Shown in pieces: positions 1-64,000 of a DNA stretch of 64,000 nt. The stretch is from Mycobacteriales bacterium (GTDB lineage: Bacteria > Actinomycetota > Actinomycetes > Mycobacteriales > SCTD01). Position numbers and translations under genes: made by a program. The stretch is taken from assembly GCA_030697205.1 (NCBI GenBank), contig JAUYQP010000011.1, forward strand, positions 1 through 64,000, given 5' to 3'. Every line of letters starts with the position of its first letter. The stretch's first letter is position 1. The notes under the pieces were generated by a model that had not been told where the DNA came from, searched no databases, and saw only the letters and a program-made list of their open reading frames with translations.

Positions 1-1
1 C

Positions 2-289
2 CTCGGCAAGGCCACCAAGGACGACGCCAAGGTCACCAAGGCCAAGGCCGACCTCGACGGCTACCGCACCTCCTTCGGCGAGCTCATCAACTCCGTCGTC
101 CCGGAGCTGCCGGCCATGACCGTGGCGGACGCCCTCACCCCGCACGTCGCGACCCTGTTCACCGCCATCGACGCCGTCGTCGCCGGTGACCCGACCGCCT
201 TCGCGAAGCTCCAGACCGCGTCGACGCACATGCCCGACACGGCCGCCGCCCTCGCGGGTGGCATCGCGGAGAACAAGAAGCTGGCCTAG
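2..289 (+). CDS. C-terminal part of a helical-repeat protein (5' end outside window)
   Basis: The reading frame is open from the window edge and stops with TAG at 287-289, giving the last 95 residues. The sequence is Lys/Ala-rich, then reads as amphipathic helices around SFGELI, PHVATLF and STHMPDTAAALAGGI and ends ENKKLA. Similar His/Met-containing helical modules occur in secreted actinobacterial proteins sometimes annotated as copper amine oxidase-like, which is a family recollection and not demonstrated here. No catalytic motif is visible. A strong hairpin follows the stop, so this is the end of a transcription unit. Function is unknown. Confidence 0.6.
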   Translation, partial: LGKATKDDAKVTKAKADLDGYRTSFGELINSVVPELPAMTVADALTPHVATLFTAIDAVVAGDPTAFAKLQTASTHMPDTAAALAGGIAENKKLA

Positions 290-315
290 TCAGCCCCCGC
301 ACCCCCCGCACGACA

Positions 316-352
316 CCGAGGGCGTCCTCCCGCACAGGGAGGGCGCCCTCGG
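316..352 (+). terminator. Strong hairpin after the first gene
   Basis: A 16-bp stem (316-331 with 337-352) has a single G-T pair and a 5-nt loop. It begins 26 nt after the stop of the partial gene. There is no T-tract, as is usual for terminators in high-GC actinobacteria. Confidence 0.75.
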
Positions 353-392
353 CGCCTGCCCCGGGCTAACCGCCGGACTACCTTGGCTGACC

Positions 393-902
393 ATGCGCCT
401 GACCCGCCGCACGCTGCTGCTGAGCGGCGCCCTCCCGCTCGCCGCGTGCACCGACGCGCCCGCACCGCAGCCCGCCCCCGTCGACCCCGACATCGCCCTG
501 CGCGACGCGGCCGCCGCGCGCGAAAGGCGACTGCTCCAGGAGTACGACGCAGCGCTCGCCGCCGTGCCGTCCCTCGCGGCGGTGCTCGCTCCGCTGCGCG
601 CCGACCACGTCGCCCACCTCACCGCCCTGAGCCCGACCGGCACTCCCTCCCCCGGCCCGCCCTCCCCCGGCCAGACGTCGACGCCCACCCCCGCCGGCTC
701 GTCCTCTGGTCCGCTGCCCGCCGCCGCGCTGCCGACCGCGGCACCCGCGCGACGGGCCGCGGTCCTCGCCCGCCTCGTCGCCGCCGAGCGGGCCGCCGCG
801 ACCGCCCACGCCACCGACGCGCTCGCCGCCTCGACCGCGCTGACCGGGCTGCTCGGCCAGCTGTCGGCCTGCGAGAGATCGCACCCCGTGGTGCTGGTGT
901 GA
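393..902 (+). CDS. Lipoprotein with a ferritin-like helical domain
   Basis: A 169-residue protein. The ATG at 393 gives a signal peptide with two arginines (TRRTLLLSG) and a lipobox LAAC, so export as a lipoprotein, possibly by Tat, is likely. After the Cys a Pro-rich linker leads to helices carrying spaced Glu/His residues (LLQEYDAAL, DHVAHL, LVAAERAAATAHA, SACERSH), interrupted by a Pro/Ser/Thr-rich loop. This resembles a four-helix ferritin-like bundle and suggests a metal-binding or storage role; the catalytic role is not known. It overlaps the next gene by 4 bp (GTGA), which encodes a second ferritin-like protein. The ORF is open further upstream to 186, but that stretch overlaps the preceding gene and terminator. 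Confidence 0.72.
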   Translation: MRLTRRTLLLSGALPLAACTDAPAPQPAPVDPDIALRDAAAARERRLLQEYDAALAAVPSLAAVLAPLRADHVAHLTALSPTGTPSPGPPSPGQTSTPTPAGSSSGPLPAAALPTAAPARRAAVLARLVAAERAAATAHATDALAASTALTGLLGQLSACERSHPVVLV

Positions 903-1318
903 GCGACACCGACCTGCTGACCGCGGCGCTCGTGGCCGAGCACGCCGCGGTCTACGGCTACGGCGTGCTCGGCGGCCGGCTCGACGACGAGACCCGCGCG
1001 GCCGCGCGCACCGCCTTCGACAGCCACCGCAACCGGCGCGACCTGCTCACGGCGGCCCTCACCGAGCGGGGCGCCGAGGCCCCGGTGACGCAGGCGGCGT
1101 ACGACGTGGTGGTCCCCGACCGCGCGGGTGCGCTGCTGCTGGCCGTCCGGCTCGAGGAGGGCCTGTCGCAGCGCTGGCGAGACCTGCTCGCCGGCACCGA
1201 CGACGTCGAGCTGCGCCGGCTCGCGCTGGCCGGGCTGAACGAGACCGCGGTGCGCGCGACCCAGTGGCGGGTCCGCGCGCGCGTCACCCCCGCGACCGTG
1301 GCCCTTCCCGGCGCCTGA
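899..1318 (+). CDS. DUF4439 ferritin-like domain protein
   Basis: A 139-residue cytoplasmic protein starting with GTG at 899, translationally coupled to the upstream lipoprotein gene. Helical segments carry conserved-looking Glu/His positions (LVAEHAAVYGYG, FDSHRNRRDLL, VRLEEGLSQRW, GLNETAVRATQWR), typical of DUF4439 ferritin-like proteins of actinobacteria. The family is predicted to bind a di-metal centre, but no biochemical function is established. In relatives such genes often lie near proS/rimP; here proS lies two genes away on the other strand. The pairing suggests one extracytoplasmic and one cytoplasmic member of the same fold. Confidence 0.75.
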   Translation: MSDTDLLTAALVAEHAAVYGYGVLGGRLDDETRAAARTAFDSHRNRRDLLTAALTERGAEAPVTQAAYDVVVPDRAGALLLAVRLEEGLSQRWRDLLAGTDDVELRRLALAGLNETAVRATQWRVRARVTPATVALPGA

Positions 1319-1326
1319 CCGCCAAG

Positions 1327-1374
1327 CCCCCACCCCCAGGCCCCCGACCCCCAAGCCCCCGACCCCCGAGCCCC
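1327..1374 (-). repeat. G-run tract (G-quadruplex-type motif) on the minus strand
   Basis: On the plus strand there are seven runs of four or five C separated by one to three bases. The minus strand therefore has seven G-runs with short loops, which fits a G-quadruplex consensus. It starts 9 bp after the stop of the DUF4439 gene, in the convergent gap before the HAD hydrolase gene. Confidence 0.6.
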
Positions 1375-1396
1375 GGCCTCAGTCAGCGCAGACCGG

Positions 1397-1493
1397 TCCG
1401 AACTGCTTCCAGTCCCGCGAAGCACCCCCGCCCCCCACGCTCAACCGGCCCGGTGCACGGCCGCACCACCTGGAGGTGGAAGCAGTGCGGATC
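1397..1493. repeat. 97-bp paired-arm intergenic element, copy A
   Basis: The left arm (1397-1415) is complementary, with a few mismatches, to the right arm (1472-1493), and 56 bp separate them. A second copy lies at 61107-61203. The left arms are identical over 19 bp, the right arms differ at one of 22 positions, and both total length and spacer length are identical, while the spacer sequences differ. This copy is in the convergent gap between a DUF4439 gene and a HAD hydrolase gene. It encodes no protein that I can see. It could be a REP- or MITE-like element or a structured site. Confidence 0.75.
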
Positions 1494-1534
1494 GGTGCGG
1501 CCCGGTCACCGGCGGCCGGCTCAGCAGCGCTGGG

Positions 1535-2257
1535 TCAGGGGGACCAGGAGGCGACGAGGTCCGCGAGACCGGCGAGGTCGGGCAGCGAAGCGTCGGGCAC
1601 GACGTCGAAGGGCTCGACCGGCCGGCCCGTGAGCAGCACCGTGCGCATCCCGAGGGCCTGCGCGCCGGAGACGTCGTCGCGCGGCCGGTCACCGACGAAG
1701 ACGCACTCGGCCGGGTCGACGCCGAGCGCTGCGGTGAGGGCCAGGAAGGCCTCGGGGTGCGGCTTCATGTGGGCCAGCTCGCTGGTGTAGACCCGCGCGT
1801 CGAGCAGGTCGAGCAGCCCCGCGTCAGCCAGCCAGCGGTCGTGCAGGGCCCGCGGCCAGTGGGTGTTGGACAGCAGCCCGGTGCGCAGCCCGCGGTCCCG
1901 CAGCGCCGTCAGGCACGCCACCGCGTGCGGGTCGTGCGCGACCGTGACCTCCCAGGCACCGTGGTACGCCGAGAGCGCGCCCGCGACGTCGAGGTGCGTC
2001 TCGGCCGCGACCGACCGCACGATGGCCTCGGTCGTCCCCGAACCGGTCCCGTCACCCGCACTGACCCGGCTGCGCCACCAGTGCAGCTCGGCCTCGAGCA
2101 GGGCGGCGGCCACCGGCTCGGGGTCGGTCGGGGCGAGCACCCGGGCGGCGGCCCGCCACATGTCGAGCAGGTCGACGTCGACGTGCGTCGACAGCGTGCC
2201 GCCCCAGTCGAAGAGCACGGCCCTCGCCGGCCGGGAAGTCGTCGGACCACCGCTCAT
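1535..2257 (-). CDS. HAD-family hydrolase
   Basis: A 240-residue haloacid-dehalogenase-superfamily phosphatase. Motif I is FDWGGTL near residue 16, in which the second Asp of the usual DxD is replaced by Gly (DWGGT), an arrangement also seen in dehalogenase-like members. Motif II is LLSNTHW, motif III a Lys in HMKPHPEAF, and motif IV FVGDRPRDDVSGA. The length and an alpha-helical cap between motifs I and II fit subfamily I. The chosen ATG at 2257 overlaps the stop of the ybaK gene (ATGA), so it is coupled to the proS-ybaK unit. The substrate cannot be predicted. Confidence 0.8.
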   Translation of the reverse strand: MSGGPTTSRPARAVLFDWGGTLSTHVDVDLLDMWRAAARVLAPTDPEPVAAALLEAELHWWRSRVSAGDGTGSGTTEAIVRSVAAETHLDVAGALSAYHGAWEVTVAHDPHAVACLTALRDRGLRTGLLSNTHWPRALHDRWLADAGLLDLLDARVYTSELAHMKPHPEAFLALTAALGVDPAECVFVGDRPRDDVSGAQALGMRTVLLTGRPVEPFDVVPDASLPDLAGLADLVASWSP

Positions 2258-2733
2258 CGCGCGAGGTCCGCGAGGACGGCGCCGGTCAGCCGCAGCAGGT
2301 CGCCGGGTGCGATCTCGAGCGACAGCCCGCGGCGGCCGGCGGAGACGTGCACGGTGTCCCACAGCTCGACGGTCTCGTCGACGGCGGTGCGGTGCGGCGC
2401 CCGGTGACCGAGCGGGCTGATGCCGCCGACGACCATGCCGGTGGCCCGCTCGGCGCGCGCCGGCTCGGCCATCGCTGCCCGCTTGCCGCCGAGCGCCGTG
2501 GCGAGCGCCTTGAGGTCGAGCGATCCAGCGACCGGCACGACCCCGACGACGAGCTCGCCGTCGAGGTCGGCGAGCAGCGTCTTGAACATCCGCTCCGGCT
2601 CGACGCCGAGCGCCGCGGCGCCGGCCTCGCCGTAGCCGCCCGGGTGGTCGGCGGGGACCTCGTAGGCATGGAGCACGTGCGCCACGCCCTCCCGGTCGAG
2701 CACCACCGTCGCGGGGGTCCCCTTGCCGGCCAT
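2254..2733 (-). CDS. ybaK: YbaK/ProX-type aminoacyl-tRNA deacylase
   Basis: A 159-residue protein of the YbaK/EbsC family, whose members hydrolyse Cys-tRNA(Pro) produced by prolyl-tRNA synthetase misacylation. Family features seen are the N-terminal ATVVLDREGV segment, FKTLLADLDGELVVGVVPV with the invariant-type Lys, the Gly-Gly loop VVGGISPLG and a final strand SAGRRGLSLEI. The ATG at 2733 overlaps the proS stop by one base, so enzyme and editor are made from the same message. This context makes a tRNA(Pro) editing role very likely, although related free-standing domains can act on other mischarged tRNAs. Confidence 0.88.
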   Translation of the reverse strand: MAGKGTPATVVLDREGVAHVLHAYEVPADHPGGYGEAGAAALGVEPERMFKTLLADLDGELVVGVVPVAGSLDLKALATALGGKRAAMAEPARAERATGMVVGGISPLGHRAPHRTAVDETVELWDTVHVSAGRRGLSLEIAPGDLLRLTGAVLADLAR

Positions 2734-4475
2734 CAGGCCCCGCGCACCTCGGACACGACCTCCGCGACGGCGTCGGCCATCGCGACCGACCGCGACGAGC
2801 CGGACCGCCGGTCCCGGATCTCGACGGTGCCGTCGGTCGCGAGCGTCTTGCCCACGACGACGTAGGTCGGGGTGCCGATCAGCTCGGCGTCCTTGAAGGC
2901 CACCCCCGGGCTGACCTTCTTGCGGTCGTCCAGCAGCACCACGAGCCCCGCGGCCTCGAGCCCCGCCGCCAGGGCCTCGCCGCCCTCCTGCTGCTCGCCC
3001 TGCCCGGCGACGACGACGTGCACGTCGATCGGCGACACGGAGCGGGGCCAGACGAGGCCCTTCTCGTCGTAGGACTGCTCGGCGATCGCTGCGACCGCAC
3101 GCGAGACGCCGATGCCGTAGGAGCCCATCGTGACGCGGACCGGCTTGCCCTCCGGACCGAGTACGTCGAGCGAGAACGCGTCGGCGTACTTGCGTCCGAG
3201 CTGGAAGATGTGGCCGATCTCGATGCCGCGGTCGATGGTGAGCGGCGAGCCGCAGCGCGAGCACAGGTCGCCCTCGCGGACCTCGGCCGCGGGGATGGTG
3301 CCCTCGGGCTCGAAGTCGCGGCCCATGACCACGTCGGTCGCGTGCTTGCCCGCCTCGTTGGCGCCGGTGACCCAGGCCGAGCCCGGCACGACGAGCGGGT
3401 CGACGAGGTAGCGGGTCCCCTCGGGCAGGCCCTGCGGGCCGATGTAGCCGCGGACGAGCCCGGGGTGGTTGGCGAAGTCGTCGAACGGCAGCACCTCGGC
3501 CGGCGTGACGTTGGCCTCGAGGCGCTTGAGGTCGACCTCGCGGTCACCCGGCAGACCGACGACCAGGACCGACGTCTCACCGGTCGGCTGGCGCAGGGTG
3601 ACGACGACGTTCTTGAGGGTGTCGCCGGCGGTGATCTCGCGGCCGAGGCCGCGGAAGTGCTCGACCAGGCTGTCGATCGTCGGAGTGTCCGGGGTGTCGT
3701 GGACGGCCAGCGCGGGCTGGGTCGCGGGGTCCTGCGGCGCGGCGGCCTTGACCTCGACAGCCTCGGTGTTGGCGGCGTAGTCGCAGGAGGTGCAGGCGAC
3801 GAAGGTGTCCTCACCGGTCGGTGCCTTGGCGAGGAACTCCTCCGACGCGCTGCCGCCCATGGCGCCCGACACGGCGGACACGATGCGGTAGTCGAGGCCG
3901 AGCCGCTCGAAGGTCGCGACGTAGGCCTGGCGGTGCAGCTCGTAGGAGCGCGCCAGCCCGGCGTCGTCGAGGTCGAAGGAGTAGCTGTCCTTCATCACGA
4001 ACTCGCGGCCGCGCAGGATGCCGGCGCGCGGACGCGCCTCGTCGCGGAACTTCGTCTGGACCTGGTAGAGCATGACGGGCAGGTCCTTGTAGGAGGAGTA
4101 CTCGCCCTTCACCAGCGTGGTGAAGACCTCCTCGTGCGTCGGCCCGAGCATGTAGTCCGCCTTCTTGCGGTCCTGCAGCCGGAAGACGTTGTCGCCGTAC
4201 TCCGTCCAGCGCCCGGTGGCCTGGTAGTACTCCGCCGGCACCAGCGCGGGCAGGAGCACCTCCTGCGCGCCGATGCGGTCCATCTCCTCGCGCACGACCT
4301 GCCCGACCCGGTTGAGGACGCGCAGGCCGAGCGGCAGCCAGGTGTAGACACCGGGCGCGACGCGGCGCACGTAGCCGGCGCGGACCAGCAGCTTGTGGCT
4401 CGGGACCTCCGCGTCCGCCGGGTCTGCGCGGAGGGTGCGCAGGAACAGCGTGGACATGCGGAGCACGGGAGCCAC
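2733..4475 (-). CDS. proS: Prolyl-tRNA synthetase
   Basis: A 580-residue class II synthetase attaching proline to tRNA(Pro). Motif 1 surrounds GVYTWLPLG, motif 2 includes [12 protein letters not shown], and motif 3 includes [10 protein letters not shown]. The long stretch between motifs 2 and 3 (about residues 235-400) is the bacterial YbaK-like insertion domain that edits Ala-tRNA(Pro). Two Cys pairs (CTSCDY and CSRCG) flank that insertion. The C-terminal anticodon-binding domain begins near [10 protein letters not shown]. The ATG at 4475 gives the usual [11 protein letters not shown] start. It heads the proS-ybaK-HAD unit and is divergent from the subtilase gene. Confidence 0.97.
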
Positions 4476-4630
4476 CTCGATCAGGGAGTACGACGGGATC
4501 GGTCGAGCCTATCGACGGCGCGGGCGCGGGTCGTCGGAGTTGTCGTCGAGCGCGCCCGGCAGGTGCGGGCGCGGCTGTGGCGAACTCCTCCTGAGAGCCC
4601 CTGTCCCGACCGGCCGTCCCGGAGCGCCCT

Positions 4631-5971
4631 GTGCCCGCACCCCGTCTCGTCCTCGCCGCTGCCGCGGCCGTGCTCGCGCTGCCCACGGCGGCCGCGACCC
4701 TGCCGACCGCGACCGCCGCTCCCGCTGCGGTCCCGCGCGTCGTGGTCGCCGACATCGACACCGGCGTCAACCCCTACCACGAGGCCTACTACGCGGGCGG
4801 CGGTCCCTACAAGGGCCGCAAGGGCCCCTCCAGCGTCACGCCGGCGGTGCTCAAGGAGTTCGGCATCGGCCCGTCGCAGGTGCTGAAGGTGACCCGCACC
4901 GGGTCCTTCGCCGAGGACCGCGCGCGCGACATGGCGATGTGGGACAAGGTCGAGCCCGGCAAGCCGTACTGGTTCGCGGGCACCAACGTCATCGGCATCT
5001 CCTTCGAGCCGAAGACTGCGACCTCGACACCGATCCTCGCCGACCCGGGCGACACCCACGGGGTGGGCACGACCTCGGCGGTCCTCAACGCCAACCCCGA
5101 CGCGGTCGTCGTCCTCGTCGAGAGCTTCGGCGAGGCCAGCGAGGAGTGGGCCTTCAACCACCCGGCCGTCGACATCGTGACGACCAGCTACGGCATCCCC
5201 GGCAGCCCGCCCGGCATGGGCCACCTCGCCAGCAGCTACACCGGCACCGTCCTCAAGGGCAAGCTGCACTTCGGTGCGGCCGACAACTCCCCCGCCGGCT
5301 CGCCGCCCGACGGCACGTCCGGCCCGTGGTGGACCATCGGCGTCGCGGGCTTCCACGAGGACACCAGCGGCGGGCGCGAGACGCTGTCGGGCAACTTCGT
5401 CGACGTCGTCGCCGACTTCACCCAGACGCTGCCCTACTGCGTCGACTGCGAGACCGGCACCCGCTCGGCGAGCGGCACGTCGTTCGCGACGCCGCGCAGC
5501 GCGGGCACCGCCTCGCTGGTGCTGCTCGAGGCCCGGCGCAAGGCCGGCCACCGGGGCGGCCCGCTCGTGCGTCCGGACGGCGCCTCGCTCATGGTCTCCG
5601 GCAAGGGCCGCCAGATCACTCCCTGGCAGGTGCGTCGTGCGCTGGAAGAGGGTTCCGCGTACCCCTCGATGAGCGGCTACGACGCCGCGTCGGCGCTGCT
5701 CGACGACACCGGCGCGATGCCCGTCGCGGACGCGGCGCCCTACGTCCAGATCGGCTGGGGCGTGCTGTCGACCAGGACGGAGTACGCCGTGGTCGCCGAG
5801 TCGCTGGCGCACCTCGGGGTGCGGGGCACGCCGACCCGCACCAAGAGCGACGCCGCGTGCGACTACATGACCGCGCAGCACGACGCCCGCGTCGCCTACT
5901 GGGACACCCTCATCCCGTCGAGCGAGTCCTTCCTCACCGGCTTCGACCCCTACGTCGCCTGCCGCGACTAG
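4631..5971 (+). CDS. Secreted S8 (subtilisin-like) serine protease
   Basis: A 446-residue protein with an N-terminal Ala-rich signal peptide (about residues 1-30). The catalytic triad of subtilases is visible: Asp in DIDTG (43), His in DTHGVG (143) and Ser in SGTSFATP (284). No long propeptide is evident between the signal peptide and the catalytic domain, which is unusual for subtilases. The C-terminal 120 residues extend beyond the fold and contain Cys residues that could pair. The GTG start at 4631 has GGAG six bases upstream. The stop overlaps the stop of the opposing glycosyltransferase gene in a shared CTAG. Confidence 0.87.
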   Translation: MPAPRLVLAAAAAVLALPTAAATLPTATAAPAAVPRVVVADIDTGVNPYHEAYYAGGGPYKGRKGPSSVTPAVLKEFGIGPSQVLKVTRTGSFAEDRARDMAMWDKVEPGKPYWFAGTNVIGISFEPKTATSTPILADPGDTHGVGTTSAVLNANPDAVVVLVESFGEASEEWAFNHPAVDIVTTSYGIPGSPPGMGHLASSYTGTVLKGKLHFGAADNSPAGSPPDGTSGPWWTIGVAGFHEDTSGGRETLSGNFVDVVADFTQTLPYCVDCETGTRSASGTSFATPRSAGTASLVLLEARRKAGHRGGPLVRPDGASLMVSGKGRQITPWQVRRALEEGSAYPSMSGYDAASALLDDTGAMPVADAAPYVQIGWGVLSTRTEYAVVAESLAHLGVRGTPTRTKSDAACDYMTAQHDARVAYWDTLIPSSESFLTGFDPYVACRD

Positions 5972-8079
5972 GGAGCGCCCGCGGGCACCAGGTCGCTGTC
6001 GACGCCGGTGCGCTCGAGCTTGTGCCAGGGCAGCCGGACCCCGCTCGCCGCGGCGACCACCGACTGGATGACCACGAGGTACATCAGCTGGCGGTAGACG
6101 ACCTGCTGCAACGGCAGCGCCCACAGCGGCCGCAGGCTCTCGCCGTCGAGCCGCAGCGCGTAGGCGGCGGACACGACGCCGAGCAGCTGGAAGGCCGTCC
6201 AGAAGGCGAGCACCTCGACGGCGTCGCCGGCGAGCAGGCCGTAGACGGCGAAGACGTCGACGACCGGTGACAGCAGGGCGAGCAGCACCTGGACGGTGAG
6301 CATGTAGGGGATCCCGAGCAGACCGAGGCTCGACCGCTCCCGGACCGCGCCCCGGTGCTTCCAGACGCACTGCAGGGTGCCGTAGGCCCAGCGGTAGCGC
6401 TGCCGCCACAGGTCGCGGAAGGTCAGCGGCGCCTCGGTCCAGGCACGGGCCCGCTCCTCGTAGACGACGCGGTAGCCGGCCCGGGTGATGGCCATCGTGA
6501 TGTCGGTGTCCTCGGCGAGGGTGTCGGTGCTCATCCCGCCGGCTGCCGCAAGAGCCGCGCGCCGGAAGGCCCCGCTGGCACCCGGGACCGTCGGGATGCA
6601 GCCGAAGAGGTCGAGCATCCGGCGGTCGAGGTTGAAGCCCATGACGTACTCGAGGTGCTGCCAACGACCGAGCAGCCCGTGCCGGTTGCCGACCTTGGTG
6701 TTGCCGCTGACCGCACCGACCCGCGGGTCCTGCAGCGGCTGGACCAGCCAGCGCACCGTCTCGGGCTCGAAGACGGTGTCACCGTCGAGCATGACGAGCA
6801 GGTCGTGCCGGGCCTCACGGGCACCGCGCGCGAGGGCCATCGCCTTGCCCGCGTTGGCCTGGCGGACCACCCGCACCCCGGTCAGTCCCTCGCGGGCGAC
6901 CAGCGCCTCGACGAGCTCGGGGGTGCCGTCGCTCGAGCCGTCGTCGACCACCACGACCTCGAGCGGGCCGGTGTGGTCGCTCGCGACCAGCGACCGCACG
7001 GTCGCCTCGATGCCGACCGCCTCGTCGTAGGCCGGCACGAGGACGCTGACCCCCGGCGCCCAGGTGCCGTCACCGACGCGAGCCCGGGCGGTGCGGACAT
7101 GGCGGCCGGCGAGCCCGACGACGAGCAGGGTGCGCAGCAGCATGAGCGCACCGATGGGCAGGACCAGCCAGGTGACGGCGGTGACCAGCGCACCGGAGGC
7201 GGCGACGGCGAGCAGCAGCGCGTCGCCCTGCAGGACGGTGACGCGGCCGGCCCGGGCGAGCCCGGCCTGGGCAGGCAGGCCCAGACCACCCGACACGGTC
7301 GTGAAGGAGTGACCCGCGGCGCGGTGGGAGGCGATGACCGCGGGCAGGGCAGCGATCGTCTGCGCGCGGTCGCCGCCACCGTCGTGGAGCAGCAGGACGG
7401 TGCCGTCGTCACCGGTGGGGGCGAGCGCCTGCTCGACGGCCGTCGACCCGGGTCGCTCCCAGTCGCGGGCGTCCTGGTCGGCGAGGACCACGAGGTAGCC
7501 GTCGCCGGTGGCGCGCGCCACCACGGCGAGCTCGTCGGTGTCGAGCGCACCGGGGGTGGAGCTGTAGGGCGGTCGGACGAGCGCACTGGTGCGGCCGGTC
7601 GCGCCCGCCAGACCGAGCTGGGTCAGCGACAGCTCGAGGCGCGCGCGCCACGACGACAGCTCCGACAGGTCGCGGTGGCTCCAGGTGTGCAGGCCGACCT
7701 CGTGCCCCTCGCGGACGGCCCGGCGCACCAGCTCGGGGTGCGCGGACAGCTGGGCACCGGTGACGAAGAAGGTCGCGGGCACGCCCTCGCGGCGCAGCAG
7801 GTCGAGGACCGCGGGGGTCCACTCCGGGTCCGGGCCGTCGTCGAAGGTGAGCGCCACCGACCGCGGCTCGAGCGGGCGCGAGGCGAGCCCGTCACGGCCG
7901 TCGTAGGCCACCGCCGACCCACCCGACAGGGGCGCGGACTCGCGGGCCGCGCTGCCGGTGCCCGACCGGCTGCCCTCGGTGAGGCCCTGCAGCAGGAGGG
8001 CACCCACGAGCGCGAGCAGCAGCACGACCAGCACGCCCCAGTGCGCCTGCGGGCGGCGCGCGGCGCGCCCACCGGTCAT
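5968..8079 (-). CDS. Polysaccharide deacetylase / family 2 glycosyltransferase fusion
   Basis: A 703-residue two-domain membrane protein. After one N-terminal membrane segment (about 15-33), a NodB-type deacetylase carries TFDDGPD (78-84), HTWSH (131-135), RPPY (169-172) and LHDG (231-234). Membrane segments near 285-325 lead to a processive GT2 domain with VVVDDGSS, DGD (432-434), EDTD (523-526) and QRYRW (560-564), then further C-terminal membrane segments. This architecture suggests synthesis and export of a beta-linked, possibly N-acetylhexosamine polymer coupled to extracellular deacetylation. It is coupled (ATGA) to the upstream Pro/Thr-rich membrane protein gene. The actual polymer is unknown. 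Confidence 0.88.
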   Translation of the reverse strand: MTGGRAARRPQAHWGVLVVLLLALVGALLLQGLTEGSRSGTGSAARESAPLSGGSAVAYDGRDGLASRPLEPRSVALTFDDGPDPEWTPAVLDLLRREGVPATFFVTGAQLSAHPELVRRAVREGHEVGLHTWSHRDLSELSSWRARLELSLTQLGLAGATGRTSALVRPPYSSTPGALDTDELAVVARATGDGYLVVLADQDARDWERPGSTAVEQALAPTGDDGTVLLLHDGGGDRAQTIAALPAVIASHRAAGHSFTTVSGGLGLPAQAGLARAGRVTVLQGDALLLAVAASGALVTAVTWLVLPIGALMLLRTLLVVGLAGRHVRTARARVGDGTWAPGVSVLVPAYDEAVGIEATVRSLVASDHTGPLEVVVVDDGSSDGTPELVEALVAREGLTGVRVVRQANAGKAMALARGAREARHDLLVMLDGDTVFEPETVRWLVQPLQDPRVGAVSGNTKVGNRHGLLGRWQHLEYVMGFNLDRRMLDLFGCIPTVPGASGAFRRAALAAAGGMSTDTLAEDTDITMAITRAGYRVVYEERARAWTEAPLTFRDLWRQRYRWAYGTLQCVWKHRGAVRERSSLGLLGIPYMLTVQVLLALLSPVVDVFAVYGLLAGDAVEVLAFWTAFQLLGVVSAAYALRLDGESLRPLWALPLQQVVYRQLMYLVVIQSVVAAASGVRLPWHKLERTGVDSDLVPAGAP

Positions 8080-8654
8080 GCGCCGGGGCCCTTGGTGGGT
8101 CGGTCGGTGGGTCGGCGCGAGGGCGTTGCGGAGGGCTTGCCGCTGCCCTGGCCGTTGTTGGTCGGCGTCGCGGCGGACTGCCCGGGCGGCGTGCTGGGCG
8201 CGCTGCCCGGTTCCGTGGGGGTCGGGCTCGGCGCCGCGGTCGTCCCGCCACCAGGAGCACCGGTCGGCGCCGTCGTCGGCCCACCGGTCGGCGCCGTCGT
8301 CGCCCCGGCGGTGGACGCGGGGGCTCCCGGTGAGGCGCCTGCGTCCGACCCGGACTGGCCCGGCGGCGGGTCGGTGGGTCGCGGCGTCGGTGCCGGGCCG
8401 GTCTGCTCGAGCACGTCCTGCGGGTCCCCGCTGCCACCCTCCCCGTCACCGAGCTGCGCCGGCCCGACCTCGGGCAGGGCACCCCGCAGGCCGGGCACCG
8501 CGAGCCGCGACAGCCCCGGCGGGCCGACCAGCGCAGCGACGAGCAGCAGGAGGTACGCCGAGACGAGCACCGTCACGGCCCACCCGGTGAGGCGCAGCCA
8601 GGCCGCCCGGCGCCCGGTGGCGTCGACGAAGACGTGGCGTGGCTGCTCCGACAC
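8076..8654 (-). CDS. Single-pass membrane protein with Pro/Thr/Ser-rich extracellular tail
   Basis: A 192-residue protein. A short basic N-terminus is followed by one membrane segment (about 25-45) and a tail dominated by Pro, Thr, Ser, Ala and Gly, with an imperfect 24-bp tandem repeat (two units near 8258-8302) encoding TTAPTGxP. No enzyme domain is visible. The GTG at 8654 is preceded by GGAGG. The gene overlaps the start of the deacetylase-glycosyltransferase gene by 4 bp, so a partner or scaffold role in that system, or a cell-wall-spanning linker, is plausible. This is inference from context. Confidence 0.7.
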   Translation of the reverse strand: MSEQPRHVFVDATGRRAAWLRLTGWAVTVLVSAYLLLLVAALVGPPGLSRLAVPGLRGALPEVGPAQLGDGEGGSGDPQDVLEQTGPAPTPRPTDPPPGQSGSDAGASPGAPASTAGATTAPTGGPTTAPTGAPGGGTTAAPSPTPTEPGSAPSTPPGQSAATPTNNGQGSGKPSATPSRRPTDRPTKGPGA

Positions 8655-8759
8655 GACCCTCCGACCTCTCGACGGTGCCGGGCGGACCGTCGCGAGGTGC
8701 GACTGTGGGGTCGGCCACTCGACGGCTCCGGCAGGGCTCCCAGCCCCGAGGATAGGTGC

Positions 8760-9353
8760 ATGAGCGAGCCCACCCCTGCCACCGCCGGCGCGGTCACCGT
8801 CACGGTGACCAGGCGGGCCGCCCCCGAGCGCGGCCCGGAGGTGCTGGCCTGGCTGCGCGCCGGCAGGTCGCTCGTCGAGCAGTTCCCCGGCTTCCTCGGC
8901 ATCGGCTGGGTCAAGCCGACCGCGGCCAGCCCCGACTGGCACGTGCTCTACCGCTTCAGCGACGCCGCCCGGCTGGCCGCCTGGGAGCGCTCCGACCAGC
9001 GGGCGTGGTGGCTCGGGTCCGCGCAGGGGCTGGTCGAGGAGACCCGCACCGAGAAGCGCACCGGCATCGAGGGCTGGTTCGAGCCCGCCGACACCGTCGA
9101 GGTCGCGGCCCCGAAGGGCCCGCCGCGCTGGAAGCAGGGCACCGTCATCTGGCTGGGCTTCTTCCCCGTCAACGTCGTGATGGCGCTGCTGCTCGGCCTG
9201 GTCACCGACGACGTGCCGCTCGTGCCGCGCATCGCGATCACCAGCCTCGCGTGCACCCCCGTGATGGTCTACGTCGTGCTGCCGCGGCTCACCCGCGCGC
9301 TCGGCTGGTGGCTCCAGGGGGCACCGCCGCCGTGGCGACGCGGCCGCGGCTAG
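8760..9353 (+). CDS. Antibiotic biosynthesis monooxygenase (ABM) domain membrane protein
   Basis: A 197-residue protein. Residues about 10-105 resemble the ABM ferredoxin-like fold (VTVTVTRRA, LVEQFPGFLGIGW, LYRFSDAARLAAWERSD), and the C-terminal third has two hydrophobic segments (near 126-146 and 157-180). ABM plus two membrane helices is a known arrangement in bacteria, and its substrate is generally unknown. The ATG at 8760 is preceded by GAGGA. It is followed 10 bp later by yaaA on the same strand. The hydrophobic C-terminus argues against a soluble quinone monooxygenase. Confidence 0.78.
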   Translation: MSEPTPATAGAVTVTVTRRAAPERGPEVLAWLRAGRSLVEQFPGFLGIGWVKPTAASPDWHVLYRFSDAARLAAWERSDQRAWWLGSAQGLVEETRTEKRTGIEGWFEPADTVEVAAPKGPPRWKQGTVIWLGFFPVNVVMALLLGLVTDDVPLVPRIAITSLACTPVMVYVVLPRLTRALGWWLQGAPPPWRRGRG

Positions 9354-9363
9354 CCTTCGTCGC

Positions 9364-10113
9364 GTGCTCGTCCTGCTGCCCCCGTCGGAGACCAAGGCGG
9401 CCGGTACCGACGGCCCCCGGCTCGGCCTCGCGACGCTGTCGTTCCCGGAGCTGACCCGCACCCGCAAGTCGCTCGTCGCGGACCTCCAGCGGCTCGCCAA
9501 GACGCAGCCCGCCGAGCTGTCCCAGGCGCTCGGCCTGTCGGCCGGTCAGGCCGGCGAGCTCGCCCGCGACCGGGTCCTCACCAGCGCCCCGACCCTGCCG
9601 GCGCTCGAGGTCTACACCGGCATCGTCTACGACAACCTCGACTACCCGTCGCTGCCCGCGGACGCCCGCCGCCGGGCGGACGCCTCGCTCGTCGTGGCGT
9701 CGGCGCTGTTCGGGCTGCTGCGGCCGACGGACCGCATCCCGGCGTACCGGCTGTCGGGAGGCACCGTCCTCCCCGGTCACGGGGGGCTGGGAGGTCGATG
9801 GCGACCTGTCCTCGAGCCGCTGCTCGCCGCGCGCGACGAGCTCGTCGTGGACCTGCGCTCCGGCGACTACGCCAAGCTGGCGCGGGTGCCGGGCGCCGTC
9901 GAGGTGCGGGTGCTGCGCGACACCGATGGCCGGCGCACCGTCGTCAGCCACGACAACAAGTGGACCAAGGGCAAGCTCGCGCGAGCGCTGTGCCTCGACG
10001 CGGTCACGACGGTCGCCGACGTGGCCGAGGTGGGCCGTTCGGTCTGCGACGCGGTCGAGGTCGACGGGTCGCGCGTCGACCTCCTGCTGCACGGCCTGGC
10101 CAGCGCCCGCTGA
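9364..10113 (+). CDS. yaaA: YaaA family (DUF328) peroxide-stress protein
   Basis: A 249-residue protein of the UPF0246/YaaA family. It starts with the signature LVLLPPSETK and contains VYTGIVYDNLDY, the conserved SALFGLLRPTDRIPAYRL segment and the SHDNKWTKGKLAR region. In E. coli YaaA lowers damage from iron-driven oxidation during peroxide stress, and DNA-binding has been reported for the fold. That function is transferred from the family. GTG start at 9364. The gene probably shares a transcript with the ABM gene upstream, and a very long hairpin follows it. Confidence 0.85.
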   Translation: MLVLLPPSETKAAGTDGPRLGLATLSFPELTRTRKSLVADLQRLAKTQPAELSQALGLSAGQAGELARDRVLTSAPTLPALEVYTGIVYDNLDYPSLPADARRRADASLVVASALFGLLRPTDRIPAYRLSGGTVLPGHGGLGGRWRPVLEPLLAARDELVVDLRSGDYAKLARVPGAVEVRVLRDTDGRRTVVSHDNKWTKGKLARALCLDAVTTVADVAEVGRSVCDAVEVDGSRVDLLLHGLASAR

Positions 10114-10126
10114 CCGCCCCCGCGCT

Positions 10127-10211
10127 CCCTCAACCTTCCGCATGTGCGCCGGTGTCGGCGCTACCAGGCCTCGGTAGCGCCGACACCCGCGCACAAGGCG
10201 GGGGTTGAGGG
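10127..10211. terminator. 85-bp palindrome, bidirectional terminator candidate
   Basis: Outer arms pair over 9 bp (10127-10135 with 10203-10211) and inner arms over 23 bp with one mismatch (10143-10165 with 10173-10195), leaving a 7-nt loop. It fills the gap between the convergent yaaA and aldehyde dehydrogenase genes. It can serve both strands as a factor-independent terminator. Confidence 0.8.
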
Positions 10212-10224
10212 GGGTGGCGAGGGG

Positions 10225-11763
10225 TCAGACCTTGTCGGGATAGAGGGAGTACGACGGGAAGTTGCCGTAGAGCTGGCCGTCGCCCTCGGTGACGGCCTGC
10301 ACGAGCAGGTCACCGCCGACGAAGGCGCCCTTCCAGGACGCGCCCTTGCCACCGAAGACCTCGTCGCGGTCACCGCGGCTGCGCGGCTTGTTGAGGCCGA
10401 CCTTGAAGGCCTGCAGCTGCTCACCGACCCGGGCGCCGAAGTCGGCGTCGTCGGTCGCGACGGAGCCGACGAGGGCACCGTTGGAGGCGTTCATCGCCGC
10501 CAGCAGCTCGTTCTCGGTGTCGACGATGATGACGCTGTCGAGCGGACCGAAGGGCTCGGCGTGGTGCAGCGCCCAGTTGGTCGGCGGTGACAGCACCGAC
10601 GCCGGAGCGACGTAGGCGGAGGTGTCCTGGCCGTCGAGGAAGCGACCGTCGGTGAGGTCGCCGCGGTAGAGCGGGATCGCGCCGCCGCGGACCGCGGCCT
10701 CGTAGTGCTCCCGCAGCTCGGCGGCCTTGGTGGCGTGGATGACCGGGCCGAAGTCGAGGTCGGGCAGCGGGTCGAAGGAGGTCTCCACCGCGAGCGGGTG
10801 GCCGAACTTCAGCGACTGCACGACGGGGAGGTACATCTCGAGGAACTCCGGGAACAGCTCGCGCTGCACGACGTAGCGCGGGTAGGCGGTGCAGCGCTGC
10901 TTGGCGTACTCGAAGCCCTTCTTGAGGTGGCCCGCGAGGTCGGACCAGCCGCTGAAGTCCCAGATGCCCCAGGTGTTGAGGCCCTCCTGCTCGAGGAAGT
11001 GCCGCTTGCCGGTGTCGGCCAGCGTCGTCGCGGCCTTGCGGCCGTTGGCACGGCCGCCCACGAAGGCCAGCGCGCCGATCTCGGGGGCGCTGATGAGCGC
11101 GTTGCCGAGCGAGGACCCGACGCCGGACAGCAGCGTGACCGGCAGGCCCTGCCGCTTCATGATTGCGTGGGCGAGGGTGAGGGTGTGGAAGCCGCCCTGG
11201 CTCGGGGTCTTGGCGACGACCGCGTTGCCCGCCAGCGCCTGCACGAGCTCGGCGTGGACCTGCACCGACATCGGGTAGTTCCACGACGCGATGTTGCTGA
11301 CCGGGCCCGGCAGCGGGGTGCGTCCGGCGAGCTGCCGCTCGATCTCGCCGAGGTACCAGTCGACGCCGTCGAGCGCGCGGTCGACGTCGGCGCAGGCGAG
11401 CCGCCAGGGCTTGCCGATCTCCCAGACCAGCAGTAGGGCCAAGGTGTCGCGGTGCTCGCGCATCTCGGCGACGGCCGCCGCGACCTTGGCCTTGCGCTCG
11501 TCGAGGTCGACCTCGCCCCAGGCCTTGTGCTCGCCGGCGGCCTGGGCGACAGCGGTGACCGCGTCGTCGTGGCTGATGCGGGGCGGGCCCTGGATCGGGC
11601 TCCCGTCCACGGGCGTCACGTGCTCGCCGGGGTCGCCGACGCGCTTCCACTCACCGCCGATGAGGTTGAGGATGCGGTCCGCGTCGAAGGCCTCGGGCGC
11701 TGCGCTGCGGGCGCGGGCGTAGACCTCGTCCCAGGACGTGCCGGGCTTGAGCGAGAGCGTCAC
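10225..11763 (-). CDS. Aldehyde dehydrogenase family protein
   Basis: A 512-residue NAD(P)-dependent dehydrogenase-like protein. Visible elements are the Asn-type loop ASWNYPM near 160, a cofactor Lys (AKTPSQG, 185), Glu residues in FLEQEG (258/260) and the nucleophile in KQRCTAYPR (Cys291). The family's ELGGK motif is replaced by LEQEGLNTW, so it belongs to a divergent subgroup and its substrate is uncertain. The GTG at 11763 has a GAGGTG Shine-Dalgarno sequence; longer readings would run into a hairpin region. It lies downstream of the GNAT gene with a terminator-like hairpin between, so it is probably transcribed separately. Confidence 0.85.
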   Translation of the reverse strand: MTLSLKPGTSWDEVYARARSAAPEAFDADRILNLIGGEWKRVGDPGEHVTPVDGSPIQGPPRISHDDAVTAVAQAAGEHKAWGEVDLDERKAKVAAAVAEMREHRDTLALLLVWEIGKPWRLACADVDRALDGVDWYLGEIERQLAGRTPLPGPVSNIASWNYPMSVQVHAELVQALAGNAVVAKTPSQGGFHTLTLAHAIMKRQGLPVTLLSGVGSSLGNALISAPEIGALAFVGGRANGRKAATTLADTGKRHFLEQEGLNTWGIWDFSGWSDLAGHLKKGFEYAKQRCTAYPRYVVQRELFPEFLEMYLPVVQSLKFGHPLAVETSFDPLPDLDFGPVIHATKAAELREHYEAAVRGGAIPLYRGDLTDGRFLDGQDTSAYVAPASVLSPPTNWALHHAEPFGPLDSVIIVDTENELLAAMNASNGALVGSVATDDADFGARVGEQLQAFKVGLNKPRSRGDRDEVFGGKGASWKGAFVGGDLLVQAVTEGDGQLYGNFPSYSLYPDKV

Positions 11764-11875
11764 GTAGGCACCTCTTCGTCGTACAACGGGCTCGTGTTTC
11801 AGCGGGCCGGATCCCGCACCTTGGACTGCCTTCCCCGTCCGGGGCAAGTCGGCACCGACGTGACGATGGACACCG

Positions 11876-11894
11876 CGTCCCAGGTCGTGGGACG
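11876..11894 (-). terminator. Hairpin after the GNAT gene
   Basis: A perfect 7-bp stem (11876-11882 with 11888-11894) has a 5-nt loop. It starts 7 nt after the GNAT stop codon on the minus strand and lies upstream of the aldehyde dehydrogenase gene. Confidence 0.5.
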
Positions 11895-11901
11895 GGGTAG
11901 G

Positions 11902-12744
11902 TCAGAACAGCACGCTGGCGAACGTGCCGACCTGGTGGAAGCCGACCTTGTCGTAGCTGCAGCGCGCACCGGTGTTGTAGTCGTTGACGTAGAGGCTGAC
12001 GACCGGGGCGATGTCTCGCTGGGCGATCTCGACGACCGTGGCGGTGCCAGCCGTGCCGATCCCGCGGCCGCGCAGCGAGGGGTGGACCCACACGCCCTGC
12101 ACCTGGCTGGCGCTCGACGTCGCCGCCCCGATCTCGGCCTTGAACAGCACTGCCCCGCTCTCGATCCGGGCGAACGCCCGACCCTGCGCGACGAGCTCCT
12201 CGACCCGTGCGCGGTAGAGCGCACCGCCGTCGCCCAGCAGGGGCGAGACGCCGACCTCCTCGGTGAACATCGCGACACAGGCAGGCAGGAGTACGTCGAC
12301 CTCGTCGCGCCGGACCCGGCGGACCAGCGGGTCGGCCGCCACGAGGGGTGGGCCGTCGATCGCGAGCAAGGGCTGGGTGTCGCGCACGTCGCGGGCCCGG
12401 CCCCACGACGACTGCAGCACCTGCCACATCGCGGCGACCGCGTCCGTCGGGCCGACGATCGACGAGCAGCGCCGGCCCTGCCTGCGGGCCCGCTCGGCGA
12501 AGGCCCGCGCCGCGTCGGGGCTCGCCTGCACCGGGACGAGGTTGGCCCCGGCGTAGCACAGGGCCTCGAGCCGACCGCGATCGCCGGTGCCCCACACCTC
12601 CGCGCCGAGCCGCCAGCTCACGAGCCCCGCCGCCTCGATCCTGCTGGCAACGAAGACGTCGGCCACCGGGTCGCGCGACAGCAGCGCCAGGACGTCGGCG
12701 AGATCGCGCTCGTCGAGGAGCCGCACCCCCGACGTCCTCAGCAT
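11902..12744 (-). CDS. GNAT acetyltransferase with DUF4081 N-terminal domain
   Basis: A 280-residue protein. The N-terminal half (about 1-130) matches the DUF4081 pattern seen before GNAT domains in actinobacteria. The C-terminal half is a GNAT fold with the acetyl-CoA loop VWVHPSLRGRGIGTA and the strand SLYVNDYNTGAR. It presumably acetylates an amine using acetyl-CoA, and the substrate is unknown. The ATG at 12744 gives a start MLRTSGVRLL, which I prefer over the longer frame. It follows ispG, as is usual in this phylum, across a gap with two hairpins, so co-transcription is uncertain. Confidence 0.85.
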   Translation of the reverse strand: MLRTSGVRLLDERDLADVLALLSRDPVADVFVASRIEAAGLVSWRLGAEVWGTGDRGRLEALCYAGANLVPVQASPDAARAFAERARRQGRRCSSIVGPTDAVAAMWQVLQSSWGRARDVRDTQPLLAIDGPPLVAADPLVRRVRRDEVDVLLPACVAMFTEEVGVSPLLGDGGALYRARVEELVAQGRAFARIESGAVLFKAEIGAATSSASQVQGVWVHPSLRGRGIGTAGTATVVEIAQRDIAPVVSLYVNDYNTGARCSYDKVGFHQVGTFASVLF

Positions 12745-12783
12745 GGACGGAGCGTAGGCGAGCAGACCCCTTCCGCGCGGCAC

Positions 12784-12824
12784 GAGCGGACCACCACCCC
12801 GCACGATCGTCAGGTGGTCTGCTC
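12784..12824. terminator. Hairpin between ispG and the GNAT gene
   Basis: A 12-bp stem with one G-T position (12784-12795 with 12813-12824) and a 17-nt loop. A second 7-bp stem (12851-12857 with 12872-12878) lies nearer to the ispG stop. Together they probably limit read-through from the ispG cluster. Confidence 0.5.
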
Positions 12825-12886
12825 ACGACACGCCGGCGCGGCGCGTGCAGACCCCCTGTTGATCTCCGGCGAGGGGGTGTGGCGGG

Positions 12887-14041
12887 TCAGGGGGCGGCGA
12901 CGACGGGGGTGCCGGAGGGGCCACCGGCCACGCGGTAGTCCTCGGCGAGGCGGAGCGCCTCCTCGATGAGGGTCTCGACGATCTGCGCCTCGGGCACGGT
13001 CTTGATGACCTCGCCCTTGACGAAGATCTGGCCCTTGCCGTTGCCGGACGCGACCCCGAGGTCGGCCTCGCGGGCCTCCCCCGGGCCGTTGACGACGCAG
13101 CCCATGACGGCCACGCGCAGCGGGACGTCGAGGCCCTCGAGGCCGGCAGTGACCTGCTCGGCGAGGGTGTAGACGTCGACCTGGGCGCGGCCGCAGGACG
13201 GGCAGGACACGATCTCGAGGCCGCGCTGGCGCAGGTTGAGCGACTCGAGGATCGCGAGACCGACCTTGACCTCCTCGACCGGCGGGGCCGACAGCGAGAC
13301 GCGGATGGTGTCGCCGATCCCCTCGGCCAGCAGCGCCCCGAAGGCGACCGCCGACTTGATGGTGCCCTGGAAGGCGGGGCCGGCCTCGGTGACACCGAGG
13401 TGCAGCGGGTAGTCGCACTGCGCGGCGAGCTGGCGGTAGGCCTCGACCATGATCACCGGGTCGTTGTGCTTGACCGAGATCTTGATGTCGCGGAAGTCGT
13501 GCTCCTCGAACAGCGAGCACTCCCACAGGGCCGACTCGACCAGCGCCTCCGGGGTGGCCTTGCCGTACTTCGCCATGATGCGCTTGTCGAGCGAGCCGGC
13601 GTTGACACCGATCCGGATGGGCGTGCCCGAGGCCGCGGCGGCGCGGGCGACCTCGCCTACCTTGCCGTCGAACTCGCGGATGTTGCCCGGGTTGACGCGC
13701 ACGGCCGCGCAGCCGGCGTCGATCGCGGCGTAGATGTACTTCGACTGGAAGTGGATGTCGGCGATCACCGGGATCGGCGACTTGCGGACGACCTCGGGCA
13801 GCGCCTCCGCGTCGACCGGGTCGGGGACCGCCACGCGCACGATCTGGCACCCGGTCGCGGTGAGCTCGGCGATCTGCTGCAGCGTCGCGTTGACGTCGGC
13901 CGTGACCGTCGTCGTCATGGACTGCACGCTGATCGGGGCGTCACCGCCGACGGCGATCGAGCCGACCTGCAGCTGGCGGCTGACGCGGCGCTTGGCCAGC
14001 ACCGGCGGCGGCAGGGCAGGCATGCCCAGGGGGATCGTCAC
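12887..14041 (-). CDS. ispG: 4-hydroxy-3-methylbut-2-enyl-diphosphate synthase (flavodoxin)
   Basis: A 384-residue [4Fe-4S] enzyme of the MEP pathway that converts MEcPP to HMBPP. The TIM-barrel part includes SVQSMTTT and VADIHF-like IADIHFQ. The cluster ligands Cys280, Cys283 (CPSC) and Cys315 ([10 protein letters not shown]) are present, followed by the catalytic-type Glu in NGPGE. GTG at 14041 overlaps the rseP stop (GTGA). It shares an operon with dxr, the second enzyme of the same pathway, as in most actinobacteria. Confidence 0.97.
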
Positions 14042-15267
14042 GGCTCGAGGGTGATGGGGTTGACGATGTCGGCTCCCGCGATGAAGACGGTGAAGACGAT
14101 GAACAGCATGGCGACCGCGTAGGTGAGCGGCAGCAGCTTGTTGTAGTCGACGCGCTGCAGGTCGCCGGCGTAACCGCGCAGCCGGCGCAGCCTGTCGCGG
14201 ACCTGCTCGAAGAAGACGACCGCGATGTGGCCGCCGTCGAGCGGCAGCAGCGGCAGCAGGTTGAAGACCCCGACGAACAGGTTGAGGCCGGCGATCAGCA
14301 GCACGAACTGCAGCACCTTGATGCTGACCTCCTCGTCGGCGTTGACCACCTCCCCACTGATGCGCCCCACCCCGACGACGCCGACCGGGCCTGCCGGGTC
14401 GCGCTCGTCGCTGTAGACCTTGGTGACGGTCTTGAGCTTGGTGGTCAGCGCCTCGTAGGTCCCGACGACCATCGTCTGCAGCGTCGTGCCGGTCTGCTCG
14501 ACCGCGTCGACGAAGCCGACCCGCTCCGTCGTCAGCCGCGAGCCGACCCCGATGGCACCAGCCTGGACGTTGTAGCTCGAGTCGTTGAGGTTGGGCCGCG
14601 ACACCGGGGCCGGCGTCACGGTCAGCGGGAGCTGCTCGCCGTCGCGCTCGACCACCAGGTCGAGCGGGGTCCCGGGCCGCGCCCGGACCGCCTCGACGAA
14701 CTCGCGGTAGGTCGCGATCGGCGCGCCCGCGACGCTGACGACCCGGTCGCCCGCCTGGATCCCGGCCGCCGCCGCCGGGCCGGGCACGGTCGCGCCCGCG
14801 GCGCAGCCGTCGATGTCACCGACCGCGCCGTCAGCGGTCACCGTGACCGGGACGCAGGCCGAGGGCGCGGACAGGATCGGGCGGGTCGAGTCGACGACAC
14901 CGATCGCCCAGCAGGCCCCGAAGACGAGGACGACGGTGATGATGAAGTGCATGGTGGAGCCGGCGGCCAGGACGACGGTCTTGCGCCGGGCCGGCTGGCG
15001 GTAGAAGGCGCGCTCCTCGTCGCCGGGCTCGAGCTCCTCGAGCGGTGTCATGCCGACGATCTTCACGAACCCGCCCGCGGGGATGGCCTTGACGCCGTAC
15101 TCCGTCTCGCCCCTGGTGCGCGACCAGATGGTGGGGCCGAAGCCGACGAAGAACTGCGTGGCCTTCATGCCGTAGCGGCGCGCGGTGAAGAAGTGGCCCG
15201 CCTCGTGCAGCGTGACCGACACCAGCAGAGCCACGAAGAACGCGAACGCGCCCAGCGCGATCAGCAC
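14038..15267 (-). CDS. rseP: Site-2 zinc metalloprotease of the RseP family
   Basis: A 409-residue M50 intramembrane protease. The zinc motif HEAGH is at 21-25 in the first membrane segment, the third ligand motif LPLDGGH is near the C-terminal membrane region, and a PDZ domain lies between (about 160-230, [14 protein letters not shown]). The family cleaves membrane-bound anti-sigma factors and remnant signal peptides. The GTG at 15267 overlaps the end of dxr by 7 bp, and the stop overlaps ispG. The dxr-rseP-ispG order is conserved in actinobacteria. Confidence 0.95.
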
Positions 15268-16439
15268 GAGTCCTCCCCTACGAGCAGCCGGGCACTCGCC
15301 CGGGCAGCGTTCTCACTGTCCAACACATCGACCAGGTCCGGGCGTTCCCTGAACTCGTGCTCGGCGACGACCCGGGCGACGGTGTCGACGATCGCGGGGA
15401 AGGCCAGGCGTCCCTCGAGGAAGGCGGCCACGCACACCTCGTTGGCAGCGTTGAGGACCGCCGGGGCCGTGCCGCCACGCTCGCCGGCCTCGCGGGCCAG
15501 CTGCACCGCGGGGAAGCGGACCTCGTCGAGCGGCAGGAAGTCCCAGCGCTGCGCCACGGTCCAGTCGACCGGCGGGATCGCGTCGGCGACTCGGTCCGGC
15601 CAGCCGAGCGCGAGCGCGATCGGCAGCCGCATGTCGGGCGGGCTGACCTGCGCGAGCGTCGAGCCGTCGGCGAACTCCACCATCGAGTGCACGATCGACT
15701 GGGGGTGCACCACGACGTCGATGTCGGCGTAGGGCACGTCGAAGAGCAGATGGGCCTCGATGAGCTCGAGCCCCTTGTTGACCAGGGTCGCGCTGTTGAC
15801 CGTCACCACCGGACCCATGTCCCAGGTCGGGTGGGCGAGCGCGTCGGCCGGGGTGACGCCGGTGAGGTCGTCGCGCTCGCGGAAGGGCCCGCCCGAGGCG
15901 GTCAGCACCAGCCGGCGCAGCTCGGAGCGCCGGCCGCCGCGCAGGCACTGCGCCAGCGCGGAGTGCTCGCTGTCGACGGGGACGAGCTGGGAGCGGTACG
16001 GCGTGACGAGCGGGCCGCCGGCGACCAGGGACTCCTTGTTGGCCAGCGCCACGGTCCGCCCGGCCTGCAGGGCGGCGAGGGTCGGGGCGAGCCCGACCGA
16101 GCCGGTCATGCCGTTGAGGACGGTGTCGCACGGCCAGGCCGCGAGCTCGGTCATCGCGTCGGGGCCGGCGAGGACCTTGGGCAGCCGGAAGTCGCCGCTG
16201 GACCAGCCGCGCCTGGTCGCCTCGGCGTAGAAGGCGAGCTGCAGGTCCTGGGCGGCGGTGGCCCGCGCGACCGCCACGACCTCGACCCCGAGCTCGAGGG
16301 CCTGGGCGGCGAGCAGGTCGACGCGGCCGCCCCCGCCGCCGAGCCCGACGACCCGGAAGGCGTCGGGGTTGCGGCGTACGACGTCGATCGCCTGGGTCCC
16401 GATCGACCCGGTCGCGCCCAGCAGGACGAGGTCCCTCAC
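15261..16439 (-). CDS. dxr: 1-deoxy-D-xylulose-5-phosphate reductoisomerase
   Basis: A 392-residue NADPH-dependent enzyme that makes MEP from DXP, the committed step of the isoprenoid pathway. The nucleotide loop GATGSIG is at residues 8-14. The metal and substrate region includes [18 protein letters not shown] and TWDMG. The ORF is open much further upstream, but that reading is a shadow inside rlmN. The GTG at 16439 overlaps the rlmN stop (GTGA) and places the Rossmann motif correctly. Confidence 0.96.
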
Positions 16440-17527
16440 GAGTCCCCCTCGACCGGCACCGCCGCGAGCTGGCCGCAGGCGCCGGCGATCTCGCGGCCGC
16501 GGGTGTCGCGCACGGTGGTCGCCACGCCCGCTGCCCGCAGGCGGCGTACGAACTCGCGCTCCACCGGCTTCGGCGAGGCGTCCCACTCCGAGCCGGGCGT
16601 GGGGTTGAGCGGGATGAGGTTGACGTGCACGAGCTTGCCGGCGAGCCGCTTGGCGAGCAGGTCGGCGCGGTGCGGCTGGTCGTTGACGTCGCGGATGAGG
16701 GCGTACTCGATCGACAGCCGCCGCCCGGTCTCGCGGGTGTAGCCGAAGGCGGCCGCGAGCACCTCCTTCACCGGCCAGCGGGTGTTGACCGGAACGAGGG
16801 TGTCGCGCAACTCGTCGTCGGGGGCGTGCAGCGACAGCGCGAGGGTGACCTGCAGACCCTCGCGGGTGAGCTTCTCGATGGCCGGCACCAGCCCGACGGT
16901 GGAGACGACGACGCTGCGCTGCGAGATCCCGAGGCCGTGTGGCTGCGGGTCGGTGATGCGCCGGACCGCGGCCACGACGCGGGAGTAGTTGGCGAGCGGC
17001 TCGCCCATGCCCATGAAGACGACGTTGGAGACCCGGCCGCCGCGGGCCTTCTCGACGCGCTCGGCGGCGACGACCTGCTCGACGATCTCGGCGGTCGACA
17101 GGTTGCGGGTCAGGCCCTGCTGGCCGGTCGCGCAAAACGGGCAGGCCATGCCGCAGCCGGCCTGGCTGCTGACGCACACGGTCGTGCGGTCGGCGTAGCG
17201 CATGAGGACCGACTCGACGAGCGTGCCGTCGTGGCCGCGCCACAGCGTCTTGACGGTCTGGTCGTCGTCGCAGGAGATGTCGCGGACGGTCGTGAGCAGC
17301 GGCGGCAGCAGGCTGCCCAGCTTGTCTCGCAGCGCCGGCCCGAGGTCGCTGCCGGTGGTCGCGCCGAAGTAGTGCCGCGAGAGCTGGTCGGCGCGGAACG
17401 CCTTCTCGCCCAGGGCCTCGACGGCCGCACGGCGACCGGCGGTGTCGAGGTCGGCGAGGTGGGTCGGGGGCAGCCCGCGCTTGGGCGCGTCGAAGACGAG
17501 GGGAAGGGGGGCGCGGGAGGCGGTCAC
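16436..17527 (-). CDS. rlmN: Dual-specificity rRNA/tRNA adenine C2-methyltransferase
   Basis: A 363-residue radical-SAM enzyme that methylates A2503 of 23S rRNA and A37 of certain tRNAs. The cluster motif CxxxCxxC is at Cys125, Cys129 and Cys132 (CGMACPFC). The mechanistic pair of Cys is represented by Cys118 or a nearby residue and Cys351 (GACGQL). GFMGMGEPL-like [12 protein letters not shown] is present. GTG start at 17527. It begins the rlmN-dxr-rseP-ispG run and is separated from cdsA by a hairpin-containing gap. Confidence 0.96.
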
Positions 17528-17558
17528 AGCACCATCAGGGTACGTCGCACAGCGCTCA

Positions 17559-17579
17559 CCGACCCCTCGTGGCGGTCGG
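17559..17579 (-). terminator. Hairpin after cdsA
   Basis: A 6-bp stem (17559-17564 with 17574-17579) lies about 15 nt after the cdsA stop and ahead of rlmN. It is a weak terminator candidate that may separate the frr-cdsA unit from the rlmN unit. Confidence 0.35.
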
Positions 17580-17593
17580 AGCCCTCCCTGCGG

Positions 17594-18486
17594 TCAGGGC
17601 AGGGGGACGAAGGCGCTCAGCAGCAGGAAGGCAATCGGGGCGGTCGGCAGCAGCGAGTCGAGGCGGTCCATGATGCCGCCGTGGCCGGGCAGCAGGCTGC
17701 CCATGTCCTTGATGCCGATGTCGCGCTTGACCATCGACTCCCCCAGGTCGCCCAGCGTGGCGGTCAGCACGACCGCGAGGCCGTAGACGACACCGAGCAG
17801 CGCAGAGGTGCCGAGCAGCGTCGGGAAGAAGATCGCGCCGGCGAGCGCGCACGCGGCGGCTGAGCCGGCGAAGCCCTCCCACGACTTCTTCGGGCTGACC
17901 GTGGGCGCCATCGCGTGCTTGCCGAACAGCACGCCCGCGGCGTAGCCCCCGACATCGCTGCAGACGACCGTCGCGACGAAGACCGTGACCCGGCGGGGGC
18001 CGTCGGCGGGCACCGCGAGCAGCGCGGCGAAGCCGGCGAGGAAGGGGACGTAGGCCGCGGTGAAGGTCGCCGCGCTGATGTCACGGAAGATGCCCTCGGC
18101 CGGGTCGGCGAGGCGGAAGACGATGCACGCCAGCACCGTGAGCACGAGGCCGACGAACAGCGCCTCGGAGCCCTCGCGGTAGGCGACGACCACCATGACC
18201 GCACCGCCGACGAGCAGCGGCGCGATCGGCGGCTGCGCACCGAGGGTCCGCAGGGCGTGGACGATCTCGCGGGTGCCGACGGCGACCGCCGCAGCCAGCA
18301 CGACGATGAAGCCCCAGCGGTACGGCGAGTAGAGCGGCACCGTGATGAGGGCGCCGAGGCCGAGGCCGACCCCGATGGCGGCGGGCAGGTTGCGTCCGGC
18401 CCGCGAGGCCTTCGGCGCGGTCGCGTCCTCGGCCGCGTCGTCGAGCGCGGGCTCCGGAGCGGTGGGGTCAGGGCTGGTGGTCGCCA

Positions 18487-18487
<1 letters not shown>
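17594..18487 (-). CDS. cdsA: Phosphatidate cytidylyltransferase
   Basis: A 297-residue integral membrane enzyme that makes CDP-diacylglycerol from CTP and phosphatidate. It has about eight hydrophobic segments after a 35-residue Ala/Pro/Asp-rich N-terminus. The family signature SMVKRDIGIKDMGSLL followed by PGHGGIMDRLD lies near the C-terminus. ATG at 18487 overlaps the frr stop by one base. In actinobacteria this gene regularly follows pyrH-frr, as here. Confidence 0.95.
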
Positions 18488-19832
<1,345 letters not shown>

Positions 19833-19840
19833 CTAGCGGC

Positions 19841-20656
19841 TCAGGCCTGTCCGACCTTGAAGCGGGTGAAGCCGACGATCTCGACGCCGGCCTCCTCGAG
19901 CACCTTGGCCACGGTCTTCTTGCTGTCCTTGGCGAAGGCCTGCTCGAGCAGGACGTTGTCCTTGAAGAAGCCGGTCACGCGACCTTCGACGATCTTGTCG
20001 AGCGCCGCCTCGGGCTTGCCCTCCTCGATCGCCGTGGCGCGCGCGATCTCGCGCTCCTTGGCGACGACGTCGGCGTCGACCTGGTCGCGGGAGACGAACT
20101 GGGGCGAGAACGCGGTGATGTGCTGCGCGACGTCCTTGGCGACCTCAGGAGCCTCGCCGGTCAGGGCGATGAGGACACCGACCTGGGCGGGCAGGTCGGG
20201 GCTCGTCTTGTGCAGGTAGACGCCGACGTAGGGCGCCTCGTAGGTCTGCACGCGACGGACCTCGATCTTCTCACCGAGGGTGGCGTTGGCCTCGTCCAGG
20301 ACCTCCTGGAGCGGGCGGCCGTCGACGGTCACGGCCGAGGGGTCGCTCGCGCCCAGCGCGGCACCGACGACGGTCTCGGCGAGGGCCTGGAAGCGCTCGC
20401 CCTTCGCGACGAAGTCGGTCTCGCAGTTGAGCTCGAGCAGGGTGCCCTTGGAGGTGCCCTCGAGCTTGGCGGTGACCAGGCCGTTGGAGGCGGCCCGGCC
20501 CTCGCGCTTGGCGACGCCCTTGAGGCCCTTGATGCGCAGGGTCTCGACGGCCTTGTCGTAGTCGCCGTCGGCCTCGACGAGCGCGTTCTTGCAGTCGCTC
20601 ATGCCGGCGCCGGTCGCCTCGCGGAGCTTCTTGATGTCAGCGGCGGAAACAGCCAT
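19841..20656 (-). CDS. tsf: Elongation factor Ts
   Basis: A 271-residue nucleotide-exchange factor for EF-Tu. The N-terminal UBA-like domain carries KKLREATGAGMSDCKNAL, and the core carries the signature NCETDFVAKGERF. The ATG at 20656 (MAVSAADIKK) is preceded by a GGAGAG-type ribosome site; the longer frame upstream reads through the intergenic region and the rpsB tail. It follows rpsB across a 37-bp gap and probably shares its transcript. Confidence 0.97.
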   Translation of the reverse strand: MAVSAADIKKLREATGAGMSDCKNALVEADGDYDKAVETLRIKGLKGVAKREGRAASNGLVTAKLEGTSKGTLLELNCETDFVAKGERFQALAETVVGAALGASDPSAVTVDGRPLQEVLDEANATLGEKIEVRRVQTYEAPYVGVYLHKTSPDLPAQVGVLIALTGEAPEVAKDVAQHITAFSPQFVSRDQVDADVVAKEREIARATAIEEGKPEAALDKIVEGRVTGFFKDNVLLEQAFAKDSKKTVAKVLEEAGVEIVGFTRFKVGQA

Positions 20657-20693
20657 GGGTGTGTACGTCTCTCCGGTCTTGTGTGGGCGGGGA

Positions 20694-21638
20694 CTACTGC
20701 GCGGGCGCAGCGTCGACCGCGGCGGCGTCGGCAGCGGGGGCGTCGACCGCGGCGGCGTCGGCAGCGGGGGCGTCGGCAGCGGGGGCGTCGGCAGCGGCGG
20801 CGTCGACGCCGGCCGACTCGAGGGGGGCTGCGTCGACGCCGGCGGCGCTCGCGGCGTCACCGGACAGCACGGCGGTCTCCCACTCGGGCAGCGGCTCGTC
20901 GGTGCCGAGCTGGCCGGCCTCGGGCTTGTCGTCGGCGTTGGCGGACGCTCCGGCGCGGGCCATCAGGCCCTCGGCGACGGCGTCGGCGATGACGCGGGTG
21001 AGCACCTGGATGCTGCGGATCGCGTCGTCGTTGCCGGGGATCTTGTAGTCGACGACGTCGGGGTCGCAGTTGGTGTCGAGGATCGCGACGACCGGGATGT
21101 TGAGCTTGCGCGCCTCGTTGACGGCGAGGTGCTCCTTGTTGGTGTCGACGATCCAGATCGCGGACGGGGTGCGGGTCATCTCGCGGATGCCGCCGAGGGT
21201 GCGCTGGAGCTTGATGCGCTCGCGGGTGAGGACGAGCGCCTCCTTCTTCGTCAGCACGGTCTGGCCGCCGGTGGCCTCGATGAGCTCGAGCTCCTTGAGG
21301 CGCTGCAGGCGCTTGTAGACGGTGGAGAAGTTGGTGAGCATGCCGCCGAGCCAGCGCTCCGTGACGTAGGGCATGCCGACGCGGGTGGCCTGCTCCACGA
21401 TCGACTCCTGCGCCTGGCGCTTGGTGCCGACGAACATGATCGTCCCGCCGTGGGCGACCGTCTCCTTGACGAAGTCGTAGGCGCGGTCGATGTAGCCCAG
21501 CGTCTGGGTGAGGTCGATGATGTAGATGCCGTTGCGCTCGGTGAAGATGAAGCGCTTCATCTTCGGGTTCCAGCGCTTGGTCTGGTGCCCGAAGTGGGCG
21601 CCGCTCTCGAGGAGCTGGCGCATGGTGACGACTGCCAT
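20694..21638 (-). CDS. rpsB: 30S ribosomal protein uS2 with repetitive C-terminal tail
   Basis: A 314-residue uS2. The core (about residues 1-245) is typical: [45 protein letters not shown] and PSAIWIVDT. The last ~65 residues are Ala/Asp/Pro/Val repeats ending [11 protein letters not shown], longer and more regular than usual, and encoded by tandem 30-bp and 15-bp repeats. The tail should be disordered and acidic. ATG at 21638; a second in-frame ATG is 18 bp downstream. Its leader of about 280 bp is shared with the divergent M23 gene. Confidence 0.96.
20711..20800. repeat. Tandem repeat in the rpsB tail
   Basis: A perfect 30-bp unit occurs twice in tandem (20711-20740, 20741-20770). It is followed by further 15-bp units (20771-20785 exact, 20786-20800 one mismatch) derived from its second half. 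Unit lengths are multiples of three, so changes in copy number keep the uS2 reading frame. Confidence 0.9.
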
Positions 21639-21921
21639 GTGAAGCCTGTCTGTGCTGGCCCGCGCGACGACGACCCACTGCGTGCAGGCGGGTCGGTCGG
21701 CGGGCTGTCGGGTTGTCGCGGGGCACCGGGTGGCGCCTCGCCCTGGTGCCCGCGACCCGCCCCGCCCCTGTCGGGGACCACCGGGACGTGCCGTGTGTCG
21801 GACACGCGAAGTCGACCTCTCGCGAGGTCGCTGTCCACAGGCTACCCGCTGCGCGTCCCGGCCTCCACAGATCCGCCCGCGGGGGTGACGCAGGACGGCC
21901 GCGGCGCGCAGGCTCGCGGGC
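21639..21921. other. Divergent intergenic region and rpsB leader
   Basis: A 283-bp stretch separates the rpsB start from the divergent M23 gene. On the rpsB side it holds a hairpin at 21721-21751 (7-bp outer stem) and a compact 7-bp stem with 4-nt loop at 21813-21830. No tRNA or ORF is evident. It must contain the rpsB promoter, and the hairpins may form a regulatory leader; that is inference. Confidence 0.4.
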
Positions 21922-22893
21922 ATGACCCGGCTCCCGCTGCTCGCGCTCCCGCTCCTGCTGCTCGGCCTGCCCGCACCCGCCCACGCCTCCCCATGGGTAC
22001 CACCGCTGCCGGCCCCGCTCGAGGTGACCCGCGGCTTCGACCCGCCCGAGACGCGCTACGGCCCGGGGCACCGCGGCGTCGACCTCGCGGCGCCCGCGGG
22101 CACGGTGGTGCGAGCTGCGGGTTCGGGCCGGGTGTCGTTCGCCGGGGTCCTCGCCGGCCGCGGCGTCGTCGCGGTGGTCCACGGCGACGTGCGTACGACG
22201 TACGAGCCCGTCGCGGCCGGCGTCTCCGTGGGAGACCGGGTGGCGGCCGGGGAGCCGATCGGCCTGCTCGAGCGCGGCCACTCCCCCTGCCGCGCCTGCC
22301 TGCACTGGGGGCTGCGCCGCGGCGACAGCTACCTCGACCCGCTGTCCCTGCTGCGTCGCGGACCGTCGGTGCTGCTGCCCCTCACCGCGTCGGACCGGGC
22401 GCTGGCCCGCGCCGCCCGCCTCGCCCCACTGCCCGGGTCGCTGGTGGGACAGGGGGCTCGACCCCAGGCGAGCTCGGACCCGGTCGACCGTGCGTCCGCC
22501 GACGGCTCCCCGCCCGACCCGCCGGGCTGGTCGCTGCGCTCGGCAGACCTGCCACGTGGCGCCACGGCGCTGCTCTCACTCATCGCCGGTCTCGTCCTGC
22601 TGACCCGCCGGCCCCGCCCCGAGCCAGCGGGCGCGCCGGACCCCGACGACCCGCCCGTGGCCCCCGCGCTCGCCCCGGGTCTTGGGCTCGCGCTCCACGC
22701 ACGCGACCGACTCACCGGCTCGCCGGCCGATCAGCCAGCCGATCAGCCCGAGGTCGACGATCCTTCTCCCGACCGGACCGACGCCGCTGCTGCGCTCCCT
22801 GTCGACCTCGCCGTCGAGCGAGCCCGTCGGCGACCCACCGACCGCTGCGTGGCGCCACAGCCGGAGGGGGCGAGTCCTGGGCGTCTGGCGTGA
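21922..22893 (+). CDS. M23-family peptidase-like cell-wall protein
   Basis: A 323-residue exported protein. A signal peptide (1-23, ending AHAS) precedes an LytM-type domain. The first metal motif HRGVDL (His and Asp) is intact, but the usual HxH is CLHWG, in which the first His is replaced by Cys; this is seen in an actinobacterial subgroup. A Ser/Pro-rich linker, a membrane segment near 215-230 ([11 protein letters not shown]) and a long charged tail follow. It may act on or bind peptidoglycan. M23 genes next to rpsB and whiG are common in actinobacteria. Confidence 0.82.
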
Positions 22894-22897
22894 CCGC

Positions 22898-22926
22898 TTG
22901 CAACGCTGGCTCGAAGAGCGCACAAT
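22898..22926 (+). promoter_or_regulatory. Predicted promoter of the mmyA-mmyB unit
   Basis: TTGCAA (22898-22903) and CACAAT (22921-22926) are separated by 17 bp. Each matches four of six consensus positions. Predicted transcription start is near 22933, giving a leader of about 65 nt before mmyA. Confidence 0.45.
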
Positions 22927-22978
22927 AGATCATATTTATCATGCACTTGCATGCACAATTGATCTCGTCCAGATGCAC
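22927..22978. promoter_or_regulatory. AT-rich operator candidate for MmyA
   Basis: AGATCA (22927-22932) and TGATCT (22960-22965) form an inverted pair around the palindrome GCATGC (22949-22954). The hexamer ATGCAC recurs directly at 22941, 22951 and 22973. The island is strikingly AT-rich for this genome and lies just after the predicted -10, where a repressor would block transcription. Confidence 0.45.
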
Positions 22979-22998
22979 ACAGCAGAAGTGAGGTTCCC

Positions 22999-23475
22999 GT
23001 GCCCCGCCAACGCGCCCCCTCTCTTCGCCGTACCGCCCGGCGCACCCTCGACAGCCGCCTCGTGGCGGTGCGGTCCGTCGTCCCGGAGGCCACTGCACCC
23101 CAGGGCGGGTGGGTCCACGCGATCCGCGAGTCCCTCGGGATGTCGGCGGCAGAGCTCGGCAGGCGGATGGGGACGGTGCACACGAGCGTCTTGCGCCTCG
23201 AGGGGAGCGAGCGCGACGGCGGCGCCCGCCTCGACAGCCTCCGGCGTGCCGCCGACGCCCTGGACTGCGACCTCGTCTACGCGCTCGTCCCGCGACGTCC
23301 CCTGGAGGACATGGTCGCCACGCAGGCCCAACGCAAGGCCGACGCCCTGCTCGCCAGCGTGGGGCACTCGATGCTGCTCGAGAACCAGCAGGTCACCGCG
23401 TCGGTGGTCCGCGAGCAGGCTGCCGAGCAGGCCGCGCTCATCGCGGACGAGCCGGGCCTGTGGAGCGATGACTGA
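22999..23475 (+). CDS. mmyA: Mobile mystery protein A (HTH regulator paired with Fic)
   Basis: A 158-residue protein matching the mobile mystery protein A family: RLVAVRS, GGWVHAIRESLGMSAAELGRR with a Cro/C1-type helix-turn-helix, VLRLEGSE, and LDCDLVYALVPRRPLE. Known members nearly always precede mobile mystery protein B and are often found in mobile or CRISPR-adjacent DNA. It likely represses its own promoter and may act as the antitoxin-like partner; both are inference. GTG start at 22999 with GTGAGG upstream. It overlaps mmyB by 8 bp. Confidence 0.88.
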   Translation: MPRQRAPSLRRTARRTLDSRLVAVRSVVPEATAPQGGWVHAIRESLGMSAAELGRRMGTVHTSVLRLEGSERDGGARLDSLRRAADALDCDLVYALVPRRPLEDMVATQAQRKADALLASVGHSMLLENQQVTASVVREQAAEQAALIADEPGLWSDD

Positions 23476-24076
23476 GCCGACAGGACCCCACGAGTCGGCA
23501 TGGTCCGGAGCCACGCCCCTCGACCCGGACGACGCCGCTGGCCTCGCGCTCACCTGGGTCGCTACCCGGGCGGACCTCGACGCCGCCGAGCAGGCCAACA
23601 TCCTCGCCGCGCTCCGCCGCCCTCGTTGGCGGCGACCACCGACGAGCACCCTGCTGACGGACACCGCGGTCCGGCGCCTTCACCAGGACATGTTCGGAGA
23701 CGTGTGGACGTGGGCCGGCACCTACCGCCGCTACGAAGCCAGCATCGGCATCGACCCGCACCACATCAGCGTCGCCGTGCGCGACCTCGTGCTCGATGCG
23801 GCCTACTGGTTCGGGGGCGCCGCTGCGATGACTCCCGACGCGGCCGCGTGGACGTTCCACCACCGCCTCGTGTCGATCCACCCCTTCCCCAACGGCAACG
23901 GCAGGCACAGCCGACTGCTCACCGACCTGCTCCTGCGCGCGAAGGGCGAGCAGCCCTTCACCTGGGGGCGAGCCGGTCGCGACCTCGACGGCAACGTCCG
24001 CGACACCTACCTCGCGGCCCTGCGCGCCGCGGACACTGGCGACTACGAGCCGCTGTCACGGTTCGTTCGAGCTTGA
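23468..24076 (+). CDS. mmyB: Mobile mystery protein B (Fic-domain protein)
   Basis: A 202-residue Fic-domain protein. The core motif HPFPNGNGRHSR differs from the AMPylator consensus HxFx(D/E)GNGRxxR by Asn at the Mg-binding acidic position; the family often shows this. The flap region lies near LHQDMFGDVWTWAGTYR. I see no clear (S/T)xxxE(G/N) inhibitory helix in either partner. It may transfer a nucleotide or phosphate group to a cellular target, as Fic and Doc proteins do. ATG at 23468 overlaps mmyA. It is convergent with whiG 57 bp away. Confidence 0.88.
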   Translation: MTEPTGPHESAWSGATPLDPDDAAGLALTWVATRADLDAAEQANILAALRRPRWRRPPTSTLLTDTAVRRLHQDMFGDVWTWAGTYRRYEASIGIDPHHISVAVRDLVLDAAYWFGGAAAMTPDAAAWTFHHRLVSIHPFPNGNGRHSRLLTDLLLRAKGEQPFTWGRAGRDLDGNVRDTYLAALRAADTGDYEPLSRFVRA

Positions 24077-24133
24077 GGGCAGCCACGGGCGCCGCAGCTG
24101 CGGGGGCCATACGTGTCGCCGTCGCGCTCTGCG

Positions 24134-25036
24134 CTAGTCCTTCTGGTCGGCGAGCTTGCCGCGCAGCTGCAGCACGGCCTTGGTGTGCATCTGGCAGATC
24201 CGCGACTCGGTGACGCCGAGGACCTGGCCGATCTCGGCGAGGGTGAGGCCCTCGTAGTAGTAGAGCGTCACGACGATCTTCTCGCGCTCGGGCAGCGTGT
24301 TGATGGCTTTGGCGAGGAGGTACTTGGTCTCCTCGGTCTCGAACGCCGTGACCGGGTCCTCGGCCTTGGTGTCCTCGAGGGTGTCGACCAGCGAGAGCTT
24401 GTCGCCGCGCTCCTGGCCGGCCGAGAGCAGCTCGTCGAGCGCGACGACGTTGACGAAGCTGACCTGGCTGAAGATCTGGTGGAGGTCCTCGAGCGCGATG
24501 CCGAGCTCGCCCGCGACCTCGGCCTCGGTCGGGGTGCGGTGCAGCCGGGCCTCGAGGGCGGCGTAGGCCTTCTCGACCTCGCGCGCCTTGTAGCGCACGG
24601 AGCGCGGGATCCAGTCGATCGAGCGCAGCTCGTCGATGATCGCGCCCTTGATGCGACTGATCGCGTAGGTCTCGAACTTGATGGCCCGCTCGAGGTCGAA
24701 CTTCTGGATCGCGTCGATGAGCCCGAAGATGCCGTAGCTGACGAGGTCGGCCTGCTCGATGTTGGGCGGCAGGCCCACACCGACGCGGCCGGCGACGTAC
24801 TTCACGAGCGGGGAGTAGTGCAGGATCAGCCGCTCGCGCAGCGACTCCTTGCCCGTCTCCTTGTACTCCCGCCACAGCTCGGCGATGGCCGACTCGATCT
24901 CGGCGCGCTCCTCGTCGGAGACACCGGCATAGCGGCCACGGCGCGGGGTCGGCTTGACCTCGGGGGCGTCGGACTCGACGGCCGTGCCCGTAGCGCTGCC
25001 GCTCGAGCCGTCAGGCTCGGGGATGCGCACGGTCAT
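24134..25036 (-). CDS. whiG: RNA polymerase sigma factor of the WhiG/FliA family
   Basis: A 300-residue sigma-70 factor. Region 2 carries [16 protein letters not shown] and the core-binding [18 protein letters not shown] with [22 protein letters not shown]; region 3 has [13 protein letters not shown], and region 4 ends in [20 protein letters not shown]. The group directs sporulation genes (Streptomyces WhiG) or flagellar genes (FliA). Which applies here cannot be told from this window. A ~45-residue Ser/Ala/Pro-rich N-terminus precedes region 2. The xerC gene overlaps its start by 26 bp. Confidence 0.93.
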
Positions 25037-25940
25037 AGCTCGTCCTCAGTCGCTCGACGCTCACGTGGGTGTAGATCTGGGTCGTCGCGAGCGTAGCGTG
25101 ACCGAGGAGCTCCTGGACGCTCCGCAGGTCGGCGCCACCCTCGAGAAGGTGTGTTGCTGCACTGTGCCTCAGACCGTGCGGACCGAGATCAGGCGCGCCG
25201 GGCACGTCGGCAATCCGACGGTGGACCAGCGCGCGCACGGTCCTCGGGTCCACCCGACCGCCACGCACTCCCAGCAACAGGGCGGCTGCGCTGCGTGTTC
25301 CGGCCAGCGCGGGCCGGCCGGTCGCGAGCCAGGTCTCGAGCGCGCGCTGCGCCGGAGCGCCGTAGGGCACCGCCCGCTCCTTGCCGCCCTTGCCCAGCAC
25401 CCGCACGACGTGGCGGTGCTGGTCCACGTCGTCGACGTCGAGCGCGCACAGCTCCCCCACGCGGATGCCGGTGGCGTAGAGCAGCTCCAGGGCAAGCCGG
25501 TCGCGCAGCGCCTCGGGGTCGTCGCCGTCGACGCCCTCGACCAGCCGCACCGCCTCGTCCTGGCGCAGCACCTCCGGCAGCGGCCGCAGCCCCTTCGGTG
25601 TCGCGAGCAGCAGCCCGGGGTCGGTGGTCGTCAGGCCACGCCGGTGGACCCAGGCGGTGAAGGCGCGCGCCGCGCTCCCCCGCCGGGCCAGCGTCGCGCG
25701 GCTCGCGCCGGTGGTGCGCAACCGGGCCAGCCAGCTGCGCAGCACCTGCAGGTCGAGCCCCTCGAGGTCGGTGACTCCCAGCCGCCGGGCGTGGACGAGC
25801 AGCGACGCCACATCGCCGGCGTAGGCCCGCACGGTGTGCGGCGAGCGACCGCGCTCCAGCGACAGGTGGGAGAGGTACGCCGCCAGCGCCTCCTCCGGCG
25901 AGCCGGCCGGGGGTGCGGGGGCTGCTCCTCCTGCGGTCAC
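25011..25940 (-). CDS. xerC: Tyrosine recombinase XerC-like
   Basis: A 309-residue site-specific recombinase. An N-terminal SAM-like domain (about 15-105) precedes the catalytic domain with Arg160 (TGIRVGEL), Lys184, His255/Arg258 ([10 protein letters not shown]), His281 ([10 protein letters not shown]) and Tyr290 (IYTH), so all catalytic residues are present. It likely resolves chromosome dimers at dif together with XerD. The GTG at 25940 is chosen because upstream frame extension has no clear start. Its 3' end overlaps whiG by 26 bp, so the two are co-transcribed. No integrated element is evident around it. Confidence 0.92.
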
Positions 25941-26002
25941 GCACCCACGCTGCGGCCGGCCGGCGGGAAGGTCAAGGCGCCGCGCGGCAGCGCCGGACGC
26001 TC

Positions 26003-27217
26003 CTACCGCGCGGTGCCGGTGGCGCCGAGCGTCGTGAGCCGCCAGCCGTCGGGTTGGCGCTCGACGAGCCCGGCGACGAGCAGCGGCGGCAGCACCTGCT
26101 GGACGACCAGCGCGCTGACGCCGGCGACCTGGGCGATGCTCGCGATGCCCGCCGCACGCCGGACCGGCACCGCGTCGAGCACGCGGCGGACCGCGGCGCT
26201 GAGCTCGTCGCGCGGGTCGCGCGGCCCGGAGCGGTCGTCTGCGGCGTACTCCCCTGTGGCACCGGCCGCCTCCAGGACGTCGGTGACGCACGTGACGCAG
26301 GTGGCCCCCGTGCGCAGCAGGCCGTGGGTGCCGATCGACGCCGCGGAGGTCACCGGTCCGGGCACCGCGAGGACGTGGCGGTGCAGGGCCCCGGCGAGGC
26401 GGGCCGTGGACAGCGAGCCGCTGCGCTTGGCGGCCTCGACGACCACGGTCGCGACGGTGAGCGCGGCGATCAGCCGGTTGCGCACGAGGAAGCGCAGCCG
26501 GGTCGCGGCCGCGCCCGGGGGGACCTCGCTGACGACCAGCCCCTGCTCGAGGATGCGGCCGAGGAGCCGGTCGTGACCCTTGGGGTAGGCCACGTCGACG
26601 CCGCAGGCGAGCACCGCGACGGTCGGTGCGCGCTGCGCCGACAGCGCGCCGGTGTGGGCAGCGCCGTCGATGCCGTAGGCCGCTCCGCTCACCACGGTCC
26701 AGCCCCGGTCGGCGAGGCCGAAGGCCAGCTCGGTGGCGACGTGGGTGCCGTAGGGCGTCGCGGCGCGGGCCCCGACGACGGCGACGGAGCGCTCGACGGT
26801 CTCAGCGAGGCCCCGCTCGCCGCGGACCCACAGCGCGAGCGGCGGTGCCTCGTCGCGGTGCAGCACGTCGGGGTCTGCGCCGGCGGCAGGGTCGACGGGC
26901 CGGTCGGGGTCACGCGACCACCAGAGCTGGCGCTCGGGCCACTCGGTGTCGCCGGGCACCACCAGCCGGGCGCCGCACGCCGCCGCCCGGGCAAGCTCCT
27001 GCTCGGGGTCGCACGCCGCCGCCCGCCCGCGGGCGCCCTCGACCAGCGCCGGGGACAGCCCAGGGACGCTCAGCCCGGCGCGCACCCGCGTCCAGACCTC
27101 CAGGTCGCCAATCTCGGCGACCGCGGCCTGCACGGCGTCGGAGCCCGGCTCGAACACCCGCGACAGCGCCGCCCGGGCCACCCGGTCGACCGCCGGCCCA
27201 TGAACGGTGGCGGTCAC
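26003..27217 (-). CDS. dprA: DNA-processing protein DprA
   Basis: A 404-residue DprA/Smf protein that in naturally transformable bacteria loads RecA on incoming single-stranded DNA. The Rossmann-like core includes [48 protein letters not shown] and [12 protein letters not shown]-terminal winged-helix-like segment follows (about 330-404). GTG at 27217 overlaps the comM stop (GTGA). comM-dprA coupling is usual in actinobacteria, most of which have not been shown to be competent. Confidence 0.93.
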
Positions 27218-28746
27218 GCGGCGACCCCCACACCGCGCTCACCGAGCCGGAACCCGAGCGCCATCGCGACGTGCTCCTGGCCGGGCGTGCCGGCGTCGAG
27301 CAGGTCCGACAGGGTCCACGCCACTCGCAGAACGCGTCCAAAGCCACGGGCGGTCAGCGCCCCGGTGTCGAGGGCCGCCTCGAGCGGCTTCATCGCGGCA
27401 CGGTCCAGCGGCCAGCGCTCGCGCAGGACCGGGACGGGCACCTGCCCGTTGACCCGCCACGGGGTGCCGGCCAGCCGCTCGAGCGCCCGCGAGCGGGCGT
27501 GCGCGACCCGCGCGGCGATCGCGGCGCTCGGCTCGCCCCGACCGCCCTCGCTCATGATCTCCGCGCGGGTGATGCGCGGGACGTCGACGTGGAGGTCGAT
27601 GCGGTCGAGCAGGGGGCCGGAGAGCTTGGCGAGGTAGCGCCGGCGGCGGTCGGGCGGGCAGGTGCAGTCCTTGAGCTCCTTCCCGCACGGGCAGGGGTTG
27701 GCGGCGAGCACGAGGGTGAAGCGGGCCGGGTAGGTCGCGGTGCCACCCACGCGCGTGATCGAGAGCTCGCCGCTCTCCAGCGGCTGGCGCAGCGCGTCGA
27801 GCACACCGGCGGCGAACTCCGGGGCCTCGTCGAGGAAGAGCACCCCGTGGTGGGCCAATGACGCCGCGCCCGGCCGGGCGATGCCGCTGCCACCGCCGAT
27901 GATGGACGCGGTGGTCGCGCCGTGGTGGGGCGACTGGAACGGCGCCCAGCGCACCAGCGGCTGCGAGACGGGCAGCACCCCCGCCACCGAGTGGATGGCG
28001 GTCACCTCGAGGGCCTGGTCCAGCGCGAGCGGCGGCAGCAAGCCGGGCAGTCGGGCCGCGCACATGGTCTTGCCGGACCCGGGCGGGCCGAGCATCAGCG
28101 CGTGGTGACCGCCGGCCGCGACGACCTCCATCGCGGTGCGGCCGGTGACCTGGCCGGCGACGTCGACCATGTCGGGTACGTCGCGGGGCGGGTCCTGCGG
28201 GAGCACCAGCTGGCTGGTGCGGGCGCGGGGCAGCTCGTCGCGCAGCCACGCCACCAGCTCGGTGAGCCGCGACACGCCCACCGCCTCCACATCGGGCAGC
28301 AGCCGCGCCTCCGCGAGGTTGGACTCGGGCACGACGACGACCCGGAAGCCCGCCCGCGCAGCGGTCAGCACCCCTGGCAGCACACCGGCCACCGGCCGGA
28401 CCGTCCCGTCGAGCCCGAGCTCGCCGAGCATGACGACCCCCTGGGTCCGCTGGCTGCTGACCAGGCCGTCCGCAGCGAGGATCGCGCTGGCCAGCGCGAG
28501 GTCGAAGGCGCTGCCGCGCTTGGGCAACGAGGCCGGTGACAGGCCGAGCACGATGCGGGCCGACGGCCAGGTGAAGCCGGAGTTCACCAGCGCCGCGCGG
28601 ACCCGGTCGCGAGCCTCGCCCACCGAGGTGTCGGGCAGGCCGGTGAGCGTGACGCAGGGCAGTCCCTGCGCGAGGTCGGCCTCGATCTCCACCACGTGGC
28701 CGTCGAGACCCACCAGGGAGACGGAGAAGCTGCGTCCGAGGGCCAC
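27214..28746 (-). CDS. comM: ComM/YifB AAA+ ATPase (Mg-chelatase-like)
   Basis: A 510-residue ATPase of the YifB/ComM family; ComM is a branch-migration helicase in transformation. The N-terminal Lon-like domain carries GLPDTSVGEARDRVRAA and LGLSPASLPKRG. The AAA core carries Walker A GPPGSGKT (220-227), Walker B VLFLDEAPEF and a Zn-type Cys cluster (CPCG, CTC), and the C-terminal Mg-chelatase region follows. The GTG at 28746 overlaps the yraN stop by one base. It is coupled to dprA downstream. Confidence 0.94.
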   Translation of the reverse strand: MALGRSFSVSLVGLDGHVVEIEADLAQGLPCVTLTGLPDTSVGEARDRVRAALVNSGFTWPSARIVLGLSPASLPKRGSAFDLALASAILAADGLVSSQRTQGVVMLGELGLDGTVRPVAGVLPGVLTAARAGFRVVVVPESNLAEARLLPDVEAVGVSRLTELVAWLRDELPRARTSQLVLPQDPPRDVPDMVDVAGQVTGRTAMEVVAAGGHHALMLGPPGSGKTMCAARLPGLLPPLALDQALEVTAIHSVAGVLPVSQPLVRWAPFQSPHHGATTASIIGGGSGIARPGAASLAHHGVLFLDEAPEFAAGVLDALRQPLESGELSITRVGGTATYPARFTLVLAANPCPCGKELKDCTCPPDRRRRYLAKLSGPLLDRIDLHVDVPRITRAEIMSEGGRGEPSAAIAARVAHARSRALERLAGTPWRVNGQVPVPVLRERWPLDRAAMKPLEAALDTGALTARGFGRVLRVAWTLSDLLDAGTPGQEHVAMALGFRLGERGVGVAA

Positions 28747-29108
28747 TAGAACGCCCCCTCGAGGTGGGTGAGGACCGGCGCGAAGCCGCGGCGGCGCACG
28801 ATCGACACGACGTCGAAGCGCAGCGCCCCTCGGTGCCCGTCGGGGCGGTGGTCCGAGAGCCAGGCCAGCGCGAGCCGGTGGATCCGGGTGGCCTTCAGCC
28901 GCGTGACGGCCTCGCTCGGCACGCCGTAGCCGGTGCCGGTGCGGGTCTTGACCTCGACGAAGCAGACCGTCCCGTCGGGCGCGAGCGCCACCAGGTCCAG
29001 CTCACCGCGCGCGCACCGCCAGTTGCGGTCGAGCAGGGTGTAGCCCGACCCCTCCAGGTGCTGCGCCGCGAGGTCCTCCCCGTAGCGCCCCAGCTCCGAA
29101 CGGTCCAT
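28746..29108 (-). CDS. yraN: UPF0102 (YraN) endonuclease-fold protein
   Basis: A 120-residue protein of the YraN/UPF0102 family with the restriction-endonuclease-like core: GRYGEDLAAQHL, then RCARGELDLVALAPDGTVCFVEVKTR, which carries the E/D-ExK nuclease pattern. Function is not well defined. I place the start at ATG 29108 because GGAGG lies eight bases before it; the in-frame GTG at 29117 has no properly spaced ribosome site. The gene is coupled to comM. Confidence 0.88.
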   Translation of the reverse strand: MDRSELGRYGEDLAAQHLEGSGYTLLDRNWRCARGELDLVALAPDGTVCFVEVKTRTGTGYGVPSEAVTRLKATRIHRLALAWLSDHRPDGHRGALRFDVVSIVRRRGFAPVLTHLEGAF

Positions 29109-29183
29109 CCCGACCACCTCCGGGACCGACCATGGACCGCCACGCCGGCCCGCGGGGGCGGCGTACGCCGTGCTGTGGACGGA

Positions 29184-29585
29184 CTAGCCGCCTGTGGACG
29201 GCGTGCGGGCGCCCTGGACCACGCCCTGGTCCTCGCTGGTGCCGCTCGCCGCGTCGACCGACGCGGCGGGGACGCCCTGCGGCTCACCGACACCGGCCAG
29301 GCCGTCGAGGTCCGCCATCCGCGCGGCGCTCTGCACCACGTCGGTGTCCTGCTCCTCCGGGCTGTCGCTCACGTCGCCGCCGCCGTGCAGCCAGCGGTCA
29401 CCGGCCGCGGGGTGCGACGGGGCCTGCGGGTCGCCCTCCCCCACCGACATGGAAGGCGCGGAGCCCGGGTGGACGTGCTCGTGGGCCCGCTGGTTGGCCG
29501 CGGGGGCTCCCCCGGAGACGCGGTCGCTGAGGTCGACGGGGCCGTCGCCGTCAGGGCTGTTCATCTCGCCAGGCTGCTCGGTCAT
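29184..29585 (-). CDS. Small acidic, probably disordered protein of unknown function
   Basis: A 133-residue ORF rich in Gly, Ala, Asp, Ser and Pro with no hydrophobic core, signal peptide or recognisable domain. Its third codon positions are almost all G or C, as expected for genuine coding DNA here, and it fills the space between DUF2469 and yraN in the same direction. The start MTEQPGEMN follows the stop of DUF2469 by about 30 bp. I do not recognise it. It could be a poorly conserved disordered protein or a chance ORF. Confidence 0.5.
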   Translation of the reverse strand: MTEQPGEMNSPDGDGPVDLSDRVSGGAPAANQRAHEHVHPGSAPSMSVGEGDPQAPSHPAAGDRWLHGGGDVSDSPEEQDTDVVQSAARMADLDGLAGVGEPQGVPAASVDAASGTSEDQGVVQGARTPSTGG

Positions 29586-29618
29586 GATCGGCCCCTACCC
29601 GCTGCGGGCCCTCTCGAC

Positions 29619-29939
29619 TCAGCTGTTGGGGAGCTCCAGGTCGGGCTTCTCGAGCTTCTCGACGTTGACGTCTTTGAAGGTCAGGACGCGCACCGACTTC
29701 ACGAAGCGCGCGGGGCGGTACATGTCCCAGACCCACGCGTCGGTCAGCGTCAGCTCGAACCACACCTCGCCGTCGCCCCCGGCGCCGCTGGTGCGCGGCT
29801 GCACGTCGACGGCGTTGGCGAGGTAGAAGCGCCGCTCGGTCTCGACGACGTAGTCGAACTGCCGGACGATGTCGCGGTACTCCCGGTAGAGCTGGAGCTC
29901 CATCTCGGTCTCGTACTTCTCGAGGTCCTCAGCGCTCAC
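29619..29939 (-). CDS. DUF2469 family protein
   Basis: A 106-residue conserved actinobacterial protein of unknown function: SAEDLEKYETEMELQLYREYRD, ERRFYLAN, then WVWDMYRPARFVKSVRVLTFKDVN. The GTG at 29939 gives the conserved start and overlaps the rnhB stop by 11 bp, so it is made from the rnhB transcript. The family almost always follows rnhB in actinobacteria. The longer upstream reading frame lies inside rnhB and is not coding. Confidence 0.9.
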   Translation of the reverse strand: MSAEDLEKYETEMELQLYREYRDIVRQFDYVVETERRFYLANAVDVQPRTSGAGGDGEVWFELTLTDAWVWDMYRPARFVKSVRVLTFKDVNVEKLEKPDLELPNS

Positions 29940-30642
29940 CGGCTGGCACCTCCTGCGACCCTTGCGTCTGCATCGACACATTCTGCCTGAAGATCGCCGC
30001 GCGCTGGGCAGCCTGGACGTTGACGTAGGAGAACCGGTGCTCCGAGCACGGCCCGTGGACGTCGAGCGCGGCCTGGTGGTCAGCGGTGCAGTAGCCCTTG
30101 TGCACGTCGAACCCGTAGTCCGGGTGGGTCTCGTGGAGCTCGGCCATGATCCGGTCGCGGGTCACCTTCGCGACCACCGACGCGGCGGCCACGCAGGCCG
30201 CGACCCGGTCGCCCTTCCACACCGCGAGCGCCGGGGCGGGCATGCCGGGGATCGGGAAGCCGTCGGTCAGGACGTAGGAGGGGCACGGGTCCAGGCGCGC
30301 CACCGCGGTGCGCATCGCCTCGACGTTCATGACGTGCAGGCCGCGCTCGTCGACGACAGCAGGGGGTACGACGACGACGGACCAGGCGAGGGCGCGGCGG
30401 ACGACCTCGTCGTACGCCCTCTCCCTCGCCCGGTGGGTGAGCAGCTTGGAGTCGGCGAGCCCCGGGACCTCCCCGCGGCGGCCGGGCGGCAGGACGACCG
30501 CGGCGGTCACCAGCGGCCCGGCGCAGGCCCCGCGGCCGGCCTCGTCGGCGCCGGCGACGTGGGCGAAGCCGGACCGCTGCAGGACGCGCTCGAAGGCCCA
30601 CAGGCCGTTCTCGCTGCGGACGACGGGGCGGGTGGCGAGCAT
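29929..30642 (-). CDS. rnhB: Ribonuclease HII
   Basis: A 237-residue RNase HII that removes ribonucleotides from RNA-DNA hybrids. The catalytic GADEAGRGACAGP motif contains Asp33 and Glu34, with further acidic residues in YVLTDGFPIPG and the SVVAKVTRDRIM and HPDYGFDVHKGY elements. ATG at 30642 overlaps the Nudix gene stop by one base. It belongs to the rplS-lepB-Nudix-rnhB-DUF2469 unit. Confidence 0.96.
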   Translation of the reverse strand: MLATRPVVRSENGLWAFERVLQRSGFAHVAGADEAGRGACAGPLVTAAVVLPPGRRGEVPGLADSKLLTHRARERAYDEVVRRALAWSVVVVPPAVVDERGLHVMNVEAMRTAVARLDPCPSYVLTDGFPIPGMPAPALAVWKGDRVAACVAAASVVAKVTRDRIMAELHETHPDYGFDVHKGYCTADHQAALDVHGPCSEHRFSYVNVQAAQRAAIFRQNVSMQTQGSQEVPAGER

Positions 30643-31097
30643 CAGCCGTGCCGGTCGAGCAGGTCGACGAGAGAGGCCGGGAAGACGGTCTCGGTGGTGG
30701 CGCGCAGGTCCTCACGAGTCCACCAGCGGTGGTCGAGGACGAAGGACTGCTCGAGCGCGCTGAAGCCCGCGGTGTCGACCTCGTGGGCGTCGACGCGGGC
30801 GAGGTAGAACTCGCCGGTCTGGCGGTAGCGGTCACCACCGAGCGAGAACTCCGCCGTCTCGCTGTGCACGGGCCCGGTGAGGTCGTCCTCGGACAGCCGC
30901 AGGCCGGTCTCCTCGAAGACCTCGCGGACCGCCCCGGCCCGAGCGGACTCGCCCTGCTCGAGGCCGCCACCGGGAGTGAACCACCACTGGCCGGCGTCGG
31001 GCTCGGCCGGGTCGCAGCCGAGGAAGAGCAGGACGCGGTCGGCCGCGTCGACGAGCAGCACCCTGGCCGCCTCGCGCTCGATGACCCGGTCTCCCAT
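30642..31097 (-). CDS. Nudix hydrolase
   Basis: A 151-residue Nudix pyrophosphatase. The Nudix box is visible as GGGLEQGESARAGAVREV followed by FEETGL, giving the GX5EX7REUXEEXGU pattern. Substrates of the family are nucleoside diphosphates linked to another moiety, and this one cannot be assigned. ATG at 31097. It sits 16 bp after lepB in the same direction and overlaps rnhB by one base. Confidence 0.88.
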   Translation of the reverse strand: MGDRVIEREAARVLLVDAADRVLLFLGCDPAEPDAGQWWFTPGGGLEQGESARAGAVREVFEETGLRLSEDDLTGPVHSETAEFSLGGDRYRQTGEFYLARVDAHEVDTAGFSALEQSFVLDHRWWTREDLRATTETVFPASLVDLLDRHG

Positions 31098-31113
31098 GAG
31101 GGACGAGGCTAGG

Positions 31114-32043
31114 TCAGCGCCGGCAGTCTCGTCTGCGGCGCAGCCGGCGGCGGACCGCGACGACGGGCAACGCGCCGACCAGGCCGAGCGCGAGCGGTGC
31201 GCCGGCGGCGGCGGGCCCGCTCATCGCGAGCGCCTGCTGGTCGAAGGTCTCCGGAGTGCCGAGGCCCGAGAACCGGTCGAGCGGCCACACGACGACGAAG
31301 GCCTTGCCGATCACCTTGTCGGTGGGGACGGTGCCGGTGTTCTTGTCGGTGATGTGGGCGCGCGAGTCGCTGGACTGGCCGCGGTGGTCGCCGAGCACCC
31401 ACAGCCGACCCTCGGGGACGGTGACGCCCTTCGCCCCTGGCGGGCAGGCGGTCGGCCCGGTGCCGGCGGCGCAGAACTCGAGCTTGTCGTCCTCGAAGAG
31501 GTAGTCCTCCTGGAGCACGATCGGGGTGGTCGCGCCCTGGGGCAGGACCGTCACCTTGCCGTCGGTGCAGCAGGCGACGACGTCGCCCTCGACACCGATG
31601 ACGCGCTTGATGAAGTCGCGACTGGTCGGCGGCCCGACCCCTAGGGCGCGCGAGATGCCGCGCAGGGCCTTCTGCACGCCGTTGGCCGGCGCCTCGATGA
31701 TCGTCGTCTCCGGCTCGAAGTTGTCGAGACCGTTGAAGACGACGACGTCGCCGCGCTGGATCTCACCGAAGCGGTAGACGACCTTGTTGACCAGCACCCG
31801 GTCCTGCAGCTCGAGGGTCTGCTGCATGGAGCCCGAAGGGATGTAGAAGGCCTGGACGACGAAGCTCTTGATGAGCAGCGCGAGGCCGAGCGCGATGACG
31901 ACGAGGAACGGCAGCTCGCGCAGGAACGACCCGTGCTGCGTGTCCTTCTTGTCCGGCTTCGGAGCACGGTGACGGCCCGGCTCGACCGAGGTCGGGCTGT
32001 CAGGCGCGGTCGCGTCCGGGGTCGTCGGGGTGTCCGGGTTCAC
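31114..32043 (-). CDS. lepB: Type I signal peptidase
   Basis: A 309-residue S26 signal peptidase. A 40-residue Pro/Asp-rich cytoplasmic N-terminus precedes one membrane segment (about 46-66). The catalytic dyad is Ser72 (IPSGSM) and Lys146 (RDFIKRVIG), and box E is seen as LGDHRGQSSDSR. A second hydrophobic stretch at the C-terminus ends in Arg-rich residues, a common actinobacterial feature. The GTG at 32043 lies 37 bp after rplS. Streptomyces has several tandem signal peptidase genes at this position; only one is present here. Confidence 0.92.
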   Translation of the reverse strand: MNPDTPTTPDATAPDSPTSVEPGRHRAPKPDKKDTQHGSFLRELPFLVVIALGLALLIKSFVVQAFYIPSGSMQQTLELQDRVLVNKVVYRFGEIQRGDVVVFNGLDNFEPETTIIEAPANGVQKALRGISRALGVGPPTSRDFIKRVIGVEGDVVACCTDGKVTVLPQGATTPIVLQEDYLFEDDKLEFCAAGTGPTACPPGAKGVTVPEGRLWVLGDHRGQSSDSRAHITDKNTGTVPTDKVIGKAFVVVWPLDRFSGLGTPETFDQQALAMSGPAAAGAPLALGLVGALPVVAVRRRLRRRRDCRR

Positions 32044-32080
32044 GGTCGTACGACGACCCGGGTTGCGGTGGCGTGCCCGG

Positions 32081-32500
32081 TCAGGACGTGGCGTCGGCGG
32101 CGGGGGCCGCGGGAGCAGCGGCGGCGGCCGTGGCAGCGCTGGCCTTGGCGGGCACCGCGTCGCGCTTCTCCTTGATCTTGGCCTTCTTGCCCCGCAGCTC
32201 GCGCAGGTAGTAGAGCTTGGCGCGACGGACGTCACCGCGGGTCACGACCTTGATGGTCTCGATGACCGGGGTGTGGACCGGGAAGGTGCGCTCGACGCCG
32301 ACACCGAAGCTGACCTTGCGGATCGTGAAGGTCTCGCGGATGCCACCGCCCTGACGGCGGATGACGACGCCCTGGAAGTGCTGGACGCGGGAGCGGTTGC
32401 CCTCGACGACGCGGACGCCGACGTCGAGCGTGTCGCCCGGGCGGAAGTCGGGGACGTCGCTACGCAGCTGCGAGGCGTCGAGGTCGTCGAGGGTGTGCAT
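32081..32500 (-). CDS. rplS: 50S ribosomal protein bL19
   Basis: A 139-residue bL19 located at the subunit interface. The core is typical: [59 protein letters not shown] and [15 protein letters not shown]. About 25 C-terminal residues are Ala-rich ([18 protein letters not shown]). ATG at 32500 is preferred over the longer frame because it gives the conserved start. It follows trmD after a 99-bp gap in which no clear structure was seen. Confidence 0.96.
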
Positions 32501-32599
32501 CTCGTGTCGCTTCCATCGGGGCACGCGTCAGCGCGCGCCAGGGGTGGTCCGGGTCGTAGGTCAGTGGGCCGCTCGCTCACAGGCGGCGGCAACAGCCCT

Positions 32600-33403
32600 C
32601 TACTGTGCCACACCACCGGGGTCGGCGTCGAAGGGCCGGCTGCTCCCCGACTGCTGCTCGTGCTCGGCGAGCACGGCGCGGTCGCGGGGGTCGAGCCGGT
32701 CGGCGAGCCGGGCGAGCAGGTCGGGGCGCCGCTCGGCGGTCCGGCGCAGCCCCTCGTCGCGTCGCCAGCGGGCGATCGCCGCGTGGTCGCCGGAGGTGAG
32801 GACCGCCGGGACCTCGAGCCCCTCCCAGACGGGAGGACGGGTGTACGACGGACCCTCGAGCAGCCCGCCGGCGTCGTCGCTGAAGCTGTCGTCGCGGTGC
32901 GACGCGGCGTTGCCGAGCACGCCCGGGAGCAGCCGGGCGACGGCCTCGACGACGACGAGCACCGCGGCCTCCCCGCCGGCGAGCACGTAGTCGCCGATGG
33001 AGACCTCGTCGACCCGCATCCGGGTCGCGGCGTGCTGCGCGACCCGGCTGTCGATGCCCTCGTAGCGGCCGCAGGCGAACAGCAGCCACGGCTCCGCGGC
33101 GAGCTCGTGGGCGAGCTCCTGGGTGAACGGCCGGCCGCTCGGCGTCGGGACGACCAGCCGGGGCTGCGGGCCGCCGGGGGGCGCGACCGCGTCGAGCGCC
33201 TCGCCCCACGGCTCGGGCTTCATGAGCATCCCGGGGCCCCCGCCGTAGGGGCTGTCGTCGACGGTGCGGTGGACGTCGTAGGTCCAGGTCCGCAGGTCGT
33301 GGACCCCGACCTGCAGGACACCGCGCTCCTGGGCCTTGCCGAGCAGGCTGACCCCGAGCGGCGCGAGGTAGTCCGGGAAGATCGTGACGACGTCGACGCG
33401 CAC
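32600..33403 (-). CDS. trmD: tRNA (guanine-N1)-methyltransferase
   Basis: A 267-residue SPOUT methyltransferase that makes m1G37 in tRNAs with a G at position 36. Family elements are VVTIFPDYL, DDSPYGGGPGMLMKPEP, the knot region ACGRYEGIDSRV and DYVLAGGEAAVLV, and the DDSFSDD loop. GTG at 33403 lies two bases after the rimM stop. The rpsP-khpA-rimM-trmD-rplS order is the widely conserved translation operon. Confidence 0.97.
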   Translation of the reverse strand: MRVDVVTIFPDYLAPLGVSLLGKAQERGVLQVGVHDLRTWTYDVHRTVDDSPYGGGPGMLMKPEPWGEALDAVAPPGGPQPRLVVPTPSGRPFTQELAHELAAEPWLLFACGRYEGIDSRVAQHAATRMRVDEVSIGDYVLAGGEAAVLVVVEAVARLLPGVLGNAASHRDDSFSDDAGGLLEGPSYTRPPVWEGLEVPAVLTSGDHAAIARWRRDEGLRRTAERRPDLLARLADRLDPRDRAVLAEHEQQSGSSRPFDADPGGVAQ

Positions 33404-33405
33404 GG

Positions 33406-33981
33406 TCAGACCGGCTCGTCGGCGTCGGGCGCGTCCGCCTCGCGCTCGGTGAGGTCGAGCAGGCCGGGCGGCGGGTCGACGACGAGGCGACCGCCGGCGA
33501 CGTCGACGACGGGGACCATCGCGGTGAGGAAGGGCACGAGCAGCTCAGGGGTGCCGGGCGCGACCGCGCTGCGGTCGATGGTGAGGACATCGCCCTGCGG
33601 CAGGTGCAGGACGTCGGAGACGGTGCCGAGCGGCGTGCCGTCGGGCAGCGCGGCGGCCAGGCCGCGCAGCTGGAAGTCGTGGAACTCATCGGGGTCGTCG
33701 AGGTCGCCGAGGCTCGCGACGGGGACGCTCAGCAAGGTGTCGCGCAGCGCCTCCGCGGCAGTGCGGTCCGCGACGCCCTCGAAGAGCACGACGAGGCGGC
33801 CGCCCTGGTCGCGGCTGGTCGCGACGGTGAGCGGGCCGCGCTCCGCCGGGTCGGTCACGAGGACCGACCCGGCGGCGTAGCGGACGCCGGGGTCGTCGGT
33901 GCGCACCTCGACGGTGACCTCGCCGCGGATCCCCTGCGGCCTGCCGATGCGACCGACGACGACGAGGTCGTCGGGCTGCAC
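33406..33981 (-). CDS. rimM: Ribosome maturation factor RimM
   Basis: A 191-residue factor that binds uS19 and assists maturation of the 30S head. The N-terminal barrel has VVGRIGRPQGIRGEVTVEV and the PRC-barrel has DFQLRGLAAALPDG and ELLVPFLTAMVPVVDV. GTG at 33981 lies 4 bp after the khpA stop. The longer upstream reading frame is a shadow in khpA. The acidic C-terminus (DAPDADEPV) is unremarkable. Confidence 0.95.
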   Translation of the reverse strand: MQPDDLVVVGRIGRPQGIRGEVTVEVRTDDPGVRYAAGSVLVTDPAERGPLTVATSRDQGGRLVVLFEGVADRTAAEALRDTLLSVPVASLGDLDDPDEFHDFQLRGLAAALPDGTPLGTVSDVLHLPQGDVLTIDRSAVAPGTPELLVPFLTAMVPVVDVAGGRLVVDPPPGLLDLTEREADAPDADEPV

Positions 33982-33985
33982 GGGA

Positions 33986-34225
33986 CTAGCGGATCTCGTC
34001 GGTGTCGACGACGTCCACGCGCAGGCCACGGCCGCCGAGGGCGGTCATGACGGTGCGCAGGGCCTTGGCGGTGCGGCCGTTGCGGCCGATCACCTTGCCG
34101 AGGTCCTCCGGGTTGACGCGCACCTCGAGAGTGCGGCCGCGCCGGTTGGTGACGAGGTCGACCGTGACGTCGTCGGGGTTGTCGACGATGCCCTTGACGA
34201 GGTGCTCGAGGGCGTTCTCGAGCAC
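33986..34225 (-). CDS. khpA: KH-domain RNA-binding protein KhpA
   Basis: A 79-residue protein consisting of one KH domain, with the nucleic-acid loop VIGRNGRTAKALR. In Gram-positives KhpA pairs with KhpB/EloR to bind many transcripts and affect cell elongation and division. GTG at 34225 overlaps the rpsP stop by one base. It lies between rpsP and rimM, its standard place. Confidence 0.95.
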   Translation of the reverse strand: MLENALEHLVKGIVDNPDDVTVDLVTNRRGRTLEVRVNPEDLGKVIGRNGRTAKALRTVMTALGGRGLRVDVVDTDEIR

Positions 34226-34821
34226 TACTCGGCGGCCGTCTCGTCGGCAGCCGGGGCCTCAGCCTCGGCGGCAGGAGCCTCGTCAGCAGGGGCCTCGGCG
34301 GCAGGGGCCTCGGCGGCGGGAGCCTCGGCGGCCTCGGGTGCGGGGGCCTCGGCGGCGGGGGCGTCCTCAGCGACGGGAGCCTCAGCCGGAGCCTCGGTGG
34401 CGTCGGCAGCGGGAGCGGCCTCGTCGGCAGCCTTCTTGGGGGCGGCCTTCTTCTTCGGGGTCGTCGCGGCACCGGCGGCCTCGACGCTCTCGAGCGCGGC
34501 GGCGGCGAAGACGGCCTTCTTGTCGGCCTTCGGCGCGGCGACGAGCATGGGCGGCGGCGCCGGGAGGCCCTTGAACTTCTGCCAGTCACCGGTGACCTTG
34601 AGGATCGCCGTCACGGGCTCGGTCGGCTGCGCGCCGACGCCCAGCCAGTAGGCGGCGCGCTCGCCGTCGACCTCGATGAAGGAGGGGTCCTCCTTGGGGT
34701 GGTACTTGCCGATCGTCTCGATGACGCGGCCCTCGCGCTTGGTGCGGGCGTCGGCGACGACGATGCGGTAGTAGGGCGCGCGCATCTTGCCGAGACGCAT
34801 GAGCTTGATCTTGACTGCCAC
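34225..34821 (-). CDS. rpsP: 30S ribosomal protein bS16 with a long Ala/Pro/Glu tail
   Basis: A 198-residue bS16, more than twice the usual size. The core is about residues 1-85 ([47 protein letters not shown]). The remaining ~115 residues are Ala/Pro/Glu/Asp-rich with a Lys-rich patch ([12 protein letters not shown]) and repeats of AEAPA type. Tails of this kind occur on S16 in other actinobacteria but their role is unknown. GTG at 34821 with GGAG upstream gives the conserved start. Confidence 0.96.
34250..34400. repeat. Imperfect 15-bp tandem repeats in the rpsP tail
   Basis: Units of about 15 bp resembling GCCTCGGCGGCAGGG recur through this stretch and encode alternating Ala/Pro/Glu pentads. 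The phase keeps the reading frame when units are gained or lost. Confidence 0.75.
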
Positions 34822-35084
34822 GGGGTGTTGCTCCAGTCGTACGGGCGTGGGTGAGCGGCCGGTCTGCGCGTGGGGGTGCGCTGCGGCCGCATCGTGCGGA
34901 CCCGCCAGGGACGGGTAGAGGGCCGTCGTCCAGCGGTGACTCGCCGACCAGTGTGCCAGAACCCGCGCCGGGACCGTACGGGCGGACCCCGACCGGCCGT
35001 CACAGGAGCGGTCGGTGAGGGACCTCACAGGACGAGTCGGGCAGGCAGGCCCCACAGCGGCCCTCGCGCTGCGACCCTGGTGGG
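34822..35084. other. Divergent intergenic region upstream of rpsP and the MFS gene
   Basis: A 263-bp stretch with no ORF or tRNA that I can support. It must hold the promoter of the rpsP translation operon on the minus strand and that of the MFS gene on the plus strand. The rpsP ribosome site (GGAG) is the only element I can place with confidence. Confidence 0.4.
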
Positions 35085-36338
35085 GTGACCGCCGCCGACC
35101 TCGACGCAGCTCAGCACGCGTCCCCGGGTGCGGCGCCGACCGGGCTGTGGCGGTCGCCGGGGCTGCGGTCGCTGTTCGCGGCGTCGACGACCGCCCGGCT
35201 GGCCAACGAGTCGGCCCGGGTCGCGATGGTGCTGCTCGTGCTGGACCGCACCGGGTCACCGGCGCTCGCGGGAGGGCTGGTCGCCGCGGCCACGATCCCG
35301 TCGCTGGTCACCGGCCCGCTGCTCGGGGCCTGGCTCGACCGCACCGCCCACCGGCGCTCGGCGTTCGTCGCCAACCAGCTGCTGCTCCTGCTCGCGCTGG
35401 TCGGCCTGCTGTCGGTCTCCGCGACGACCCCGCCGGTGGCGGTGCTCGCGCTGGGGCTCGCCGCCGGGCTGACGAGCCCGGTGCTCACCGGCGGCTTCAC
35501 CGGCCTGATCGCCCCGCTCGTCCCGCGGGCCGACCTGCGCCGGGCCTACGGCGCGGAGGCCACCTCCTACAACGTCGCGTCCGTCGCCGGGCCCGCCCTC
35601 GCGGGCGCGCTCGCCGGGCTGGTCGACCCGGCCGCCGCGGTCACGGCCGCGGCGGTGCTGTCCGCGGTCGCGCTCGCGGTGGTGCTGCGGGTGCCGATGC
35701 CGCGCGGCGAGGCACCGGCCGGCACGCCCGTGCTGCGCAGCGTGGCCCGCGCGCTCCGTCACCTCGTCACGAGCCCGCCGCTGCGCGCCACGACCCTCGC
35801 GACGACGGCCAGCTTCGGCGGCATGGGCGCGCTCCCCGTCGTCCTCCCCCTGCTCGCGGTGGAGCTCGGCGCCGGCGCCGCGGCGTCCGGCGCGCTGCTG
35901 AGCTGCTTCGCCCTCGGCGCGCTCGCCGGGTCGCTCGGCGTCGCGGCCCGGACCCCGCGCACCGGCCCGCTGCGCACCGCGCTGCTCGGCATCGCCGGCC
36001 TGGCCGTCGCCTTCGGCGCGCTCGCCCTCGCCCCGACGCTGCCCGTCGCGCTGGTCGTCATCGCGATCGCGGGGGCGCTCGAGGGACCGGTCTTCGCCGC
36101 GACCCTCACCGTCCGCGAGCTGCACACCCCCGGCTGGATGCGCACCCAGGTCGTCACGACCGCCGCCAGCCTGAAGTTCGCGGCCTTCGCGGTCGGCAGC
36201 GCCGTCACCGGTGCGGTCGCCGCGACCCACGGACCGCGGGTCGGCACCGCCGTCCTCGCCGGCGCGCAGGTGCTGGCCCTTGTCCTCGCCGCACTGGCCC
36301 TGAGGACAAGCAAGGCCTCCCCCGCACGCCACTCCTGA
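35085..36338 (+). CDS. MFS transporter
   Basis: A 417-residue membrane protein with about twelve hydrophobic segments, Ala/Leu/Val-rich throughout, and the motif-A-like loop [14 protein letters not shown] between segments 2 and 3. It belongs to the MFS drug-exporter-like groups (MFS_1), and its substrate cannot be predicted. GTG start at 35085. It is divergent from rpsP and monocistronic in appearance, with the esterase gene following after 54 bp. Confidence 0.85.
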
Positions 36339-36392
36339 GGCGAGCGGCGCGTGCCGATGGACCGGCATCCGCCCCTGACCCAGGAGACCGCT

Positions 36393-37304
36393 GTGCGCGC
36401 GCTCGCGACCGCCCTCGTTACGACCGGCCTGCTGGCCGGGCTGCTGGCAACCGCCTCGCCCGCGGCCGCGGGGACGACGACAACCGTCTCGACGGAGACC
36501 GAGCCGGCGCGCGCGCTCTCGTCGTACACCACCACCTCCGACGGGGTGCCGCGCTTCCGCATCGGTGAGACCGAGCTGCCGCCGCCCGTCGCGGCGGGCC
36601 AGGCCTTCCTCGGCGAGCTCGAGTGGCGCAGCGGGACCGTGCTGCGGCGGGTGCGGGTCTACGTGCCGTCGACGGCGAAGCCGACGGCCCCACTGCTGGT
36701 GAGCCTGCACGGCCTGCGCAACACCGTCAGCCAGGCCGAGCGGCAGCAGCGCTGGCGGCAGGGCGCCTTCGAGCGCGGCGCGGTCGTCGCCTGGGCCGGT
36801 GGCCTCGAGTCGTCGTGGAACGCCCACGGCTGCTGCGGTGCGGCGCGCGACACCGGCGTCGACGACGACGCCTACCTCGACCGGGTCCGCGCGATCGTCG
36901 CCGCGCTGCACCCGGTGGACCGTCGCCGCGTCTTCCTGGCCGGCTTCAGCAACGGCGCGATGATGGCCTACCGCTACGCCTGCGAGCGGCCGGGCGTCGT
37001 CGCGGGCATCCTCGCGGTCGCGGGCACGATGACCTCGCCGTGCCGCCCCCGCTCGGCCGTCGCGGTGCTGTCGGTCCACGGCACCGCCGACACCCGCGTG
37101 CCCCTGGGCGGCACCGCCTGGAGTGCGGCCCTCGGGACGCGGCTCCCGCCGGCGCGCGACGCCGTCCGGCGCTACGCCGCGGTCGGCAGCGGGGTGCGTT
37201 CGGTCATCCGCACCGGGCTCGGCCACGCGTGGCCGACCACGAGCCAGGGGTACGACGCCACCGGTCAGGGCTGGCGCTTCCTGATGGCGCACCCGCGCCC
37301 GTAG
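36393..37304 (+). CDS. Secreted alpha/beta-hydrolase (LpqC/PHB depolymerase-like esterase)
   Basis: A 303-residue exported esterase-like protein. The GTG at 36393 with AGGAG at good spacing gives a standard signal peptide ending SPAAAG; earlier in-frame starts add residues before it. The nucleophile elbow is GFSNGAMMAYR. An HGTADTRVPLGG segment supplies the acid, and GLGHAWP the His, so the triad is complete. A CC pair (HGCCGAA) follows the oxyanion region. Related proteins cleave polyhydroxyalkanoate or feruloyl esters, and substrate assignment is not possible here. Confidence 0.83.
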   Translation: MRALATALVTTGLLAGLLATASPAAAGTTTTVSTETEPARALSSYTTTSDGVPRFRIGETELPPPVAAGQAFLGELEWRSGTVLRRVRVYVPSTAKPTAPLLVSLHGLRNTVSQAERQQRWRQGAFERGAVVAWAGGLESSWNAHGCCGAARDTGVDDDAYLDRVRAIVAALHPVDRRRVFLAGFSNGAMMAYRYACERPGVVAGILAVAGTMTSPCRPRSAVAVLSVHGTADTRVPLGGTAWSAALGTRLPPARDAVRRYAAVGSGVRSVIRTGLGHAWPTTSQGYDATGQGWRFLMAHPRP

Positions 37305-37307
37305 GCC

Positions 37308-38966
37308 TCACAGCCCGCAGCTGCTCACCTTGAGCTTGGCGATCCGGGTCGACCAGTTGAAGCTCCCGCCGGACGTCAGGTACTCGCTGGTGAACCAGAA
37401 GGTGCAGTCGTCGCTCGGGTCGACATCCATCGAGCTGTAGTCACCCCAGCGCGACAGACCGACCTGGCTGCCTGCTCCCGCGATGATCGACACCTCGTCC
37501 CCGAGCGTGCCGGTCGCCTCGGCGGAGCCGGCCGGCCGGCCGGCCCAGCGCAGTGCCGGGGATATCGAGCCGCTCGACGCGCTGTAGGCCAGTGCGATGT
37601 CACCGGCACGGTTCATCGCGATGCTGCCCATCCAGCGACTGGTGGCGTCCGGGGCGTAGGTGCCCTGCTGCTCCACGGCGAGGCCGCTGCCGCTCGGACG
37701 CAACTCGTACCAGCGCGGCGCGAGGACCCCGGAGCCGTTGCCCACCGAGTGGTTCACCAGCAGCGATTGGGTGCCACCCCTGTTGCGGTAGGCCAGCCGG
37801 TACATCAGCCGGTCGGCGAGCCCGTCGAGCTTCTGGGTGGTGCCCGGCTGCGAGACGCAGGCCCCGCTGCAGGGGGCAGACCAGGCGGCGGTGCCGCTGA
37901 CGTCGACGGGTCCGGTGAACCGGCTGTTGGCGGTCGTGGTCCAGTCGACCTTGAGCCGCCACAGCCGCAGCTTGCCGCTGGAGACGTTGAGGACGTAGGC
38001 GTCGGTCCCTGTGGGCGCAGCGGTGGGTCCGTCCTGGTCGGCCGGCATGAGGCTGGCGTAGGACTTCGTCTTGAAGCACTGCTGCGCCGCGGGCGCTCCG
38101 GTAATCATCTTCGCCCGGTCCAGCGCGCAGGCCTCGGCGCCGTTGAAGGTCCTGCCCTGCCTGAAGGTGTTGTAGGTGACGACGTAGGAGCCGGGCCACA
38201 CCCCGATCTTCGGGTAGTCCGGGAAGTCGGTGCCGTAGGAGTAGGCGTAGGCCCAGTACTCGCCCGTGGGGTCGGAGGTCTTCGAGACGGCGACGCACTC
38301 GAGGTAGGGAGCCTTGTCCGCGACGAACTGTGAGAACAGCCAGCGGCCGTTGTCCTGGTCGTACTGCACGACGGGGTCGCCGTCGTCACGTGTCGCGCAG
38401 CGCCCACCTGCGGTGCCCACGAGACCGCCGAACAGCGTGCTGCCCAGGAACGCCGGCGTCACCAGCTTCCCTGCTGCGACCTTCACCGTCCCGTCCGCGT
38501 TCAGCACGTCGTTCTTGGCGTAGACGCCGACCATCACGTTGACGGTCTGCACGACGCGGTCGAGACCGACAGCCGCGTTGGTGTCCGGCGGGGCGTACTT
38601 CATGGTGAAGGTCGTCTCCCCGACGCCCAGCCCGAGGAAGCTCGACGAGTCGGTCACCGCAGTGCCGCTCGCCGTCGAGCTGCCCGCGACGCCAGCCTGG
38701 CGCACCGGGTCGGCCAGCCCTCGCGGCGCGCCGTCGGGGACGGTGGGGTTCTCCCGCTCGCCGACGGCCTGGCTGCTGAGGCGCCGCGGGGCGCTCCGCA
38801 CCGCAGGAGTGCTGCCCCGAGCCACCAGCGGGCGGTCGACGCGCTCGTTGACCGGGGGGCCGGGAGGTGCAGCGCTCGACGGTGTCGCGCCGGCGAAGGC
38901 CGCCGCGGTCACGGTCAGGCCGGCGAGGGCGGCGGCGACGAGCAGGCGTGAGCGTCTTTCGGCCAC
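37308..38966 (-). CDS. Large secreted protein of unknown function
   Basis: A 552-residue protein with a signal peptide (VAERRSRLLVAAALAGLTV up to PSSAAP) and a mature part dominated by Trp, Tyr, Asp and Gly in repeating beta-strand-like blocks (RWLFSQFVAD, GEYWAYAYSY, DYPKIGVWPGSYVVTYN, SRWGDYSSMDVDP), which suggests a beta-propeller. Several Cys could form disulfides. Proteins with a GDYSSM block are known from secreted bacterial proteins, but I cannot assign a function. GTG 38966 has AGGAA upstream. Its 5' leader has a 7-bp hairpin at 38985-39002. It is convergent with the esterase gene, 3 bp away. Confidence 0.75.
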   Translation of the reverse strand: MAERRSRLLVAAALAGLTVTAAAFAGATPSSAAPPGPPVNERVDRPLVARGSTPAVRSAPRRLSSQAVGERENPTVPDGAPRGLADPVRQAGVAGSSTASGTAVTDSSSFLGLGVGETTFTMKYAPPDTNAAVGLDRVVQTVNVMVGVYAKNDVLNADGTVKVAAGKLVTPAFLGSTLFGGLVGTAGGRCATRDDGDPVVQYDQDNGRWLFSQFVADKAPYLECVAVSKTSDPTGEYWAYAYSYGTDFPDYPKIGVWPGSYVVTYNTFRQGRTFNGAEACALDRAKMITGAPAAQQCFKTKSYASLMPADQDGPTAAPTGTDAYVLNVSSGKLRLWRLKVDWTTTANSRFTGPVDVSGTAAWSAPCSGACVSQPGTTQKLDGLADRLMYRLAYRNRGGTQSLLVNHSVGNGSGVLAPRWYELRPSGSGLAVEQQGTYAPDATSRWMGSIAMNRAGDIALAYSASSGSISPALRWAGRPAGSAEATGTLGDEVSIIAGAGSQVGLSRWGDYSSMDVDPSDDCTFWFTSEYLTSGGSFNWSTRIAKLKVSSCGL

Positions 38967-39096
38967 GGGAGTTCCTGAGGACGGGCGGCAGCACACTGCC
39001 GCAGCGAGGTGCTACCGCGAGGCTAGGTGAGGCGCGAGGCGCCCGCCATGACCCGATGTGACCACTTTTCCCGAACGCAGGGGGGCCGAGAAGGGG

Positions 39097-40668
39097 CTAC
39101 CGCGGACGGCGCAGACCCAGCGGGTCGGGGCGGTCGTCGCCCGATCCGCCGGGCAGACCGAGCGGATTGCCAGCTCCCGGCGGCAGCTGCGGGAAGCCCT
39201 GCGGCAGACCGGGAGGCAGGCCGGGCGGCAGGCCCTGCGGCAGGCCGGGCTGCTGCTTCGGGCCGCCACCGGCGCGACCGGGGCCCTTCTTGCCCTTCTT
39301 GCCGGTGGACTTGCCCTGCGCGCGCTTGGCCTTGCGGCCCATGCCCGGGATCCCTGGCATGCCGGGCATCCCGCCCATGCTCTTCATCATCTTGCGGGCC
39401 TCGTCGAAGCGGTCGACGAGGTTGTTGACCTCACTGACGGTGACGCCGGAGCCCTTCGCGATGCGCAACCGGCGCGAGCCGTTGAGGACCTTCGCGTCGC
39501 GCCGCTCCTGCGGGGTCATCGACTGGATGATCGCGGCGATCCGGTCGATGTCGCGGTCGTCGACGGAGTTGAGGGCCTCCTTCACCTGACCCATGCCCGG
39601 GAGCATCCCGAGCAGCGAGGTGATGGAGCCCATCTTCTTGATCTGCTGCATCTGCTCGAGGAAGTCCTCGAGGTCGAAGTCGCCGCCGGCCTGGAGCTTG
39701 CCGGCCATCTTCTCCGCGGTGGCCTGGTCGTAGACCTTCTCGGCCTGCTCGATCAGGGTCATGACGTCACCCATGCCGAGGATGCGCGAGGCCATCCGCT
39801 CGGGGTGGAAGACGTCGAAGTCGTCGAGCTTCTCGCCGGTGGAGGCGAACATGATCGGCTGGCCGGTGAGGTGGCGCACCGACAGCGCCGCACCGCCGCG
39901 CGCGTCGCCGTCGAGCTTGGTGAGGACGACGCCGGTGAAGCCGACGCCGTCCTGGAAGGCCTGCGCGGTGACGACGGCGTCCTGGCCGATCATCGCGTCG
40001 ACGACGAAGAGCACCTCGTCGGGCTGCACCGCGTCGCGGATGTCGGCGGCCTGCTGCATCAGCTCGGCGTCGATGCCGAGGCGGCCAGCGGTGTCGACGA
40101 CGACGACGTCGTAGTTCATCCGGCGGGCCTGCGCGACGGCCGTGCGCGCGGCGTCGACGGGGTCGCCGACGCCACTGCCCGGGTAGGGCGCCCAGACGTC
40201 GACCCCGGCCTGCCCGCCGACGACCTGCAGCTGCTGCACGGCGTTGGGGCGCTGCAGGTCGCAGGCGACGAGCAGCGGCGCGTGGCCCTGGGCCTTGAGG
40301 TGCTTGGCGAGCTTGCCGGCCAGCGTCGTCTTGCCGGCGCCCTGCAGGCCGGCCAGCATGATGACGGTCGGGGCGGTCTTGGCGTAGCGGACCAGGCGGG
40401 TCTCGCCGCCGAGGATCGCCACCAGCTCCTCGTTGACGATCTTGATGACCTGCTGGGCCGGGTTGAGGGCCTTGGAGACCTCCTCGCCGCGCGCCCGCTC
40501 CTTGACGTTGGCGATGAAGTCCTTCACCACCGGCAGGGCGACGTCGGCCTCGAGCAGCGCCACCCGGATCTCGCGGGCCGTCGCGTCGATGTCAGCGTCG
40601 GACAGCCGGCCCTTGCCGCGCAGGGACGTGAAGACCTTGTCGAGCCGGTCGGAGAGGGTGTCGAACAC
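39097..40668 (-). CDS. ffh: Signal recognition particle GTPase Ffh
   Basis: A 523-residue SRP54 homolog for co-translational membrane targeting. The NG domain has GLQGAGKTT, DLQRPNAVQQL, DTAGRLG and TKLDGDARGG; the Met-rich M domain follows with GKLQAGGDFDLEDFLEQM, LLGMLPGM and the RNA-binding SRRLRIAKGSG. The C-terminal ~70 residues are Gly/Pro/Leu/Lys-rich with QGLPPGL-type repeats, probably disordered. GTG start at 40668. FtsY, its receptor, is encoded at 48.6-49.8 kb in this window. Confidence 0.97.
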   Translation of the reverse strand: MFDTLSDRLDKVFTSLRGKGRLSDADIDATAREIRVALLEADVALPVVKDFIANVKERARGEEVSKALNPAQQVIKIVNEELVAILGGETRLVRYAKTAPTVIMLAGLQGAGKTTLAGKLAKHLKAQGHAPLLVACDLQRPNAVQQLQVVGGQAGVDVWAPYPGSGVGDPVDAARTAVAQARRMNYDVVVVDTAGRLGIDAELMQQAADIRDAVQPDEVLFVVDAMIGQDAVVTAQAFQDGVGFTGVVLTKLDGDARGGAALSVRHLTGQPIMFASTGEKLDDFDVFHPERMASRILGMGDVMTLIEQAEKVYDQATAEKMAGKLQAGGDFDLEDFLEQMQQIKKMGSITSLLGMLPGMGQVKEALNSVDDRDIDRIAAIIQSMTPQERRDAKVLNGSRRLRIAKGSGVTVSEVNNLVDRFDEARKMMKSMGGMPGMPGIPGMGRKAKRAQGKSTGKKGKKGPGRAGGGPKQQPGLPQGLPPGLPPGLPQGFPQLPPGAGNPLGLPGGSGDDRPDPLGLRRPR

Positions 40669-40690
40669 GGGGCGAGCCTAGCCGGGGCAG

Positions 40691-42658
40691 GTGCGACCCC
40701 CGGTGCCGTCGAACCCCTCCCCCGTGAAGCGCACCCTCACCGCCCTCGCGCTGCTGCCCCTGCTCGCCCCGCTCGCCCACGGCGCGACCGGCGAGCCGCC
40801 CGCCCGGACAAAGCTGCCCTGGTCGGCGCCCGGCTTCGCCACCGCCGACGCCCGCGCCGGTGACCTCGCCCCGGACGCGGTCGTCGAGGTGTCGCTCGTC
40901 CTGCCGCTGCGCGACGAGGCGGGCCTGCGCCGGCTCGTCGCGGACGTCAGCGACCCGCGGTCGTCGTCGTACCGCTCCTTCGTCAGCGCCGCGGAGGTCC
41001 GCGCCCGCTTCGCGCCGACCACCGGGCACGTCGCGGCCGTCGCCGGCTGGCTGCGCGGCGCGGGTCTCGAGGTCGGCACGGTGCCGCTCGGCCGCGGCTA
41101 CGTCCCGGCGCGCGGCACCGTCGCGGCCGTCGAGCGGGCCTTCGCGACCGACCTCGCGCTCTACCGCGCCGGTGACCGGCTGCTGCGCGCCCCGCTGCGC
41201 GCGCCGTCGGTCCCGGCCGACCTCGGGGTCGTCGGGGTCCGCGGCCTCGCCGACGAGCCGGTCGTCGAGCCCGAGCCCGGGACCAACCCCCTCCCCGTGC
41301 CGCTGCCGGACATGCCCAAGACCCCGGCCGACAGCACGCCGCCGGCCGCGATCGTCTACGCACTGCCCTGCTCGTCGTACGACGGGGCGGTCGTCCCGAA
41401 GGGCCTCCCCCGCTTCGAAGGCCGCGCCGTCGCCGCGGTCTCCTGCGGGACGACGGTGGCGCAGCAGCGCAAGGCGTACGCCGCAGACCGCCTGCTGGCC
41501 AAGGGGATCGACGGCAGCGGACAGACCGTCGTGGTCGTGGGGTCGCACGCCGTGCAGACGCTGCCCGGTGACGTCGCGGAGTGGTCGCGCCGGCGCGGCC
41601 TGCCGGCGCTGAAGCCCGGGCAGCTGACCCAGCTGTCCTACCCGAGCGCCTACCAGACCCCGACCGCCGAGCCGGTCCTGCGGCCGCAGGTGTGGGCGCT
41701 GCAGTCGCACATGATCGTGGAGAACCTCCACGCCATGGCGCCCGGCGCCGACCTCGTCTACCTCGGCACGACCTCGAGCCTCGACCTCACCAACGGCACG
41801 ACCCTCGCCGTCGACGCCCACCTCGGCGACGTCGTCATGAACGGCTGGTACTCCGCCGGGGAGAACGCCAACGCCGCCACCATGGCCCAGCTCGAGCACA
41901 CCGCGATGCAGGCGGCGGCGCAGGGCATCTCGCTGCTGTTCGCGACCGGCTCCATCGGCGACCTGTCCTCGCAGGGCGTGCAGCCCTCGCCGGTGTCGCC
42001 GGCCACCGAGCCGATGGTGACCGCGGTCGGTGCGACGTCGCTGCTCGTCGACAAGGCCGGCCGGACCCGCGAGGTCGGCTGGGCCAAGACGCAGCTGGTG
42101 CTGGAGGACGGTGTCTGGGAGGAGTCCGCGGCGTCGACCTTCCGCGGCAGCGGCGGTGGCGTGTCGGCGCTGCACGACCAGCCCGACTACCAGCGCGGCG
42201 TCGTCCCGGCGCGGCTCGCCGAACGGGCCAACGGCACCCTCGGCCGCACCGTCCCCGACGTGGCCGTCAACGGTGACGCCGAGACCGGCCTCATCATCGG
42301 GTTGACCCAGCGCTTCCCCGACGGCACCGACCGCTACGCCGAGCGCCGGCACGCCTCGGGCGAGTCCGCGACAGCGGTCTTCGCGGCGCTGGTCGCCCTG
42401 GCCAACGACGCCGCCGGTGGGCCGCTGGGCTTCCTCAACCCGCTGCTCTACCAGTCGCGCGCGACCCTGCACGACGTCGTCCCGTCGGGCCGGCTCGGTG
42501 CGAGGGTCCGCACCGAGTTCGTCGCCGGTGACCGCGGCGAGACCCGCAGGGTGCTGAAGGTCTTCGAGGCCTATGAGAGCAACCCGGCCGCGAAGGGCTA
42601 CGACACCTCGACCGGCCTCGGCTCCCCCACCGCTGCCTTCTTCGCCCGCCTCGGCTGA
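40691..42658 (+). CDS. S53-family (sedolisin-like) secreted protein, probably catalytically altered
   Basis: A 655-residue exported protein. After a signal peptide comes a pro-kumamolisin propeptide (about 60-165, SYRSFVSAAEVRARFAP) and an S53-like domain (about 215-655) with the C-terminal Ca-site block GYDTSTGLGSP. A Ser is present in ASGESATA (Ser559, GES instead of GTS). The Glu and Asp that precede AMAPGA in active members appear as Gln338 and Ile342 (or Val334 and Gln338 with a gap), so the catalytic acids seem absent. Start 40691 (GTG); a later GTG at 40724 would also give a signal peptide. Confidence 0.78.
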   Translation: MRPPVPSNPSPVKRTLTALALLPLLAPLAHGATGEPPARTKLPWSAPGFATADARAGDLAPDAVVEVSLVLPLRDEAGLRRLVADVSDPRSSSYRSFVSAAEVRARFAPTTGHVAAVAGWLRGAGLEVGTVPLGRGYVPARGTVAAVERAFATDLALYRAGDRLLRAPLRAPSVPADLGVVGVRGLADEPVVEPEPGTNPLPVPLPDMPKTPADSTPPAAIVYALPCSSYDGAVVPKGLPRFEGRAVAAVSCGTTVAQQRKAYAADRLLAKGIDGSGQTVVVVGSHAVQTLPGDVAEWSRRRGLPALKPGQLTQLSYPSAYQTPTAEPVLRPQVWALQSHMIVENLHAMAPGADLVYLGTTSSLDLTNGTTLAVDAHLGDVVMNGWYSAGENANAATMAQLEHTAMQAAAQGISLLFATGSIGDLSSQGVQPSPVSPATEPMVTAVGATSLLVDKAGRTREVGWAKTQLVLEDGVWEESAASTFRGSGGGVSALHDQPDYQRGVVPARLAERANGTLGRTVPDVAVNGDAETGLIIGLTQRFPDGTDRYAERRHASGESATAVFAALVALANDAAGGPLGFLNPLLYQSRATLHDVVPSGRLGARVRTEFVAGDRGETRRVLKVFEAYESNPAAKGYDTSTGLGSPTAAFFARLG

Positions 42659-42695
42659 CCCGTCGCGCCTGCCCCACCCCCCTCCTCCCCCGGAA

Positions 42696-42738
42696 CGTCC
42701 GCTCACCCGGACCCGCTCGCGCGGCGCCCGAGCGGACG
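42696..42738. terminator. Hairpin between the S53-like gene and glnD
   Basis: A perfect 9-bp stem (42696-42704 with 42730-42738) encloses a 25-nt GC-rich loop that can fold further. It lies between two convergent genes and can terminate both. Confidence 0.6.
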
Positions 42739-42765
42739 CTGTCGTGGTCGGTGTGGTCAGGCGGG

Positions 42766-45048
42766 TCAGGCGAGGGCGGCGAGGACCTCGGCGGTGACGC
42801 GGTCGCGCAGCGCCGGGTCGGTGAGCTTGCCGCCATCGGGGCCGACGACGTAGAAGGCGTCGACGACGTCCGCACCCAGGGTCGAGACGTGCGCCGTGCG
42901 GACGTCGAGCCCGCAGGTCGACAGCGCCGCGGTGATGCGGTGCAGCACGCCGGCGCCGTCGGCGGCGCGGACCTCGACGACGGTCGCGGTGTCGGAGGCG
43001 TCGTCGACCAGGCGCACCGTCGCGGGGGCGACAGGCACAGGGGTACGCCGGGGGTAGGCGGCCTCCTTGACGGCGAGCCGGTCGCGCAGCGGGAGCGACC
43101 CGTCGAGAGCATGCCGTAGGTCGTCACGGACCAGCGCCCAGTCCGGCAGCGACCCGAAGCGCGGCGCGACCTGGAACTGCGAGACCGCGCTCGGCCCGAC
43201 GATCCGCACCGAGGCCGCCCGGACCTCGAGCTGGTGCAGCGACAGCACGCCCGCGGCGACCGACAGCAGCCCCGGCCGGTCGGGCGTGACGACCGTGACC
43301 TGCTCGCCGTCGACCTCGAGGGCCAGCTGCCCGCGGGCGGCCAGCTCCTGCGCGCGCTCGGTCAGCGGCGGGTCCGGGGCCACGGGGCGGCCCGCGAGTA
43401 GGCCGGCTGTGCGGCGTACGAGCTCGTCGATGAGCTGGCCCTTCCACGGCGACCAGGCGGCGGGGCCGGTGGCTGTGCTGTCGGCCTCGGTGAGGGCGTG
43501 CAGCAGCTCGAGGACCTCGGCGCTGCCGACCGCCTCGGCGACGGCGGTCGCGGTGGCGGGGTCGGCGAGGTCGCGACGGGTCGCGACGTCGGGCAGCAGC
43601 AGGTGGTGGCGGACCATCGCGATGAGCACGTCGACGTCGTCCGGCGGCAGACCGAGCCGCGGCCCGATCTCCGCGACGACGCGCATCCCGACGTCGGTGT
43701 GGTCGCCGGGCAGGCCCTTGCCGATGTCGTGGAGCAGCGCGCCGAGCAGCAGCAGGTCGGGGCGCGCGACCCGGCGGGTGCGGGCGGCCGCGCCGACGGC
43801 GGCCTCGACCAGGTGCCGGTCGACGGTGAAGCGGTGGTAGCTGTTGCGCTGCGGCTTGCTGCGGACCTGCTCCCACTCGGGCAGCAGCCGGACCAGCAGG
43901 CCGTACTGGTCGAGGGCCTCCATCACCGCCACGGTGCCGGGACCGGCGCCGAGCAGGCCGACGAAGTGGTCGAGCGCCTCGCGCGGCCACGGCACCGGCA
44001 GGTCCGGGGCGGCCGTGACCCGCTCCAGCGCGATCGGTGAGATCGGCAGGCCGGCGCGGGCTGCGGCCTCCGCGACCCGCAGCACCAGCACCGGGTCGCT
44101 CTCGGGGGTCGCGTCACGGGCGAGCACGACCTCGCCGTCCTGCTCGACGACGTCGTCGGCGAGCGGCCGGCGGACCGGGCCGGGGGCGCGCCGGCCCAGC
44201 AGCCGCTTGCGGGGCGGTGGGGTGATGCGCCGCCAGACGGTGTCGGACGCGAAAGCGATCGCCCGGCCGGCACCGGAGACCGCCGCCATCAGCGCGTCGG
44301 CGTCGGCCATCCCGAGCGCGGCCGCGACGGCGTCCTGCTCCTGCATGAGCAGCCGGTCGACGGTGCGACGGCCCGGGCCGGCGGTGCGCCGGTGCAGCTC
44401 ACCGCGGACGTCGAGCAGCATCCGGTGGGCGTCGACGACCGCGGCCGACGGCGGGTCGGCGACCTGGGCCGCGGCGACGGCCTGCAGCGCGTGGACGTCG
44501 CGCAGCCCGCCGCGGCCCTCCTTGAGGTCGGGCTCCAGCAGGAAGGCGATCTCACCGGCCGAGGCGGCGCGCTCCGCGACGGCCGCCTTCAGCTCCGGCA
44601 GCCGTTCTGCGGCACCGGCCCGCCAGGCCGCGCGGGTGCGGGAGAGCAGCTGCGCCGACAGCGCCGGGTCGCCCGCGACGTGGCGGGCGTCGAGCAGACC
44701 GAGAGCGGCCTTGAGGTCGTCGCGGGCGACGGCGACCGCCTCGTCGATGGTGCGCACCGAGTGGTCGAGGCCGACACCGCTGTCCCACACGGGGTACCAG
44801 ACCCGGTCGGCCACCGCGGCCACTCCCGGCCGGCCGTCGTGGACGAGCACGAGGTCGAGATCGGAGGCCGGCGCGGGCTCGCGCCGCCCGAGCCCGCCGA
44901 CGGCGACCAGCGCCACCCCGGGGCCGGGGTCACCGAGCAGCTCGGCGAGCCACCCGTCGTGGAGCTCGACCAGGGCGGTCCGCAGCGCGGCGCCGGTGAG
45001 GTCGGGTCGCGCGAGCAGCGCCGCGCGCGTGTCCTTCACGTCACCCAT
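42766..45048 (-). CDS. glnD: Bifunctional P-II uridylyltransferase / uridylyl-removing enzyme
   Basis: A 760-residue nitrogen sensor that modifies P-II proteins. The nucleotidyltransferase core has VGGLGRREPAPASDLDLVLV, a GlnE/GlnD-type helical domain follows, the HD domain has LLHDIGKGLPGDHTDVG, and two ACT domains end the protein (VTVVTPDRPGLLSVAAG and VVEVRAADGAGVLHRITAAL). In Streptomyces the homolog adenylylates GlnK. The ATG at 45048 has GGGAGG five bases upstream; a longer frame exists but lacks this. A stable hairpin separates it from glnB. Confidence 0.94.
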   Translation of the reverse strand: MGDVKDTRAALLARPDLTGAALRTALVELHDGWLAELLGDPGPGVALVAVGGLGRREPAPASDLDLVLVHDGRPGVAAVADRVWYPVWDSGVGLDHSVRTIDEAVAVARDDLKAALGLLDARHVAGDPALSAQLLSRTRAAWRAGAAERLPELKAAVAERAASAGEIAFLLEPDLKEGRGGLRDVHALQAVAAAQVADPPSAAVVDAHRMLLDVRGELHRRTAGPGRRTVDRLLMQEQDAVAAALGMADADALMAAVSGAGRAIAFASDTVWRRITPPPRKRLLGRRAPGPVRRPLADDVVEQDGEVVLARDATPESDPVLVLRVAEAAARAGLPISPIALERVTAAPDLPVPWPREALDHFVGLLGAGPGTVAVMEALDQYGLLVRLLPEWEQVRSKPQRNSYHRFTVDRHLVEAAVGAAARTRRVARPDLLLLGALLHDIGKGLPGDHTDVGMRVVAEIGPRLGLPPDDVDVLIAMVRHHLLLPDVATRRDLADPATATAVAEAVGSAEVLELLHALTEADSTATGPAAWSPWKGQLIDELVRRTAGLLAGRPVAPDPPLTERAQELAARGQLALEVDGEQVTVVTPDRPGLLSVAAGVLSLHQLEVRAASVRIVGPSAVSQFQVAPRFGSLPDWALVRDDLRHALDGSLPLRDRLAVKEAAYPRRTPVPVAPATVRLVDDASDTATVVEVRAADGAGVLHRITAALSTCGLDVRTAHVSTLGADVVDAFYVVGPDGGKLTDPALRDRVTAEVLAALA

Positions 45049-45060
45049 CCTGCCTCCCGA

Positions 45061-45103
45061 CAGCAGTGAGGGGCCGGGCACCCGCCCGACCCCTCACCTG
45101 CTG
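45061..45103 (-). promoter_or_regulatory. Attenuator-like hairpin between glnB and glnD
   Basis: Three stacked stems pair 45061-45065 with 45099-45103, 45066-45073 with 45090-45097, and 45075-45079 with 45084-45088. That makes 18 bp, interrupted by one bulge and one mismatch. It begins 7 nt after the glnB stop and ends just before the glnD ribosome site, so it may reduce or uncouple glnD expression. Confidence 0.65.
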
Positions 45104-45109
45104 CTGCTG

Positions 45110-47189
<2,080 letters not shown>

Positions 47190-47235
47190 GCTTCTCCTCT
47201 AGGGCGGGGACTGCCCCAGAGACTGGCCGTCGCGT

Positions 47236-47305
47236 GTTTCGCGGGGGTCCCGTGTCGTGTTTCGCGGTCGTGACGGTTGCTGCGGCTGTGTTTCACCGAC
47301 GTGAA
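47236..47305 (-). promoter_or_regulatory. GlnR-type binding boxes upstream of amtB
   Basis: Read on the minus strand, two units fit the GlnR consensus gTnAC-n6-GAAAC: TTCAC-n6-GAAAC (47305-47290) and GTCAC-n6-GAAAC (47274-47259). A third, weaker unit has GGGAC-n6-GAAAC (47251-47236). The last two are 23 bp apart, about two helical turns. amtB is a classic GlnR target in actinobacteria, so activation under nitrogen limitation is expected. Confidence 0.72.
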
Positions 47306-47341
47306 CACTCGGGCGGACCGACGGGCTGGCAGGCTGGTGCC

Positions 47342-47923
47342 GTGAGCAGGTGGCTGGAGGAGACCGGCGGGACCAGGGGCGAGGAGTACGCCGAGAGGTT
47401 CCGCGAGCTGGCCGCCTCAGGCGTGGACGTCCACGGTGAGGCGGCCTTCGTCGGCGCGCTCGTAGCCCCTGGCGCCCGCGTCCTCGACGCCGGCTGCGGC
47501 ACCGGTCGCGTCGCCGTCGAGCTCGCCCGTCGGGGCTACGACGTCGTGGGGGTCGACTCGGACGCCTCGATGCTCGAGGTGGCCCGCCGAGACGCCCCGG
47601 ACCTCGACTGGCGGCTCGCCGACCTCACCGAGCTGCCCGCGCAGGCGTCGTACGACCTGGTCGTGGCCGCCGGCAACGTCGTCGTCTTCCTGGCGCCGGG
47701 CACCGAGCAGGAGGTGGTGGGCCGGCTGGCCGGCGTGCTCAGGCCTGGTGGGCTGCTGGTCTGCGGCTGGCGCACCGACCTGCTGTCGCGGGCCTCGTGG
47801 GACGACCTCGCCGCGACCGCCGGGCTCGAGCCGGTCGCGCGCTGGTCGACCTGGGACTGCGCCCCCTGGCACGACGACGCCGACTGGTGCGTCGCGGTGG
47901 ACCGGACCACGACGCCCTCTTGA
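47342..47923 (+). CDS. Class I SAM-dependent methyltransferase
   Basis: A 193-residue methyltransferase. Motif I is VLDAGCGTGRVAVELARRG, followed by the acidic residue of VVGVDSD, then DLDWRLADLTEL, VVAAGNVVVFL and a LRPGGLLVCGW strand. The substrate is unknown. The GTG at 47342 is preferred because longer frames start inside the GlnR region. It is divergent from amtB. Its stop overlaps the predicted -35 of the downstream toxin-antitoxin promoter. Confidence 0.85.
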   Translation: MSRWLEETGGTRGEEYAERFRELAASGVDVHGEAAFVGALVAPGARVLDAGCGTGRVAVELARRGYDVVGVDSDASMLEVARRDAPDLDWRLADLTELPAQASYDLVVAAGNVVVFLAPGTEQEVVGRLAGVLRPGGLLVCGWRTDLLSRASWDDLAATAGLEPVARWSTWDCAPWHDDADWCVAVDRTTTPS

Positions 47924-47956
47924 CATGCATTGTGCATGCTTTCATGCTGAATGCAT
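47920..47956 (+). promoter_or_regulatory. Predicted promoter and operator of the FitA/VapC module
   Basis: TTGACA (47920-47925, perfect -35) and CATGCT (47943-47948) are 17 bp apart. The predicted start of transcription is about 47955, which is the fitA ATG. The spacer contains the palindrome ATGCA-TTG-TGCAT (47925-47937), and ATGCAT recurs at 47951, suitable for autoregulation by the ribbon-helix-helix antitoxin. Confidence 0.55.
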
Positions 47957-48185
47957 GACCACTCTGCAGATTCGGAACGTCCCCGAGGAGCTCCATCGCA
48001 GCCTCAAGGCTCGGGCGGCACTGCAAGGGCGCTCCCTGTCCGAGCTCGCGCTCGACGAGCTCCGGCGAGCCATGGAACGCCCGACCCGCGCCGAGCTGCT
48101 CGCGCGGGTCCGCTCACTGTCTGCGGTCGAGGGCGTGGACGCAGCTGCAGCAGTCCGCGCTGAGCGGGATCACGCCGGGCGGTGA
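47955..48185 (+). CDS. vapB: FitA/VapB-type antitoxin (ribbon-helix-helix)
   Basis: A 76-residue antitoxin. The N-terminus MTTLQIRNVPEELHRSLKAR followed by a helix pair (GRSLSELALDELRRAM) is the FitA-like ribbon-helix-helix pattern; the C-terminal half should wrap the toxin. No ribosome site precedes the ATG, and the predicted transcription start coincides with it, so it may be translated leaderless. It overlaps the toxin gene by 4 bp (GTGA). It should neutralise the PIN toxin and repress its own promoter. Confidence 0.9.
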   Translation: MTTLQIRNVPEELHRSLKARAALQGRSLSELALDELRRAMERPTRAELLARVRSLSAVEGVDAAAAVRAERDHAGR

Positions 48186-48574
48186 TCGTCCTTGACGCCT
48201 CCGCTGTCGTGGAGCTGCTGCTGCAGGGGCCACGGGCTCAGGCCGTCGAGCGGCGACTGATCGAGGGGGCCCCCTCGCTGCACGCCCCCCACCTGCTGAC
48301 GATCGAGGTCGCGCAGGTGGTCAGGAGGTACCACCTCGTCGGCGCCCTGTCGGAGGCTCGTGGGATCGAGGCGCTGCAGGCCCTCTCAGACCTCGACGTC
48401 AACCTCTACGCGCACGAGCCGCTCCTGGCCGGCATCTGGGCGCGCCGCGCGAACGTCACGGCCTACGACGCGGCGTACCTGGCCCTCGCTGAGGCCCTCG
48501 ATGCGCCGCTCGTCACCCTCGACGCGGCGCTGGCGTGGTCGGCCGGCACTGTGCGCGTCGACCTCGTGCACTGA
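48182..48574 (+). CDS. vapC: PIN-domain ribonuclease toxin (VapC/FitB-like)
   Basis: A 130-residue PIN nuclease. Acidic residues expected for Mg binding are Asp5 (VLDASAVVELL), Glu42 (TIEVAQVVRR), Asp96 (TAYDAAYLALA) and Asp114 (TLDAALAW), so the active site is complete. Toxins of this type cleave tRNAs or rRNA and arrest growth when the antitoxin is lost. GTG start at 48182, coupled to the antitoxin gene. It is convergent with ftsY, with only 4 bp between stops. Confidence 0.93.
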   Translation: MIVLDASAVVELLLQGPRAQAVERRLIEGAPSLHAPHLLTIEVAQVVRRYHLVGALSEARGIEALQALSDLDVNLYAHEPLLAGIWARRANVTAYDAAYLALAEALDAPLVTLDAALAWSAGTVRVDLVH

Positions 48575-48578
48575 GCGG

Positions 48579-49769
48579 TCAGAGGGCGGCCTCGTCGCCG
48601 AGCAGGGCGTCGGCGAACGCCTCGGGCTCGAAGGGCGCGAGGTCGTCCGGGCCCTCGCCGAGGCCGATGAGCTTGACGGGGATGCCGAGCTCGCGCTGGA
48701 CCGCGATGACGATGCCGCCCTTGGCCGTCCCGTCGAGCTTGGTCAGCACGATGCCGGTGACGTCGACGGCCTCGGTGAAGACCCGGGCCTGCACGACGCC
48801 GTTCTGACCGGTGGTGGCGTCGAGCACGAGCAGCGTCTCGTCGACCGGCCCGTGCTTCTCCACGACCCGCTTCACCTTGCCCAGCTCGTCCATCAGGCCG
48901 GTCTTGGTGTGCAGCCGGCCGGCAGTGTCGATGAGGACGGTGTCTACGCGCTGCTCGATGCCCTTGGCGACCGCGTCGAAGGCGACGCTCGCGGGGTCGC
49001 CCTGCTCGGGGCCGCGCACGGTGGTGGCGCCGACCCGGCCGCCCCAGGTCTCGAGCTGGTCGGCGGCGGCGGCGCGGAAGGTGTCGGCCGCGCCGAGCAC
49101 GACGCTGCGGCCGTCGGCGACGAGGACGCGCGCGAGCTTGCCGCAGGTGGTGGTCTTGCCGACGCCGTTGACGCCGACGACCAGCACGACCGCGGGCCGG
49201 CCGTCGGCGTGGGGCAGGGTCTTCAGCGACCGGTCGGTGTCGGCACCGATCGTCGTCACGAGCTCCTCGCGCAGCATCGCCCGCAGCTCCGACGTGGTCT
49301 TGGCGCCCTCGACCCGGACCCGGGTGCGCAGCCGGCCGACGAGCTCCTGGGTGGCGGCGACGCCCATGTCGGCGGTGAGCAGGGTGTCCTCCACCTCCTC
49401 CCAGGTGTCCTCGTCGAGGGTGTCGCGCGACAGCAGCGCGAACAGCCCGCGGCCGAGCGTGCCCTGGCTACGCGACAGCCGGCCGCGCAGGCGCGACAGC
49501 CGACCGGCGGTGGGCTCGGGGACGTCGAGTGCCGGGGCCGTCGGGGCCGCGTCGACGTGGATGTCCTCGGCGGGCAGCGTGACGGTGTCGACCGAGCGCT
49601 TCGGGGTGTCGCGCGGGACCTCGGCGTCGTCACCGGTGCCGGGGGCGTAGTCGACGCCGGGCTGCGGCGCGGGCGGGAGGGACTTCTTGCCGCCGGGCTT
49701 GACGAGCGCGACCACGGCCACGACCGAGACGACGAGGACGGCAACGACGATGAGGAGGAGCTCGATCAC
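48579..49769 (-). CDS. ftsY: Signal recognition particle receptor FtsY
   Basis: A 396-residue SRP receptor GTPase. It starts with a membrane segment (about 2-23, LLLIVVAVLVVSVVAVVALV), typical of actinobacterial FtsY, then a Pro/Asp-rich linker, then the NG domain: GVNGVGKTTTCGKLA, DTFRAAAADQL, DTAGRLHTKTGLM, TKLDGTAKGG. GTG start at 49769. It is transcribed away from the decarboxylase gene, which stands between it and smc. Confidence 0.96.
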   Translation of the reverse strand: MIELLLIVVAVLVVSVVAVVALVKPGGKKSLPPAPQPGVDYAPGTGDDAEVPRDTPKRSVDTVTLPAEDIHVDAAPTAPALDVPEPTAGRLSRLRGRLSRSQGTLGRGLFALLSRDTLDEDTWEEVEDTLLTADMGVAATQELVGRLRTRVRVEGAKTTSELRAMLREELVTTIGADTDRSLKTLPHADGRPAVVLVVGVNGVGKTTTCGKLARVLVADGRSVVLGAADTFRAAAADQLETWGGRVGATTVRGPEQGDPASVAFDAVAKGIEQRVDTVLIDTAGRLHTKTGLMDELGKVKRVVEKHGPVDETLLVLDATTGQNGVVQARVFTEAVDVTGIVLTKLDGTAKGGIVIAVQRELGIPVKLIGLGEGPDDLAPFEPEAFADALLGDEAAL

Positions 49770-49799
49770 GCCGACAGGTCTAGCAGAGCACCCGGGCGA

Positions 49800-51248
49800 T
49801 CAGGGGGTGGCGAGCTCCCGACCGAGGCGCACGACCTCGGCGAGCAGGCCCTCGACGTCGTCGTCGCGGGTGCGGGCGTTGAGGAAGACGGGGCGGATCG
49901 CGAAGCGCCCGTGCGGGCGCGCCGGTGAGGGCGCGTAGGGCGTCTCCCGGCGCAGCCGCTCGAGCAGCCGGGCGTTGAGCAGGTCGAGCCCCTCGGACGG
50001 GACACCGGCGACGTAGCGCAGGCAGACGACGGAGAGGTCCGGTTCGACGAGCAGCTCGAGCTCGTCGTGGTCGCGCACGAGCTGCGCGAGCCGCCAGGCG
50101 CGGTCGTTGTCGGTGCGGACCACCTCCGTGACGCCGGCCCGTCCGAGCTCGAGCAGGGCGGCCCAGACCATGACGCCACGGGCGGGCGCAGACAGCTCCA
50201 GACCGCGCTCGTCCCAGCGGGTCGCGAGGTCGCCGTAGAAGGAGCGGTCGTCATGGGCTGCGTCCTGCAGGTAGGGGCTCGGCTCGCCGGTGAACGCGCG
50301 CTCGAGGAGCGCGGGGTCGCGGACCAGCAGCAGCCCGGCGCCGATCGGGGTGCCCAGCCACTTGTGGGCGTCGACGAGCACCGACCCGGCGGCTTCCCAC
50401 CCTGCGAAGAGCGGGGCTACCCGCTCGTCGAGCACCGCCCACGCGCCGTAGGCACCGTCGACGTGCAGCCAGACGTCGTGCTGCGCGCACAGGTCGGCGA
50501 TCTCACGGACGGGGTCGATCGAGCCGGTCGCCGTCGTGCCCGTGGTGGCGACCACGGCGACGGGCACCCGACCGGCGGCGAGGTCGGCGCCGAGCAGCTC
50601 GGCGAGGTGGTCGACGCGCATCCGGACCCGGTCGTCGACGTCGACCAGCCGCACCGCGTGGCGACCCAGGCCCAGGACCGCAGCCGCCTTGAGGACGCAG
50701 TGGTGCGCTTCGGCGCTGGCGTAGACGACCGGCTCGGCCCCCGTCGGCAGGCCCGCGGCGGCGACGTCGACGCCGCGGGCCTCGAAGGCCCTCTGCCGGG
50801 CGGCGCCGAGCGCGACGAGAGTCGCGGCCGAGCCGTCCGAGCTGATGACCCCGTCGCCGTGGTCCGGCAGCCCCAGCAGGTCGGCCGTCCACCGGAGCGC
50901 CTGGCGCTCGAGCAGGCTGCCGCAGCTGTCCATGTAGCGCTGGTTGGCGACGACGGACTGCACAAGTGCCGCCACGGTCGGGACCGTCGTGCCCGGTGCG
51001 GTGATGAAGCCGAGGAAGCCGTGGTCGGACATCGGGCTGCCGTGAGGCACGACGACGTCCGCGAGCAACCGGACGACGTCGTCCGCAGGCAGGCCCTGCA
51101 CGGGGAGCGTCCCTGCCAGCGCAGCACGCCACGACCCCGGCGGGTCGTCGCGGTGCTCGAGGGGCGCGTGGTCGCCCCTGAGGAAGGCGTCGAGGGCGGG
51201 CAGCACCGCGGCTGTCAGCTCGGTGAGGCGACCTGTCTCCCGCTCCAC
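49800..51248 (-). CDS. PLP-dependent group II amino-acid decarboxylase
   Basis: A 482-residue fold-type I PLP enzyme of the group II decarboxylase family (aromatic amino acid, tyrosine or glutamate decarboxylases). The cofactor Lys lies in LVDAHKWLGTPIGAG, preceded by the family's HVDGAYGAWAV block, and a substrate-side block reads SSDGSAATLVALGAARQ. Substrate cannot be told. I chose the GTG at 51248 because GAGGA lies six bases upstream; a GTG at 51254 is directly against that site. It lies between ftsY and smc, which are closely linked in relatives, so it may be an accessory insertion. Confidence 0.87.
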   Translation of the reverse strand: MERETGRLTELTAAVLPALDAFLRGDHAPLEHRDDPPGSWRAALAGTLPVQGLPADDVVRLLADVVVPHGSPMSDHGFLGFITAPGTTVPTVAALVQSVVANQRYMDSCGSLLERQALRWTADLLGLPDHGDGVISSDGSAATLVALGAARQRAFEARGVDVAAAGLPTGAEPVVYASAEAHHCVLKAAAVLGLGRHAVRLVDVDDRVRMRVDHLAELLGADLAAGRVPVAVVATTGTTATGSIDPVREIADLCAQHDVWLHVDGAYGAWAVLDERVAPLFAGWEAAGSVLVDAHKWLGTPIGAGLLLVRDPALLERAFTGEPSPYLQDAAHDDRSFYGDLATRWDERGLELSAPARGVMVWAALLELGRAGVTEVVRTDNDRAWRLAQLVRDHDELELLVEPDLSVVCLRYVAGVPSEGLDLLNARLLERLRRETPYAPSPARPHGRFAIRPVFLNARTRDDDVEGLLAEVVRLGRELATP

Positions 51249-51262
51249 GACCACTCCTCGCG

Positions 51263-54200
51263 TCAGGCCGGTTCGCGCTCGCGGAGCCGCTGGGACACGA
51301 CCGTCGAGACGCCGTCGCCGCGCATCGTCACGCCGTAGAGCGCGTCGGCGATCTCCATCGTGCGCTTCTGGTGGGTGATGACGATGAGCTGGGAGGACTC
51401 GCGCAGGCCCTCGAGCGCCTCGAGCAGGCGACCGAGGTTGCGGTCGTCGAGGGCGGCCTCGACCTCGTCCATGACGTAGAACGGCGAGGGGCGGGCGCGG
51501 AAGATCGCGACCAGGAGCGCGATCGCGGTCAGGGACCGCTCGCCGCCCGACAGCAGCGACAGCCGCGACACCTTCTTGCCCGCGGGACGGGCCATCACCT
51601 CGATGCCGGTGGTGAGCAGGTCGCCCGGGTCGGTGAGGACGAGCTTGCCCTCGCCACCGGGGAACAGCGTCGCGAAGACGTGGACGAACTCGCGGGCGGT
51701 GTCCTCGTAGGCGCTCTGGAAGACGTCGTGGATGCGCTCGTCGACGTCCTTGACGACCGTGAGCAGGTCGCGGCGGGTGGCCTTGAGGTCCTCGAGCTGG
51801 GTGGAGAGGAAGGCGGCCCGCTCCTCGAGCGCGGCGTACTCCTCCAGCGCGAGCGGGTTGACCTTGCCGAGCAGCGCGAGGGCCCGCTCGGCGGAGCCGG
51901 CGCGCTTCTCCTGCTCGGTGCGGTCGTAGGGCACCGGCTCCCCCGGGCTGCCGTCCTCGAGGAAGGTGAGGACGGCGACCTCGGGGCCGTAGTCGGCCTG
52001 GAGCTGCTCGAGCGGGACGGCCCACTCCTCGACCGCGCGGGACTCGAGGGTCTCGATGCGCATGCGCTGCTCGGCGCGGGCGACCTCGTCGCGGTGGACG
52101 ACGTCGGTGAGCCGGTCGAGCTCGGCGGACAGCTCGCGGCTGCGGGCCCGCAGGGCGAGCTGCTCGCCCTCGGTGACGGTGCGCGCGGCCTGGGCCTGCT
52201 CGCGCTCGACGGCTGCAGCGGCGAGCGAGGCGCCGATCCGGCCCAGCGCCTCTTGCGCCCCGCGCGCGACGTCCGCGGCGATCACGGCACCACGGGCACG
52301 CTGCTCGCGCAGCTCGACGAGCCGCTCGCGGGCGGCCCGTTCCTGACGGGCGGCCCGCTCGAGCGACTCGGCCCGGCCGGCCAGCGCCTTGGCGCGCTCC
52401 TCGCCGGTGCGGACCGCGAGGCGCGCCTCGGTCTCGGCGGTGCGGGCAGCGGAGGCCTCGCCGGCGAGCCGGTCGCGCAGATCCGTGGAGGGCTCCTCCT
52501 CCGTGGGGGCCTGCTCTGCCAAGGCGAGCCGCTCCTCGAGCTCGGCGAGGCCGGAGAGGTCCTTGTCGCGAGCCTCCTCGGCGCGCACCCGGGCCTGCTG
52601 CAGGCGACCGGCCTCGGCCTCGGCGGAGCGGGCGGCGGACGCGAGCAGGCCGAGCTGCTCGGACAGCGCGGCCATCCGGGCGTCGGACTCGTGCAGGGCG
52701 ACCAGCGCGTTCTCGACCTCGGCGGTCGCGGCGGCCAGCTCGCCGGTTGCGGTGGCGAGCTCGAAGCCGAGGCGCTCGAGGCGGTGCTGGGCCTCGTCGT
52801 GGGCTGCGGTGGCCTCGTCGACGGCCGCCTGCACCTCGAGCAGCGAGGGCGCGGAGGCCGAGCCACCCACGGCCCAGTGAGCGCCGAGCAGGTCGCCCTC
52901 GGCGGTGACGGCCCGCACCGAGGGGTGCTGCTCGACGAGGTGGCGGGCCTCGTCGAGGGACGCGACGACGGCGACCTGGTGCAGCGCGCGGACCACCGCG
53001 GGGCGCAGCGATGAGGGGACGTCGACGAGGTCGACCGCCCACTGGGCGCCGGTGGGCAGGGCGGGCCAGGCTGGCTCGTCGACGAGCGGCCCGCCTCCGA
53101 CGAGCAGGCCGGCCCGGCCGGAGTCGTCGTCCTTGAGCCGCTGCAGGGCGCGGGCGGCGTCGGCCGGGGAGGCGACGGCGACCGCGTCGGCGACAGCCCC
53201 CAGGGCCGCGGCGACGGCAGCCTCGTGACCTGCCTGCACGCTGACGATGGAGGCGACCGATCCGAGGACGCCGTCGGTGCCGAGCAGCGCGGCGCTGCCG
53301 TCCTTGCGGGCCAGTGACAGCGACAGCGCGTCGCGCCGCGCGGCCCAGGTGCTGCGGTCGCGCTCGACCTCGCGCTCCTGCACCTGCAGGGCGGCGAGCT
53401 TGTCGGCGGCGGTGGACCGGACGACCTCGGCGGCCTCGTGGCGCGCGTCGAGGTCGGTCTCGCCCTCGTCGAGCCCACCGGCCTCGCCCTGCAGGGTCTG
53501 GAGGTCGGACTGCGCGCGCAGCACGCGGGCCTCGGCGTCAGCGAGCGACGCGGCGATGCGGCCGAGCTCGGCCTCGGCGGCCGCGGCGCGGGACCGCAGC
53601 GCGCCGACCTGCCCGGTGAGCCGGGCCAGCCCCTCGCGGCGGTCGGCGACCGCGCGCCGGGCGGCGACCAGGGCCTTCTCCTCGGTCGCGAGGGCGGCCT
53701 CGGCGTCGGTGCGGCGGGTCACGGCGTCGGTGAGCCGCACCCCGTCGGCGGCGATCTGCTCCGCCAGATCGCGCTCCTGCCCGCGCACCGATGCGGCCTC
53801 GGCGTCGAGCTGCTCAGGGTCGCGGCCCTGCCGGGCCTCCTCGGGCAGCTCGGAGGTGAGGTGGCGGTGCCGCTCGGAGGCGAGCTGGGCGGTGCCGCGC
53901 AGCCGCTCCTCGAGCGCGGACAGGCGGTACCACGTCTCCTGCGCCCGGGTGAGCCGCGGCGCCTGCTCGGCCACGGCCTCGTCCAGGACCGTCTCGCGCT
54001 CCTGGAGCCCGGCGAGGTCGCGCTCGACCTCGGCCCGGCGCTGGCGCAGCGCGGTCTCGTCGCGGACCTCTGCGTCGAGGGTCGCGCGCAGCTGCAGCAG
54101 GTCGTCGGCGAGCAGCCGGAGCTTGGCGTCGCGCAGGTCGGCCTGCACCTGAGCGGCCCGACGGGCGACCTCCGCCTGCCGGCCGAGCGGCTTGAGCTGA

Positions 54201-54799
54201 CGCGTCAGCTCGGAGGTGAGGTCCTGCAGGCGGGTGAGGTTGGCCTGCATCGCGTCGAGCTTGCGCAGGGCCTTCTCCTTGCGCTTCTTGTGCTTGAGGA
54301 CACCCGCGGCCTCCTCGATGAAGGCGCGCCGGTCCTCGGGCCGCGCGGACAGCACCGCGTCGAGCTGGCCCTGCCCGACGACGACGTGCAGCTCGCGGCC
54401 GATGCCGCTGTCGCTCATCAGCTCCTGGATGTCGACCAGCCGGCACTTGGTGCCGTTGATGGCGTACTCCGACGCGCCGTCACGGAACATCAGCCGGGTC
54501 ACGCTGACCTCGGCGTAGTCGATCGGCAGCGCGCCGTCGGTGTTGTCGATGGTCAGCGTCACCTCGGCCCGCCCGAGCGGCGGCCGGCCGGGCGTGCCGG
54601 CGAAGATGACGTCCTCCATCTTGCCGCCGCGCAGCGCCTTGGCGCCCTGCTCGCCGAGCACCCAGGCGATCGCGTCGACGACGTTGGACTTGCCGGACCC
54701 GTTGGGCCCCACGACGCAGGTGATGCCCGGCTCGAAGCGCAGGGTCGTCGGTGACGCGAAGGACTTGAAGCCCTTCAGCGTGAGGCTCTTGAGGTGCAC
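51263..54799 (-). CDS. smc: Chromosome partition protein SMC
   Basis: An 1178-residue SMC ATPase. Walker A GPNGSGKS is at 31-38, long coiled coils flank a hinge (about 500-640, with GTDGVLGSVASIVSVQAG), and the C-terminal head has the signature LSGGERSLTAIALL and Walker B FYVMDEVEAALDD. With ScpA/ScpB it forms the complex that organises and separates chromosomes. GTG start at 54799. Arg-, Ala- and Glu-rich coiled coils give the repetitive appearance of the region. Confidence 0.97.
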   Translation of the reverse strand: MHLKSLTLKGFKSFASPTTLRFEPGITCVVGPNGSGKSNVVDAIAWVLGEQGAKALRGGKMEDVIFAGTPGRPPLGRAEVTLTIDNTDGALPIDYAEVSVTRLMFRDGASEYAINGTKCRLVDIQELMSDSGIGRELHVVVGQGQLDAVLSARPEDRRAFIEEAAGVLKHKKRKEKALRKLDAMQANLTRLQDLTSELTRQLKPLGRQAEVARRAAQVQADLRDAKLRLLADDLLQLRATLDAEVRDETALRQRRAEVERDLAGLQERETVLDEAVAEQAPRLTRAQETWYRLSALEERLRGTAQLASERHRHLTSELPEEARQGRDPEQLDAEAASVRGQERDLAEQIAADGVRLTDAVTRRTDAEAALATEEKALVAARRAVADRREGLARLTGQVGALRSRAAAAEAELGRIAASLADAEARVLRAQSDLQTLQGEAGGLDEGETDLDARHEAAEVVRSTAADKLAALQVQEREVERDRSTWAARRDALSLSLARKDGSAALLGTDGVLGSVASIVSVQAGHEAAVAAALGAVADAVAVASPADAARALQRLKDDDSGRAGLLVGGGPLVDEPAWPALPTGAQWAVDLVDVPSSLRPAVVRALHQVAVVASLDEARHLVEQHPSVRAVTAEGDLLGAHWAVGGSASAPSLLEVQAAVDEATAAHDEAQHRLERLGFELATATGELAAATAEVENALVALHESDARMAALSEQLGLLASAARSAEAEAGRLQQARVRAEEARDKDLSGLAELEERLALAEQAPTEEEPSTDLRDRLAGEASAARTAETEARLAVRTGEERAKALAGRAESLERAARQERAARERLVELREQRARGAVIAADVARGAQEALGRIGASLAAAAVEREQAQAARTVTEGEQLALRARSRELSAELDRLTDVVHRDEVARAEQRMRIETLESRAVEEWAVPLEQLQADYGPEVAVLTFLEDGSPGEPVPYDRTEQEKRAGSAERALALLGKVNPLALEEYAALEERAAFLSTQLEDLKATRRDLLTVVKDVDERIHDVFQSAYEDTAREFVHVFATLFPGGEGKLVLTDPGDLLTTGIEVMARPAGKKVSRLSLLSGGERSLTAIALLVAIFRARPSPFYVMDEVEAALDDRNLGRLLEALEGLRESSQLIVITHQKRTMEIADALYGVTMRGDGVSTVVSQRLREREPA

Positions 54800-54941
54800 C
54801 TGGCTGCCTGTCCGTCGGCCGTGGGGAAGGCCGGGGAGAGCCTACCGGGAGGCCTCGCCGGGCGCGGGGAGGACGGGCCGACCCCCAACAGCACAAAGGA
54901 CGCCCCGGCACGGGACGCCCTCTGCGGGTGGAGCGGGTGGC

Positions 54942-55139
54942 TCAGGTGAGGACGGGCTCCTCGGTGAGCACGCGGATGTCGTCGTCGACCGTCACGGTCG
55001 CGACGAGCGCGTCGTTGGCGGCCCTGACACGGCTGAGCTCGGCCTCCAGGTCGACGACGCGGGCGCGGAGCCGGTGGCACTCCGCCGCGAGTCGGCTGTC
55101 CGCAGACGTGCCGACGTGTCCGAACAGGGCCTTGGCCAT
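54942..55139 (-). CDS. Conserved small coiled-coil protein
   Basis: A 65-residue protein with start MAKALFGHVG and a heptad-rich helix (RLAAECHRLRARVVDLEAELSRVRAAND), ending in an acidic tail. Similar short proteins (MAKALLGYVG...) lie between smc and acyP in many actinobacteria, which supports it as real. The ATG at 55139 has GGAACC upstream. Function is unknown; a structural or DNA-associated role is conceivable but not shown. Confidence 0.78.
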   Translation of the reverse strand: MAKALFGHVGTSADSRLAAECHRLRARVVDLEAELSRVRAANDALVATVTVDDDIRVLTEEPVLT

Positions 55140-55253
55140 GGCTGTGGTTCCTCCGCGTCGACGGTGACGGTGGTCGTGATCGGTGTCCCGAGCACCCCGC
55201 ACGGCGTCCGGCGTCGTCCATGTCTACCGGGTGTGCACAGGGGTGGTGAGTCG

Positions 55254-55282
55254 AGGATGACACCCGTCGGCGCGCGGGTCAA
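55254..55282 (-). promoter_or_regulatory. Promoter candidate upstream of the small coiled-coil gene
   Basis: On the minus strand TTGACC (55282-55277) and CATCCT (55259-55254) are 17 bp apart. A start of transcription near 55247 would give a leader of about 105 nt to the small coiled-coil gene. Confidence 0.35.
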
Positions 55283-55320
55283 GGACCTGATCACGGTCCG
55301 GTCACGAACCGGGCAGACCG

Positions 55321-55593
55321 TCAGCGCTCGACGAAGCCGGTCTCCCCGCGCGGGTCTCCCCAGCGCTCCCCGACGAAGTCGACGCGACCCGGGGTCCCCC
55401 CGGTGCGCAGCGCCGCCAGCAGTGCCTCGCACGCCACGCGCGGCCCCTCCGCGACGACCTCGACCCGGCCGTCCTCGAGGTTGGTCGCCGCCCCGGACAG
55501 GCCCAGCTCGAGCGCCCGCGCCCGCGTCCACCACCGGAAGCCGACGCCCTGGACGCGCCCCTTCACGGTCGCCGTGAGGCGGACGGGCTGCAT
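55321..55593 (-). CDS. acyP: Acylphosphatase
   Basis: A 90-residue acylphosphatase that hydrolyses the carboxyl-phosphate bond of acylphosphates. The phosphate-binding loop [13 protein letters not shown] contains Arg20, and Asn38 lies in [11 protein letters not shown]; both catalytic residues are present. ATG at 55593. The gene is divergent from a small plus-strand gene only 18 bp away. acyP near smc and mutM is common in actinobacteria. Confidence 0.93.
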
Positions 55594-55611
55594 CCCTGGG
55601 AGGCTAGCGAC

Positions 55612-55809
55612 GTGCTCGACTCCCCCCTCACCTCCGCGCCCTGCCGCTCCGCCTGCGACTGGCAGGCCGTGCGCCCACCGGTTCCGCTGTGGGCCTGTGT
55701 GGGGTGCGGGTCGCAGTGGCAGCCCGGCGAGGCCTGGGCGCCGCGTCAGCTCGACGGGTCGTGGCCGCCCGGGGTCCGCGAGGCCCGTGACACCGCTCAG
55801 CGCGGGTAG
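55612..55809 (+). CDS. Small Cys-containing protein (zinc-ribbon-like)
   Basis: A 65-residue protein with CRSAC, then [11 protein letters not shown], a single knuckle-like CxxC, and W/P-rich segments ([19 protein letters not shown]). It has GGGAGG nine bases before the GTG at 55612, which supports real translation. The 3' end overlaps the convergent mutM gene by 13 bp. Short proteins with WxCxGCGxxW are known in actinobacteria, but no function is assigned. It may bind one zinc as a dimer. Confidence 0.68.
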
Positions 55810-56648
55810 CGCGGACGCGGCTGGCACCGCGGGCAGGAGTACGACGAGCGGTTCATCCACGCCTCGCGCCGGATCGGCGTGCCGCACCGGTCGCACGGCT
55901 CGCCCTCCCGGCCGTAGGCGTGCAGGGACCGCTCGAACAGCCCGCTCACGCCCTCGGTGCTGACGTAGAGCGCGTCGAAGGACGTGCCGCCCTGAGCCAG
56001 CGACTCGGTCAGGACGTCGCGCGCATGGGCCAGCAGCTCGCGGGCCTTGGGCGTCGTGACCAGCTCGGTCGCACGGCCGCCGTGCAGGCCGGCGCGCCAC
56101 AGCGCCTCGTCGGCGTAGATGTTGCCGATCCCGCTGATCAGGGTCTGGTCGAGCAGCGCGCGCTTGATGCCGGTGGTCTTCGCCCGCAGCCGCCGCACGA
56201 AGGCCGCGTCGTCGAAGTCCGGGTCGAGCGGGTCGCGCGCGATGTGGGCGATCGTGCTTGGGAGCTCCGCGCCACCGGCCACGACCTGCAGCCCACCGAA
56301 GGTGCGCTGGTCGACGAAGCGCAGCTCGCGGCCGCCGTCGGCGAAGCGGACGCGGATCCGCAGGTGGGCCTCGACCGGTTTGTCGTCGGGTACGACGAGC
56401 AGCTGCCCGCTCATGCCGAGGTGGCCGGTGAGGGCGTCGCCGGAGTCGAGCGGCAGCCAGAGGTACTTCCCGCGGCGGCGCGCCGCAGTGACGGTCCGGC
56501 CGGCGAGCAGGTCGGCGAAGTCGCGCTCGCCGGCGGCGTGGCGGCGCACCGCGCGCGGGTGGTGGACGTCGACGGAGGCGATCGTGCGGCCGGCGACGCC
56601 GCGCTCCAGGCCGAAGCGGACAACCTCGACCTCGGGCAGCTCGGGCAC
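55797..56648 (-). CDS. mutM: Formamidopyrimidine-DNA glycosylase
   Basis: A 283-residue base-excision repair glycosylase for 8-oxoguanine and formamidopyrimidines. The N-terminal PELPEVE with Pro2 and Glu3 is present, RGKYLWL supplies the Lys, the helix-two-turn-helix contains [14 protein letters not shown], and a zinc finger has CDRCGTPI and CPRCQ. GTG at 56648 overlaps the rnc stop by one base. Confidence 0.97.
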
Positions 56649-57367
56649 TAGTCCCCCGACGCGGCCGGCGCGGCCGGCGGATCGGCGGTCAGCGCCCGCC
56701 AGGCCCCCTCGGCCGCCTGCTGCTCGGCCTCCTTCTTGCTTCGTCCCCGACCGCTGCCCTTGGGCTCGCCGGCGATGACGGCCCGCGCCATGAAGGACTT
56801 CGCGTGGTCGGGCCCGCTCTCGCTGATGGCGTACTCGGGGACGCCCAGCGACCGCGACGCCGTCAGCTCCTGCAGGGAGGTCTTCCAGTCGAGGGCGGCG
56901 TCGTCCTGCGAGGCGGCGGCCATCAGGGGGTCGAACAACCGGCGTACGACGGCTGTCGCCCCCGGCAGCCCGCGCTCGAGGTAGACCGCCCCGATCACGG
57001 CCTCCATGGTGTCGGCGAGGATCGACGCCTTGTCACGGCCGCCGGTGACCTCCTCGCCCTTGCCGAGGCGCATCCAGTCGCCGAGGCCCAGCGCGCGGGC
57101 GACGTCGGCGAGCGCGCGGGTGTTGACGACGGAGGCGCGCAGCTTGGCGAGCTGGCCCTCGGGCAGGTCGGGGTGGGTGAGGTAGAGCGCGTCGGTGACG
57201 ACGAGACCGAGGACGGCGTCGCCGAGGAACTCCAGCCGCTCGTTGGTCGGCAGCCCGCCGTGCTCGTAGGCGTAGGAGCGGTGGGTGAGGGCGCGCTCCA
57301 GCAACCCGATCTCGAGCGCGGTGCCGAGCGCCGCCTCGAGGACGGTGTAGGGCGGGCCCTTCCTCAC
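56648..57367 (-). CDS. rnc: Ribonuclease III
   Basis: A 239-residue double-strand RNA endonuclease processing rRNA and other transcripts. The signature [14 protein letters not shown], the second acidic block [16 protein letters not shown] and the C-terminal dsRNA-binding domain ([18 protein letters not shown]) are present. GTG at 57367 overlaps the acyl carrier protein stop. The acpP-rnc-mutM order is usual in actinobacteria. Confidence 0.97.
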
Positions 57368-57633
57368 AGGCGGGCCAGCGCGTAGTCGACGGCCTCGCCG
57401 ACGGTCGTGAGTCCGTCGAGGTCCTCGTCGGCGATGTGGAACTCGGCGCGGGCGCGCGGGGTGAGGGTCTCCTCGACGATCTCGACGATCTCGACGAGGG
57501 CGAGCGAGTCGGCGGCGAGGTCCTCGCGGAAGCTCGTGTCGCGGGTCACCGACGCGGGGTCCAGCTCGAGCACGGTCGCGACGGCGCCCTGCACGACGGC
57601 CAGCACCTCGTCGTGGGTCATGTCGTGAGTCAT
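57364..57633 (-). CDS. acpP: Acyl carrier protein
   Basis: An 89-residue acyl carrier protein with the phosphopantetheine attachment Ser43 in [10 protein letters not shown] and acidic helices II and III ([22 protein letters not shown]). ATG at 57633 has an AAGGA sequence nine bases upstream and overlaps the plsX stop (ATGA); a second Met four codons later lacks such support. Linkage to plsX suggests it serves fatty-acid or phospholipid synthesis. Confidence 0.93.
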
Positions 57634-58640
57634 GCGCTGGCTTCCTTCAGCTCGAGCAGGGCCGCGGCGACCCTCGGGACCAGACCCTCTCGCACCGCCT
57701 GCCCCGCCACGCCGACGCACGCCGCGACGGCCTGCGGGCTCGACCCGCCGTGGCCGACGACGCACACCCCGTTGACGCCGAGCAGCACCGCCCCGCCCAG
57801 CACGTCGGGCTGCATGCCCGCGGTCGCCTCGACGAGCACGGGCAGCAGGTCCTTCGAGGCAGCGGCCCGCTCCGGGGTGGCGGTGAGCGCGTCGACGACG
57901 GCGTCGGTGAGCATCGCCGCCGCGCCCTCGAGGCCCTTGAGGAGCACGTTGCCGGTGAAGCCGTCGGTGACGACGACGTCGGCCCTGCCGCCGTGAGGGA
58001 CGTCGCCGCCCTCGACGCAGCCGACGAAGTCGACCGGCAGCGCGGACAGGGCCGCGAAGGCCTCCTTGCGCAGCGCGTCGCCCTTGCCGGGCTCGGCGCC
58101 GATCGACAGCAGCCCGACCCGCGGCGAGGCGATCCCGAGGCGGACCTGGGCGAAGGCGTGACCGGCGAGCGCGAACTGCGTCAGCAGCTCGACCGAGCCG
58201 TCCGGGTTGGCGCCGGCGTCGAGCAGGACGAGGTGGCCGCCCGGGGCCGGGATGACCGCGGCGAGCGCGGGTCGGCTGACACCGGGCAGCCGACCGAGGG
58301 TGAACAGCGCGGCCGCGAGGGCCGCGCCGGTCGAGCCGACGGAGACGACCGCGTCGGCCGCGCCGTCACGGACCAGCCGCGCAGCGACCCGGACGGTCGC
58401 GTCGCGCTTGCTGCGGATCGCCCGGGCCGGGTCCTCGTCCATGCCGACGACCTCGGTGGCCTGGACGAGCGCGAAGCGGCCACTGGCCCCGCGGTCGCGC
58501 AGCAGCGTCTCGGCGACGTCGACCGGGCCGACGAGGAGGACCTCGACGTCAGGGCTGCTGTCGGCGACGAGCAGGGCGCCGTCGACCACGCAGTCCGGGG
58601 CGCTGTCGCCTCCGAGGAGATCGAGAGCGACCCGGGTCAC
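57630..58640 (-). CDS. plsX: Phosphate acyltransferase PlsX
   Basis: A 336-residue enzyme that forms acyl-phosphate from acyl-ACP, the first step of phosphatidic acid synthesis. It starts [16 protein letters not shown] and contains [23 protein letters not shown] and [15 protein letters not shown] use the GTG at 58640, which gives the conserved first strand; no Shine-Dalgarno sequence is evident. It follows rpmF by 23 bp. The rpmF-plsX-acpP arrangement is conserved widely. Confidence 0.93.
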
Positions 58641-58663
58641 GCAGGTGCGGGTGTCTGGTGTCG

Positions 58664-58834
58664 TCAGACCGCGACGACGGTGCGCTTGTCGTAGCGACCG
58701 CACTCGGGGCAGACGGTGTGCGGCAGCGTGGTGTGGCCACGGTCGCAGGTGGTGAGGGTCGGGGCAGTGGTCTTCCACTGCGCACGCCGCGAGCGGGTGT
58801 TGCTGCGCGACATCTTGCGCTTCGGGACGGCCAT
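58664..58834 (-). CDS. rpmF: 50S ribosomal protein bL32
   Basis: A 56-residue ribosomal protein. It begins [20 protein letters not shown], carries TTCDRGH and [11 protein letters not shown], giving three Cys and nearby His for a zinc-type site, and ends RTVVAV. ATG at 58834. It lies 3 bp after yceD and 23 bp before plsX, its normal neighbours. Confidence 0.96.
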
Positions 58835-58837
58835 GGC

Positions 58838-59401
58838 TCAGTTCTCCTCGTCGTTCTTCATCAGGTCTGCGAGGCCCGCCCACCGGGGGTCGGCGGTGCC
58901 GTGCGCGTGGTCCTCCGGCAGGGTCTCCCAGCGCTCTCCGCACTCGGAGCAGAGCCCTGGGCAGTCCTGCCGGCACAGCGGTGTGATGGGCAGTGCGAGC
59001 ACCACCTGGTCACGCAGCAGCGGCTCGAGGTCGAGGTGGTCGCCCTCCATCCGCGCTGCCTCGCCCTCCTCCACCTCCGACTCGTCGTAGGCGTACAGCT
59101 CCTGCAGGTCGACCGTGAGCGTGTCGCTCACGGTCTCCAGGCAGCGGCCGCACTCCCCGACCAGGTCGACGGTGGCGGTGCCGCTCACCAAGACGCCCTC
59201 CATGACCGACTCGAGCCTGAGGTCCAGGTCGATGTCGCTTCCGGTGGGCACCGTGATGAGCTCGAGCCCCAGGCCCTCGGGCGCGGGAGCAGGGAACCGC
59301 ACCTCCCGCATCGATCCCGGCCGCCGTCCCAGCTCGCGCGTGTCGAGCACGAGGGGGAGGCGGGGGTCGAGGCGGTGCTGCTGCTTCCTGGTCACGGGCA
59401 T
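58838..59401 (-). CDS. yceD: YceD family protein (DUF177)
   Basis: A 187-residue protein of the DUF177 family, linked in bacteria and plants to 23S rRNA accumulation and always found next to rpmF. A Cys pair occurs in GECGRCL, and a second cluster in CRQDCPGLCSECG, which could bind metal. The acidic C-terminus ends LADLMKNDEEN. ATG at 59401. A promoter candidate lies just upstream at 59435-59463, so it likely starts the yceD-rpmF-plsX-acpP-rnc-mutM unit. Confidence 0.9.
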   Translation of the reverse strand: MPVTRKQQHRLDPRLPLVLDTRELGRRPGSMREVRFPAPAPEGLGLELITVPTGSDIDLDLRLESVMEGVLVSGTATVDLVGECGRCLETVSDTLTVDLQELYAYDESEVEEGEAARMEGDHLDLEPLLRDQVVLALPITPLCRQDCPGLCSECGERWETLPEDHAHGTADPRWAGLADLMKNDEEN

Positions 59402-59434
59402 GAGAGGTCGTGGGCTCGGGCGAGACCGTCAACA

Positions 59435-59463
59435 AGCGTAGCCGAGAGCCCCGTCGGGGTCGA
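59435..59463 (-). promoter_or_regulatory. Promoter candidate of the yceD-rpmF-plsX unit
   Basis: On the minus strand TCGACC (59463-59458) and TACGCT (59440-59435, fitting TAnnnT) are 17 bp apart. The predicted start is near 59428, about 27 nt before the yceD ATG. Confidence 0.4.
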
Positions 59464-59470
59464 CCGGCCG

Positions 59471-59974
59471 TTACTCAGGGAGTGGCTCCACGTCGTCGCC
59501 GTCGTTGTCCCGCAGCGCCTCGAGCTCGTGGCGGCCCGACAGCTTCTGGCGCCCCCGCTCGACCGCGGACAGCGTCTTGGTGAGCACGATCTCGAAGTTG
59601 GCGAGCTTGGCGTCGACGTAGTCCTCGACCTCGAGGCGCATCGCCTCGGCCGAGCTGCGCGACTCCTCGAGCAGCCGCTCGGACTCCTCGACGGCCTCCT
59701 GCATGACCTCGGTCTGCGACACGAGGCGGGACCGCTCCTGCTTGGCCTCCGCCACGATGCGGGAGGCCTGCCGACGCCCCTCCTCGACGACCGCGTCCTT
59801 GTCGCCGAGGACCACCTGGGCCTCGTCGAAGGCCTCGGGCAGCTGGCCGCGCAGCTCGTCGAGCAACGCGAGCAGGTCGGCGCGGTTGACCACGCACGAC
59901 GCCGACATCGGCATCGAGCGGGCGCTGTCGACCATGGAGGTGATCCGGTCGAGCGTCTCCTGGACGGCGTCCAC
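59471..59974 (-). CDS. sepIVA: DivIVA-like coiled-coil septation protein (SepIVA-like)
   Basis: A 167-residue coiled-coil protein. An N-terminal segment (VDAVQETLDRITSMVDSARSM, NRADLLALLDELRGQLP) precedes a long Arg/Glu/Ala-rich coiled coil (GRRQASRIVAEAKQERSRLV onward). Position next to yceD matches mycobacterial SepIVA, a DivIVA-domain protein needed for septation. GTG at 59974 has GAGGAG at about ten bases; the longer frame uses TTG and seems unlikely. It acts presumably at the division site or pole. Confidence 0.83.
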   Translation of the reverse strand: MDAVQETLDRITSMVDSARSMPMSASCVVNRADLLALLDELRGQLPEAFDEAQVVLGDKDAVVEEGRRQASRIVAEAKQERSRLVSQTEVMQEAVEESERLLEESRSSAEAMRLEVEDYVDAKLANFEIVLTKTLSAVERGRQKLSGRHELEALRDNDGDDVEPLPE

Positions 59975-60017
59975 GGGTGGTGCTCCTCGCAAGGGTGGTG
60001 GGCGGGACCGGGAGCGG

Positions 60018-60500
60018 CTAGCGCGTCTCGGAGAGCCGCTCGGTCAGGGCCGCGTGCACGGTCGCGGGGATGAGCCCGCTGACGTCCCCACCGTACGTCG
60101 CGACCTCCTTGACCAGGCTGCTCGACAGGAACGAGTAGAGCGGGTTGGTCGGCATGAACATCGTCTCGACCGCGGCCAGCCCGTGGTTCATCTGCGCCAT
60201 CTGCAGCTCGTAGTCGAAGTCGCTGACGGCCCGCAGCCCCTTGACGATGACCGGGATGTCGCGGTCACGGCAGTAGTCGACGACCAGGCCGTGGAAGCTG
60301 TCGACCACGACGTTGGGCCACGGCCGCACGGCCTCGCGGATGAGGTCGATGCGCTCCTCGACAGTGAACAGCGAGGACTTCTTCTTGTTGACGAGCACCG
60401 CGACGGTGACCTCGTCGTAGAGGGCCGCGGCGCGCTCGACGACGTCGAGGTGGCCCAGCGTGATCGGGTCGAACGACCCTGGGCAGACTGCGCGCCTCAC
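60018..60500 (-). CDS. coaD: Phosphopantetheine adenylyltransferase
   Basis: A 160-residue enzyme of CoA synthesis that makes dephospho-CoA from 4'-phosphopantetheine and ATP. It has the nucleotidyltransferase motif in CPGSFDPITLGHLD, the VKGLRAVSDFDYELQMAQMN segment and the C-terminal TNPLYSFLSSSLVKEVATYGG block. GTG at 60500 overlaps the rsmD stop (GTGA). Confidence 0.97.
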   Translation of the reverse strand: MRRAVCPGSFDPITLGHLDVVERAAALYDEVTVAVLVNKKKSSLFTVEERIDLIREAVRPWPNVVVDSFHGLVVDYCRDRDIPVIVKGLRAVSDFDYELQMAQMNHGLAAVETMFMPTNPLYSFLSSSLVKEVATYGGDVSGLIPATVHAALTERLSETR

Positions 60501-61036
60501 ACCAGGGCCCCGATCCAGATCATGGCCTCACCATAGCGACGGGAGCGCAGCCCCTCGTAGCCCTCCGGCCACTCCAGTGCGGCGTCGCGCGCGGACCGCT
60601 CCACGACGACGACGGCATCGGCCGACAGCAGCGCCCGCAGGACCGGCAGCGGCAGCCCCGCCTGGGCGTAGGGGGGGTCCAGGAAGACGACGTCGAACAG
60701 GCCGTACGCCGCTGCCGGTCCCGCGAGCCAGCGGTCGACAGGGGCGTGCACGACCTCGGCGCCCGGCAGCCCCACCGCCTCGGCGTTGCGCCGCAGGACC
60801 CCTGCCGCACCGCCGTCGTGGTCGACGAGCACGACGGAGGCGGCACCGCGCGACAGCGCCTCGAGCCCGAGCGCACCGGTGCCGGCGTAGAGGTCGAGCA
60901 CCCGTGCGCCCTCCAGGTCGGTGAGGGTCTCGAGGCTCGAGAACAGCCCCTCGCGGGCCCGGTCACCGGTCGGTCGCGCGCCGTCGGGCACGGCGAGCCG
61001 CCGGCCGCGGGCCTGTCCGGCCACGATCCGCGTCAC
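60497..61036 (-). CDS. rsmD: 16S rRNA (guanine-966 N2)-methyltransferase RsmD
   Basis: A 179-residue methyltransferase acting on the 30S subunit. The Rossmann fold has ARVLDLYAGTGALGLEALSRGA, and the catalytic motif is FLDPPYAQ. The start MTRIVAGQARGRRLAVPDG (GTG at 61036) is typical. It is coupled to coaD and separated from recG by a 191-bp gap that holds copy B of the 97-bp element. Confidence 0.95.
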   Translation of the reverse strand: MTRIVAGQARGRRLAVPDGARPTGDRAREGLFSSLETLTDLEGARVLDLYAGTGALGLEALSRGAASVVLVDHDGGAAGVLRRNAEAVGLPGAEVVHAPVDRWLAGPAAAYGLFDVVFLDPPYAQAGLPLPVLRALLSADAVVVVERSARDAALEWPEGYEGLRSRRYGEAMIWIGALV

Positions 61037-61106
61037 GCCGCCGGCCTCATCACCCCACCAGCCTGCCAGCCCACCCGCCCCGACCCCTCCCAGCGGCGCC
61101 CCGCGA

Positions 61107-61203
61107 TCCGAACTGCTTCCAGTCCTCGCCTCACAGCCAGCGCACCCGCCACGTCAGGCGCGCGCCAGCACCCCGGCCCGCGGAGGTGGAAGCAGCGCGG
61201 ATC
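61107..61203. repeat. 97-bp paired-arm intergenic element, copy B
   Basis: Left arm 61107-61125 is identical over 19 bp to copy A, right arm 61182-61203 differs at one position, and the 56-bp spacer has the same length but different sequence. The arms can be extended slightly (for example 61102-61127 with 61181-61207). This copy lies between recG and rsmD, two minus-strand genes, so orientation is not dictated by convergence. Confidence 0.75.
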
Positions 61204-61227
61204 CGCGGGCGGGCAGCGGGGCGGCGG

Positions 61228-63369
61228 TCAGGCCTTCTCGAGGAAGTCGGCGCGCTGGTCGTCGACGAGCTCGCGGACCGCGTCGCGCAGCGCCGCGTGG
61301 CGCTCCAGCGCGGGGTCCTTCGCGACGAGCGCAGCGGCCGCCTCGCGGGCCTCGCGGATCACGTCCTCGTCGCGCAGCAGCTGCAGCATCTTCAGCGACG
61401 AGCGCGACCCGGACTGCGCGGCGCCGAGGACGTCGCCCTCGCGGCGCTGCTCGAGGTCGATGCGCGACAGGGCGAAGCCGTCGGAGGTGGCCGCGACCGC
61501 GTCGAGCCGCTCGCGGGCCGGCGAGCCGAGGGGCGCCTCGGTGACGAGCAGGCACAGACCGCCGTGCTCGCCGCGGCCGATCCGCCCGCGCAGCTGGTGC
61601 AGCTGGGAGACCCCGAAGCGGTCGGCGTCCATCACCACCATCACGCTGCTGTTGGGCACGTCGACGCCGACCTCGACGACCGTCGTCGCGACGAGGACCT
61701 CGACCTCGCCGAGCACGAAGCGGCCCATCACGTCGTCCTTGGCGTCGTTGCCCATCCGGCCGTGCAGGCCCGCGACCCGCAGCCCGCGCAGCGGCCCGTC
61801 GGTCAGGACCGGCAGCAGCTCCTCGACGGCCACGGCGGGCCGGCGGCCGTCCTCGGCCGGGCCCTCGTCGTCACCACCGATGCGCGGGCACACCACGAAG
61901 GCCTGCCGCCCGTCGGACACCGCCTCGCGGACCCGCTCCCAGGCCCGCTCCAGCCAGGCCGGCTGCTCGGCGACCGGCACGACCGCGGTCCTCACCGGCG
62001 AGCGACCGGCCGGCATCTCCGTGAGGGTCGACACCTCGAGGTCGCCGTAGACGGTCATCGCGACGGTGCGCGGGATCGGCGTCGCGGTCATGACGAGCAC
62101 GTGCGGCGCCTCGCCCTTGGCCCGCAGGGCGTCGCGCTGCTCGACCCCGAAGCGGTGCTGCTCGTCGACGACGACGAGGCCGAGGTCGGCGAAGGCGACG
62201 CCCTCCGACAGCAGGGCGTGGGTGCCCACGACGATGCCCGCGGCCCCGGAGGCGACCTCGTCGAGGGCGTCGCGGCGGGCGGCGGCGCCCTGCGAGCCGG
62301 TGAGCAGCGCCACCCGGGTCGCGACGTCGGCCCCGCCGAGCTCGCCGGCCTGACCGAGCGCGCCGAGCATCGCCCGCATCGAGCGGTGGTGCTGCTGGGC
62401 GAGGACCTCCGTGGGCGCCAGCAGCGCCGCCTGCCCGCCGCTGTCGACGACGCGCAGCATCGCGAGCAGGGCGACCAGCGTCTTTCCGGTGCCGACCTCG
62501 CCCTGCAGCAGCCGATGCATCGGGTGGTCGTCGGCGAGCTCGGCCGCGAGCACCTCGCCGATCTCGCGCTGGCCGCCGGTGAGGGTGAAGGGCAGCTGGG
62601 CGAGCAGCGCGTCGTGGATGCCACCCGCCCGTCCAGGTCGCGGCACCCCCGGCATGGCGACGAGCGCCGCGCGCCGCTGGGCCAGCACGACCTGCAGGAC
62701 GAAGGCCTCGTCCCACTTCAGCCGCTGCCGGGCAAGGCTCACATCGGCCCAGGACTCGGGACGGTGCACGAGGTGCAGCGCCTCACGCAGCGAGGGCAGG
62801 GCCTTGTCGGCGAGCAGCGACGCAGGCAGCGGGTCGTCGTCGAGGTCGGCGATGTCGAGCGCCATCCGCACCGACCTGGCGATCGCGACGCTGTCGAGCT
62901 TGGCCGTCGCGGGGTAGATCGGCAGCAGCGCGCCGGCGAACTCCGACACCACGGTGCCGTCGTCGTCGTCGACGAGCGCGAACTCCGGGTTGGCCAGCTG
63001 CACCGCCCGGTTGAAGACCTCGACCTTCCCGGAGAACAGCGCGCGCCGACCGGGCGTGAGCGTGCCGGCGACCCACGGCCGGTTGAAGATCGCGAGCTTC
63101 ATCGTGGCGCCGCCGTCGTCGCGGATCGTCACGTCGGTCTTGTGCAGCTTGGGTCGCAGCAGCCGACCGGCGACGTGCACGACCTCGGCCATCACGGTCG
63201 CGTGCTCACCGACGACCAGCTCGCTGAAGGGCATGAGCTTCCCGCGCTCGGCGTAGCGCCTGGGGTAGTGCCGCAGCAGGTCGCCGACCGTGCGCAGCCC
63301 GAGCAGCTGCTCGAAGGCCTTCGCCGACTTGCCCACCGCGTGGTGGACCGGCGCCCCCAGCGCGACCAC
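61228..63369 (-). CDS. recG: ATP-dependent DNA helicase RecG
   Basis: A 713-residue helicase that remodels stalled forks and Holliday junctions. The N-terminal wedge (OB) domain covers about 30-180; helicase motifs include GEVGTGKT (I), the VVDEQHRFG DExH box (II), MTATPIPRT (III), and DADRFGVSQLHQLRGRIGRG (VI). GTG at 63369 overlaps the stop of the next gene by one base. The fakA-like gene-recG-rsmD-coaD order is conserved in actinobacteria. Confidence 0.96.
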   Translation of the reverse strand: MVALGAPVHHAVGKSAKAFEQLLGLRTVGDLLRHYPRRYAERGKLMPFSELVVGEHATVMAEVVHVAGRLLRPKLHKTDVTIRDDGGATMKLAIFNRPWVAGTLTPGRRALFSGKVEVFNRAVQLANPEFALVDDDDGTVVSEFAGALLPIYPATAKLDSVAIARSVRMALDIADLDDDPLPASLLADKALPSLREALHLVHRPESWADVSLARQRLKWDEAFVLQVVLAQRRAALVAMPGVPRPGRAGGIHDALLAQLPFTLTGGQREIGEVLAAELADDHPMHRLLQGEVGTGKTLVALLAMLRVVDSGGQAALLAPTEVLAQQHHRSMRAMLGALGQAGELGGADVATRVALLTGSQGAAARRDALDEVASGAAGIVVGTHALLSEGVAFADLGLVVVDEQHRFGVEQRDALRAKGEAPHVLVMTATPIPRTVAMTVYGDLEVSTLTEMPAGRSPVRTAVVPVAEQPAWLERAWERVREAVSDGRQAFVVCPRIGGDDEGPAEDGRRPAVAVEELLPVLTDGPLRGLRVAGLHGRMGNDAKDDVMGRFVLGEVEVLVATTVVEVGVDVPNSSVMVVMDADRFGVSQLHQLRGRIGRGEHGGLCLLVTEAPLGSPARERLDAVAATSDGFALSRIDLEQRREGDVLGAAQSGSRSSLKMLQLLRDEDVIREAREAAAALVAKDPALERHAALRDAVRELVDDQRADFLEKA

Positions 63370-64000
63370 TACTCGACGCCCAGCAGGATCGGGTAGTGCG
63401 GCTGGCCCCCGTCGTAGGCGACGACCTCGACCTCGGGGTGGGACGAGGAGAGGTACGCCGCCAACCGCGCGTCGACGCCCTCGGGGGCCTGCGCCCCGGT
63501 CACCACCGTGACGAGCTCCCCGCCGCCGGCGAGCATCCGGTCGAGCAGCTCGCGCGCCACCGCCTCGAGGTCGCTGCCGAGCACGACGACGTCACCCTCC
63601 ACCAGACCCAGCACGTCCCCGGGCCGGCAGATGCCGGCCATCGTGACGGCCTCGCGCACGGCGGTCGTCACCTCTCCGGTGCGGGTCGCACCGGCGGCGG
63701 CGGCCATCGAGCCGACGTCGTCGGCGAGCGCGCGGTCGGCGTCGGCGACCGCGAGCGCCGCGAGTCCCTGCAGGACCGAGCGCGTCGGGACGACTGCGAC
63801 CGACAGGCCCTCGTCGCGGGCCGCACCCGCGGCCGCCCCCGCGACGGCCACGGTGTTGGTGTCGTTGGGCAGCAGCACGACCTCGGCGGCCCCGCTGGAG
63901 CGCACCGCGGCGAGCAGCTCGGCGGTGCTCGGGCTGGCGCTCGGGCCGCCGTCGACGACGACCGCCCCGGCCTGCTCGAAGAGCGCGGCCAGCCCGGCGC
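63369..64000 (-). CDS. FakA-like DAK2-domain protein, C-terminal part (5' end outside window)
   Basis: The frame is open to the window end. The visible 209 residues match the C-terminal region of FakA/DAK2-type proteins: AVVVDGGPSASPSTAELL, LPNDTNTVAVA, VAVVPTRSVLQGLAAL, then GEVTTAVREA and a final VEVVAYDGGQPHYPILLGVE. FakA, with a FakB, phosphorylates fatty acids. The kinase (DAK2) part itself lies outside the window. It overlaps recG by one base. Confidence 0.85.
   Translation of the reverse strand, partial: AGLAALFEQAGAVVVDGGPSASPSTAELLAAVRSSGAAEVVLLPNDTNTVAVAGAAAGAARDEGLSVAVVPTRSVLQGLAALAVADADRALADDVGSMAAAAGATRTGEVTTAVREAVTMAGICRPGDVLGLVEGDVVVLGSDLEAVARELLDRMLAGGGELVTVVTGAQAPEGVDARLAAYLSSSHPEVEVVAYDGGQPHYPILLGVE

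Follow-up and report, generated by a model that had tools for sequence, protein, structure and literature searches.

Paired inverted arms at spacings about one helical turn apart in a dispersed element of a Mycobacteriales genome

Introduction

What keeps two short arms, and the distance between them, constant while the sequence between them changes freely? The question is raised by an element found in a 64,000-nucleotide stretch of DNA from a Mycobacteriales bacterium, one of a poorly known group of soil actinobacteria (GenBank assembly GCA_030697205.1, contig JAUYQP010000011.1, positions 1 to 64,000), which we call the window and which is part of contig C11 of a 4.02-Mb draft genome in 59 contigs (the source genome, G000). 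A preliminary description of the window reported two copies of 97 bp and offered three readings: a structure, a protein that binds both arms in a fixed helical register, and a mobile element that does not encode its own transposition. Here we describe the anatomy, spacing, genomic position and relatives of the element and weigh these readings.

Results

The left arms of the two window copies were identical (1397-1415 and 61107-61125, no mismatch), and no third match with three mismatches or fewer was found in the window, where 0.01 was expected by shuffling. The right arms differed by one base over 1472-1493, as described, or by two if the arm is taken as 1471-1492. Five matches to the inner box CTGCTTCCA were counted in the window, where 0.13 would be expected. 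The two copies proved equal in length, but that length is 99 bp and not 97 bp, since the dyad begins 2 bp earlier, at GGTCC or GATCC. The number of copies was larger than the two originally reported: an exact search for the core pair found six loci in the source genome, 12 like-armed copies were recovered with a covariance model (R1), and a second model (R2) identified two variant-armed ones. A single-arm search made without any assumption about spacing returned 15 perfect arms, all of which were inversely paired when degenerate partners were counted; no perfect arm in the 59-contig draft was unpaired or paired at a distance, and all paired at 89-100 bp. The elements have terminal inverted repeats, are shorter than 200 bp, are dispersed and have no coding capacity. 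Their coordinates are collected in Table 1.

Table 1. Coordinates of the element, its arms and the genes that adjoin it (window positions unless a contig is named).
Feature	Position	Strand	Remarks
Copy 1, whole element	1395..1493	none	99 bp; CCA..TGG distance 71
Copy 1 left arm	1395..1415	+	GGTCC outer box, GAA spacer, CTGCTTCCA inner box, then GTCC (type-B box)
Copy 1 spacer	1416..1471	none	length constrained; sequence and folding unconstrained
Copy 1 right arm	1472..1493	-	minus-strand reading GATCC-GCA-CTGCTTCCA-CCTCC; type-A box
Copy 2, whole element	61105..61203	none	99 bp; CCA..TGG distance 71
Copy 2 left arm	61105..61125	+	GATCC-GAA-CTGCTTCCA-GTCC
Copy 2 right arm	61182..61203	-	minus-strand reading GATCC-GCG-CTGCTTCCA-CCTCC
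DUF4439 ferritin-like protein gene	899..1318	+	stop 76 bp left of copy 1
HAD hydrolase gene	1535..2218	-	stop 41 bp right of copy 1; convergent with DUF4439 gene
Cons_hypoth95 methyltransferase (RsmD-like) gene	60497..61036	-	starts left of copy 2
RecG helicase gene	61228..63369	-	stop 24 bp right of copy 2
Like-armed copies 1-6	C3:24372, C11:1395, C11:61105, C14:40849, C15:108438, C23:57378		covariance model R1
Like-armed copies 7-12	C23:57504, C24:1594, C25:66047, C32:109798, C37:6080, C49:44817		covariance model R1
Variant-armed copies	C15:112473, C52:87405		arms CGGAC-nnn-GRCNTCCACCT; second model R2

The logo of 22 arms from the source genome reads (C)GRTCC-K-N-N-CTGCTTCCA, followed by GTCC (type B) or CC[TC] (type A), and is inverted at both ends. 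The outer box GRTCC and the inner box were nearly invariant, while the 3-base spacer between them was freer. A flanking C was present at 17 of the 22 arm ends; outside the element, dyad symmetry did not exceed expectation past one flanking base. Between elements, the 17-bp arms were 81% alike, while the middles were as unrelated as had been described, with an ungapped identity among same-length copies of 35% (0.349) against 34% (0.342) expected from composition. Only the copies C3, C23 and C23b clearly shared their middles (z = 7), the other middles being at the composition level. At G000:C23:57378-57592 (about 5379-5593 of L088), two elements with similar middles and left flanks lie 38 bp apart, and this C23/C23b pair is, judging from its sequence, probably a tandem duplication.

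Spacing was measured from CCA to TGG, both included. The 14 copies of the source genome had spacings of 60, 61, 61, 61, 62, 69, 70, 71 (six copies) and 72 bp, while those of two relatives described below were 61, 66, 71 and 72 bp (G003) and 59 and 59 bp (G011). Under a uniform 59-72 model, the empty range of 63-68 bp (0/14 in the source genome, P = 4e-4; 1/20 among strong copies, P = 2e-4) is improbable, with the reservation that the counts are not fully independent, as related copies may share length by descent, which is clear for C3/C23/C23b. The two classes, 60-62 and 69-72 bp, are about 10 bp apart, or about one turn of B-DNA; this agrees with a helical periodicity of length, although the exact period could be set only from a larger number of peaks. 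Since the middles have been randomised by substitution, we reason that insertions and deletions should have spread the lengths as well unless length is constrained. A protein acting on the arms at a fixed helical phase is the best supported of the readings first offered, given two spacer classes one turn apart and a middle under no constraint of sequence or folding. The preliminary description named two outcomes that would refute it, an absence of further copies and a freely varying spacer length; neither was found.

Dispersed copies with conserved ends could also belong to an ordinary MITE family, in which terminal inverted repeats of ~21 bp are served by a transposase in trans, the phase reflects a limit on transpososome synapsis and the interiors have been erased by age. 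We consider this account rather unlikely. The copies are dispersed, intergenic and 89-100 bp long with inverted paired ends, the interior common to C3, C23 and C23b (with its tandem pair) would be natural in such a family, and helical-twist behaviour has been reported for bacterial transposons, for which 64-70 bp is the quoted in vivo minimum for cut-and-paste elements (PMC3464196). However, none of 12 copies was flanked by direct repeats of at least 4 bp (2-3 bp matches were seen in four copies only), no long element bearing these ends was found, the perfect arms all being paired at the short distance given above, and Y1 transposase, the one transposase family searched, was absent from 24/24 family genomes. 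Furthermore, neutral ageing would erase the arms as fast as the middles, yet the arms persist. The mobile-element reading retains some probability, but searches for duplicated targets, for interiors common to the copies, for a long element with the same ends and for a Y1 transposase all came back empty. The elements resemble REPs in being short, palindromic, intergenic and dispersed, with species-specific arms and an occasional position inside genes (PMC3733652), but a REP/BIME-type element moved by a RAYT (Y1/HUH) transposase is highly improbable: the PF01797 protein was found in 0/24 family genomes, while control genomes were positive, no GTAG or CGTC tag was present in the arm, and the unit of 89-100 bp, with its loop of 55-66 bp, exceeds the 20-40 bp of a REP hairpin. 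The absence of PF01797 from the 24 genomes rules out RAYT mobilisation from within these genomes.

If the arms pair with each other, odd bases of one arm should be mirrored in the other, and a binding site and a stem can hence be separated within the source genome. Entire elements folded better than shuffles (z -2.6 to -6.2, plus strand), and the middles folded as shuffled DNA (mean z -0.01 and -0.17 for the two strands). Covariation inside the source genome barely exceeded shuffles, and the inner boxes were mismatched in 4/12 copies. The likeness of left and right arms within an element was slightly above that of random pairs (P = 0.006, 11 elements; P = 0.067 without C25, C3 and C23), C25 being the single clear mirrored case, with CTGC changed to CGAC in both arms. 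The inner-box type of one arm, A or B, was not linked to that of the other (P = 0.3), a pattern that separate binding sites would produce. Given the unstructured middle and the quantised spacing, these sequence comparisons make a pair of protein sites on the DNA more likely than an RNA stem. The structural reading first proposed is weakened in its purely RNA form by a middle that lacks structure, by inner boxes without covariation and by arms that match each other only weakly above random pairing.

In the source genome, all 12 like-armed copies were intergenic, and the variant-armed copy on C52 overlapped the predicted start region of a gene; the genes on either side of it are presumably rsmG- and parB-like, as named by eye. 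Among 11 distinct loci with both neighbours of known orientation, seven were convergent, three tandem and one divergent, while convergent pairs made up 31 of 245 intergenic regions of at least 110 bp (13%) in 845 kb of the source genome (enrichment P = 1e-4). At least one adjacent stop codon was present at 10/11 distinct loci. Such positions, together with the folding of whole elements, agree with a transcribed hairpin, in which the arms form an RNA stem at gene 3' ends, bidirectional between convergent genes, and serve mRNA protection, processing or termination. A terminator scan, however, returned no terminator-like site, no Rfam family was matched, two spacings one DNA turn apart are left unexplained by RNA stems, and the weak covariation, mismatched inner boxes and unstructured middle reported above also speak against it. 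The transcribed hairpin is therefore doubtful, even with the between-genus covariation of stem pairs described below in its favour.

The exact arm-pair pattern had no match in 100 relatives, and the exact pair with the outer box had none among 84,980 species genomes, the source genome being left out. Two weak R1 matches led to elements with the same layout and different arms in G003 and G011, which represent another genus of the family. G003 (Frankiaceae bacterium isolate 3_4_m_bin13, a MAG) carries four elements with the arm [CT]GGACARRTGACTGCCA followed by a B or A box; the short form of this pattern also matches by chance (3 in the reversed control), and the claim rests on the extended arms. 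G011 carries two elements with arms CGGAAC..GGCATCCAGTCC (control 0). Their lengths are similar to those of the source genome, except for one 66-bp copy, and the arms are genome-specific in the two genera. Between genera, both sides had changed at 12/17 arm positions (50 cells, where shuffles gave 22), and pairing was seen in 87.5% of cells, against 20-42% in slid registers. Such two-sided change would be expected under base pairing, and just as much if each arm were a copy of one binding site. Further relatives at G011:C149 (71 bp), G017:C392 (71 bp) and G021:C683 (60 bp) are likely, though weaker.

G003 and G011 each have one element within a coding sequence, where it is read in frame as part of a Pro/Ala-rich linker; the two membrane proteins concerned are orthologous, and each element bears the arm type of its own genome. 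The gene adjoining that of the linker protein is one that we take by eye to be UDP-glucose dehydrogenase-like. The linker is hypervariable, and it is shorter and without an element in the source genome, G015, G012, G022 and others. In so variable a linker, the absence of the element from the five other orthologues inspected may speak for a MITE but is an ambiguous sign. The element may be an old one whose arms changed along with the others of its genome, or this permissive linker may have received two elements. No orthologous sites of the source-genome elements were found in a 400-kb sample of G003.

Database searches yielded no named family. Rfam gave 0 window matches at gathering score, and its one match on six loci, to a miRNA, was far under the gathering score and was judged chance. 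Plasmids and phages gave weak partial matches only, and 13 exact inner-arm matches in viral contigs were set aside as chance, none having the outer box and their G+C being mixed. Marginal R1/R2 matches (L042, L043, L045-L047, L049, L064-L066, L071 and L080) were read by eye as probable chance matches in coding sequence, and the ACTGCCA matches in G010 and G001 and the GGCATCCA match in G008 were dropped, being without outer box or inner-box type. Integron attC sites, which are defined by GTTRRRY ends, have a similar box-spacer-box layout, but the element lacks such ends.

Other hairpin families are also present. A dispersed family with arms CCGCTTGTRCGC..GGTGTCGGCGCTAC and a loop of 8-14 bp is present in the window at 10127-10211 and also at L129 19216-19284, L131 18479-18542 and L132 1059-1198 and 2419-2480. 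A family of the source genome, GATCAWCAG..CTGCACG (L116 4454, L121 1617, L122 2520, L123 14303, L125 12034, L137 1305 and L144 1212), has two discrete sizes, four copies measuring 60 and three 72 from GATC to GATC, as taken by eye. A family with CCTTGCTGCACTGCACGC arms and a nested TGCACTGCACG/CGTGCACTGC repeat (L147 17886-17981, L148 9580-9680 and 16895-17017, L153 4970-5067) has differing middles and totals of 96, 98, 101 and 123 bp. Three more families of dispersed hairpins were seen, with GGATTGGGTGGCTTTC (L125 15572, L130 7838, L153 15359), GATGTGGCGATCACG (L124 14630, L137 12951-13071, L114 2823) and GCGAGATGATCACCA (L141 11053, L142 11343). In a relative of genus g2, a nearly perfect and very stable hairpin of ~27 bp (-100 kcal/mol with flanks) lies at L063 1501-1592 (G001:C88:71165-71256).

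Discussion

We lean, with modest confidence, towards the view that each copy is a DNA-level unit composed of two inverted sites for one putative protein, synapsed over a short loop. In each arm, a 5-bp outer box, a free ~3-bp spacer and a 9-bp inner box are followed by one of two alternative 4-bp boxes, and the bound protein would join both arms across the loop. As short DNA is stiff to twist, only spacings that place the sites on the same face (CCA to TGG of ~60.5 or 71 bp) would be kept, which would account for the two length classes. The loop sequence could then drift freely, while selection would maintain the arms and their spacing in place. We infer the protein, the synapsis and the selection in place, rather than observe them. 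Against this view stand one G003 copy, of 66 bp, that falls between both length classes, the lengths that related copies may owe to descent, the slight excess likeness of left and right arms, and C25, which has changed both arms together, as base pairing would also produce.

The arms probably originated as the ends of a small non-autonomous transposon. A synapsed pair may at present still serve to move or excise the element, or it may have taken on a function for the host where genes converge. It is possible, though we would not expect it, that the copies are fixed chromosomal sites, derived from a domesticated transposon and found preferentially where genes converge, at which a dedicated putative protein synapses the inverted arms across a 60-70 bp loop and the arms shift between species in concert with the specificity of the protein, making them a formal prokaryotic counterpart of ciliate IES ends. 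Conserved ends, a free interior and a turn-quantised length make up a fingerprint of DNA looping that is seldom visible from bacterial sequence alone. If looping is correct, the element would be a natural helical-twist experiment and would predict an arm-specific protein; small palindromic elements would then be kept by selection on the geometry of arm pairing and not on sequence content or RNA structure.

By the features listed in PMC2229807, the element belongs broadly with the palindromic repeats and MITEs of bacteria, but it showed none of the tested MITE hallmarks of target duplication, shared interior and matching long element, and its spacing rule is unusual; no published description of it was found in a literature search that was thin on subscription journals. 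With REP/BIME (PMC3733652) it shares dispersed intergenic palindromes of species-specific sequence, while its spacer is much longer, the GTAG/CGTC tag is lacking and its genomes have no RAYT. Rickettsia palindromic elements (PMC2229807, PMC3733652) are likewise palindromic, ~100 bp long and able to stand in frame within coding sequence, as in G003 and G011, whereas the present element has another sequence, no CGTC tag and conservation of the arms alone. The bacterial MITEs RUP, NEMIS/Correia and YPAL (PMC2229807) are also non-coding, dispersed and mostly intergenic, of ~100 bp with terminal inverted repeats; in contrast to them, the present element is G+C-rich, lacks TA ends, showed no target-site duplication, has interiors unrelated between copies and is quantised in spacing by the helical turn. 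The closest working parallel is provided by the IESs of Paramecium, whose lengths are ~10-bp periodic, a feature ascribed to loop formation in a transpososome-like complex (PMC3464196). The present element is bacterial, has a longer and stronger end sequence, few copies and no known partner transposase, and we claim no common ancestry; what the two have in common is short segments with conserved ends and lengths that differ in steps of about 10 bp.
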